From the NCBI RefSeq assembly GCF_036240795.1, contig NZ_CP108454.1, positions 8,058,001 to 8,122,000 of the forward strand: a stretch of DNA of 64,000 nt, written 5' to 3'. Under the pieces are notes generated by a model. It searched no databases. It had not been told where the DNA came from and saw only the letters and a list, made by a program, of their open reading frames with translations. Origin of the DNA: Streptomyces sp. NBC_01268. Lineage in GTDB: Bacteria > Actinomycetota > Actinomycetes > Streptomycetales > Streptomycetaceae. Positions 1-64,000 of the stretch are shown in pieces. How positions within the stretch are numbered: position 1 is the first letter of the stretch; each line of letters begins with the position of its first letter. Position numbers and translations under genes: made by a program.

Positions 1-897
1 CGAGGTGACGGTCAGCGGGAAGCGCCCCACCTCGACCTGGCCCAGCCGTTCGCGGGTGTCGGCGCGGAAGACGGTGAGGCGTCCCGGTGCGTGGCGTCCC
101 AGCGAGGACGTCGGGTCGGGTGCCATGCGCAGTTCGCCGGCGAGCAGCATTCCGGTCGAGGTCAGATGCACCGGCAGGACGATGCCCTCGGTGGGGAGCA
201 GGTCGACGACCGATGCGGTCCTGGCGTCGATCACCCGGATTCCCGCCACGGGTCGCTCCCCGGCGGCGGAGAAGGAGCCGGCGTACGGCGCGGCGACGAA
301 GACCTCCATGCCGTCGGCCGTGACGGCCAGTCCCTCGCTGCCCGGCACCTCGACCTTCGCGGTGAGGACGCCCCGTTCGAGGTCGACGACCGAGACGAAC
401 GGCGCCTCCTTGTTCGTGGCGTAGCCCGTCGTGCCCGACGGGTCGATGGCGAACCAGTGCGGTCCGGGCGCGTCCGTGTCGATCCGGCCGACGGGTCGGC
501 GGGTCCCGGTGTCGATCACGACCACACCGCCGGGCCGGTCCGCCGACCCTTCCACGCTGACGTAGAGGCGGCGTCGTGACGTGTCCAACGCCAGTCCGTG
601 CGGGCCGTGTTCGGGGGAGAGGTCGACGACCTCGACGACGCGGCGCGTGTCGGGGTCGATGGCCGTCAGCTCGGTACGGCGACCACTGTTGGCGTGGTAG
701 TAGCCCGACTGGTACGCCGTGGTGCACCACAGCAGGCGCTGCGTCGGATCGAAGCGCAACTCGTGCGGCTCGGCGGGGACTTCCACCGCTCCGAGAAGAC
801 GGTCGGAGGCGGCGTCGAAGAACGACACGGTCGGGCCGCTCTGGCTGATCACGGCCAGGACATCGCCGTCCCGGTCGGCGCGGGGAGACTGCTGCAC
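1..897 (-). CDS. SMP-30/YVTN-like beta-propeller protein, C-terminus cut by window edge
   Basis: On the minus strand an uninterrupted frame runs from a GTG at 897 to base 1 (299 codons, no stop yet), so the C-terminus lies outside the window. The start is supported by an AGGAG 6 nt upstream. The protein shows repeated propeller-blade patterns: LAVISQSGPTVSFFD near the N-terminus, then HELRFDP, HGLALDTSRRRLYVS, HWFAIDPSGTTGYATN and GLAVTADGMEVFVAAP, each about 40-50 residues apart. This is typical of YVTN/SMP-30-type beta-propellers, which bind ligands or hydrolyse lactones. No signal peptide is visible, so it is probably cytoplasmic. It diverges from the LysR gene at 1046 across a 148-bp gap and is its most likely target. 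Substrate and exact family are not resolved. Confidence 0.75.
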   Translation of the reverse strand, partial: MQQSPRADRDGDVLAVISQSGPTVSFFDAASDRLLGAVEVPAEPHELRFDPTQRLLWCTTAYQSGYYHANSGRRTELTAIDPDTRRVVEVVDLSPEHGPHGLALDTSRRRLYVSVEGSADRPGGVVVIDTGTRRPVGRIDTDAPGPHWFAIDPSGTTGYATNKEAPFVSVVDLERGVLTAKVEVPGSEGLAVTADGMEVFVAAPYAGSFSAAGERPVAGIRVIDARTASVVDLLPTEGIVLPVHLTSTGMLLAGELRMAPDPTSSLGRHAPGRLTVFRADTRERLGQVEVGRFPLTVTS

Positions 898-1045
898 GGA
901 GGACTCCTGTGAGGAAGGGGAAGGGGTGCGTCACGCGTTCTCGCGGACACCTCACTCTCGGCTCGGAGCACCGTCCGCGACAATGCAAAGATTGACAGCC
1001 CATCATTGCCCCAGACGCAAAGATGCAGCTCAGGAGCGTGAATGC
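898..1045. promoter_or_regulatory. Divergent promoter/operator region between beta-propeller gene and LysR gene
   Basis: The 148-bp gap carries a direct repeat GCAAAGAT at 985-992 and 1017-1024, 32 bp apart (about three helical turns), and a dyad CAAT-N6-ATTG at 981-994. A TTGACA hexamer lies at 992-997, but no good -10 follows at standard spacing. LysR-type regulators usually bind such repeats between themselves and a divergent target. The regulator assignment is inference from position. Confidence 0.45.
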
Positions 1046-1999
1046 ATGGACCTCAACCTGCTGCGAGCCCTGGACGCCCTGCTCCAGGAGAACAGCGTGA
1101 CCCGCGCCGCGGAACGGCTCGGCACGTCCCCCGCGGCGGCCAGCCGCACCCTGGCCCGGCTCCGCCGCGCCGTCGGCGACCCCCTGCTGGTGCGGGCCGG
1201 CCAGCAGATGGTCCCGACCCCACGCGCCCTCGAACTCCGCGAGGAGGTCGCCGTGTTGCTGCGCGGCTGCGACAGCGTGCTCAGACCGGGCGCCGGATTC
1301 GACGCCGTGCACCTCCAGCGCACCTTCACCGTCCAGGCCGCCGACCTGCTCCTGGCCGGACTGGCCGGCACCCTGAGCGAACGCATCCATGCAGAAGCCC
1401 CCCACGTGGACGTCGTCTTCCTGCCCGAGGCTCTGGAGGGCGGGCCCGCGCTCCGCCAGGGCGGGGTGGACGTCGAACTCGGCGTCCTCGGGCACCTGGA
1501 CCCCGAGATCCGGACCCGACCCCTCACCCGTACGCCCCTGGTCGGCATCGCCCGCAGCGGCCACCCCCTGTTCGACGGGACGATCGACGCCGTCCGCTTC
1601 GCCGCCGCCGACCACATCGGCATCTCCCGCCTCGGCAAAAGGCACGGGCCCATCGACAGCGCCCTGGCCGAACGCGGCCTGCGGCGCCGGGTCGCCGTGG
1701 TCGTCCCCAGCCACACCAGCGCGATGATGCTGGCCAGGGACACCGACCTCGTCGCGCTCACCCTGGCCGACTGGCTGCCCCGGACCACCGCGGCACTGGG
1801 ACTGCGCACCTTTCCGCTCCCGTTCGGCCTGCCGCCGCTCGACCTCGCCATGGCCTGGCACCCCCGCAACGCGGCCGACCCGGCGCACCGCTGGTTCCGC
1901 GACCACCTGGCAGCCGCCGTCCTGACCCCGTCGGGGACGGACGGGACGGACGGGGAGGGTGGGCAGGGTGGGCAGGGACGGGGAGAGGCGGGGCCGTGA
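1046..1999 (+). CDS. LysR-type transcriptional regulator
   Basis: 317-aa protein of normal LysR length. The N-terminal winged helix-turn-helix is clear at residues 1-60: MDLNLLRALDALLQE, then SVTRAAERLGTSPAAAS as the helix-turn-helix and RTLARLRRAVGDPLLVR as the recognition/wing segment. The rest is a LysR effector-binding domain. The ATG at 1046 is preferred over an upstream in-frame start inside the divergent gene because AGGAG at 1032-1036 precedes it by 9 nt and LysR proteins begin exactly at this motif. The last 20 residues are a Gly/Asp/Glu-rich tail (GTDGTDGEGGQGGQG). It is divergent from the beta-propeller gene, its probable target. It is also the only regulator adjoining the PKS cluster 264 bp downstream, so a role in the cluster is possible but unsupported by a visible site. 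Confidence 0.9.
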   Translation: MDLNLLRALDALLQENSVTRAAERLGTSPAAASRTLARLRRAVGDPLLVRAGQQMVPTPRALELREEVAVLLRGCDSVLRPGAGFDAVHLQRTFTVQAADLLLAGLAGTLSERIHAEAPHVDVVFLPEALEGGPALRQGGVDVELGVLGHLDPEIRTRPLTRTPLVGIARSGHPLFDGTIDAVRFAAADHIGISRLGKRHGPIDSALAERGLRRRVAVVVPSHTSAMMLARDTDLVALTLADWLPRTTAALGLRTFPLPFGLPPLDLAMAWHPRNAADPAHRWFRDHLAAAVLTPSGTDGTDGEGGQGGQGRGEAGP

Positions 2000-2262
2000 G
2001 CCGGTGATCCCCGAGCCGCGCCGCCGGATCCGCAAGACGGCGCCTCGGGCACGGACTCCGGGGGCGCCGCACGCCTCGGGCACGGACTCCCGGGGCGCCG
2101 CACGCCGAGATGGCTTGTCGCGGACTTGACGCCCGACCTGACAAAGAAAGCGGCGGATGCATGCTCCCGCCACGGAAGGGTACGGACACCCCGCGCGACG
2201 CGTCGCGCACCACCCGGAGCAGCGGCCACACGCTCCGCACCGGAACCAGGGGGGGACACGAC
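2000..2262. promoter_or_regulatory. Leader/promoter region of the PKS operon
   Basis: This gap between the LysR stop and the first PKS start holds two 31-bp tandem repeats (2041-2102). A TTGACG hexamer at 2126-2131 could be a -35 element but lacks a clear -10. A TTGTC/GACAA dyad is centred near 2130. A purine run AGGGGGGGAC just before 2263 is a plausible ribosome site. No transcription terminator for the LysR gene is obvious. Confidence 0.4.
2041..2102. repeat. Two 31-bp tandem repeats upstream of the PKS operon
   Basis: Copies at 2041-2071 and 2072-2102 differ at one position only (the 20th base, G versus C). Each contains a GGGGCGCC core. The arrangement fits either a recent duplication or a tandem binding site for a regulator of the PKS genes. 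Confidence 0.8.
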
Positions 2263-20061
<17,799 letters not shown>

Positions 20062-20185
20062 TCCGAGGGCTCACGTGAGGGGGACGGCCGCTCCGCCCGG
20101 CAGCCCCGCACCCCCCTCCGCCCCGTCCGTCCCACCAGCACAGCACGACACACATCCGCCCCGCGCGACCACGAGTGAGGATCCG

Positions 20186-23100
20186 ATGGCCGACGACGAG
20201 AAGCTCGTCGAGTACCTGCGATGGATGACCGCGGACCTGCAGGAGACCCGCCGCAGACTCGACGAGGCCGAGACGGCCGCCCAGGAGCCGATCGCCGTCG
20301 TGGCGATGAGCTGCCGCCTGCCCGGCGGTGTCCGGTCGCCCGAGGAGCTGTGGCGGCTGGTCGCCGACGGCACCGACGCCGTGACCGGCTTCCCCACCGA
20401 CCGCGGCTGGGACCTCGACGGGCTGTACGACCCCGACCCGGACCACCCGGGGACCTCGTACACGCGCCACGGCGGGTTCGTCGACGGCTACGCGGACTTC
20501 GACCCCGCGTTCTTCGGCATCAGCCCGCGCGAGGCCGTCGCCATGGACCCCCAGCAGCGGCTGCTCCTGGAGGTGGCCTGGGAGGCGTTCGAGCGGGCGG
20601 GGATCCCCGCCGAGCGGATGCGCGGCAGTCGCACCGGGGTGTTCGCCGGAGTGATGTACCAGGACTACGGCAGCCGCGTGCGGCAGCCCGACGAGGAGAC
20701 CGAGGGCTACCTCGGCACCGGCAGCGCGGGCAGCGTCGCCTCCGGCCGCGTCGCGTACACCTTCGGCCTGGAAGGTCCGGCCGTCACGCTCGACACGGCC
20801 TGCTCCTCGTCCCTCGTCGCCGTGCACCTCGCCGCCCAGGCGCTGCGCCAGGGCGACTGCGACCTCGCCCTGGCCGGCGGGGTGTCGCTGATGGCCACCC
20901 CGGCCACCTTCGTCGGGTTCAGCAGGCAGCGCGGCCTCGCGCCCGACGGGCGCTGCAAGGCGTTCGGCGCGGGCGCCGACGGCACCGGCTGGGCCGAGGG
21001 CGCCGGGTTGCTCCTCCTCGAACGCCTCTCCGTCGCCCGCGCCAACGGGCACCCCGTCCTGGCCGTCGTCCGGGGCAGCGCCGTCAACCAGGACGGCGCC
21101 AGCGGCGCGCTCACCGCCCCCAACGGACCCGCCCAGCAGGCCGTCATCGCCCGCGCGCTGGACAACGCGGGCCTTCTGCCCGCCGAGGTCGACGCCGTCG
21201 AGGCGCACGGCACCGGCACCACCCTCGGCGACCCCATCGAGGCCCAGGCGCTGACCGAGGCGTACGGGCGCGACCGGCCGGCCGGACGGCCGCTCTGGCT
21301 CGGCTCGCTGAAGTCGAACATCGGCCACACCCAGGCCGCCGCCGGAGTCGCCGGCGTGATCAAGACCATCATGGCGATGCGCCACGGCGTGCTGCCCCGG
21401 ACCCTGCACGCCGACGACCCCACCCCCCACGTCGACTGGGCCGCGGGCCCGCTCGCCCTGCTCACCGAGGCGCGCCCCTGGTCCGCCCCCGCCGGCACGC
21501 CCCGCCGCGCCGGCGTCTCCGCGTTCGGGATCAGCGGCACCAACGCACACGTCGTCCTCGAAGAGGCCCCCGCGACCACGCCCGAGCCCGCGCCGGAGGC
21601 GGAACCTGGTGCCGGCACACGTACCGGTACGGCGGACCCGCAGAGCAGCGGCCCGTCGGCAACCGGACTCCCGCCCCTGTGGACGCTGTCCGCCCGGACC
21701 GCCGAAGCCCTCCAGGCCCAGGCCGAACGGCTCGCCGGGCACGTCCGCGCCCACCCGGAACCAACACCCGAGGACATCGGCTGGTCGCTCACCCGGACCC
21801 GTACCCCCTTCCCGTACCGTGCCACGGCCGTCGGCGGCGACCGGGAGGAACTCCTGGCCGCCGTCGACGCGCTCGCGGCCGGCGCTCCCGCCCCCGGAGC
21901 CGCGCGGGCGCTCGCGGGCAGCGGCCGGGCCGCCCTCGTCTTCCCCGGCGCCGGGGCCGGCTGGTCCGGCCGCCTGGCCGGCGGACTGCTCGACTCCTCA
22001 CCCGTGTTCGCCCGGCGGATCGACGAGTGCGCGCAGGCCCTGCGCCCCTTCACGGACTGGTCGCTGACCGACGTCCTGCGGGGTGCGCCCGACGCCCCGG
22101 CGGCGGACCGCGTCGACGTCGCCCAGCCCGTGCTGTGGGCCGTGATGGTCTCCCTGGCGGCCCTGTGGGAGTCCTGCGGCATCGAGATCTCCGGGGTCGT
22201 CGGACACTCCCAGGGCGAGATCGCCGCAGCCGCCGTCAGCGGGGCGCTGACGCTGTCGGACGCGGCGCGCGTGGTGGCCCGGCGCGCCCAGGCCCTCGCC
22301 GCCGTCACCGGCAGCGGCGGACTGCTCTCGGTCGCCGCCTCCGCCACCGGCGTGCGCGCCCTGCTCGCCGAACTCCCCGCGACGCACGCCACCTTGGCGG
22401 TCGCAGTGGTCAACGGCCCGCGTTCCGTCGTCGTCTCCGGAACCCCGGCCGACCTGGACGCGCTGCACGCCCGGTGCGAGGCGGCGGGGGTCCGGGCCCG
22501 GCGCCTCTCCATCGACTACGCCGCCCACTCGCCGGAGGTCGAGGCGGTACGGGAGGAGCTCTCCGCCGCCCTCGCGCCCGTGGTGCCGCGCGCGGCCCGA
22601 CTGCCCGTGTACTCCGCGGCCACCGGCGCACCCGTCGAACCCGCCACCCAGGACGCCGCGTTCTGGTACCGGAGCCTGCGCGAGCCCGTGCGGTTCGAGG
22701 AAGCCACCCGCAGCATGCTGGAGGACGGCTTCGACCTCTTCGTCGAGTGCAGCCCCCACCCCGTCCTCACCCAGGCCCTGTACGAGACCGCCGAGGACGC
22801 CGGTGCCGACATCGCGGTCGTGGGCTCGCTCCACCGCGACGACGCCACCGCGCGCCGGTTCGCCGGTGCGGTCGCCGAGGCGGTGGCCGCCGGCGCACGA
22901 CTGGACGCCGACCGGTACTTCGGCCCGGCCCGCCCGGTCGAGCTCCCCACGTACGCCTTCCAGCGCACCCGCGTCTGGCTGCCCGGCGACGACGCGCCCT
23001 CCCCCGCCCCCGCCCCCGTCGCCGCCGGTGTCCCGGGCGCGGACACGGAGGCGTGGCGCCTCGCCGTCACGGAACCCGGCAACCTGGCCAGCCTCGCCCC

Positions 23101-26100
23101 CGTGTCCGCGCCGGACGTCCGGCGCGCTCTCGCCCCGTACGAGATACGGGTCGGGGTGAAGGCCACGGGTCTGCACTTCGGCGACGTGCTGACGGGGCTC
23201 GGCCTCGCGGCCTTCGGCGCGGACGGTCCGGGCCGTCCGGCCGGCGCGGACGGTGCGAACGGAGCGGCGGGCGCGGCGGGCGGAGGACTCGGGGCCGAGG
23301 CGGCCGGAGTGGTGCTGGAGACCGGGTCCGAAGTCACCGAACTCGCCCCCGGCGACCGGGTCATGGGCCTCTTCCCCGAAGGCGCCGCCGGGCCCGTCGC
23401 GGTCACCGACCACCGCTTCGCCGCCCCGATGCCCACGGGCTGGACCTTCGCCCAGGCCGCGGCCGCCCCGCTCGCCCATCTGACCGCCCACCACGCCCTG
23501 TTCGGGCTCGGTGCGCTCGCCCCGGGCGACACGGTCCTGGTCCACGCGGCAAGCGGCGGCACCGGCCTCGCCGCGGCGCGGCTCGCCCTCCACCACGGGG
23601 CCCGGGTCCTCGCCACCGACACCCCCGGCGCGAGGGCGGCCCTGCTGGCGCTCGGACTGCCCGAGGACGGCATCGCGTCCTCCACCACGCCCGCCTTCGT
23701 CGGAACGCTCCTCGACGCGACCGACGGGCGAGGCGCGGACGTCGTGGTCAACTGCCTGACGGGCGAGCACCTCGACGCGGGCCTGCGGATGCTGCCGCGG
23801 GGCGGGCGCTTCGTGGAGACCGGCCGCACCGAGCGCCGCGAGGCCGCCCGGATCGCCGCGGACCACCCCGGCGTGCGGTACCTCGTGGCCGACCTGGCCG
23901 AGGCCGGACCCGACCGCGTCCGGTCGGCCCTCGCCGAGCTCGCGCCGCTGTTCGCCGACGGCACGCTGCCCCCGCCGGACGTCCCGGGCTGGCCGACGGA
24001 GCGGGCGGCCGAGGCCCTGGACCACCTGGCCGCGGCCCGCCACACCGGACAGGCGGTCCTGCTCGCCCCGCCCGCCGCCGCGCCCGCGCGGGCCGCCACG
24101 CCGCAGCCCGCCCCGGCGGGCACGGCGCTGCGCGAGCTCGCGGCCGCCGACCGCCGCCCCCATCTGGTCCGCCTCGTCCGCGCGGAGGCCGCGGCGGTGC
24201 TCGGCCACGCGGACGCCGACGCGATCGGCTCCGACGCGCGCTTCCAGGACCTCGGGCTCGACTCGCTCACCGCCGTCCAGCTGAGGAACCGGCTCGGCAT
24301 GGCGACCGGACTGCGCCTCCCGGCCACGCTCGTCTTCGACCACCCGACGCCGGGAGCCGTCGCCGACCACCTCCTGACGCTCGGGGCCGGGGAGCAGCCG
24401 CCCGCCTCGCTCCCGGCACTCACCTCCCCGGCCACCGGCGACTCGTCCGAGACACCTGACGCGTCCGTCGCCGCCGACCCCATCGTGATCGTCGGGATGA
24501 GCTGCCGCTTCCCCGGAGGAGTCAGCTCTCCCGAGGAGCTCTGGCGCGTACTCGACACCGGTGCCGACGTCATCGAGGAGTTCCCCCGCGACCGAGGCTG
24601 GAACCTCGCCGAGCTGTTCCACCCCGACCCCGACCGCCCCGGCACCACGTACGCGCGGTACGGCGGGTTCGTCGACGGCGTCGCCGACTTCGACGCGGGC
24701 TTCTTCGGGATCTCGCCGCGCGAGGCCCTCGCCATGGACCCGCAGCAGCGCCTGCTCCTGGAGACGACCTGGGAGGCGTTCGAACGCGGCGGCATCGACC
24801 CGGAGTCGGCCGCCGGTGCGTCCGTGGGCGTCTTCGTCGGCACCAACGGCCAGGACTACCCGAGGGTGCTGGCCACCGGGAAGGACGACCTGGAGGGGTA
24901 CGTCGGGACCGGCAACGCGGCGAGCGTCCTCGCCGGGCGCCTCGCGTACGCCTTCGGCTTCGACGGTCCGGCCGTCACCCTGGACACCGCCTGCTCCTCC
25001 TCGCTCGTCGCCCTGCACTGGGCGGCGCAGGCGCTGCGCCGGGGCGAGTGCTCGCTCGCCCTGGTCGGCGGCGCCACCCTCATGGCCAGCCCGCTGCTGT
25101 TCACCGAGTTCAACCGGCAGAAGGTGCTGTCGCCCGGCGGCCGGGCCCGGTCCTTCTCGGCCGACGCGGACGGTACGAGCTGGAGCGAGGGCGTCGGGGT
25201 GCTCCTCGTCGAGCGCCTGTCGGACGCCCGCCGTCTCGGGCACCGGGTGCTCGCCGTGGTCCGGGGCTCCGCCGTCAACTCCGACGGTGCCAGCAACGGC
25301 CTCACCGCACCCAACGGCCCCGCCCAGGAGCGGGTGATCCGGCGCGCCCTGGCCGACGCCGGGCTGACACCCGGACAGGTCGACGCCGTGGAGGCGCACG
25401 GCACCGGCACGAAACTCGGCGACCCGATCGAGGCCCAGGCCCTGCTCGCGACCTACGGGGCCGAGCGCCCCGGGGACCAGCCCCTGTGGCTGGGCTCCGT
25501 GAAGTCGAACATCGGTCACACCCAGGCCGCCTCCGGCGTCGCAGGCATCATCAAACTGGTCGAGGCGATGCGGCACGAGCGGCTCCCGAAGACCCTGCAC
25601 CTGACCGAGCCGAACCCGCACGTGGACTGGGCGTCCGGAGCGGTCGAGCTGCTCACGGAGGCCCGCCCCTGGCCCCGGGGCGAAGCCCCGCGCCGGGCCG
25701 GCGTGTCCTCGTTCGGCATCAGCGGCACCAACGCCCACGTCGTGATCGAGGAACCGCCGACGGAGCGCGGTGCGGGGACGTCGGGGCCCGGGACCGCCGT
25801 GCGGGAGTCGGTGCCCAGGACCGCCGTGCCGGAGTCGGTGCCCGGGACCGCCGTGGGGGTGTCAGCGCCGCAGACCGCCGTGCGGGAGTCGCCGCCCGAG
25901 ACCGCCGTGCGGGAGTCGCCGCCCGAGACCGCCGTGCCGGAGTCGGCGTCCGGAACCGCCGTGCCGGAGTCGGCGTCCGGGACCGCCCGCTCCGACGCCC
26001 GCCCCGTCCCGTGGGTGCTGTCCGGCCGGACCCCGGAAGCCCTGCGGGCCCAGGCCCGTTCACTCGTCGCCCGACTGAGCGACGCCCGACCCGAGCCCCG

Positions 26101-29100
26101 CCCCCTGGACGTCGGCTGGTCCCTCGCCACCACCCGCGCCGCCCTCCGCCACCGCGCGGTCGTCACGGCCGAGGACCCGGCAGCCGACCTGGCCGCGCTC
26201 ACCGCGCTGGCCGAGGGCCGCGAGACGCCCGGGGTCGTGCGTGCCGAGGCGCGCGAAGGGCAACGCCTGGCCTTCGTCTTCGCCGGGCAGGGCAGCCAGA
26301 CCGTCGACATGGGCCGGGACCTGTACGCCGCCCACCCCGCCTTCGCCGCCGCCTTCGACGCGGCGTGCACCGCGCTCGACCCGCACCTCGCGCGTCCGCT
26401 GCGGGACGTCGTCTTCGCCGATGAGACGAACGAGGCGGATGCCGCCGGGGGTCCGGAGGACCGGCAGGCCCGGATCGACCGCACCGAGTACGCCCAGCCC
26501 GCCCTGTTCGCCTTCGAGGTGGCGCTGTTCCGGCTCCTGGAGTCCTGGGGGCTCGTACCCCAACTCCTCGCCGGCCACTCGGTCGGCGAGATCGCGGCCG
26601 CCCACGTGGCGGGGGTGCTCTCCCTCTCCGACGCCGCCGAACTCGTCGCCGCCCGGGGCCGACTGATGCAGGCACTGCCCGAGGGCGGCGCCATGGCCGC
26701 CGTCGGTGCCGACCCGGCCGAGGTCACCGCCCTGCTCGGCGAAGCACAGGCCAAGGCCGGGGCGGGCGGCGAGGGCGGCACCGACCTGGTCGGGATCGCG
26801 GCCGTCAACGGCCCCCGCTCCACCGTCCTGTCCGGCGCACGCGACGCGGTGGCGCCCCTGGTCGCCCAGCTCGCGGACCGGGGCCACCGCGTGTCCTGGC
26901 TCCGGGTGAGCCACGCCTTCCACTCCCCGCTGATGGACCCGATGCTGGACGCGTTCGCGCGCGTCGCCGAACGGCTGACCTACCACCCGCCGCGCATCCC
27001 GGTCGTCTCCACGCTCACCGGTCGCCCGGCGAGCGACGAGGAGCTGTGCTCGCCCGAACACTGGGTCCGCCATGTCCGGGGCACCGTACGGTTCCACGAC
27101 GCGGTCCGCGCCCTCGACGAGGCCGGCGCGACCGCGTACGTCGAGGTGGGGCCGCTCGGCGGGCTCGCGTCCGCCACCGCCGACTGCCTGGACGGCGGCC
27201 AGGGCGCGGTCGTCGTCGCGGCCCAGCGCAAGGACCGCCCCCAGGAGGCCTCGCTGCTCCACGCCGCCGGCCTGCTGCACGCGCACGGCGTCCCGGTGGA
27301 CTGGCGCGCCGTCCTCGGCGGGCGCGGTGCCCGGGTCGTCGACCTCCCCACGTACGCCTTCCAGCGCAGCCGCTACTGGCCGCGCCGGGACCTCGCCGGA
27401 CGCGGCGCACCGGGTGCCTTCCCGACCGGTGCGCAGGACACCGGACACCCGGTCCTGGACCCGTTCGTACGGCTCGCCGACGGGGACCGGTGGCTGGCCA
27501 CGGGCCGGGTGGCGACGTCCGCGCTGCCCTGGCTGGCCGAGCACGAGATCTTCGGCGCCACGGTGGTGCCCGGCACGCTGTGGGTGGAACTCGCCGTACG
27601 GGCCGGGGCGGCCGTCGCCCTCCCGGCGGTACGCGAACTCACCCTCCACGCACCACTGCTGCTGGCCTCCGCCGACATCACCGACGGCACCGATCCCCAC
27701 GACGCCACCGACACCACCGACACCACCGACACCACCGACACCTCCGTCGGTGTCGTCGCCCTGCAAGTGCTGCTCGGCGAGCCGGACCCGGACGGCTCAG
27801 GCGCGCGGCCGCTCCACATCTACGCCCGCCGCCCGGCCGATGACGCCGCGGCCGACGCGGGGGAGTGGACCCTGCATGCGAGCGGCACGCTCGCCGCCGA
27901 CTCCCCGTCCGTGCCGGCGCCCGCGGCGCACGCCCTGCGCGACTGGCCGCCGACCGGCGCCGAACCCGTGCCGGTGGATGGCCTGTACGAGGACTTCGCC
28001 GCCCAAGGCGTACGCTACGGCCCGCTGTTCCGGGGCGTACGGGCGGCGTGGCGGGACGGCGACGTGCTGTACGCGGAGGTGGCCCTTCCGGACGACGCCG
28101 ACCCCGGGACCTTCGCCTTGCACCCGGCGCTGTGGGACGCGGCGCAGCACCTGGCCGCCATGGACGGCCTGGGTTCCGGGTCGGGGGCGGCCGTGCCGTT
28201 CTCCTGGGCGGGCGTCCACCTGCACGCCGCCGAGTCCACGCGGCTCCGGGTCCGGATCGCACCGGCCGGCGAGTCCACCGTGACGATGGAGATCGCCGAC
28301 GCCCACGGCGACCCGGTGCTCGCGGTCGAACGCCTCACCGCACGCCGGGCGTCCGCCCAGCAGATCGGCGGGGCGGGCCCCCGGCGGACCGGCGCCCTCT
28401 ACCGCGTCGACTGGCTGCCGCAGGACCTGCCCGGGCCGGCCGAACCACCCACGCTGACCTGGCTCGGCGAGGGCCCGCCGCCCGAACCGCTCGGCCCCCT
28501 GCCCGCCGCTCCGGCCGACCGAGCGGCCGCCTTCACCCTCGTACCGGTCACGGCCCCGGACGACGCCGACCCGGCACGGTTCACGGCCGCCGCGGCGAGG
28601 GCGCTCGAAGCGGTACGGTCCTGGCTCGCCGACGAGGAACGCTCCGCCCACGGACAGTTGGTGCTGCTCACCACCGGGGCGATCGCCTGCGCCCCCGACG
28701 AGCGCGTGGACAGCCCGGCCGGCTCGGCGGTCTGGGGCCTGGCCCGCGCCGCCCAGGCCGAGTACCCCGGGCGGGTCGTCGTGGCGGACGTGGACGGCGC
28801 CGACGCGACCTGGGCGGCCCTGCCGGCCGCTCTCGCCTCGGGCCACGTGCAGTTCGCCCTGCGTGCGGACCGCCTGTCCGTACCGCGCCTGGCCCTGGCC
28901 GACGAGCCGGTGCGCGGACCCGCTGACGCGCCTGTCGCCGGAGTGGACGCCGTCCGCTCCGGTGACGGCCCGGCGAGCGAGCTCCGGCCCGCCCTGGACC
29001 CCGAGGGCACGGTGCTCGTCACCGGCGGTACGGGGGACCTCGGCGCGCTCGTCGCCCGCCACCTCGTCACGGCGCACGGCGTCCGGGCGCTCCTGCTCGC

Positions 29101-30412
29101 GAGCCGTCGAGGGCCCGACGCCGAAGGGGCCGCCGAGCTCGTCGCCGAACTGCGCGCGGCGGGCGCGGAGGTGACGCTGGCGGCCTGCGACGTGGCGGAC
29201 CGCGAGGCGCTGACCGCGTTGCTCGCGGCCGTACCGGCAGAGCGGCCGCTGACGGCGGTGGTGCACGCCGCCGGCGTCCTCGACGACGGCGTGATCGCCG
29301 CCCTCACCCCGGAACGCCTGGCGCGCGTCATGGCCCCCAAGGCCGCCGCCGCCCTGCACCTGCACGAGCTGACGAAGGACCGCGGCCTCGCCGCCTTCGT
29401 CCTGTTCTCCTCCGCGTCTGCCGTCCTCGGCTCCGCCGGGCAGGCCGCCTACGCCGCCGCCAACGGCTTCCTCGACGGACTCGCCCGGTGGCGGGCGGCC
29501 GAGGGCCTGCCCGCGACCTCGATCGCCTGGGGCCTGTGGGAGCAGGCGGGACGCGGAATGGCGGGCGGACTCACCGAGGCCGAGCGGAACCGGATCGTCC
29601 GGGCGGGCTTCGGGGCGATCTCGCCGGACGCCGGACTCGCCCTCCTCGACCGGGCCCTGAGCCGGCCCGAACCCGAGCTCGTCGCGGCCCGCTTCGACGT
29701 GCCCGCGCTCAGGGCACGCCGGGCCGAAGCCGCCTTCCCCGCCGTCCTCGGCGCCCTGGTGCGCCCCCTGCGCGGGCCGGCCACCGGCACCGCGCCCGGC
29801 GCGGCGGCAGCGCCGACCGGCCGGGCGGACGCCGAGGGGCCCGCGCTCGCGGAGCGGCTGCGAGCGCTGGACGACGCCGGGCGCGCGGCCCTGCTGCTCG
29901 ACCTGGTGCTCACCCAGGCCGCCCTGGTCCTCGGCCACAGCACACCGAGGGCCGTCGCGGCGGACCGGCCCTTCACCGAGTCGGGACTCGACTCCCTCGG
30001 CGCCGTCGAGATCCGGGGCCGGCTGGAGACGGCGACCGGGGTCCGGCTGCCGGTCACGGCGGTCTTCGACCACCCCACCCCCGTGGCCCTCGCCGCGTGG
30101 CTCACGGACGAACTCGTCCCGGCCGGCCCCGGGGCCGCCGACACCGCACTCGCCGACCTCGACCGTCTCCGGGACGCGCTGCCCGAGCTCGCCGCGGACC
30201 CCGGAGCCGCCGAACCGGTCCGGCTGCGGCTCAAGGCCCTGCTCGCGGCCTGGGACCAGGCCACCGCCCGGGCGGACGCCTCGACGGACCCGGCCGACCC
30301 GACCGTACGGAACGGCGTCGACGACCACGACGCCCTGGACGACGACGCGCTCGACTCCGCCGACATCGACCAACTGCTCGCCATCATCGACGAGGAACTG
30401 GGGGACGCCTGA
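20186..30412 (+). CDS. Modular type I polyketide synthase B: modules 4 and 5
   Basis: 3408-aa multienzyme. Domain order (residues approximate): coiled-coil docking 1-34, KS 35-460, AT 580-930, ER 956-1294, ACP 1323-1400; KS 1431-1855, AT 2025-2400, DH 2420-2720, KR 2740-3170, ACP 3230-3310, docking tail 3316-3408. The frame is open upstream inside PKS A, but ATG 20186 is preferred: GTGAGG precedes it and the protein then begins with the typical docking helix ([20 protein letters not shown]). Its stop TGA (30410-30412) overlaps the ATG of the next PKS, implying translational coupling. Module 4 has an enoylreductase but no DH or KR, which is unusual. The gene contains two in-frame minisatellites in linkers or DH. 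Confidence 0.96.
20285..24385 (+). other. PKS module 4: KS-AT-ER-ACP (no DH, no KR)
   Basis: KS is intact (TACSSS, Cys about residue 206). AT has GHSQGE (about 673) and YAAH in a methylmalonyl-type framework, but the first box reads PGAGAG where GQGSQ is usual. Directly after the post-AT signature ELPTYAFQ an MDR-type enoylreductase follows: [30 protein letters not shown] (cofactor loop), VVNCLTGE and [12 protein letters not shown] Gly/Ala/Asp-rich insert (about 23200-23300) replaces the usual segment before the AEAAGVV motif. ACP has GLDSL. With no KR or DH, a beta-ketone should persist unless the ER acts on another module's intermediate. Confidence 0.9.
25793..25981 (+). repeat. 27-bp minisatellite, seven copies, KS5-AT5 linker
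   Basis: Seven in-frame 27-bp units encode TAVxESxPx-type nonapeptides (for example TAVRESPPE twice and TAVPESASG twice in succession). Adjacent identical copies suggest recent slippage or unequal exchange in a linker where length is tolerated. Confidence 0.9.
27707..27742 (+). repeat. 9-bp tandem repeat in DH5
   Basis: Four perfect copies of ACCGACACC encode a TDT run within the DH domain of module 5, between the catalytic His and Asp motifs. It is likely a surface-loop expansion. Confidence 0.9.
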
Positions 30413-33400
30413 TGACGGGCACCACGGGCACCACGGGCACCACAGGCATCACGGGCACCACGGGCACAGCCGGGAGTAGCAACACTGCGAGCGCTGCGAG
30501 CAATCCGGGCCATCCGGGCACGACCGCTACCACCGCTACCACCGGTACGACCGCTACGCCCGGCACGGCTCCTGGCTCCGACAAGGTCCTGGACTCGCTC
30601 AAGCGGCTGACGGCCGAACTCCGCCAGACCCGCAAACGCCTGCGCGACACCCAGGACGCGGCCCGCGAGCCCATCGCCGTCGTCGGCATGGCCTGCCGCT
30701 ACCCCGGCGGTGTCCGCACCCCCGAGGACCTGTGGCGGCTCGTGTCGCAGGGTCGCGACGCGGTGTCCGCGTTCCCCACCGACCGCGGCTGGGACCTGGA
30801 GGCCCTGCACGGCCCCGATGCCGACGCCGCGGGCACGAGCGACGCCCACGCCGGCGGATTCCTCTACGACGTCGCCGACTTCGACCCCGCTCCCTTCGGC
30901 ATCGGTCCGCGCGAGGCGACCGCCATGGACCCCCAGCAGCGGCTGCTTCTGGAGACCGCGTGGGAGGCGTTCGAGCACGCGGGCATCGACCCGGCGACCC
31001 TGCGCGGCAGCAAGACCGGCGTGTACGCGGGGATCATGTACCACGACTACGCCGCCCGGCTGCCCGAGCTCCCCGAGGAGGTCATGGGCTACCTCGGCAC
31101 CGGGACCTCCGGCAGCATCGCCTCCGGACGCGTCGCCTACACCTTCGGCCTGGAGGGACCGGCCGTCACCGTGGACACGGCCTGCTCCTCCTCCCTCGTC
31201 GCCCTCCACCTCGCCGTCACCGCGCTGCGCCGCGGCGAGTGCTCCCTCGCCCTGGCGGGCGGCGCGACGGTCATGGCCTCGCCGCTGCCGTTCGTCGACT
31301 TCAGCCGCCAGGAGGGCCTGGCCTCGGACGGCCGCTGCAAGTCCTTCTCGGCCACCGCCGACGGGACGGGCTGGGCGGAGGGCGCCGGCATGCTCCTGGT
31401 GGAGCGACTGTCGGACGCCCGCCGTCTCGGGCACCGGGTGCTCGCCGTGATCCGCGGCACGGCCGTGAACTCGGACGGGGCGAGCAACGGCCTCACCGCG
31501 CCCAACGGACCCGCGCAGCAGCGGGTGATCCGGCAGGCGCTCGCCGACGCGGGTCTCGCCGCGGGCGATGTGACGGCGGTGGAGGCGCACGGCACGGGCA
31601 CGAAGCTGGGCGACCCGATCGAGGCGCAGGCGCTCCTCGCCACCTACGGCGCGGGACGCCCCGAGGACCGGCCCCTGTGGCTGGGTTCCCTGAAGTCGAA
31701 CATCGGCCACACGCAGGCCGCCGCGGGCGTGGGCGGCGTGATGAAGATGATCCTCGCCCTCAGGGAGGAGGAGCTGCCGAGGACGCTCCACGTGGACGCG
31801 CCCAATCCGCACGTGGACTGGGCGTCCGGGGCGGTCGAACTCCTCACGCAGGCCCGCCCTTGGCCCCGGGGGGAGGCCCCGCGCAGGGCGGGGGTGTCCT
31901 CGTTCGGGTTCAGCGGCACCAACGCCCACGTCGTGGTCGAGGAGCCCCCGGCCGCCGACGGCGTACCGGAGGGTGCGGCGTCCGCCCGCACGACGCCGCC
32001 CGCGGAGGCTTCCCGAACGGCGGATCGGGAGGCGGCGGCTGCGGAAGCGGCTGACGTCCCCGCCTCCGCCGAAGCTGCCGCCGCCGACGCCGCCGGTGCG
32101 CCCGCCGCGTCCCCCGGCCCGGCCACGCTCTGGGCGCTGTCGGCCGTCACGGAGCAGGCCCTGCGCGCCCAGGCCGGGAAGCTCTCCGAGCACCTGCGCC
32201 GCCACCCGGGCCACCGTCCCGTCGACGTCGGGTACTCCCTGCTCACCACCAGGACCGCCCTGGAGCACCGCGCGGTCCTGGCCGGCCGCGACCGGGAGGA
32301 ACTCCTGCGGGACCTGGAGGCCTTCGCGTCCGGCCGCCCCACCACCGCGCTGCGGCACGAGCGCACCTCTCCGGGCCCCCTGGCGATGATGTTCACCGGC
32401 GGCGGCAGCGGCCGTCCCGGCATGGGCCGCGACCTGTACGCCGCGTTCCCCGCCTTCGCGGAGGCGTTCGACGCCGTCTGCGCCGAGCTGGACCGGCACC
32501 TGCCGCATCCGCTGCGCCCCCTCGTCCTGGGCGAGGGCAGGGGCGGCGGCCCCGGTGCGGAGCATGCGGACCGCCTGCTCGCGGGGCAGGCGTACGCCCA
32601 GCCCGCGCTGTTCGCGATCGAGGTGGCGCTCTACCGGCTGTTCGCCTCCTGGGGCGTCGAACCCGACCACGTCCTCGGCCACTCGGGCGGCGAACTGGCC
32701 GCCGCCCACGTCGCCGGGGTGCTCACCCTGCCCGACGCCGCGGCCCTGGTCGCGGCGCGAGGACGCCTCACCCAGGAACTCGCCCCCGGCGGGGCGATGG
32801 TGGCGGTCGCCGCCTCGGCGGACGAAGTCCGCCCCCTGCTGACCGACGGCGTCGAGATCGCCGCCGTGAACAGCCCGGGCGCGGTGGTCCTGGCGGGCGA
32901 CGAGGAGCCGGTCACGACGCTCGCCGCCGCCTTCGCCGGTCAGGGCCGCAGGACCCGCCGCATCGACGTCAGTTACGCCTCGCACTCCGCCCGCGTCGAG
33001 CCCATGCTCGACGCGCTGCGGGACGCGGCCACAGGCCTGGACTACCGGCCGCCCCGCATCGGCTTCGTCTCCACCGTCACCGGCCGCCCGGTGGACGAGA
33101 AGGAGCTGTGCACCCCGGACTACTGGGTACGCAACGCCCGCCGGCCCGTCCTGTTCGCGGACGCCGTACGCCACCTGGAGGGCGCGGGCGTCCGCACCTT
33201 CCTGGAGCTCGGCCCGTCCGCCGCCCTCACCCCCATGGCGGAGGCGTGCCTCGACGGCACCGGCGCGGCGGCCCTGTCCGCGCAGCACGCCGACCACGAC
33301 GAGGTGCTCGCCGCGACGACGGCCGCGGGCCGGCTCCACGCCCGCGGCGTCACCGTCGACCGGCACGCCCTCTTCCGGGGCACCGGTGCGCGGAGCGTCG

Positions 33401-36400
33401 AGCTCCCCACGTACGCCTTCCAGCGCACCCGCCACTGGCTGGAGGCGCCCGCCCGGCGCCGCCTGGACGTGTCCGCGGCCGGGCTCGGCTTCCCCGATCA
33501 CCCGCTGCTGGGCGCGAGCGTCACCGTGGCGGACTCCGAGGAGCTGCTCCTCACCGGGCGCCTCGCCCCGGGCACCCAGCCGTGGCTGTCCGACCACGCC
33601 GTCGGCGACCGGGTCCTCCTGCCCGGCACCGCGTTCCTCGAACTCGCCCTGCGCGCCGCCCGGCAGGCCGACTGCGACACCGTGGACGAACTCACCCTCA
33701 CCGCACCGCTGGTGATCCCCTCCGACGGTGCGGTACTCCTCCAGATCCGGGTCGGTACCCCCGACGGGGACGGGCGCCGGGCGATCGAGGTGTACGCGCG
33801 CGAGGAAAGCGACCTGCCCGACCGGGCCTGGGCACGCCATGCCTCCGGCGTGCTGTCCGGCGCCGGGCAACCGGCCGACGGCGTCGGTGACGGTCCGGCC
33901 GGCGAGTCCCCTTCCGGTGACCGTACGGGCGGAGGCCTCGGGTCCGGCCGGTCCGGTGAGCCCCGGTCCGGCCGGCCCTGGTCCGGCGACTGGCCGCCCG
34001 CCGCCGCGACCGCGCTCGACCTCAACGGGCTGTACGACCGACTGGCCGCGGAAGGGCTGCGCTACGGCCCCGCGTTCCAGGGCCTGCGGGCCGCCTGGCG
34101 CCGCGAGGACGAGACGACGGCCGAGGTGTCCCTGGACGCCGAACAGCACCGGACCGCCGAGGCCTTCGGTCTGCACCCCGCCCTGCTCGACTCCGCCCTC
34201 CACGCCCTGGCCCTGGGCGCGCTCCCGGAAACGGCGGACGGACCCCTCCTGCCGTTCGCCTGGCGCGGGGTCCGCCTGCACGCCACCGGCGCCGGCCGGG
34301 CCCGCGTGCGCTTCACCCCGGCCGGTGCCGGCGCGGTCTCCGTCGAGGTCGCCGACCCGGCGGGCCGGCCGCTGCTCAGCGTCGCGTCGCTGGCCCTGCG
34401 CCCGGCCGGGCAGCTCGCCACGAGCGCACCCACGACCACCCGCGAACCGCTCCTGCGCGTGCTGTGGTCCCCGTTCACGGTGCCGACCGACGCGGCGGCG
34501 TACGGCGTGACCGCACCGCTCGACGAGGCGCTGGGCGCGACGACCGCGACCCCGCCCGACACCGTGCTCCTCCCGCTGCTCGGCCCGCCCACCGCTGCCA
34601 CCCCCGCGCACGCCGCGAGCGAGGCCGCCGCGTACGTCCTGGAGCGCGTGCAGGCCTGGCTCGGCGCACCCCACCTCGCCGACACCCGTCTGGTCGCCGT
34701 CACCAGCGGTGCCGTGGCGGCGGCGCCCGACGAGGACGTCACGGACCTGGCGCACGCCGCCGCGCTGGGCATCCTGCGCTCGGCGCAGTCGGAGCACCCG
34801 GGACGGATCGTGCTCGTGGACACGGACGACCCCGAAGCACTGCCCCGCGAGCTGCCGGCGCTCCTCGCCACGGACGAACCGGCCCTCGCGCTCCGCATGG
34901 GCCGCCTCCTCGTCCCCCGCCTGGCGCCGGTACCGGTCCCCGACGTGGTCCTGGCGTCCGACCTGGACCCGGCTTCCAGCGCGGGACACGGTCTCGGCCC
35001 GGACGGCACCGTGCTGATCACCGGCGGTACCGGAGCCCTGGGCGCGCTCCTCGCACACCACCTCGTCGTCGAGCACGGCGTGCGCGGACTGCTGCTGACC
35101 AGCCGCAGCGGTCCGGCCGCCCCCGGCGCCGCCGAACTCGCCTCCCGGCTGGAGGAACTGGGCGCCAGGGTGACGGTCGCCGCCTGCGACGCCTCCGACC
35201 GCCAGGCGCTCGCGGACCTGCTCGCCGGCATCCCGCAAGAACACCCCCTGACCGCCGTGGTCCATGCGGCGGGCGTCCTCGACGACGGCACCGTGGAGTT
35301 CCTCGACCGGGAGCGGATACGCGCGGTGATGGCCCCCAAGGCCGACGCCGCCTGGCACCTCCACGAGCTGACCCGGGACCTGGACCTCGCCGCGTTCGTG
35401 CTGTTCTCCTCCGCGGCCGGTCTGCTGGGCGCACCCGGCCAGGCCAACTACGCGGCGGCCAACGGCTTCCTGGACGCCCTCGCCGTCCACCGCCGCCGCC
35501 TCGGCCTGCCCGCGCTCTCCCTGGCCTGGGGCCTGTGGGAGGGCGCGTCCGGGATGGTCGCCGACGCCGACGACGCCACCCGGCGGCGGATGGCCCGCCT
35601 CGGAATGCGCCCGATCCCGGCAGCGGAGGGCCTGGCGCTCTTCGACGCCGCTCTCACCAGCGGCGTACCGGTGGCGGCCCCGCTCCACCTGGACCCGCGC
35701 AGGGCCGCTGCCGACGCCGCCTCCGTACCGGCACTGCTGCACGATCTCGTACGGCCCGCCCGGCGCCGCTCCCGGTCCGCGACGGCGGACGGTCGCGGGC
35801 ACGAGGGGCCGGCACCTGTGCAGGGCCTCGCCGCCCTCCCCGAGGCCGACCAGCTGCGCGAACTGACGGCGCTGGTACGGGGCGAGGCCGCGGCAGTCCT
35901 GGGCCACGCCGCCGCGGCGGAGATGGCGGACGGCCGCAGCTTCGCCGAACTCGGCTTCGACTCGCTCGGCGCGATCGAGCTCCGCAACCGGCTGACGGCC
36001 GCCACCGGCCTGCGCCTGCCCACGACCATGGTCTTCGACCACCCGACCCCCGGCGCACTCGCCGCCCATCTGCGCCCGCGCCTGTTCGGCCCGCCCACGA
36101 CCGCCGGCCGGCCGGGCACGCCCGCCCCTGCCCCCGCCCACCACCGCGCCGCGTCGGACCGGGACGAGCCCATCGCCGTCATCGGCATGGCCTGCCGCTA
36201 CCCGGGCGGGGTGACCTCGCCCGAGGACCTGTGGGAGCTGGTGGTGTCCGGCCGCGACGCCGTCGCCGAGATGCCGCGCGACCGGGGCTGGGACATCGAC
36301 GGACTGTACGATCCCGCCCCCGACCCGGCGGGCCGCCGGCGGGGCACGTTCAGCACGCGCCAGGGCGGATTCCTGGACGCAGCGGCCGAGTTCGACGCGG

Positions 36401-39400
36401 GCTTCTTCGGCATCAGCCCGCGCGAGGCCCTGGCCATGGACCCGCAGCAGCGCCTGCTCCTGGAGGTGTCCTGGGAGGCGATCGAGCGGGCCAGGATCGA
36501 CCCGCGTACGGTCCGGGGCACCGGCACCGGCGTCTTCACCGGCGTGATGTACCACGACTACGGATCCTGGGTGAAGCAGCCCCCGGAGGAGGTCGAGGGC
36601 TATCTCGGCGCCGGCACCGCGGGCAGCGTCGCCTCGGGGCGGGTCGCCTACGCGCTCGGCCTGGAAGGCCCCGCGGTCACGGTGGACACCGCCTGTTCGT
36701 CCTCCCTGGTCGCCCTCCACCTCGCCGCGCAGGCACTGCGCGCGGGGGAGTGCTCCCTGGCCCTGGCCGGAGGGGTCACCGTCATGGCGACGCCGGGCCC
36801 CTTCATCGAGTTCAGCCGCCAGCGCGGCCTCGCCCCGGACGGCCGCTGCAAGTCCTTCGCCGCCTCGGCCGACGGCACCGGCTGGGCCGAGGGCGTCGGC
36901 GTCCTGCTCGTCGAGCGCCTCTCCGACGCCCGCCGCCTCGGACACCCCGTCCTCGCCGTCGTCCGCGGATCCGCCGTCAACCAGGACGGAGCCAGCAACG
37001 GCCTCACCGCGCCGAGCGGACCCGCGCAGCAGCGGGTGATCCGCCAGGCACTCGCCGCCGCCGGCCTCACCCCCGGACAGGTCGACGCGGTGGAGGCGCA
37101 CGGCACCGGCACCGTCCTCGGCGACCCGATCGAGGCGCAGGCCCTCCTGGCCACGTACGCCAGCGAACACACCGCCCGACAGCCCCTCTGGCTCGGCTCG
37201 CTCAAGTCGAACATCGGGCACGCCCAGGCCGCGGCGGGAGTCGGCGGCCTGATCAAGATGGTGCAGGCGATGCGCCACGGAACGCTGCCCCGCACGCTCC
37301 ACGTGGACCAGCCCACACCGCACGTGGACTGGTCGGGCGACGGCGTACGCCTGCTGACGGAGCCGACCATCTGGCCGGACACGGGGGCGCCGCGCCGGGC
37401 CGGGGTCTCGTCCTTCGGGATCAGCGGCACCAACGCCCACGTCATCATCGAGCAGGCACCCGAGGACGTGCCCGCCGACCTTCCCGTCCCCGGACAGGCC
37501 CCGGCCCCGGCCGAGGCCCCGGACCAGGCCGCAGCGCCGGTGACGTCGCCGGGCGCGGACGCGGCCCTCGCCGCTCCCGTACGTCCGGGGGACACCCAGG
37601 ACGAGGCCGAGCCGTGGCTCCTGTCGGCCGAGACGCCGCAGGCGCTTCGCGCGCAGGCCCGCCGGCTGGCCGCGCACGCCAGGAGGTCGACCTCGACGCC
37701 TCCGTCCGTGGCCCCGTCCCCGTCCCCCTCCTCCCCGTCCGAGGTCACGGACCGCGACCTCGCGTTCAGCCTGGCCACCACCCGAGGCGCGCTGCGCCAC
37801 CGGGCGGCCGTGCTGACCGGCGGCGGCCTCCTGGAACGGGCCGCCGCGCTGGAACGGTTCGCCGACACCGGCGCGACCGTCCCGGGGCAGCTGGTCGCCG
37901 GGCGGGCCGGTGAGGGCACCCTCGCGTTCCTCTTCAGCGGCCAGGGCAGCCAGCGCCCCGGCATGGGACGCGAACTGGCCGCCACCGAGCCGGTCTTCGC
38001 CGAAGCCCTGGAGGAGACCTGCGCCGCCTTCGCGCCCTTCCTCGAAGTCCCGCTGCGCGACGTCCTGTTCGCCGAACCGGGCACCCCCACCGCCTCGCTT
38101 CTGGACCGGACCGAGTACACCCAGCCGGCGCTCTTCGCCATCGAGCGGGCGCTGCTGCGCCGCCTCGCCACGTGGGGGCTCACGCCCGACGTCGTGGCCG
38201 GGCACTCGGTCGGCGAGTACGTCGCCGCGCACGCGGCCGGCGTGCTGGACCTCGCGGACGCCGCCAGACTGGTGGCGGCACGGGGCCGCCTGATGCAGGA
38301 ACTGCCCGGCGACGGGGCGATGACGGCCGTGCAGGCCACCGAGGAGGAGGTCGCCCCGCTGCTGACGGACGGGGTGGCGCTCGCCGCGGTCAACGGCCCG
38401 GCCTCGGTGGTGCTCTCGGGCGACGCCGTCGCCGTGGAGGCGGCGACCGCCCGGCTCGCCGAGTCGGGCCGGCGGATCCGTCGACTTCGGGTCGACCGGG
38501 CCTTCCACTCGGCGCACATGGACGCCATGCTCGACGCCTTCCGGCACGTAGTGGAGGAGACCGCCTTCCGCCCGCCCACGCTGCCGGTCGTCTCCACGCT
38601 GACAGGGCGGCCCGCGACCGCCGAGGAGCTGTGCTCGCCCGCGTACTGGGTACGGCAGGCGAGGCAGCCGGTGCGGTTCAGGGACGCCGTCGCGCGCCTG
38701 GAGGCCGACGGTGCGACCGTGTTCGTCGAGATCGGACCCGGCGCCGTCCTGACCGCGGCGGCCCGTGACAGCCTCACCGACCGCGACCGTGCCGTGGTCC
38801 CCTTGCTGCGGCCCGGGACGCCGGAACCCCGGGCGCTCGCGGCGGCCGTGGCCGAGGCGCACGTCGGCGGAGCGCCGGTGGACTGGACGGCGTACTTCGC
38901 CGACTCCGGCGCCCGTCCGGTGGACCTCCCGACGTACGCCTTCCAGCGGCGCCGGTACTGGCTGCCCGCCGAGCCCACAGCGTCCACCGAGTCCCCGCAG
39001 TCCACGGCCCCCGCCCGGGTCCATCCCGTCCTGGCACCCGGGGTGTCCGCGCCGGACCTGGCGGGCACCGTGTTCGCCGGCGAACTGGACCCGCGTCCGT
39101 TGCCCTGGCTGGACCAGCACAGGGTCGCCGGCGCCGCGCTGCTGCCCGGCGCGGCCGTCGTGGAACTCGCCCTGCGGGCGGGCGCCGAACTCGGCTGCCC
39201 TGTCGTCGCCGACCTCGTCCTGGAGAGCCCGCTCCCGGTGGACGGCTCGGGCCCGGTGCCGTTGCGGCTTTCCGTCGGGGAACCGGACGGGGGCGGAGCA
39301 CGCTCCTTCACCCTGTACGCCGCGACCGGGGGAGCGGACTGGAGCCGCCATGCCACCGGCACCCTCGCCCCGGACGCCGACGGGACGCCCGCCCCGGTCA

Positions 39401-42400
39401 CCGCGCCCTGGCCGCCCGCGGCGGCCACACCCCTCGGACTCGACGGTGCGTACGAGCGCTTGACCGAGGCCGGCCTTGCGTACGGCCCCGCCTTCCGGGG
39501 CCTGCGGGCGGCGTGGCGCGACGGCGAGGACCTGCTCGCCGAGATCGTCCTGCCCGAGGACACAGCCCCCGGACGGTTCGGTATCCATCCGGCCCTTCTG
39601 GACGCCGCCCTGCACGTGCTGGGCCTGGCCACGGACGAGGCGTCCGCCCCGGCGGCGCTCCCCTTCTCCTGGCAGGGCGTACGCCTCCACACCACCGGCG
39701 CCCGGGAACTCCGGGCCCGCCTCACGCCGTTGACCGCGTCAGGCCCGTCGGGCCCGTCCCGCGCGCTCGGCCTGCACCTGACCGACCGCGCCGGATACCC
39801 GGTCCTCACCGCGACGTCCCTGACCCTGCGCCCGGCTCCGGGGGCCACCGGGTCGCTGTTCCGCCTCGACTGGCCGGCGCTGCCGCTGCCTCTGGATCAG
39901 CCGCTGCCGCTGCCCCTGCGTCAGCCTCTGACCGAGGCGGACGACGGGCGGATCGCCGACCCCACCACCTGGGTGGTCCTCGGACCCGACCTCCCCGCCC
40001 CGCCGACGGCCGACGAGGACGGCTTCGCCGAAACCCTGGGGACGCTCACCCGGGTGCCCGACCTGTCCCGCGTACCGGTGGACGCCGACGTCGTCCTCGT
40101 AACGTTCCCCGAGTCCGGCGACTCGCCGGCCCCCGGGCCGGTCCTGCGGGCGCTGGAGCTCGTGCGGGGCTGGCTGGCGGACGAGCGGCGGAAGGCCTCG
40201 CGGCTCGTGGTGGTGACCCGGCGCGCGGTGGCGACCGGAGGCGACGAGGAGGACGGGCCCGACCTGGCGCAGGCGCCCGTGTGGGGTCTGCTGGGGTCGG
40301 CCGCGGCGGAGCATCCGGGGCGGTTCGCGGTGGTCGACGTCGACGGCACGGCCGCGTCCTGGCGCGCTCTTCCGACGGCCGTGGCCGCGGGGGTGGACGG
40401 GGTGGCGATCCGCGACGGACAGCCGCGGGTACCGCACCTGGCGCCCTCCGCGAGCGACCCCGGCGACGCCGCTTCGCCGTTCGGCCCCGACGGCACCGTG
40501 CTGATCACCGGAGCGGCAGGCGCGCTGGGCGGCCTGATCGCACGCCACCTGGTCTCGGTCCACGGCGTCCGCCGCGTCCTGCTCGTGGGGCGCCGGGCCG
40601 ACGACCCGCGCTTCGCCGCGCTGGCCGCGGAGGTGGCGCGGCAGGGCGCCACGGCGACCGTCGCCGGCTGCGACGTGGGGGACCGGGCAGCCCTGTCCGC
40701 GCTCTTGGACGCGGTCCCCGCCGAGTACCCCGTCACCGGCGTGGTGCACTGCGCGGGTGTCCTGGACGACGGGGTCGTCGCCTCCCTGACGCCCGAGCGG
40801 TTGGAACGGGTGCTGCGTGCGAAGGCCGCGTCGGCCTGGCACCTGCACGAGCTGACGCGCGAGCGGAAGGTCTCCGCCTTCGTGCTGTTCTCGTCCGCCG
40901 CGGGCCTGCTCGGCGCGCCCGGGCAGGCCAACTACGCGGCGGCCAACACCTTCCTGGACGCCCTGGCCGCCCACCGCAGGGCGCACGGCCTGCCGGGCGT
41001 ATCGCTGGCCTGGGGGCCGTGGGCCCTGGCGGGCGGGATGGCGGGCGACGCCGAACGGCGCAGGACCGCCCGCGCGGGAGTGGAGGCGCTCACCCCCGAG
41101 CAGGGTCTCGCGCTCTTCGACGCCGCCGTCGCCTCGGAGTCGCCGGACCCGGTACTGGCTCCGCTCGCGCTCACCCGGGGACGACTCGCGGCCCACGCCG
41201 ACGACCCGGCACTGCCGCACCCCCTGCGCGCCCTGGCCCGGCCACGGCGACAGGACCGCACTCCGCCGTCCGAGGAACCCACCGCGCTGACGGGGCCTGA
41301 CCGGGAGAGCGCGCTGCGGGAGCTCGTACGGACCGAGACGGCGAACGTCCTGGGCTTCCCCTCCCCGGACGAGGTGGACGCGCACAGGTCGCTGCCCGAG
41401 CTGGGCCTGGACTCCCTCACGGCCGTGGAACTGCGCAACCGGCTGGACCGGGCGACCGGCCTGCGCCTCGCGGCGACGGTGGCCTTCGACCACCCGACGC
41501 TCCCGGCGCTCGTCGCCCACCTGCGGGACGAACTGGCGCGCGGCGCAGCGTCGTCCGCGCCGCAGGCGGAGCCCGCGCTCCTTGCGGGGCCCGCGCCGGC
41601 GCCGGCCCCCGAGCCCGTTCGGACCCCTTCCCCTTCCCCAGAGGACGGCGTCGGCGCGCTGTTCCGCCGGGCGAGGGACACGGGACGCACCCTGGAGGGC
41701 ATCGAACTGCTCCGCACCGCTTCCCGCTTCCTGCCGTCGTTCGCCCACGCCGCCGACCTGCCGTACCTGCCCGAGCCCGTACGCCTGGCCGCAGGCGACG
41801 GAATCCGGCTGCCGCTGCTCTGCTTCCCCCCGGTCGTGGCGCTGTCCGGACCGCACCAGTTCGCTCGCTTCGCCGGTGCGTTGCGCGGGCGGCGTGAGGT
41901 GGTGGCCCTGGCGCAGCCGGGCTTCCGGCCGGGCGAGCCGCTCCCGGCCGACTGGGAGGCGGTCGTGGAGGTGCAGACGGCGGCGGTGCGCCGGTACGCG
42001 GCCGAGGGGCGGGTGGCGTTGCTGGGCTACTCGTCGGGCGGTTGGATCGCTCATGCCGTGGCCGCCCGTCTGGCCCGGACGGGGCAGCCGCCGCACTCCC
42101 TGGTCCTGCTGGACACCTATCTGCAGCACGAGACCTCCCCCACCCTCGCCGCCGCCCTCACGGACGGCCTGTTCGCGAGGCACGGGGAGCCGGCGACGGT
42201 CGAGGGCCCGTCGCTCACCGCGATGGGCGCCTACCTGCGGGTGTTCGAGGACTGGTCCCCCACGTCGCCCGGCACCGGCACCTCCACTTCGCCCGGCACC
42301 CCCACCCTCTTCCTGCGCGCGGCCAGGCCCCCGGCCGGCGCCGAGGCCGAACCGCGGCCCTCCTGGGCCGCGGACGCCACGACGCAGGACACCCCCGGCG

Positions 42401-42510
42401 ACCACTTCTCGATGCTCGAGGAACACGCCGCGACCACCGCGCAAGCCGTCCACGACTGGCTCGATGGCCGGCCCGGCACCACCCACCACGTACAGGAGCC
42501 CACACCATGA
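30412..42510 (+). CDS. Modular type I polyketide synthase C: modules 6 and 7 with thioesterase
   Basis: 4032-aa terminal multienzyme. Domain order (residues approximate): Thr/Gly/Ala-rich extension 1-55, docking coiled coil 56-85, KS 86-510, AT 655-1010, DH 1029-1335, KR 1350-1760, ACP 1810-1890; KS 1919-2345, AT 2500-2850, DH 2871-3145, KR 3150-3585, ACP 3630-3705, TE 3743-4032. The ATG overlaps the stop of PKS B (ATGA at 30412), and no later in-frame ATG or GTG exists before the docking helix, so the 55-residue low-complexity leader (TGTTGT... pattern) seems to be translated. The TE ends the line, so the PKS is complete inside this window. Its own stop overlaps the next ATG. Confidence 0.96.
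30667..36085 (+). other. PKS module 6: KS-AT-DH-KR-ACP, atypical AT
   Basis: KS Cys at about residue 258. The AT has a malonyl-like framework ([16 protein letters not shown]) but carries GHSGGE (about 756) in place of GHSVGE, YASH (about 853) in place of HAFH, and GGGSG in place of GQGSQ. Extender choice is therefore uncertain: YASH hints at a branched unit. DH has [10 protein letters not shown] and [12 protein letters not shown] has [11 protein letters not shown] and NYAAAN; ACP has GFDSL. Expected output: a double bond. Confidence 0.88.
36166..42507 (+). other. PKS module 7 and thioesterase: KS-AT-DH-KR-ACP-TE
   Basis: KS Cys at about residue 2095. AT has GQGSQ, GHSVGE (about 2596) and RAFH: malonyl-type. 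DH has [10 protein letters not shown] and [12 protein letters not shown] has [11 protein letters not shown] and NYAAAN; ACP has GLDSL. The TE (from about 41640) is an alpha/beta hydrolase with nucleophile motif GYSSGG (Ser about 3873), LLDTY as the acidic region, and GDHFSML with the catalytic His. It should release the chain as an acid or lactone. Confidence 0.92.
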
Positions 42511-42962
42511 CCGACATCACCCCCGCCCTCGTCGAGAAGGCCTACATCGCCCTCCTCTCCTGCGACCGGGACGAGGCCTCCCAGTACTGGTCGGAGCACG
42601 TCCGCTTCTCCGTACCCGGCCGCCACGCCCAGGCCGGCTGGCACGAGGGGATCGACGAACTGCTGGCCTTCCGGCGGGCGTTGACGGACGCGGCCGGCGG
42701 CGACTTCCAGGTCGAACTGGTCACGTCCATGATCAGCGGCAACGAGTCGATGGACGTCGTCAAGGTCCACGCCCGGCGCCCGGGCGCCCCCGCCGACAGC
42801 ACCTCGCCCTTCGACGTCCTGGACGCCCTCGGAGTCCAGGTGTTCCGCTGGGAGGACGGCCGCGTCGTCGAGGGCCGCGCCGGCTTCTTCGGCGACGGGG
42901 CCACCAACTACGACCAGTGGTGGTCGCCCCTCGACGCGAACGGCAACCGCCGCGACCGGTGA
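42507..42962 (+). CDS. SnoaL/NTF2-like polyketide cyclase-type protein
   Basis: 151-aa protein of the size and pattern of the SnoaL-like NTF2 fold: an N-terminal helix ([20 protein letters not shown]), then [12 protein letters not shown], a central [15 protein letters not shown], and C-terminal strands [12 protein letters not shown] with GFFGDG. Family members include cyclases, isomerases and hydroxylase partners in polyketide pathways. The ATG overlaps the PKS C stop (ATGA), so it is translationally coupled to the thioesterase-bearing PKS and very probably acts on the released or ACP-bound chain. Catalytic residues cannot be assigned from sequence alone. A short GGTCC-GCCG-GGACC hairpin just after the stop could mark the operon end. 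Confidence 0.8.
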
Positions 42963-43091
42963 CGTGCATGGTCCGCCGGGACCGGGGCAGGCGGAGCTCA
43001 AGCGGGGCGATCCCGTGGTGAAAGGCACACGGAAGAGAAGGGCGGCCGTGATCCGCGGGCCGTCCTCGTCTACCGGAGGAGTTGTTTTCGC

Positions 43092-43460
43092 GTGACTGAG
43101 CACGTCTGGAACTACAAGTCGACCTCGGGCCATCTGGCCGGGACCGATCTGACCGGCTACAAGGTCGAGGCGACCGACGGCAGCATCGGCAAGGTGGACA
43201 AGCATTCCGACGAGGTCGACGACGCCTATCTGGTCGTGGACACCGGCGTCTGGATCTTCGGCAAGGAGGTCCTCCTGCCTGCCGCCGCCGTGGTCCGGAT
43301 CGACGTGGACGACCGCAGGATCTTCGTCGAACAGACGCGGGAGCAGGTCAAGGACGCTCCCGAGTTCCACCGTGAGAAGCACCTCGGCGATCCCGACTAC
43401 CGCCGTGAGCTGGGGACGTACTACGGACTGGGCGGCCCGTTCGGCGGCCCGATGCTCTGA
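43092..43460 (+). CDS. PRC-barrel domain protein
   Basis: 122-aa protein. A PRC-barrel (photosynthetic reaction centre/RimM-type beta barrel) spans about residues 15-85, with LTGYKVEATDGSIGKVDKHS and DAYLVVDTGVWIFGKEVLLP as core strands. The C-terminus is Gly/Pro rich (GLGGPFGGPML). The GTG start follows a strong GGAGGAG at 43075-43081. Such proteins are common in streptomycetes near stress genes; the role is not established. It converges on the Usp gene and the two share a strong hairpin. Confidence 0.85.
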   Translation: MTEHVWNYKSTSGHLAGTDLTGYKVEATDGSIGKVDKHSDEVDDAYLVVDTGVWIFGKEVLLPAAAVVRIDVDDRRIFVEQTREQVKDAPEFHREKHLGDPDYRRELGTYYGLGGPFGGPML

Positions 43461-43468
43461 GACCGGTG

Positions 43469-43509
43469 TGCGGGAGGGCCCGGACTCGACGAGTCCGGGC
43501 CCTCCCGCA
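43469..43509. terminator. Bidirectional intrinsic terminator, 19-bp stem
   Basis: A perfect 19-bp inverted repeat with a 3-nt GAC loop (core arms 43471-43487 and 43491-43507, extended by two pairs). It lies between the convergent PRC-barrel and Usp genes. There is no U-tract, as is usual for actinomycete terminators. Confidence 0.9.
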
Positions 43510-43562
43510 TCGTGTGGTGGATGCCGGGCCGCCGCGTCTGGGCCCGTACCGCGCCCACGGTC

Positions 43563-44375
43563 TCAGGCCGTCCTGCGGACGGTGACGACGGGGCAGTGCG
43601 CGTGCGTCATCACCGCCTGGCTCACCGATCCGAGGAGGAGTCCGGCCAAGCCGCCGCGCCCTCGGCTCCCGACCACCAGCAGCTGGGCCCGTTCGCTCGC
43701 CCGCAGCAGCGCGTCACGCGCTGCTGCGTCCACCGGCTCACGTCTGACGGTGACGTCCGGGTAGGCGTCGGCGCGGCCGGCGGTCGCCTGGCCCAGCAGC
43801 CGTTCCGCCGACTCCCGGGCCGTGCCCGGTGCGGCCTCGTCCGGCTGCCACGCGTGAACGGCCACGAGCTCCGTCCGGCGCTGCGCGGCTTCGGCGAAGG
43901 CGACGTCGGCGGCCTCGTCGCTGTCCGGCGAGCCGTCGATCCCCAGGACGACCGGCCCGTCCCCGGCCGACGCCCGGTGCGGCTCCCGGACCGTCATCAC
44001 CGGGCAGTGACCGCGCGCGGCCAAGGACACCGGGGTGGACCCCAGCATCAGGTTCGCGAGGCCTCCCGTGCCCCGGGAGGCGACGACGATCAGCTCCGCG
44101 GACCGCGACTCGGCTTCCAGCACGTGCCCCACGTCGCCGGTCACCACCGCTCCGTTCACCACGAGCCCGGGTTCCACGGCGCGGGCGTGGGAGACGGCTT
44201 CCTGGACCAGCGTCCGGGAGGCCGGGTCCGGCACCGCGAGCCTGGGTTTGATCGGCACCTCGGCATGCACCACGCGCAGCTCCGCGCCGCGCCGTACCGC
44301 CGACGCGGCGGCGGCTTCCACCGCGGCGAGGCTCATCGTCGAACCGTCCACGCCGACCACGACCAGATTGCCCAT
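43563..44375 (-). CDS. Tandem universal stress protein (UspA family)
   Basis: 270-aa protein made of two Usp domains. Domain 1 (1-140) begins VVVGVDGS and ends with ASRGTGGLANLMLGS; domain 2 (145-270) begins VVLGIDGSPDS and ends with GSRGRGGLAGLLLGS. Both carry the G-2x-G-9x-G-S/T nucleotide loop of ATP-binding Usp proteins. ATG at 44375 has GGAG 9 nt upstream. Cytoplasmic stress-response role by family; the precise function is unknown. It sits with PRC-barrel and arginine deiminase genes, a grouping suggestive of a hypoxia or dormancy response (inference). Confidence 0.92.
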   Translation of the reverse strand: MGNLVVVGVDGSTMSLAAVEAAAASAVRRGAELRVVHAEVPIKPRLAVPDPASRTLVQEAVSHARAVEPGLVVNGAVVTGDVGHVLEAESRSAELIVVASRGTGGLANLMLGSTPVSLAARGHCPVMTVREPHRASAGDGPVVLGIDGSPDSDEAADVAFAEAAQRRTELVAVHAWQPDEAAPGTARESAERLLGQATAGRADAYPDVTVRREPVDAAARDALLRASERAQLLVVGSRGRGGLAGLLLGSVSQAVMTHAHCPVVTVRRTA

Positions 44376-44489
44376 AGCTGGCTGCTCCGCTACTCCATCG
44401 CTGCACTGCTCCGGCTCCGGGTTCTCAGCCTGGCCCCGCCACCGGATCGCTGCAATTCCTCAGCACCACCGCACCACCGCACCGCCAAG

Positions 44490-44507
44490 CCGGGTCGGCC
44501 GACCCGG
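44490..44507. promoter_or_regulatory. 18-bp perfect palindrome, possible operator
   Basis: CCGGGTCGG followed directly by its reverse complement CCGACCCGG, with no spacer. It lies in the divergent gap between the Usp and antiporter genes and would suit a dimeric repressor. Confidence 0.5.
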
Positions 44508-44630
44508 GACAGGCCATCCCGACGGATCACCCGACGGGACAAAGGGTTCACACCGGCATAGATTTCTGATCCATCGGGCAGGCCGGTCCGACGCCTGCCG
44601 TCAGCTTCGACCATGGGCGCGATGAGGGCG

Positions 44631-44669
44631 GCCGGTCCGCCGTGGGCGCAAGGCCGACGGCGGACCGGC
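44631..44669 (+). promoter_or_regulatory. Leader hairpin before the arginine antiporter gene
   Basis: A 13-bp perfect inverted repeat (44631-44643 and 44657-44669) with a 13-nt loop ends 30 nt before the antiporter ATG. It would form a stable RNA structure near the ribosome site; it could equally be an operator. Confidence 0.5.
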
Positions 44670-44699
44670 TGCGGCCCCCGCGGCGCCACGAGGTGCGCC

Positions 44700-46160
44700 A
44701 TGACCCATGCCGACCAGCATGCCGACACCGCCCCGGGCGAGTCCCCGCCGACCGCCAAGCTGACGCTGCTGACGCTCACGGCGATGGTCGTCGGATCCAT
44801 GGTGGGCGCCGGCGTCTTCTCCCTTCCCCGGCGGTTCGCCCAGGAGACGGGCGTCGCCGGTGCGCTGATCGCCTGGGCGGTGGCGGGTGTCGGCATGCTG
44901 ATGCTCGCCTTCGTCTTCCAGACCCTCGCGGTGCGGCGACCCGACCTGGACGCCGGCGTCTACGCGTACGCCAAGGCGGGCTTCGGCGAGTACCTGGGCT
45001 TCTTCTCCGCCTTCGGGTACTGGGCGAGCGCCTGCGTGGGCAACGTGACCTACTGGGTGCTGATCATGTCCACGATCGGTGCGATCGCACCCGCCCTCGG
45101 TGACGGCGACACGGCCCTGGCGATCATCCTGTCCTCCGTCGGACTGTGGGGCTTCTTCCTCCTCATCCGCCGCGGGGTGAAGGAGGCGACGGCGATCAAC
45201 AGGATCGTGACCGTCGCCAAGCTGGTCCCGATCATCGTCTTCATCATCCTCGCGCTCGTCTTCTTCGAACCGTCCGTGTTCGCGGACAACTTCGGTGGCG
45301 CGGACTACGCGGGGTCGCTGTTCAACCAGGTGCGCGGGACGATGCTCGCGACCGTCTTCGTCTTCCTCGGTGTGGAGGGCGCCAGCGTCTACTCCCGCCA
45401 CGCCAAGCGCCGCGAGGACGTGGGGCGGGCGACCGTCCTGGGGTTCCTGAGCGTCTTCGCGATCTTCGCCTCCGTCACCATCGTGTCGTACGGCATCCTG
45501 CCGATGAGCGAGATCGCCCAGCTCCGCCAGCCCTCCATGGCCGGTGTCCTGGAGGCGGCGGTCGGCACCTGGGGGAAGGCGTTCGTCAGCGTCGGCCTGA
45601 TCATCTCCGTCCTCGGCGCCTATCTGGCCTGGACGCTGATGGCCGCGGAGGTGCTGTTCGTCGCCGCCAAGGACGACGACATGCCGCGCTTCCTCGGCCG
45701 GTCCAGCGGCGACGACGTACCCGTCCCCGCTCTGTTGTTCACCACGGCCCTCAGCCAGATCGTCCTGGTCGTCACGGCCTTCTCCGACGACGCGTTCAAC
45801 TTCGCCCTCGACCTGACCAGCGCACTGAGCCTGATCCCCTTCCTGCTGGCCGCCGCGTTCGCCGTGAAGATCGCGCTGAGACCGGAACGGGAGAGGGTGA
45901 CGGGCCGGACCACCCGCCGGGAACTGGTCGTCGCCGTCGTCGCCACCGTCTACACGGCCTTCCTGCTCTACGCGGCGGGGCTCAAGTTCGTCCTCGTCTC
46001 CTTCATCGTCTACGCCCCCGCCACGTTCCTGTTCGTCAAGGCCCGCCGCGAGCAGAACCGGCGGCTCTTCTCGCCCAAGGAGGGCGTCATCTGCGCGGTC
46101 TCGGTCGCCGGGGCCGTCCTCGGGGTCGTCGCCCTCGCCGCCGACTGGATCGAGCTGTGA
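44700..46160 (+). CDS. arcD: Basic amino acid antiporter (arginine/ornithine, ArcD-like APC family)
   Basis: 486-aa APC-superfamily membrane protein with about 12-13 hydrophobic spans. The signature [17 protein letters not shown] at residues 28-44 is the substrate-binding first helix of basic amino acid antiporters. ATG 44700 is preferred over an in-frame ATG at 44613 because GAGG precedes it and the intervening residues are basic and low-complexity and overlap a leader hairpin. Family function: import of arginine in exchange for ornithine. This fits the arginine deiminase gene 43 bp downstream, with which it probably forms an operon. Ornithine carbamoyltransferase and carbamate kinase genes of the full pathway are not in the window. 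Confidence 0.85.
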
Positions 46161-46203
46161 CCCGTCCCGCCCCGCATCCGCCACGCCACCGGAAAGGCTG
46201 CCC

Positions 46204-47469
46204 ATGACCACCCCCGAGACCGGCACCGCCAAGGCCCCGCTCGGCGTCCACTCCGAGGTCGGACGACTCCGCAAGGTGCTCGTCTGCTCCCCGGGACTCG
46301 CTCACCGCCGGCTGACCCCGACCAACTCCGACGACCTCCTCTTCGACGACGTGATGTGGGTGGAGAACGCCCAGCGCGACCACGCCGACTTCGTCAACAA
46401 GCTCACCCAACGGGGCGTCGAGGTCGTCGAGCTGCACAACCTCCTCGCCGAGACGATGGCCATCGCCGAGGCCCGGTCGTGGCTCCTGGACCGGAAGATC
46501 GTGCCCAACGAGGTGGGCCTCGGGCTCGTCGACGACACCCGCGCCTACCTCGACTCCCTCGCGCCGCGCGCACTCGCCGAGTTCCTCATCGGCGGGCTGT
46601 CCACCGCGGACCTGCCGGAGGACTTCCGCTCGGGGTACGTGGCCCTGGCCCGGGAGGGCATCGGCGCCCGCGAGTACCTGATGCCGCCGCTGCCCAACAC
46701 CCTGTACACCCGCGACACCACCTGCTGGCTGTACGGGGGGCTCACGCTGAACCCGCTGTACTGGCCGGCCCGGCACGGCGAGACCCTCCTGATGAAGGCC
46801 GTGTACACCTTCCACCCGGACTACAAGGGCTCGACCGTCTGGTGGGGCGACCCGGAGCGGGACTGGGGCCAGGCGACGTTCGAGGGCGGCGACATCATGC
46901 CCGTCGGAAACGGCGTCGTCCTCATGGGGATGAGCGAGCGCACCTCCCGCCAGGCCATCACCCAGGTCGCCCGCTCGCTCTTCGAGAAGGGGGCCGCCGA
47001 AAGGGTCGTCGTCGCCGGCATGCCGAAGCTCCGCTCGGCCATGCACCTGGACACCGTCTTCACCTTCGCCGACCGCGACATCGTCACCCTGTACCCGGCG
47101 ATCATGGACGCCGTCCACACCTTCTCGCTGCGCCCCGGCGACAAGGCCCCCGGAGTCGAGATCACCGACGAGGGCGACGCCCGCTTCGTCGACGTCGTGG
47201 CCAAGGCCCTCGGCCTGCCGCAGCTGCGCGTGATCGAGACGGGGGGCGACGTCTACGCCTCCGAGCGGCAGCAGTGGGACAGCGGGAACAACGCCGTCGC
47301 GCTGGAGCCGGGCGTCGTCTTCACGTACGACCGCAACACCCAGACGAACACGCTGCTGCGCAAGGCGGGAGTCGAGGTCGTCACCATCGTCGGCGCCGAA
47401 CTCGGCCGCGGTCGCGGCGGTGGCCACTGCATGACCTGCCCGTTGATCCGCGACGCCGTCGACTTCTGA
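46204..47469 (+). CDS. arcA: Arginine deiminase
   Basis: 421 aa, close to the usual family length of about 410. It hydrolyses arginine to citrulline and ammonia. Family motifs are all visible: [19 protein letters not shown] at the N-terminus, [13 protein letters not shown], the HLDTVF histidine motif, and the catalytic cysteine in GGGHCMTCP near the C-terminus. GGAAAGG precedes the ATG. It follows the antiporter gene and should convert imported arginine, giving ammonia and, with downstream enzymes encoded elsewhere, ATP under low oxygen or acid. Confidence 0.97.
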
Positions 47470-47773
47470 ACGGAGGAGCGGAGGGAACGGAGGGAGCGAC
47501 GGGGACGGAGGGCGGCGGAGGGAGCGACGGGAACGGAGGGAGCGACGCGAACAGAGGTCGGCGGGCGGAGTGCCGGTGTCGGAGGAGCGGTGCGATCACG
47601 GAGTCGGGGCGTCCCGTCATGCGGCTGGTGTCTGTTGCGCCGCCGTCCTATCGTCCTGTCGTTCGGCATGCGTTCACGCGGGAAGAGGGCCGATGCCGGC
47701 CGCCGTTCGGCATCGGCCGGGAGCCTCGACTCGCTCAGCCTCCCCCTGCTCCCCTTCCTCCAGGACGGACATC
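47470..47773. other. 304-bp intergenic region with purine-rich repeats and a hairpin
   Basis: No gene seen. The first 90 bp are a degenerate repeat of GGAGGGA and GCGACGG elements. Nearer the next gene there is an 11-bp hairpin (47688-47718). No convincing -35/-10 pair was found. Confidence 0.5.
47688..47718 (+). promoter_or_regulatory. Inverted repeat upstream of the lamin-tail protein gene
   Basis: Arms GCCGATGCCG (47689-47698) and CGGCATCGGC (47708-47717) pair perfectly, with one more G-C pair outside and a 9-nt loop. It ends 56 nt before the start codon, so it may lie in the 5' leader or be an operator. Confidence 0.5.
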
Positions 47774-49216
47774 GTGCTCGAAGTGCGTGCTCTCGGCGGG
47801 CGTCGTCGCCTCGCCCCATCCCGGCCCGTCCGGCAGCGTCTGGCCGTCGCGGGCTCCGTCATGGCCGCCGCCTTGGCGATGACGGCGCCCGTCGCCCAGG
47901 CGGCTCCGGCGGACGACATCCGCATCAACGAGGTGGTGACGACCGGCAGCGTCAACGACTCGATCGAGCTGTTCAACAAGGGCACGGCCGCCGTGGACGT
48001 CTCCGGCTGGATCCTCAAGGACGACAACAACAGCTCGAAGTTCACCGTCCCGTCCGGTACGACGCTCGCCGCGGGTGCGGTCCGCGCCTTCGACGTCTCC
48101 GCGTCGTTCGGTCTCGGCTCGGGTGACAAGGCCCGCCTGTACCTGCCCGGCGGCAGCACCCTCGTCGACAGCTTCACCTGGAGCAGCCACTCCGCGCCGT
48201 CCTGGTCGCGCTGCCCGGACGGCACCGGCGCCTTCGGCCAGGCGTCGCTGACGCTCGGCGCGCCGAACAACTGCGGCTCCGGCGGCGGTACGGGCCCGCA
48301 GGCCTGGCCCGGCGGCAGCACGGTGGCGACGGCCGACGGCTCCAACGTGTTCGGTGCGGACCTCAGCGGTCTGTACGAGGAGGGCTCCGTGCTGTGGGGC
48401 GCCCAGAACTCGGGCAAGCTGTGGCGCCTGGTGCGTGACGGCTCCGGCGGATGGCGCCCGGACACCGCGAACGGCTGGACCTCCGGCAAGACCCTGCGCT
48501 TTCCCGGCGGCACCGGCTCGCCCGACAGCGAGGCCGTCGCCCTGACCGGAGCGGGCGCCGCGGGCGGCGCGTACGTCGCCAGCGAGCGGAACGGCGACGC
48601 GTCCGGCACCAGCCGCCTCTCCGTCCTGCGCTACGACGTCACCACCGGCACCGGCAGCACCCTCACCGCCACGAAGGAGTGGAACCTGACCGCCGGCCTG
48701 CCGGCCGTGGGCTCGAACGCCGGCTTCGAGGCCCTCACGTGGATCCCCGACGCCACCCTGACGGCCGCGGGCTTCAAGGACGAGTCGACGGGCGCGGCCT
48801 ACGACCCCAGCCGCTTCGGCGCGCACACCGGCGGCGTGTTCTTCGTCGGTGTCGAAGGCACCGGATCGGTCCACGGGTACGTGCTGGAGGACGGCGGCGC
48901 CGCCACCCGCGTCGCCACGATCGGCAGCGGCATGGCCGGTGTGATGGAGCTCCAGTGGGAGCCGCAGGCCGCGCGCCTGTGGCTGGTCTGCGACGACACC
49001 TGCTCCGGCCAGCACCGCACGATGAAGATCGGCGCCTCCGGCGGCTTCGCCCTGGACGCAGTCCACAACCGCCCGGCCGGCATGTCCAACCTGAACAACG
49101 AGGGCTTCGCGCTCGCCGCGGCCGACGAGTGCGTCGGCGGCACCAAGCCGGTCTACTGGGCCGACGACGGCAACACCAGCGGCCATGCGATCCGCAGGGG
49201 CACCGTCACCTGCTGA
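47774..49216 (+). CDS. Secreted lamin-tail-domain protein with C-terminal propeller-like region
   Basis: 480-aa protein. The frame is open upstream, but the GTG at 47774 gives a classic signal peptide: basic n-region ([18 protein letters not shown]), hydrophobic core (VAGSVMAAALAMTAPV) and AQA|AP cleavage. Residues about 40-145 form a lamin-tail (LTD) domain: IRINEVVTTG, SIELFNKGTAAVDVSGW, DSFTWSSH. After a Gly-rich linker, the rest resembles a beta-propeller of the kind in esterase-like phytase or SdiA-regulated proteins (DSEAVALTG, FEALTWIPD, NNEGFALAA). LTD domains occur in secreted nucleases and surface proteins; no catalytic residues are evident here. Alone between the arginine genes and the macrodomain operon. 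Confidence 0.8.
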   Translation: MLEVRALGGRRRLAPSRPVRQRLAVAGSVMAAALAMTAPVAQAAPADDIRINEVVTTGSVNDSIELFNKGTAAVDVSGWILKDDNNSSKFTVPSGTTLAAGAVRAFDVSASFGLGSGDKARLYLPGGSTLVDSFTWSSHSAPSWSRCPDGTGAFGQASLTLGAPNNCGSGGGTGPQAWPGGSTVATADGSNVFGADLSGLYEEGSVLWGAQNSGKLWRLVRDGSGGWRPDTANGWTSGKTLRFPGGTGSPDSEAVALTGAGAAGGAYVASERNGDASGTSRLSVLRYDVTTGTGSTLTATKEWNLTAGLPAVGSNAGFEALTWIPDATLTAAGFKDESTGAAYDPSRFGAHTGGVFFVGVEGTGSVHGYVLEDGGAATRVATIGSGMAGVMELQWEPQAARLWLVCDDTCSGQHRTMKIGASGGFALDAVHNRPAGMSNLNNEGFALAAADECVGGTKPVYWADDGNTSGHAIRRGTVTC

Positions 49217-49224
49217 GCCGGTTG

Positions 49225-49245
49225 CGCCGCGTCGAAAGCGCGGCG
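49225..49245 (+). terminator. Possible intrinsic terminator
   Basis: A 7-bp GC stem (CGCCGCG/CGCGGCG) with a 7-nt loop lies 9 nt after the lamin-tail gene stop. Confidence 0.4.
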
Positions 49246-49408
49246 GCGGCGCGGTGACGGTCGTGGTGACCGCGTGGGCCCGAGCGGGCCCGAGGGCGTC
49301 CGGCCCGGCGAAAGCCGGTGTCGGGCGCCCTTCGGCGTGCGGGGAATCCGGGTCGCCGACCGCGCGGAAGAGGTGAGGGGCTGTCAGCACCCCATCGGCC
49401 CGGCGGCG

Positions 49409-49431
49409 TTGTCAGTGGCCCCCACTAACGT
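49409..49431 (+). promoter_or_regulatory. PafBC/RecA-independent DNA-damage-type promoter
   Basis: The sequence reads TTGTCAGTG, an 8-nt spacer, then TAACGT. This matches at every defined position the motif known from mycobacteria for RecA-independent, PafBC-activated DNA-damage promoters (TTGTCRGTG-N8-TAnnnT). It lies 43 bp before the macrodomain ATG, so transcription would start near 49438 and leave a short leader. This suggests the macro and UDG-ART genes respond to DNA damage. Confidence 0.75.
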
Positions 49432-49473
49432 CGGAGGTGTTGGAAGAGGCTGTTCCTGACAGGGGGATATGTG

Positions 49474-50151
49474 ATGGCTGAGGGCTGCGCGGAGACGACG
49501 CTCAGGGTGGTTCTGACGGACGTCAACGACGGCGTGGTGAAGGCGTGGCGAGCGGCGTTCGCCGACACGCCGGGCATCGAGATCCGCCGTGGTTCGATCC
49601 TCGACGAGAACGTGGACGCGTGGGTCACGCCGACGAACGCGGCGGGCAGGATGGACGGCGGGGTCGACGCCGTGATCAAGCGGCATCTCGGTGCGGGTAT
49701 CCAACTGCGGGTGCAGCGGGCGATCAAGGACAGGTTCGCCGGGGGCATGCCGGTGGGCAGCGCCGTGTGCGTCCCGTCGGGGGCGACCGTCCCTCGCTTC
49801 GTGATCTCCACGCCGACGATGGTGGCCTCCTCGCAGAACGTGAGCGAGACCCTGAACGTGGCGATGGCCTGTGCGGCCGCCTTCCAGGCCGTGCACCGGC
49901 AGAACCGGCGGGCGCCGGGAAGCATCCGCTCGGTCGCGCTGGTCGGGATGGGCGCGCGGACCGGCGGCGTGCCGGCCCGGGTCTGCGCGAATCTGATGTG
50001 GACCGGCTACACGCTCTTCCACGACCACTGGTTCGAGGACGACGACGAGCTGCGCGCCACGATCACCACCCAGCTCGCCGGCATCGAGCAGGCTCCGGCC
50101 ACGACGAGGGTGCGGATCACGCCGCCGAAAGGGCATTCCTTTCGCCGCTGA
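49474..50151 (+). CDS. Macrodomain protein (ADP-ribose binding or hydrolase)
   Basis: 225-aa protein whose core is a macrodomain. Visible signatures are IEIRRGSILDENVDAWVTP, then the substrate loop PTNAAGRMDGGVDAVIKRHLG (residues about 50-70), and the second loop ALVGMGARTGGVPARVCAN near 160. The family binds ADP-ribose, and many members remove it from proteins or DNA. A GTG at 49471 is also in frame; ATG 49474 gives better spacing (7 nt) from AGGGGG. It is first in an operon with the UDG-ART fusion 70 bp downstream: an ADP-ribose eraser next to a writer is the logic of DarTG-type toxin-antitoxin pairs. Whether it acts on the partner's product is inference. Confidence 0.85.
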   Translation: MAEGCAETTLRVVLTDVNDGVVKAWRAAFADTPGIEIRRGSILDENVDAWVTPTNAAGRMDGGVDAVIKRHLGAGIQLRVQRAIKDRFAGGMPVGSAVCVPSGATVPRFVISTPTMVASSQNVSETLNVAMACAAAFQAVHRQNRRAPGSIRSVALVGMGARTGGVPARVCANLMWTGYTLFHDHWFEDDDELRATITTQLAGIEQAPATTRVRITPPKGHSFRR

Positions 50152-50221
50152 CGCCGGGCCCGCCGCGCCGACCGCCGGCCCTGACCCCCTCTCCGCCACG
50201 ACGACCGGGAGTTCCTCCTCC

Positions 50222-51889
50222 ATGAGCGACAGCACCCCGCCCACGCCTCCCGCCTCCCCGGCCTCGCCGGAGCCCGACGCGAACGACCCGCTCGGCCTGA
50301 CCGGTCTGTTCACGGGCGGCGGAGAGCCCTGGCTTCCGGTCCTCAAGCCGGTCATCGAGGCGCGGCCGGACGCCGCCACGTTCATCGGCCCGGGCCGCAG
50401 CCCCCAGGTCGTCCCCGTGCGCGAGCTCACCTTCCAGGCGCTCAAGCCCAACCCGCCGCACAAGTGGAAGGTCGTCGCCTTCGGCCAGAACCCCTACCCG
50501 CGGCCGGAGAGCGCCACCGGCATCGCGATGTTCGACAACACCTTCAACGACTGGAAGGACAGCCAGTTCGGACGGGTCGTCAGCATCCGCTGCCTCATCA
50601 AGGCGGCGGCCATGTGGAAGTACGGCATCCCCAAGAAGACGCCCGTCGGCGACGTCCGCGCCCTGCTGAAGGAACGGGACACGGTCCAGCCCCCCGAGTG
50701 GTTCCAGGCGATGCTCACGCAGGGCGTGCTGCTGCTGAACGCCTCGTTGACCGCCAGCGCCGACGGTGCGATGGGCACCGACCAGCACACCGGGTTCTGG
50801 CGCCCGGTGGCCGAGCGGATCGTCGAGGAGATCCTCCGGGCCAAGCAGGAGGCCGTCGACGAGGAGGACCGCGGCGTCGTGTTCGCCTGGTGGGGCGCTC
50901 ACGCCCGCAGTCTGAAGCGGACCGTCCTGCGCCTGCAGAAGAAGTATCCGGGCGTCGAGGTCCGGCACATCGACCACGCCAATCCGGCGGCACAGGGTGA
51001 CCTCTTCTGCGAGGGAGACCACTTCACCACGGTGAACGACGCCCTGCTGTCGCTCGGAGCCGAGGCGATCGACTGGCTGCCGAGCAAGGGCTGGGACAAG
51101 CAGCCCACCGGCGAAGGCGGTCCCGGTGCCGCCGGCGGTGCAGGCACGGACACCGGAGTCGCCGCACGGATGGGGGCCTTCATCGCCTCGACGATGGAGC
51201 TCCACCAGCTCTACCTGGAACGGCTCACCAGCGTCCAGGACGAGGGCCACGTCCTGCCGCCGGTCACCGGGGTGTTCGACACCCCGCTGATGCCCTTCGA
51301 GGACGCCGTCGCCCCGGTCACCGGCGTGCTGTCCGGGCTCGCCCGCCACATCGAGCGCTCGCGTGACTTCGGCAAGCGGCGGGCGGACGAGCAGAGGGGG
51401 GCCGGGCTGTCGGCCGACGCCATCGCCGCGCTCTTCCTCTACACCTGCGAGTCGGGCTTCTACCGGAACATCAACGCCGTCCTGCGGTCCGCGGACCGCA
51501 GCCGCGTCGTGCCCTACCTGCCGTACCTGCGCCTGCTGTTCTCCGCGGTCTCGGAGCTCCCCGCCCACGACCGACCGCTGTGGCGGGGTGTGGGCCTGGA
51601 CCTGCGGCGGCAGTACCCGGTCGGCGAGACCGTGACCTGGTGGGGCGTCTCGTCCTGCACGTCGGAGCTGAGCGTCGCCCGCTCGTTCCTCGGCAGCCGG
51701 GGCAAGCGCACGCTGTTCGAGGTGACCCCCGCCCGCGCGGTGGGTATCCGCAGTTTCTCCGCGTTCACCGGGGAGGAGGAGTACATCCTCGCCCCGGGCA
51801 CCCAGCTGGAGGTCACGGACGTGACGACCGAACGCGGCGGACTGTGCACGGTCAAACTGACCGAGGTGGAGACCCGGCTCGTCTCCTGA
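50222..51889 (+). CDS. Fusion of uracil-DNA-glycosylase-like domain and R-S-ExE ADP-ribosyltransferase
   Basis: 555 aa. Residues about 80-290 align by eye with family-1 uracil-DNA glycosylase: WKVVAFGQNPYP (Asn90 where the catalytic Asp of GQDPYH would be), GVLLLNASLT, VVFAWWGAHA, and HIDHANP with GDHFTTVNDAL (His252; the usual HPSPLS is changed). Residues about 400-555 match an arginine-type mono-ADP-ribosyltransferase: LWRGVG (Arg455), SSCTS (Ser477-Ser481) and GEEEYILAPGT (Glu518-x-Glu520), the R-S-ExE triad. A Gly-rich linker lies between (EGGPGAAGGAGTDTG). Likely role (inference): a domain that recognises DNA or uracil lesions delivers an ADP-ribosyltransferase to DNA or to a DNA-bound protein. 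No signal peptide. It is in an operon with the macrodomain gene under a damage-type promoter. No published fusion of this kind is known to me. Confidence 0.8.
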   Translation: MSDSTPPTPPASPASPEPDANDPLGLTGLFTGGGEPWLPVLKPVIEARPDAATFIGPGRSPQVVPVRELTFQALKPNPPHKWKVVAFGQNPYPRPESATGIAMFDNTFNDWKDSQFGRVVSIRCLIKAAAMWKYGIPKKTPVGDVRALLKERDTVQPPEWFQAMLTQGVLLLNASLTASADGAMGTDQHTGFWRPVAERIVEEILRAKQEAVDEEDRGVVFAWWGAHARSLKRTVLRLQKKYPGVEVRHIDHANPAAQGDLFCEGDHFTTVNDALLSLGAEAIDWLPSKGWDKQPTGEGGPGAAGGAGTDTGVAARMGAFIASTMELHQLYLERLTSVQDEGHVLPPVTGVFDTPLMPFEDAVAPVTGVLSGLARHIERSRDFGKRRADEQRGAGLSADAIAALFLYTCESGFYRNINAVLRSADRSRVVPYLPYLRLLFSAVSELPAHDRPLWRGVGLDLRRQYPVGETVTWWGVSSCTSELSVARSFLGSRGKRTLFEVTPARAVGIRSFSAFTGEEEYILAPGTQLEVTDVTTERGGLCTVKLTEVETRLVS

Positions 51890-51909
51890 CGCAGGGAGGT
51901 TGTGGTGGC

Positions 51910-51935
51910 CCCGGCGGGCACTGGTGGTCGCCGGG
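51910..51935 (+). terminator. Possible terminator after UDG-ART gene
   Basis: A 7-bp stem (CCCGGCG/CGCCGGG) with a 12-nt loop lies 20 nt after the stop. Stability is moderate and there is no U-tract. Confidence 0.35.
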
Positions 51936-52065
51936 CAGCCGCATCGTGGCGTACTGCCCGCACGTAGGGTCGGAGCGTCACTCCTCCGTGGGCGGGTCGC
52001 GTGGCGTGACAGATGCCCCGCGCGTGGTCCGGAACGGCGTGCGCGAGCACGAGCTCCCGTCCTGG

Positions 52066-52123
52066 ATGCGCGTTTCGGATGCTGAATGCGGAAGACGCAT
52101 ACGCCTTTTGCTAGTGTCACGCC
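52066..52123 (+). promoter_or_regulatory. Promoter and dyad operator; probable leaderless start
   Basis: A TAGTGT hexamer at 52112-52117 lies 6 nt before the ATG at 52124, and no Shine-Dalgarno sequence is present. This implies a leaderless mRNA, common in actinomycetes. Upstream an imperfect dyad (ATGCGCGTTTC at 52066-52076 and GAAGACGCAT at 52091-52100) spans the -35 area. The downstream protein has an Xre-type helix-turn-helix, so autoregulation is plausible. Confidence 0.5.
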
Positions 52124-53788
52124 ATGATGGGTACGGAAGACGTCCTCAGGCTCACGGTGTCCGCGCTGATGACGCGCACCGGCGAACGGCAGGGCGATCT
52201 CGCCGCCGGCCTCGGGCAGTCGCAGGCACAGGTCTCGCGCAAGCAGGCCGGCAAGTCCCACTGGTCCCTGGAGGACGTGGATCTGCTCGCGGCCCACTAC
52301 GGGCTGCATCCCCTCGACGTGCTGGCCGGTCCCACGCACGCGGTCGGGGTCCTGCACGGAGCCGTGCCCAGCCTCCAGGCGGGCGCGCAAGCGCTCGCCG
52401 TGCCGCTGCCGCCCCGAGCGCAGCCCGAGTCGGCCCCCACCGTCGAGCCGCCCGCACCCGATGACCCCTCCGCGGCGCCGGACCAGGCGCCCGCGCCGGC
52501 CGGCACGGAGCCGGAGGAGGCGCCCCAGCAGCCGTGCGTGCTGTGTGGGCAACCGGCCACCCTCGAACTCGACGGCTTCCCCCAGCACCTGACCGCGGAG
52601 GAATGCGCGGCGGCCGTCGCCGCAGCCGCCGGAGCCGTGTCCCCTCCCGACCCCCGCCCCGCCCCCGCGGCGCCCGCGGCCGATCGCGAACAGCCGGTCG
52701 GCGCGGCCCCGGAACCATTCCCGACCGTGCCGGCCACCGCCACCCCGGCTGCTGAGCCCGCGGCCCCCGAGCCGGTCCCGCCGGTCGGGCCGACGGCACC
52801 GGTTCCGGCGCGCCCTGTGCGCAGTGCTCCGGGGTACGCCTCCGGCACGCTCGTGGAGCAGATCACGGACCGCGTGCACGAGGTCCTCGCCTCCTGCTCC
52901 GGTGAGGTCGACATGGCGCAGGCGGAGCTGGTCAAGGCGGCGATCCCGGACGTCATGACCCTGCTGAAGGCCTCGCGGGTAGGCGGCCGGTACGAGCACT
53001 CGGAGTTCCCGCCCACAGCGGAGATCCTGCGGAAGAAGTCGCAGAAGGGCGCGGACGACATCTGGGAAGGACGCCCGAAGTGGCGCAACCCGGAGCTCTT
53101 CGCGGCGGCGAAGAAGGGCGAGCGGATCGAGGTGACCGCGCTGGACATGAATGCGGCCTACCTCTCGGCGCTCAAGTGCTGGCTGCCGATCGGCCAGCTC
53201 CGCGAGGACACCAGCGGCGTGCACGACCCGAAGAAGGCCGGCGTCCACCTCGTCACCCCGCCCGACTGGCATCACGACGACCTGCCCAGCCCGCTCGGGG
53301 CCCGGATGGAACCGGGCGAACTGTGGGTCAGTGAGTCCACCCTGCGCCTCCTGCTCGACTGCACGCGCCAAGGCCTCGCCGACGCACCCGTCATCCACCG
53401 CTCCCTCGTCTCGGGCGCCTCGGAAGCACTCCTGGAAAAGCTTCGACGCGCTCTCGCGGAAACCCGGAAATCGGCTCTGGCGAATGGCGATGAATTGACC
53501 GTGGCCTATGTGAAGGCCATGTACTCTAAGTTCGTGTCGACGATCGGCGAGTCCAGTGCGAACCGTGAAATCCGCCGCCCGGACTGGATGCACATCATCC
53601 GCTCGAAGGCGTTCGCGAATCTCTGGATGAAGGCGCACAAGGCCTACAAGGCCGGACTCCAGGTCGTGGAGATCTCCGGCACGGACGAACTCCACATCGC
53701 AGGCGACTGGCGCACGGTCTTCCCGGAGGGCCGGGAACTGAACCAGGTGAAGGAAAAGCAGACGTACGTGCTCGGGGGTAAGCGCTGA
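52124..53788 (+). CDS. Xre-HTH protein with family-B DNA polymerase-like C-terminal region
   Basis: 554 aa. Residues about 10-65 form an Xre-type helix-turn-helix (RQGDLAAGLGQSQAQVSRKQ). Residues 95-245 are a Pro/Ala-rich linker with a CVLCG motif. The C-terminal half carries, in correct order, patterns of family-B (phi29-type) DNA polymerases: VTALDMNAAYLSAL (Asp341, Tyr346; motif A), YVKAMYSKFVSTIG (Lys464, Tyr467; motif B), ISGTDELHIAG (motif C with Gly for the first Asp of DTD) and KEKQTYV (KxY-like). The protein then stops, so the thumb region is missing. It may be a catalytically reduced polymerase fold used for DNA binding or priming. ATG 52127 is an alternative start. Its stop overlaps the next ATG. 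The comparison is by motif only and needs a profile search. Confidence 0.6.
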   Translation: MMGTEDVLRLTVSALMTRTGERQGDLAAGLGQSQAQVSRKQAGKSHWSLEDVDLLAAHYGLHPLDVLAGPTHAVGVLHGAVPSLQAGAQALAVPLPPRAQPESAPTVEPPAPDDPSAAPDQAPAPAGTEPEEAPQQPCVLCGQPATLELDGFPQHLTAEECAAAVAAAAGAVSPPDPRPAPAAPAADREQPVGAAPEPFPTVPATATPAAEPAAPEPVPPVGPTAPVPARPVRSAPGYASGTLVEQITDRVHEVLASCSGEVDMAQAELVKAAIPDVMTLLKASRVGGRYEHSEFPPTAEILRKKSQKGADDIWEGRPKWRNPELFAAAKKGERIEVTALDMNAAYLSALKCWLPIGQLREDTSGVHDPKKAGVHLVTPPDWHHDDLPSPLGARMEPGELWVSESTLRLLLDCTRQGLADAPVIHRSLVSGASEALLEKLRRALAETRKSALANGDELTVAYVKAMYSKFVSTIGESSANREIRRPDWMHIIRSKAFANLWMKAHKAYKAGLQVVEISGTDELHIAGDWRTVFPEGRELNQVKEKQTYVLGGKR

Positions 53789-54393
53789 TGACCGGATCTC
53801 CGGACCTGTGGTCCCGCTGGGGAGAATTCCGCAAATTCAATGCGCAGGGAATGAAGGGCGGCGAAGCCCTGATCCTGGAACTCAACCGGATCGTCTACTC
53901 GTCCGGCATCTCCTCGCCGATCACCTCGAAGCGCGGACTCGCCGCCCGCCTGCGCTACCTCGACAGCACGGCGGGCCGCGCCGCCCTCACGGAGCAGGGC
54001 GTGTCGGCCCGCACGATCCGGTCGTGGATGAAATCCAAGGGGAAGGTGACCCCCACGGCGGCGAACCGCGAGCGGATCGATGCCGCCTACTGGTTTCGCC
54101 GACGGGAGAACCTGATCCGCTCCGGCTGGCTCAAGCGCCACCTCGACAACGACGGCCGCGGTCGCCGGATGGAGATCTACCCCGTCGACCAGAGCCACGT
54201 ACCCGCCGAACGCCTGCGCCCCGGTCTGTCCCAGCGCTCCATCACGGTCCGCTACGTCTGGGGCGACCTCGTCGATGCCTGGGCCGCCCAGGACCAGGCC
54301 ACCGTCGACGAGATCTGGGACGACGTCATCAGCGACCTCGACTCCGACTACAACGCGTACAGCTACGTCTCGTCCGTCGGCATCGGGGCCTGA
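53788..54393 (+). CDS. HTH protein resembling Streptomyces telomere terminal protein
   Basis: 201 aa, translationally coupled (ATGA) to the polymerase-like gene. The central part reads RGLAARLRYLDSTAGRAAL then GVSARTIRSWMKSKGKV, a helix-turn-helix followed by a basic stretch (RIDAAYWFRRREN). This order (ARLRYL, GVSxRTI, R-rich) recalls the N-terminal half of Tpg terminal proteins of linear streptomycete replicons, which are of similar size and also follow a DNA-binding partner gene (Tap). The C-terminus is acidic (DEIWDDVISDLDSDYN). The resemblance is by eye and weak. It could simply be a DNA-binding protein of an integrated element. Confidence 0.5.
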   Translation: MTGSPDLWSRWGEFRKFNAQGMKGGEALILELNRIVYSSGISSPITSKRGLAARLRYLDSTAGRAALTEQGVSARTIRSWMKSKGKVTPTAANRERIDAAYWFRRRENLIRSGWLKRHLDNDGRGRRMEIYPVDQSHVPAERLRPGLSQRSITVRYVWGDLVDAWAAQDQATVDEIWDDVISDLDSDYNAYSYVSSVGIGA

Positions 54394-54506
54394 CCAGCCG
54401 TACGTCCTGGTTTCCGGCTCTCCCCCCGAAGTCCACCCGGGAAGGCCGGTCGCACCGCGCGGGGGATGATGGGGAGGAACGACGGAACACGAGGTCAGGA
54501 GTCTCC

Positions 54507-54845
54507 ATGGCGAAGCCGGTTCACCAACCCCGTGAGGACGCGGAGTTCGATTTCATCCTCAGGATGAGTGGGGTTCCGGTCCTCGCGTACTTCACGGGTA
54601 CGTGGCCCAAGGCGATCGAGCCCTGCCGGGCGATGGACGAGGTCGTGGGCGGCGTCGCCGTGGAGTACGCGGGCCGCCTGACGGCCGTCCGCACCGACAT
54701 CACCCGCTGCCCGGCCGCGACCCAGCGATACGGGATCACCGCGGCAGCCTCGTACGTCCTGTTGAAGGGCGGGGAAGCGGTGGCACACGGCACCGGCCCC
54801 GTGACCGCCGCCGAGGTACGGGAGCTCCTGGACAGCCACCTCTGA
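54507..54845 (+). CDS. Degenerate thioredoxin-like protein
   Basis: 112 aa with the thioredoxin pattern: VLAYFTGTWPKAIEPCRAMDEV, then AVRTDITRCPAATQRYGI, YVLLKGGEAVAHGTG and VRELLDSHL. The WCGPC active site is replaced by WPKAIEPC with an insertion, so only the second cysteine remains, and the cis-Pro loop reads AAAS. Redox exchange of the normal dithiol type is therefore unlikely; another Cys in TRCPA could partner it. AGGAG precedes the ATG by 5 nt. The relation to neighbours is unclear. Confidence 0.75.
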   Translation: MAKPVHQPREDAEFDFILRMSGVPVLAYFTGTWPKAIEPCRAMDEVVGGVAVEYAGRLTAVRTDITRCPAATQRYGITAAASYVLLKGGEAVAHGTGPVTAAEVRELLDSHL

Positions 54846-54879
54846 GGGGGCTGCGGAGCGGCCGGTAGCCTCGGGCGCC

Positions 54880-55029
54880 GTGGGTATACAGCTGGACCCC
54901 GACGAGGCGCACTGGCTCCAGGAGCAGGCCCGCGACGCCCGCCCAGGCTTCATGGAAGCAGAGGGCGGCGTTCGAGGAGTTCCTTGCCCGGCAGGCGTCC
55001 CCCGATGGACAGTGAACCTCTCCACGTGA
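54880..55029 (+). pseudogene. Small ORF, probably frameshifted
   Basis: A GTG-started 49-codon frame encodes GIQLDPDEAHWLQEQARDARPGF, then becomes implausible. The +1 frame continues sensibly from 54953 (WKQRAAFEEFLARQ) to a stop at 55015. A single-base indel would join both into a helical protein of about 44 aa. No family is recognised. Confidence 0.3.
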
Positions 55030-55066
55030 GGTGACCACGCCTCGACCTGAGGTGAGAGAGGGCTCC

Positions 55067-55459
55067 ATGAGTGTCGACGTCTTCGTGTGCCGCTTCGAGA
55101 ACGGCGAGCCGGCACCGCTGGACATGAGTGCCGCGCACGAGGTCCTCGGCCCCTACGTGGTGGCGCGGGACCGCGGGACGGATTTCCTGTCGGTGAGTAC
55201 GGGGGACGGGGAGGAGGCGGACGTGTACCTCAACAGCCCGGCCGGCGTCACCTTCAACCGCTTCGGCGGGGACGGGATCATGGACCTCCTGGCCGTCCTG
55301 CTGCGACGGCTGGGTGCCGTGCTCGTCGTCCCGGGCGGGCCGACCGTGATCCAGCGGGACGAGGAGAGCGAGCATCTGCCCGCCTCCCTGAGGGACGAGT
55401 GGCCCGTCGTCGTGGCCCGTACCGGCGCGGAGATCGACCACGCGATCCGGTCCTCCTGA
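55067..55459 (+). CDS. Hypothetical protein
   Basis: 130 aa, soluble, acidic, with alternating strands and helices: SVDVFVCRFENGEPAPLD at the start, DFLSVSTGDGEEADVYLN, then GIMDLLAVLLRRLGAVLVVPGG and DEWPVVVARTGAEIDHAI. No catalytic motif is evident. ATG 55067 follows GAGAGAGG; an in-frame ATG-like start at 55031 lacks a ribosome site. No family recognised; it could be a standalone cytoplasmic protein of the immunity-protein type, but this is a guess. It converges on the chitinase gene. Confidence 0.65.
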   Translation: MSVDVFVCRFENGEPAPLDMSAAHEVLGPYVVARDRGTDFLSVSTGDGEEADVYLNSPAGVTFNRFGGDGIMDLLAVLLRRLGAVLVVPGGPTVIQRDEESEHLPASLRDEWPVVVARTGAEIDHAIRSS

Positions 55460-55513
55460 GTCCCTCGACGCCCTCGCCTGGGCATCTGCCGTGAGCTCGC
55501 CGTCGGTACGGCT

Positions 55514-55541
55514 CCGGGGCCCGCCTCACGACGGGCCCCGG
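55514..55541. terminator. Bidirectional intrinsic terminator
   Basis: Perfect 10-bp stem (CCGGGGCCCG/CGGGCCCCGG) with an 8-nt loop, between the convergent hypothetical gene and the chitinase gene. Confidence 0.85.
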
Positions 55542-55560
55542 TCCGTTCACCGACGGGGGA

Positions 55561-57078
55561 TCAGCAGGCGCCGAGGTCCTGCCAGACGCCCCACTCGCCC
55601 GTGGTGCCGGGCTCCTCGCCGGTCGTCCACCACTTGGCCTTCCAGGTGTGGCCCTTGTGCGAGACCTGCTGGCCACCGGTGTACACGCTGGAGGAGACCC
55701 ACGGGGCCGCCGTGCACTGCGTGGCGCCGCCCGTGACGGTCAGGGAGAAGACCGCCGCGTGGCCGGCCGAGGGGCTCGCTCCGTTGACCACGATCTGGTA
55801 GGTACCGGAGACCGCGGCCGCCGTGGTGTTCACGGTGAGGGTCGAGGAGCCCCCGGCCGTCACCGAGGTGGGGCTGAGCGTGGCGGAGACGCCGGCCGGC
55901 AGGCCGCTGACCGTGAGGTTCACCGTCTGCGCCGCACCGGCGGTGACGGCCGTCTTCACCGTGGTGGAGGTGGACGCTCCGGCGGTGACGGTGGCGGACG
56001 CCGGGGTGGCGGTCACCGAGAAGTCGTCGGACGGAGTGGTCGTCCCGCTGGTGAAGGGGGCGAAGATGTGGGAGAAGTCCCAGGTGTTCTGCTGGATGCC
56101 GGAGCAGCCGTCGGCGGCCGCGCCGCCGGGGCAGCTTCCGTTGTCCCGCTGGAGCGCCCAGAACGAGAGGGTGTTGATGCCCTTGGAGATCGCCCAGTCG
56201 TAGATCGTGCGGGCGTTGGCGAGGGTGAAGGTCTCGGCCGGGCCGAAGTCGTCGACGCCGATCATCTCGATGATGCCGACCATGCCCCAGAGCTGGGTGG
56301 CCGTCTTCGTGGGGTAGAGCTTGGCGAGTTGGTCGTAGAGGCCCTGGGCGGCCGTCTTGGTGTCCGCGGCCATGTCGTGGGCCGCGTTGTCGTAGTAGTC
56401 GAAGGTCATGAGGTTGACGACGTCGACGCGAGCGCCGTTGGTCACGGCGTTCTTGAGGACCGCGAGCCCGCTGGCGGCGAGGCCGTGGGTGGTCGTCGGC
56501 AGGGTGTACGAGATCTGGATCTGGCGCCCGTTGGCGGCGGCCCGGTCCTGGACCAGCTTGATGGCCTTGTTGCGGCGGTCGATACCGGCGGTGTTGTCGA
56601 GGGCGTCGACCTCGATGTCCATGTCGAGCCGGGTGATGTCGTAGGTCGTGATGACCTTCTCGTACACGGCGGCGATCTGGTTGACGTCGGTGCAGCTGTC
56701 CGCGATCTCGGTGCCGGTGGTGTCGGCCGTGTAGCCGCCGAACGACGGGATGACGTCGCCGCCGCGGGACTGCATGGTCTTGATGTCGGCGCCGAACGAG
56801 GCCTGGGCGATCGGCAGTCCGGTGTCGCCGTTCCAGTACGCGGTACAGGATCCCTTGGCCGCGGTCTGGAGGAACGCCATCGTCAGGTGCTTGGCACCCG
56901 ACTGCGCGCTGAGCGCGGCGGGGCTCTCCCCGGTCCAGGACTCGAAGTAGGGGGCGAAGACCCGGGCGGGGAGGGGGGTTGCCGCCTGGGCGGGAGCGGA
57001 GGAGAGGGTGGCGAGCCCGAAGGCGGCCACGGCGGTCACGGCGGCGGCGAGAGCCGAGCGGAGCGAACGTCGTCTCAT
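55561..57078 (-). CDS. Secreted GH18 chitinase with Ig-like and chitin-binding domains
   Basis: 505 aa. ATG 57078 starts a signal peptide (MRRRSLRSALAAAVTAVAAF, cleavage near AQA|AT). The GH18 barrel spans about 40-340: VFAPYFESW, VIPSFGG and the catalytic DxDxE in ITRLDMDIEV, then VNLMTFDYY and INTLSFWALQRD. An Ig-like module (about 355-450, SVTATPASATVTAG) follows, then a C-terminal chitin-binding domain (about 455-505) with YTGGQQVSHKGHTWKAKWW and GVWQDLGAC. It hydrolyses chitin outside the cell. Upstream direct repeats (57178-57205) match chitin/GlcNAc control elements, so induction by chitin and DasR control are likely. Confidence 0.96.
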   Translation of the reverse strand: MRRRSLRSALAAAVTAVAAFGLATLSSAPAQAATPLPARVFAPYFESWTGESPAALSAQSGAKHLTMAFLQTAAKGSCTAYWNGDTGLPIAQASFGADIKTMQSRGGDVIPSFGGYTADTTGTEIADSCTDVNQIAAVYEKVITTYDITRLDMDIEVDALDNTAGIDRRNKAIKLVQDRAAANGRQIQISYTLPTTTHGLAASGLAVLKNAVTNGARVDVVNLMTFDYYDNAAHDMAADTKTAAQGLYDQLAKLYPTKTATQLWGMVGIIEMIGVDDFGPAETFTLANARTIYDWAISKGINTLSFWALQRDNGSCPGGAAADGCSGIQQNTWDFSHIFAPFTSGTTTPSDDFSVTATPASATVTAGASTSTTVKTAVTAGAAQTVNLTVSGLPAGVSATLSPTSVTAGGSSTLTVNTTAAAVSGTYQIVVNGASPSAGHAAVFSLTVTGGATQCTAAPWVSSSVYTGGQQVSHKGHTWKAKWWTTGEEPGTTGEWGVWQDLGAC

Positions 57079-57441
57079 GGCGATCCAATGGATGTGGGGG
57101 AGCGGGGAGTGCGTCGACGTCCTTGTCACGCACGACTGTCGGGATACGGAGTAACCCCGCGGCCATGGGCACGTCAATGGCCTGGACCAAACTTGGACTA
57201 GACCAATTTCGCGACTCGTTGCGTGGTACATCCAGCCGGTGCGGGCACTTGCTGGAGCGATGCGCACGGGCGGCCCGATTGGTCCAGCGAGCCAGGGGCG
57301 GCGCTCCGCTCGCCCGGAAGCGGTCGAGCGGGGCGCTTCGGTTCAGGACCCCAGCGCCCCCCGTCGCTCGACCGTGCCGTTGCGCGGGCACTGGCGTACC
57401 GCGCGCCCCGGGCCCCGTTCGGGGAGGCCTCCGGGCACGTG
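57079..57441. other. 363-bp intergenic region: chitinase promoter and unassigned sequence
   Basis: The part nearest the chitinase holds its control repeats at 57178-57205. The remaining ~235 bp, up to the histidine kinase stop, show no gene, repeat or clear terminator that I can support. Confidence 0.6.
57178..57205 (-). promoter_or_regulatory. Chitinase-type direct repeats / DasR-like site
   Basis: Read on the minus strand: TGGTCTAGTCCA (57205-57194) and TGGTCCAGGCCA (57189-57178). Pairs of such 12-bp repeats are the hallmark of Streptomyces chitinase promoters. The first also matches the DasR element core TGGTCTAGACCA at 11 of 12 positions. They lie 100-127 bp upstream of the start codon. 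Confidence 0.85.
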
Positions 57442-58731
57442 TCACCGTCCGTCTGACCGAGGTCGCCCGAGCTCAGGACCACGACCGCCCTCTCGGAAGC
57501 GGACCCGGACGGTCAGCCCACCGCCCTGGCGGTTCGCCGTCGCCGTCGCCCGTGCCCCGTGGGCCCGCGCGATCGAGTCGACGATCGACAGGCCGAGGCC
57601 GACGCCCTCGCCCTCGCCGGGCCCGTGGGTGCGGGCGGCCGAGCGGCGGAACGGCTCGAAGAGGAGCGGTACGGTCTCGGGCGGCACGGCGGGCCCGGTG
57701 TTCGTCACCGCGATGCCGTCCGGGCCGGTCCGGACCTCCACCCGGCCGCCCTCGGGGACGTTGTGGCGCACCCCGTTCGCGATCAGGTTGTGCAACAGGC
57801 GTTCCAGCAGCACCGGGTCCCCCTCGACGGTCAACGGCCCGGGTCGTACGACGACGGTCACCCTGCGTTCGGCCGCCTCGCCCGTGAGCGCGGCGGCCGT
57901 CTCCCGGGCGACCTCGTCCAGGGCGACCCGGCGCCGCTCCTGGAGCCCCTGGTCGGAGGCGGCGAGCAGGAGCAGCCCCTCGATGATCCGCTCGCTGCTG
58001 TCGGCGACCTCGATGAGCTTGGAGCGGATCCGGGCCACCCGCTCCGGCGAGGGGTCCCCGGCGAGTCCGATCTCCGCCGCCGCGCGCTGCACGGCGACCG
58101 GGGTGCGCAGCTCGTGGGCGGCGTTCGCGGCGAACCGCTGCTGGGCGGAGACGAGCTGCTCCATCCGCCCGAGCATGCCGTCGAAGGTGTCGGCGAGCCG
58201 CTTGAGCTCGCCGGGCGGCGCGTCGAGGGCGATCCGCTCGTGGAGGTTGGCGGCGGACAGCCGGCGGGCGGTGTCGGTGATCACGGCGATCGGCCGCAGC
58301 ACCCGCCCGGCCGCCCACCAGGCGAGCGCGACCGAGAGGACGGCGTAGCAGGCGAGCACGATCACCGAGACCGTGAGGAGGCGGTCCAGGGCGGCGGACT
58401 CGGCGGCGTCGCTGACCGACCGGGTGATCGCGAGGGTCTGGGACGGAATCAGACTCGCGCCCGGGCTCGGGGCGGGGCTCGCCGGGACCGCGCTGGGCAG
58501 CGGGGTGGTGGGCAGGAAGCTCTGCGAGGCGTCCGGCGGATGTTCGAACCGCTGGGCCGGCACCGCGACGCCGACGGCCAGGCTGATGGAGGAGTACAGG
58601 CTCTCGTACACGAGCCAGTACACGAACCCGGTGAGCAGCGCGCCGGCCAGCACGAGGAGCCCGGCGTACAGGGCGGTGAGCCGGGTGCGCTCCCCGCCGA
58701 GCGGGACGCGCGCGAAGAGGCGGCGGCTCAT
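57442..58731 (-). CDS. Sensor histidine kinase
   Basis: 429-aa membrane kinase. Two membrane spans (about 18-42 and 125-148) frame a short Pro/Ser-rich extracytoplasmic loop. HAMP region follows (WWAAGRVLRPIAVITDTARRL). H-box FAANAAHELRTPVA holds the phosphorylated His; N-box HNLIANGVRHN, then GPGEGEGVGLGLSIV as the G-box. Its ATG overlaps the stop of the response regulator gene, so the pair is coupled. The small sensor loop is typical of envelope-sensing kinases. Signal unknown; the divergent exporter operon is the likely output. Confidence 0.95.
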   Translation of the reverse strand: MSRRLFARVPLGGERTRLTALYAGLLVLAGALLTGFVYWLVYESLYSSISLAVGVAVPAQRFEHPPDASQSFLPTTPLPSAVPASPAPSPGASLIPSQTLAITRSVSDAAESAALDRLLTVSVIVLACYAVLSVALAWWAAGRVLRPIAVITDTARRLSAANLHERIALDAPPGELKRLADTFDGMLGRMEQLVSAQQRFAANAAHELRTPVAVQRAAAEIGLAGDPSPERVARIRSKLIEVADSSERIIEGLLLLAASDQGLQERRRVALDEVARETAAALTGEAAERRVTVVVRPGPLTVEGDPVLLERLLHNLIANGVRHNVPEGGRVEVRTGPDGIAVTNTGPAVPPETVPLLFEPFRRSAARTHGPGEGEGVGLGLSIVDSIARAHGARATATANRQGGGLTVRVRFREGGRGPELGRPRSDGR

Positions 58732-59387
58732 GACGCGATCCGGTAGCCGGCGCCGGGCACCGTCTCCACCACGGGCGGCTCGCCCAGCTTGGCCCGCAGC
58801 TTGCTCAGGGTGACCCGTACCGCGTTGGTCCGGTAGCTGGTGTGCTCCTCCCAGACCTGCTCGATCAGGTCCTCGCCGCTGACCACCGCACCCTCCGCCC
58901 GCAGCAGCGCCTCCAGGACGCCGAACTCCTTGCGCGACAGGTGCAGGTGCCGGCCGTCCCGGCTGGCCTGGCGGCGGGCGGTGTCCAGCACGATCCCGCG
59001 GCGTTCGAGGACGGGCGGCAGGGCCGGCCTGGCGCGCCGGCCCAGCGCGAGCACCCGGGCGAGGAGCTCGTCGTAGGCGAAGGGCTTGGTGAGGTAGTCG
59101 TCGGCGCCCAGACCGAGGCCCTCGACCCGGTCCCGTACCGTGCCGGCCGCCGTCAGCATCAGCACCCGGGTCATCAGCCGCTGTTCGACCACGCGGCGGC
59201 ACACGTCGTCGCCGTGTATCCCGGGCAGGTCGCGATCGAGGACGAGGACGTCGTACTCCCCGAGCTGGAGCTTCCGCAGCGCTTCGAGGCCGTCGGCCGC
59301 CACGTCCACGGCGAGCGCGTCGCGGCGCAGCCCTTCGGCGATCATCTCGGCGAGGAACGCCTCGTCCTCCACCAGTAGTACGCGCAT
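58728..59387 (-). CDS. OmpR-family response regulator
   Basis: 219 aa. Receiver domain (1-115) with acidic pocket in LLVEDEAF, phosphoacceptor Asp in VLVLDRDLPG, LTAAG and TKPFAYDEL. C-terminal winged helix (125-219) shows HLSRKEFGVLEALL and RTNAVRVTLSKLRAKL, the OmpR/PhoB DNA-binding pattern. ATG 59387 begins exactly at MRVLLVEDE. It is coupled to the kinase gene downstream. Candidate binding repeats lie in the short divergent gap with the exporter operon. Confidence 0.97.
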   Translation of the reverse strand: MRVLLVEDEAFLAEMIAEGLRRDALAVDVAADGLEALRKLQLGEYDVLVLDRDLPGIHGDDVCRRVVEQRLMTRVLMLTAAGTVRDRVEGLGLGADDYLTKPFAYDELLARVLALGRRARPALPPVLERRGIVLDTARRQASRDGRHLHLSRKEFGVLEALLRAEGAVVSGEDLIEQVWEEHTSYRTNAVRVTLSKLRAKLGEPPVVETVPGAGYRIAS

Positions 59388-59476
59388 GCCCCCTGTGTAT
59401 CCGAAAGGGACCTTTCGCCGGTGTAAACGAAACCGCTGAGAGAAGCGAAACATCCCTTCGCGGCACCGTCACCGCC
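59388..59476. promoter_or_regulatory. Divergent promoter between response regulator and exporter operon
   Basis: Only 89 bp. It contains a 7-bp inverted repeat CGAAAGG-GA-CCTTTCG (59402-59417) and two direct CGAAAC repeats (59428-59433 and 59446-59451), 18 bp apart. Such repeats are what an OmpR-type regulator dimer binds. The lipoprotein ATG lacks a Shine-Dalgarno sequence, so its mRNA may be leaderless or nearly so. Confidence 0.55.
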
Positions 59477-59974
59477 ATGACGATTCGACGTATGACCCGC
59501 GTGGCCGCCGCCGGTTCCCTGGCCGCGGTCCTCGCCCTGTCCGCCGCCGCCTGCTCGGGTTCCACCCCGGGAGGAGGGGACGACGGCGGCGTGAGCGAAG
59601 AGGGCAAGAAGGCCGACCAGGCCTTCGAGCACCGCAAGTGCCTGCGCGAGCACGGCCTCGACGTACCCGAGCCCAAGCCGGGGGAGAAGGGCGTCGGACT
59701 CACCGTCGGCGGCGACGGCATGTCCAAGGAGAAGATCGAGCAGGCGTTCAAGGCCTGCCAGGGCAAGGCCGGCGGCGCCGGCCTCGGCAAGGAGCCGACA
59801 CAGGCCGACAAGGACAAGGCGCTCGCCTACGCGCGCTGCATGCGGGAGAACGGCTTCAACATGCCGGACCCGAAGTTCGAAGGCGGCGCCCAGCAGGCCC
59901 TGCCGATACCGCAGGGGGCGGAGATGCAGAAGTTCGAGAAGGCCGCCAAGGCGTGCGAGGGCGTGGCCCGATGA
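59477..59974 (+). CDS. Secreted lipoprotein, first gene of exporter operon
   Basis: 165 aa. Lipoprotein signal peptide: basic start (TIRRMTR), hydrophobic core and a lipobox ending SAAAC at about residue 26. The mature part is charged, with two similar Cys-containing helical units (HRKCLREHGLDVPEP and YARCMRENGFNMPDP), each followed by another Cys (KACQGKAG, KACEGVAR). This internal duplication suggests two disulfide-linked repeats. It probably sits on the outer face of the membrane. Its stop overlaps the next ATG, and the operon continues with exporter genes. ATG 59492 is an alternative start. Confidence 0.85.
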   Translation: MTIRRMTRVAAAGSLAAVLALSAAACSGSTPGGGDDGGVSEEGKKADQAFEHRKCLREHGLDVPEPKPGEKGVGLTVGGDGMSKEKIEQAFKACQGKAGGAGLGKEPTQADKDKALAYARCMRENGFNMPDPKFEGGAQQALPIPQGAEMQKFEKAAKACEGVAR

Positions 59975-61134
59975 GCGAGCGCAGCGACCGCAGCGAGGGT
60001 GAGCGCCCGCTCGGCCGGCGCCGGCTGCTCGTCGCCCTCGGGGCGATCGTCGCCGTCGCGGGCGCCGGAGCCGCCGCCACCGCCCTGAGCGCGGACCGGG
60101 ACCAGGATCCGCAGACCGCCGCCGCCGGCTCCCGCGGGCTGCCGCCCGCCACCGCCGCGGTCACCCGCGGCGACCTGAGCGACAGCTCCCAGAAGGACGG
60201 CACCCTCGGTCACCTCGGCGAGCGGAAGATCAACGCCGGCGGCGCCGGCGGCACCCTCACCTGGATCGCCCCGACCGGCTCGGTCGTCGAGCGGGACGGA
60301 CGCCTCTACGAGGTGGACGGCGAGCCGGTCCGGCTGATGTACGGCGACGAGCCCATGTACCGGACGCTCAAGACCGGCGACAAGGGCAAGGACGTACGGC
60401 AGCTGGAGGAGAACCTGGCCGCGCTCGGTTTCACCGGCTTCGACGTCGACGAGGAGTTCACGGCGAAGACCGCCGCCGCCGTCAAACGCTGGCAGAAGTC
60501 CCACGACATGAAGCAGACCGGCACGGTCGGCCCCGACCGGATCGCCTTCGCGGGCAGCGCGATACGCGTCAAGGACGCCGGCGCCGGCTCGGGCGGCGGT
60601 GCGGGGAGCGGAGGCGGCTCCGGCGAGGGCCGGCTCGCGCCCGGCGACCGGATCACTTCCGGCAGCCCGGTGCTCACGGTGACGGGATCCGAGCGGGTGG
60701 TCCGCCTCGAACTGCCCGTCGCCGAGGCCGAGTCGGCGAAGACCGGCACCCGTGTGAAGGTCCGGCTGCCGGACGGCACCGAACAGCCGGGGAAGGTGTC
60801 CGCGGTCGGCAGGACCGCGTCGGCGGGCGGGGACCCGCAGGACAAGACCCCGAAGATCGAGATCACCGTCTCCTTCGACCAGCCGGCCAAGGTGAAGGGC
60901 GTCGACCAGTCCCCGGTCACGATCGAACTCACCGGCCGCACCCGCCAGGACGTCCTGTCCGTCCCCGTCAACGCGCTGCTCGCGCTCCCCGGCGGAGGCT
61001 TCGGCGTGCAGGTCGTGGAACAGGGCGGAACGCGTGACGTCCGGGTCGAACTCGGCATGTTCGGCCAGGGCCGGGTCGAGGTCACCGGCGGAGGACTGCG
61101 CGAAGGCATGAAGGTCGGGGTGCCGAACGCATGA
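59971..61134 (+). CDS. Membrane-fusion-type protein with peptidoglycan-binding domain
   Basis: 387 aa. N-terminal membrane anchor (RRRLLVALGAIVAVAGAGA). A peptidoglycan-binding domain lies at about 135-195 (DKGKDVRQLEENLAALGF, FTAKTAAAVKRWQ). The C-terminal half has the HlyD/RND-type adaptor pattern (RLELPVAEAESAKTGTRVKV, then VSVPVNALLALPGGGFGVQV and GLREGMKVGV). Such proteins link a MacB-type ABC transporter to the wall in Gram-positives. ATG overlaps both the preceding stop and, at its end, the next ATG. Substrate unknown. Confidence 0.9.
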   Translation: MSERSDRSEGERPLGRRRLLVALGAIVAVAGAGAAATALSADRDQDPQTAAAGSRGLPPATAAVTRGDLSDSSQKDGTLGHLGERKINAGGAGGTLTWIAPTGSVVERDGRLYEVDGEPVRLMYGDEPMYRTLKTGDKGKDVRQLEENLAALGFTGFDVDEEFTAKTAAAVKRWQKSHDMKQTGTVGPDRIAFAGSAIRVKDAGAGSGGGAGSGGGSGEGRLAPGDRITSGSPVLTVTGSERVVRLELPVAEAESAKTGTRVKVRLPDGTEQPGKVSAVGRTASAGGDPQDKTPKIEITVSFDQPAKVKGVDQSPVTIELTGRTRQDVLSVPVNALLALPGGGFGVQVVEQGGTRDVRVELGMFGQGRVEVTGGGLREGMKVGVPNA

Positions 61135-61997
61135 GGGGCGAGAGGAACGCCGAGGCGTACGACACCGGGCCCTTCGGTGACACGGCGGGCGGTGCCCATG
61201 ACGCCCGGTGCGGTGACACGCGCGGGGACGAGCCCGCGGACGTGCACGGCACCGCGGAGCTCCACGCGCATCCCACCGAGGCCGCCGACGCGCCGCACCG
61301 CCCGGTGCCGCGCGTCGTGGACCTCAAGGGCGTCGTCAAGGAGTACGCGGGCGGGGTACGCGCCCTCGACGGGATCGACCTCGACGTCGGCCAGGGCGAG
61401 TTGGTCGGCATCGTGGGACCCTCGGGCTCCGGCAAGTCGACCCTGCTGCACATCGTCGGGACCCTCGACCGGCCCACCGCCGGGACCGTGGCGATCGCCG
61501 GCCACGACATCGCCGCGCTCACCGACCGGAAGGTCTCCGCGCTGCGGGCCCGGCACATCGGCTTCGTCTTCCAGGCCTTCCACCTGGTGCCGGGCGTCGC
61601 CGCCGTCGACAACGTCGCGGAAGGCCTGCTGTACTCCGGCTTGCCCCGCGCCCGCCGCCGCCGGATGGCCGCGGACGCCCTGGCCCGGGTGGGGCTCGCC
61701 GACCGCATGCGGCACCGCCCGCACGAGCTCTCCGGCGGGCAGAAGCAGCGCGTGGCCATCGCCCGGGCGGTCGTCGGGGAGCCCGCGCTGCTGCTCGCCG
61801 ACGAGCCGACCGGCGCGCTGGACTCGGCGTCCGGCGAGGCGGTGATGGAACTGCTGCACACGCTGAACGACGAGGGCGCCACGATCGCGGTCATCACGCA
61901 CGACACCGAGATCGCGGGGCGGTTGCCGCGGCAGGTCCGGATCCGTGACGGCCGGGTCGTCGCGGACACGGCCCGGGGAAAGGTCGTCGTCCGATGA
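61131..61997 (+). CDS. ABC transporter ATPase (MacB/LolD type)
   Basis: 288 aa. After a 60-residue polar N-terminal extension unusual for the family, a standard ATPase follows: Walker A GPSGSGKST, Q-loop FVFQAF, signature LSGGQKQR, Walker B LLLADEP and the switch VITHD. This composition matches the MacB/LolD subgroup, which works with FtsX-type permeases. It overlaps its neighbours by 4 bp on both sides, so stoichiometric expression is expected. Confidence 0.96.
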   Translation: MRGERNAEAYDTGPFGDTAGGAHDARCGDTRGDEPADVHGTAELHAHPTEAADAPHRPVPRVVDLKGVVKEYAGGVRALDGIDLDVGQGELVGIVGPSGSGKSTLLHIVGTLDRPTAGTVAIAGHDIAALTDRKVSALRARHIGFVFQAFHLVPGVAAVDNVAEGLLYSGLPRARRRRMAADALARVGLADRMRHRPHELSGGQKQRVAIARAVVGEPALLLADEPTGALDSASGEAVMELLHTLNDEGATIAVITHDTEIAGRLPRQVRIRDGRVVADTARGKVVVR

Positions 61998-63262
61998 GGC
62001 GCAGGACCGACCCGAGGGCCGGCCGTAGGTCCGGCCCCAGCACCGCCCCCGTCGCCGGGTCCGCCCGTCGGAACGGCCTGAGGGCCGCCCGGCTCGGTCC
62101 GCGCGACGTCCTGCACGTCGGCTCGGCCGGGCTGCGCAGCCGCCCCGTCCGCGTGGTGCTGTCCGCGCTCGGGATCGCCATCGGCATCGCGACGATGATC
62201 GCGGTGGTGGGCATCTCGGCCTCCAGCCAGGCCCAGTTGCTGCGGCAGCTCGACGCACTGGGCACGAACATGCTGGTCGCCAAGGCGGGCGAGGGGATGT
62301 TCAGCGGGCAGGACGTCAAGCTGCCCAAGGACGCGGTGGGCACGGTCTCCCGCATCGAGGGCGTCGAGAAGGCCGGCGCGACCGGCGACCTCGCGCGCTC
62401 GGTGCGCCGCTCCGAGAAGATCCCGGCGGCCGAGACCGGCGGCATCGCGGTCAAGGCCGCCACCGAGGGCATGCTCGACGTGCTGCGCGGCCGGGCGGCA
62501 TCCGGCACCTGGCTGAACGCGGCGAACGGCCGCTATCCGGCGGTGGTGCTGGGACATGTCGCCGCGGAGCGCCTGGGCATCGACCGGCCCGGGCGGCAGG
62601 TCTGGATCGACGACCGCTACTTCACCGTCGTCGGCATCCTCGACCCGCTGCCGCTCGCCCCGGAGATCGAGCGCTCGGCGCTGGTCGGCTGGGACGCGGC
62701 CCAGCGGCTGCTCGGCTTCGACGGACATCCGACCGCGGTGTACGAGCGTTCCACGGACGCGTCGGTACGCGAGGTCCAGCGGCTGCTCGCCCCGACGATC
62801 GACCCGCGGAACCCGCAGAACGTGGCGGTCGGCGACCCGTCCTCGGCGCTCAAGGCGAAGGCCGCCACGGAGGGCGCCTTCTCCACGCTGCTGCTCGGCC
62901 TGGGCGGCATCGCCCTGCTCGTCGGCGGCGTCGGGGTCGCGAACACCATGATCATCTCGGTTCTCGAGCGGCGCCACGAGATCGGCCTGCGCCGTTCGCT
63001 GGGCGCGACCCGGGGACAGATCCGGATCCAGTTCGTGACCGAGTCCCTGATGCTCTCGGGCCTCGGCGGCCTGGCCGGCGTGGCCCTCGGAGCGGCCGCC
63101 GTGGCCGCGTACGCCACCGCCGGCGGGCTGCCGTGGGTCGTCCCGCCCTGGGCGGCCGCGGGCGGCTTCGCGGCGACCCTGGCGATCGGCACGGTGGCGG
63201 GCCTCTACCCGGCGTTACGGGCGTCCCGACTGTCGCCGACGCTGGCGCTGGCGGCGGGGTAG
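61994..63262 (+). CDS. ABC transporter permease (MacB/FtsX type)
   Basis: 422 aa. One span near 50-75 (VRVVLSALGIAIGIATMIAV), a large extracytoplasmic MacB-type periplasmic-core region (about 80-285), then three spans near 290-420, with the FtsX motif VANTMIISVLERRHEIGLRRSLGA between spans 2 and 3. The N-terminus is Arg-rich. It completes the exporter with the upstream ATPase and adaptor. The exported molecule may be a peptide, lipid or antibiotic; nothing in the sequence decides. Confidence 0.95.
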   Translation: MRRRTDPRAGRRSGPSTAPVAGSARRNGLRAARLGPRDVLHVGSAGLRSRPVRVVLSALGIAIGIATMIAVVGISASSQAQLLRQLDALGTNMLVAKAGEGMFSGQDVKLPKDAVGTVSRIEGVEKAGATGDLARSVRRSEKIPAAETGGIAVKAATEGMLDVLRGRAASGTWLNAANGRYPAVVLGHVAAERLGIDRPGRQVWIDDRYFTVVGILDPLPLAPEIERSALVGWDAAQRLLGFDGHPTAVYERSTDASVREVQRLLAPTIDPRNPQNVAVGDPSSALKAKAATEGAFSTLLLGLGGIALLVGGVGVANTMIISVLERRHEIGLRRSLGATRGQIRIQFVTESLMLSGLGGLAGVALGAAAVAAYATAGGLPWVVPPWAAAGGFAATLAIGTVAGLYPALRASRLSPTLALAAG

Positions 63263-63288
63263 GGGAGCCGAAGGCCCCGCGGGGCGCT

Positions 63289-63318
63289 GCGGGGGCCGGT
63301 GCGATGCCCGGCCCCCGC
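63289..63318 (+). terminator. Terminator of exporter operon
   Basis: Perfect 11-bp stem (GCGGGGGCCGG/CCGGCCCCCGC) with an 8-nt loop, 26 bp after the permease stop. It lies between convergent genes and may serve both. A short GGTCGAC direct repeat follows near 63341; otherwise the 250-bp gap is empty. Confidence 0.8.
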
Positions 63319-63512
63319 GGCGGTCCCGCCGCCACGTTCCGGTCGACGGTCGACGGTCGACTGCGGTGCCGGACGCCGGCGCCGCCGCGTGAGTCGATGG
63401 GCGCCCGCGACCGGCTCGTCCCGGTGCGGGCGCCGAGCCCGTGCGGGCCGGATGCGGGCCGGGTCCCGGGCAGGACGACGACGGCGTCGCGGCCGCGTCG
63501 GCCGGGCGGTTC

Positions 63513-64000
63513 CTAGGGCCGGTCGAAGGCGTCGGGTGCGGGAGCGGTCACGACCTTGGGGAGGGCGCCCGGGTGCTCCCGCGCGAGCCAGCCGACGAGC
63601 TCCTCCCGGACGGCGCAACGGGTCGCCCACAGGTCGTCGGCGTCCTTGGAGGTCACGATCGCCCGCACCGTGATGCCGGTCGGCGAGGTGTCGGTGACGG
63701 CGAGGTCCCAGCCCCGCCCGTCCCAGGTGCCGCACGTGGTGAGGAACTCCTCGAGGTGCGCGCGCACGAGCGCGACCGGTGTCGTGTGGTCGCAGTGGAC
63801 GAACACCGACCCCGTCATCTCCGCGCCGCCGCGCGACCAGTTCTCGAACGGCCGCGAGGTGAAGTACGAGACCGGGAGCGTGACACGGCGCTCGTCCCAG
63901 GTCCGCACCGTGAGGAAGGTGAGGGTCACCTCCTCCACGACACCCCATTCGCCGTCCACGACGACGGTGTCACCGATGCGGACCATGTCGCCGAACGCGA
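63513..64000 (-). CDS. MscS-type mechanosensitive channel, C-terminal part
   Basis: Frame enters from the right edge and stops at 63513 (about 162 codons visible). It begins FGDMVRIGDTVVVDGEWGVVEEV, the start of the MscS beta domain (normally PFxxGDxIxxxGxxGxVxEI), then LTVRTWDERRVTLPVSYFTSRPFENWSR, a near-diagnostic MscS segment. The cytoplasmic alpha/beta domain follows. The membrane part lies outside the window. It would relieve hypo-osmotic pressure. A start at 63986 would be an artefact of the truncation. Confidence 0.9.
   Translation of the reverse strand, partial: AFGDMVRIGDTVVVDGEWGVVEEVTLTFLTVRTWDERRVTLPVSYFTSRPFENWSRGGAEMTGSVFVHCDHTTPVALVRAHLEEFLTTCGTWDGRGWDLAVTDTSPTGITVRAIVTSKDADDLWATRCAVREELVGWLAREHPGALPKVVTAPAPDAFDRP

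Follow-up and report, generated by a model that had tools for sequence, protein, structure and literature searches.

Macrodomain and uracil-DNA-glycosylase-ADP-ribosyltransferase genes behind a damage-type promoter in Streptomyces: a candidate module for reversible, lesion-directed ADP-ribosylation

The window analyzed here is a 64-kb stretch (8.058-8.122 Mb) of a Streptomyces genome of 8.505 Mb assembled as a single contig. Within it, a macrodomain gene is followed on the same strand by a gene that joins a uracil-DNA glycosylase (UDG)-like domain to an ADP-ribosyltransferase (ART) domain, hereafter UDG-ART (Table 1). A preliminary description of this DNA had proposed the same layout, with a macrodomain gene, a 70-bp gap, the fusion gene and a damage-motif promoter, and all four elements were present as claimed. 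The ATG of the macrodomain gene lies 42 bp downstream of the promoter motif, and an alternative GTG start is found at position 49471. Among the at least 120 proteins listed as relatives, the closest named ones to the module were from Streptomyces (96%).

Table 1. Positions of the genes, domains and motifs of the module within the window
Feature	Position	Strand	Remarks
Damage promoter motif, RecA-NDp/PafBC type	49409..49431	+	TTGTCAGTG-N8-TAACGT
Macrodomain gene, 225 aa	49474..50151	+	PF01661, E 2.7e-11
Macrodomain loop N55-x6-G62-G63-V64-D65 (first MacroD-type signature)	49636..49668	+	
Intergenic gap, 70 bp	50152..50221	+	No promoter-motif match
UDG-ART fusion gene, 555 aa	50222..51889	+	
UDG-like domain, residues 31-286	50312..51079	+	PDB UNG chains from E 2e-12
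UDG motif A, GQNPYP	50483..50500	+	N90 codon 50489-50491
UDG motif B, H252-A-N-P-A-A replacing HPSPLS	50975..50992	+	His retained
Inter-domain linker, first part variable	51080..51253	+	pLDDT <50 at residues 285-342
ART domain, residues 345-549	51254..51868	+	
ART R455 of R-S-E	51584..51586	+	Invariant, 81 rows
ART S477-S478	51650..51655	+	Invariant, 43-row alignment
ART E518-x-E520	51773..51781	+	Both Glu invariant, 81 rows

The ART domain matched PF01129 (E 5e-12), which was the only Pfam family returned for UDG-ART at E <= 1 and at E <= 10. No DarT-family match to UDG-ART was obtained, and PADLOC gave none either. The R-S-ExE residues are retained on the ART fold (R455, E518 and E520 in 81 rows, S477-S478 in 43), and the fold matched R-S-E ARTs of the ART2.2, Vis and 6drh types. 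The nearest solved structures include 6drh and 8za7, both effector toxins with immunity partners. The ExE pattern is that of arginine-modifying ARTs. UDG-ART is expected to be an ADP-ribosyltransferase of the R-S-E type and is predicted to be a mono-modifier.

The UDG half had no Pfam match even at E <= 10, but matched solved family-1 UDGs at E 2e-12 and, with scores short of the model cut-offs, the NCBIfam ung models. A Foldseek search with the predicted structure listed UNG chains; pLDDT was below 50 at residues 90-133 and the active-site region was poorly modelled. Taken together, the PDB UNG match, PF01129 and the structure comparison bear out the two folds assigned to the fusion in the preliminary description. 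The catalytic Asp of UNG is replaced by N90, the sequence being GQNPYPR in all 81 UDG-ARTs and GQDPY in all canonical UNGs compared (18 rows, 17 distinct). The Asp is kept in NsaUNG, Ensifer and DAC17, the three standalone UDG relatives of the same type that were seen; therefore, as far as seen, its loss accompanies fusion to the ART. Residues Y92, F104, N173 and H252 are invariant in the 81 UDG-ARTs and aligned with UNG residues, which we take to be the other pocket residues of UNG in their Tyr, Phe, Asn and His roles. The HPSPLS loop, which carries the intercalating Leu of UNG, is not present and HxNPAA stands in its place. Loss of this Leu was considered as a second crippling change and was dropped, because two standalone relatives also lack HPSPLS. 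The same Asp-to-Asn change in human UNG (D145N) has been described to lower activity by no more than about 20-fold, leaving about one twentieth (PMC10505916), so that some excision by the domain is conceivable, and a double mutant UNG that includes it was described as inactive (PMC11162499). An inactivated UNG serves as a laboratory sensor of uracil-DNA (PMC7505663).

In the macrodomain, N55, G62, G63 and D65 are invariant in 80 rows, and the position of V64 is V or L in 72 of the 80 and A or T in eight. Two MacroD-type loop signatures were taken from PMC10951314. The first, the catalytic loop Nx(6)GG[V/L/I], was matched in the window protein from N55 to V64, and the second, the diphosphate loop G[V/I/A][Y/F]G, was not, G-[M/L]-G-A being found at residues 158-161. 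The arginine-specific DUF4804 class was excluded: Pfam at E <= 10 gave Macro and Macro_2 only, and the motif WDxx[S/A]xPGN was not found in the protein. The predicted structure had a pLDDT of 57 and its best matches were receiver-type and other generic alpha/beta folds; macrodomain entries were absent among the rows shown for this low-confidence model, and the structural matches were set aside for its low confidence and their generic folds. According to PMC10951314, nothing indicates that ADP-ribose is taken off arginine by macrodomains of the MacroD-, PARG- or ALC1-like kinds. Because ExE predicts arginine as acceptor and no action on arginine is known for this macrodomain class, writer and eraser may be mismatched. 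Either the acceptor is not arginine, or the macrodomain is a reader, or it has a new chemistry.

Scanning 84,980 genomes, each representing one species, yielded 156 loci with UDG-ART relatives, a search that reaches close relatives only. The best 80 of the 156 and the window form the set of 81 loci used here. By their titles, these best 80 loci belong to Actinomycetota, mostly to Streptomyces, with Kitasatospora, Yinghuangia, Nocardia, Nonomuraea, Catellatospora and others among the remaining hosts. A macrodomain gene adjoins UDG-ART in 80 of the 81 loci, and the one without it (L037) begins at a contig end. The two genes form a single-chain, in-frame macrodomain-UDG-ART fusion in 30 loci, a tandem pair in 28 and a head-to-head (divergent) pair in 22; single-chain fusions were also seen among the at least 120 listed proteins. 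In a Nocardia locus (L070), the macrodomain reading frame carries a stop codon and the UDG-ART beside it is open.

Within the genus, UDG-ART (E <= 1e-50) was detected in 31 of 199 genomes, the macrodomain (E <= 1e-15) in the same 31, and neither in the other 168. The survey includes related, non-independent genomes and the co-occurrence is given without a probability. By coordinates, both genes are adjacent in 29 of the 31 genomes; in one of the others about 2.4 kb with an extra ORF separates them, and in the other they lie on two contigs. Across 396 genomes of the phylum, the full protein query matched 19, at full length in three and over the UDG half only in 16. The ART domain alone matched eight of the 396 genomes, the three strong matches all belonging to the known module and the other five being weak; no wider ART-fusion family was found with this query. 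Since the 31 of 199 genomes with one gene are also the 31 with the other, and since natural single-chain fusions exist, the two genes are, as judged from gene content, one system that is inherited together and often fused. The co-occurrence survey thus came out on the side of the preliminary description, and neither an absent ART fold, nor an absent UDG fold, nor homologues that never neighbour a macrodomain gene were found. No conserved third gene was detected, any other protein family occurring in at most six of the 81 loci, as expected of an independent cassette; ORFs in this neighbour survey were filtered by codon-position G+C, which recovered the module in only 74 of the 81 loci and missed some genes.

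The damage motif has a single match in the window, where 0.01 is expected. A strict pattern, TGTC[AG]GTG-N8-TANNNT, occurs upstream of the macrodomain gene in 76 of 80 loci, the window included, and was matched away from it only once in 1.03 Mb (both strands). It was not found before the macrodomain gene in three loci, and one locus has too little upstream sequence to judge. In divergent loci the strict motif is oriented towards the macrodomain gene. On their UDG-ART side, a motif copy better than simple shuffles at 0.01 was seen in 13 of 22, mostly degenerate, and the other nine had none.

The source genome contains 20 exact matches to the motif and none to the pattern read backwards. The ORFs behind the 19 matches outside the module include a separate canonical ung, O6-methylguanine methyltransferase (MGMT), dnaX, the DNA polymerase III beta clamp, RecA, ribosomal protein S6 and an ORF with a RecD2-type HHH domain. 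At the ruvA operon, the motif precedes a short ORF, by eye presumably RuvC-like, and RuvA starts 559 bp on. For about 11 of these 19 motif-led genes a connection with repair is not evident, examples being MFS, ABC-permease, TerD, sigma-factor, hydrolase and unmatched ORFs. RecA-NDp and the PafBC motif are one and the same (PMC6789036). According to PMC9380542, the PafBC motif of mycobacteria seemed, in a first search, not to be conserved in S. venezuelae; this was not regarded as fatal to the promoter assignment because of the 20 motifs against none reversed found here. By its motif, the promoter of the macrodomain gene is of the RecA-NDp/PafBC damage class, and induction itself is predicted. 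The promoter class named in the preliminary description thus gains from the unique match in the window, from 76 of 80 loci and from the motifs of recA and ung.

Phylogenetic analysis of the 81 proteins indicated that the arrangement labels need at least nine changes, and the starred branches force at least four fusion changes, either gains or losses. The copies from Nocardia, Nonomuraea and Catellatospora fall inside the divergent clade, where their grouping is modestly supported (88-91); this suggests horizontal transfer. One fused copy is located on a 335-kb linear plasmid, and three further full UDG-ART matches lie in large replicons filed as plasmids; all four plasmid-collection records with UDG-ART also match the macrodomain. 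Relative to the window copy (80 comparisons; 78 for the macrodomain, as L037 could contribute none and L070 was excluded because of its stop codon), the median dN was lowest in the UDG domain (0.078), followed by 0.141 in the macrodomain, 0.143 in the linker and 0.155 in the ART domain. The median omega values were 0.18, 0.24, 0.18 and 0.27, respectively. The low dN and omega of the UDG domain argue that its Asn does not reflect decay.

The preliminary description had drawn a parallel to DarTG, in which a DNA ADP-ribosyltransferase toxin is paired with a macrodomain antitoxin. The parallel stands at the level of an ART plus a macrodomain: the two are adjacent, ADP-ribosylation would be reversible and DNA is a possible target. 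It goes no further than that. The ART of the module is PF01129 with R-S-ExE and no DarT-family match, its macrodomain matched PADLOC DarG below significance (E 0.018, 12.5 bits), and the module has in addition a UDG domain, a damage-type promoter and single-chain fusions. SCO6735 of Streptomyces coelicolor is a RecA-NDp-controlled, UV-inducible macrodomain that reverses the ADP-ribosylation of thymidine in DNA (PMC5087735, PMC9411070). Like the macrodomain of the module, it is a Streptomyces macrodomain behind the same promoter class; however, it is ALC1-like and has an amino acid permease upstream, and the available parts of the same two papers mention no ART or UDG partner. No entry named SCO6735 was present among the 16 PDB sequences matching the macrodomain at E <= 1.

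The closest PDB sequences to the UDG domain are Nitratifractor-type family-1 UDGs (5x3g/5x3h, E 2e-12), which share the PYPRPESA stretch but differ from the module in the Asn for catalytic Asp (81 of 81) and in its fusion to an ART. Similarly, ARTs of the ART2.2, Vis and 6drh types share the fold and R-S-ExE, whereas the ART of the module is fused to a UDG, coupled to a macrodomain and without a signal-type hydrophobic segment. The likeness to PARP/PARG would lie in a damage-directed ADP-ribose writer with a macrodomain eraser; the ART is of another type, mono- and not poly-modification is expected, and the reader is a UDG fold. Brig1 is likewise a DNA glycosylase aimed at an abnormal base, but it excises the base, and the part of PMC11078745 available mentions no ART or macrodomain partner.

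We tentatively favour, at somewhat below an even chance, the reading that the module is a damage-induced, reversible ADP-ribosylation system directed to DNA lesions. DNA damage would lead to production of the macrodomain and UDG-ART proteins. The UDG domain would bind a similar base or uracil itself, produced when cytosine is deaminated or dUTP is incorporated. Without its catalytic Asp, it would hold this base or excise it slowly, which would position the ART at the lesion. With NAD+ as donor, the ART would then attach a single ADP-ribose to an arginine in a protein bound to the DNA; an exposed base would be an alternative acceptor, although ARTs of the ExE type make this less likely. The macrodomain, which in many loci is part of one chain with the ART, would remove or bind the mark and so keep the signal local and transient. 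The whole would resemble PARP/PARG lesion signalling in a small bacterial form. A damage-induced, self-limiting mark at uracil-like lesions is favoured because of the steady pairing, the fusion of writer and putative eraser, the reader-like change in the strongly constrained UDG domain and the motif common to recA and ung. That the UDG domain without its catalytic Asp has become a reader of uracil in DNA, carrying a writer and, within one chain in 30 of 81 loci, an eraser in a lesion-directed pathway, is possible but more doubtful. In the boldest form of this proposal, the UDG domain would flip the uracil and the ART would mark the base itself, giving a reversible tag on DNA uracil. PARP10 has been described to ADP-ribosylate uracil bases reversibly in vitro, including dU in single-stranded DNA, and TARG1, DarG and SCO6735 to erase the uracil ADP-ribose mark on RNA (PMC13036486).

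The patchiness of the module (31 of 199 genomes) and its shifting neighbours (at most six of 81 loci for any family) count against core repair and look more like accessory defence or a toxin. A rather unlikely but serious alternative is therefore a toxin-antitoxin or abortive infection system, in which the ART, as a toxin aimed at DNA-bound targets or as an NAD+ consumer, would be restrained by the macrodomain and freed by uracil-rich or damaged DNA, for instance that of a phage. UDG-ART was never found without the macrodomain in judgeable loci (80 of 80; 31 of 31 genomes), the neighbourhoods are varied with one case on a linear plasmid, the nearest solved ART folds include the effector toxins 6drh and 8za7 with their immunity partners, and Brig1 is an example of a DNA glycosylase that acts against phages (PMC11078745). 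However, the eraser cannot be lost separately in the 30 of 81 loci where it is fused to the ART, and writer and eraser in one chain are more in keeping with a mark that resets itself than with a labile antitoxin. Purifying selection and the 75-96% identity among the listed relatives do not point to rapid change, the absent PADLOC match and the promoter motif shared with recA and ung also speak against a toxin, and the macrodomain stop beside an open UDG-ART in L070 is hard to square with a lethal ART, unless it is a sequencing error.

Asn is the residue found in TDG/MUG-type enzymes and can support activity in other UDG families. It is conceivable, though unlikely, that the domain is a slow glycosylase or one of altered specificity, which would excise the base as TDG/MUG do while the ART marks the abasic site, repair proteins or the enzyme itself for release. 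The activity left in human UNG D145N, about one twentieth (PMC10505916), and the retention of all other pocket residues fit this explanation. It sits less well with the normal UNG that this genome encodes downstream of another copy of the motif, or with the Asp kept in NsaUNG, Ensifer and DAC17.

Inhibitors of UNG are known from phages, for instance p56 (8ail is the phage p56-Ung complex), and a weakened UNG with a preserved pocket could plausibly be a decoy for them whose capture turns on the ART; this is very unlikely, as a bait would not need the conserved uracil-pocket residues. Still less credible is a secreted polymorphic toxin with a macrodomain immunity protein, since, although a toxin-like gene adjoins a putative immunity gene and several matching ART folds are secreted effectors, no strongly hydrophobic segment is present (top 19-residue Kyte-Doolittle mean 1.14 for UDG-ART and 1.20 for the macrodomain), the immunity protein would be fused in the same chain and the promoter is of the damage type.

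Pairs of an ART with a macrodomain are already known; what sets this one apart is its UDG domain, its promoter and the combination of writer and putative eraser in a single chain. Known bacterial ART-macrodomain pairs are, to our knowledge, toxin-antitoxin or effector pairs. Reversible ADP-ribosylation at sites of DNA damage is characteristic of eukaryotic repair. A conserved module that links a base-excision-repair fold physically to a writer and a putative eraser, under a damage-type promoter, would offer a compact, genetically tractable test of lesion ADP-ribose signalling in bacteria; alternatively, it could reveal a new uracil-sensing defence. Its UDG domain is a candidate natural uracil reader. 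A published account of the combination was not found in the open-access literature (PMC papers under open licence), which does not prove that none exists.

No pattern match for UDG-ART was found in viral contigs, and none of 17 candidate macrodomain stretches in them was confirmed. Among phage records, six matched the fusion over its UDG half only and 19 contained relatives of the macrodomain at 27-34%. A phage origin of the whole module was therefore considered unsupported, as phages match the UDG half or the macrodomain separately. As a separate observation, phage macrodomains were among the nearest outside kin of the macrodomain seen (phrog_2613, E 1.8e-33; uncultured phage, E 9e-21).

About 150 plasmid records carry relatives of the HTH gene and its partner, a pair located just past the macrodomain/UDG-ART module, and several of these relatives lie close to the end of the record, as in one example positioned 4.5 kb into an 84.5-kb record. 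We take the pair to resemble the Tap-Tpg telomere proteins; a search against NCBIfam gave no match, and, unlike in those several records, the contig end is approximately 395 kb away from the pair in the window.

In Nocardia crassostreae (L070), a stop codon was found within the macro reading frame, and the adjacent UDG-ART frame was open; this stop codon may be real or may be a sequencing error. Macrodomains 27-34% identical to that of the window were detected in phage records (H15-H33), and several of them overlapped or adjoined tail-fibre annotations.

Table. Coordinates of additional features
Feature	Position	Size	Remark
Three giant ORFs	window 2110-42507	5983, 3529, 4340 aa	
HTH protein + 201-aa protein	window 52124-54393		
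Extra ORF	L196 3142-4602	486 aa	genome G446, between divergent macro and UDG-ART
WGR-domain protein	L214 1531-2964		window's own genome, downstream of RecA-NDp motif
DUF4132 protein	L197 551-1414		window's own genome, RecA-NDp motif upstream

PARPs are known carriers of the WGR domain, and the WGR-domain protein listed here also displayed beta-propeller matches. The second of the three giant ORFs was identified as a modular polyketide synthase using Pfam.
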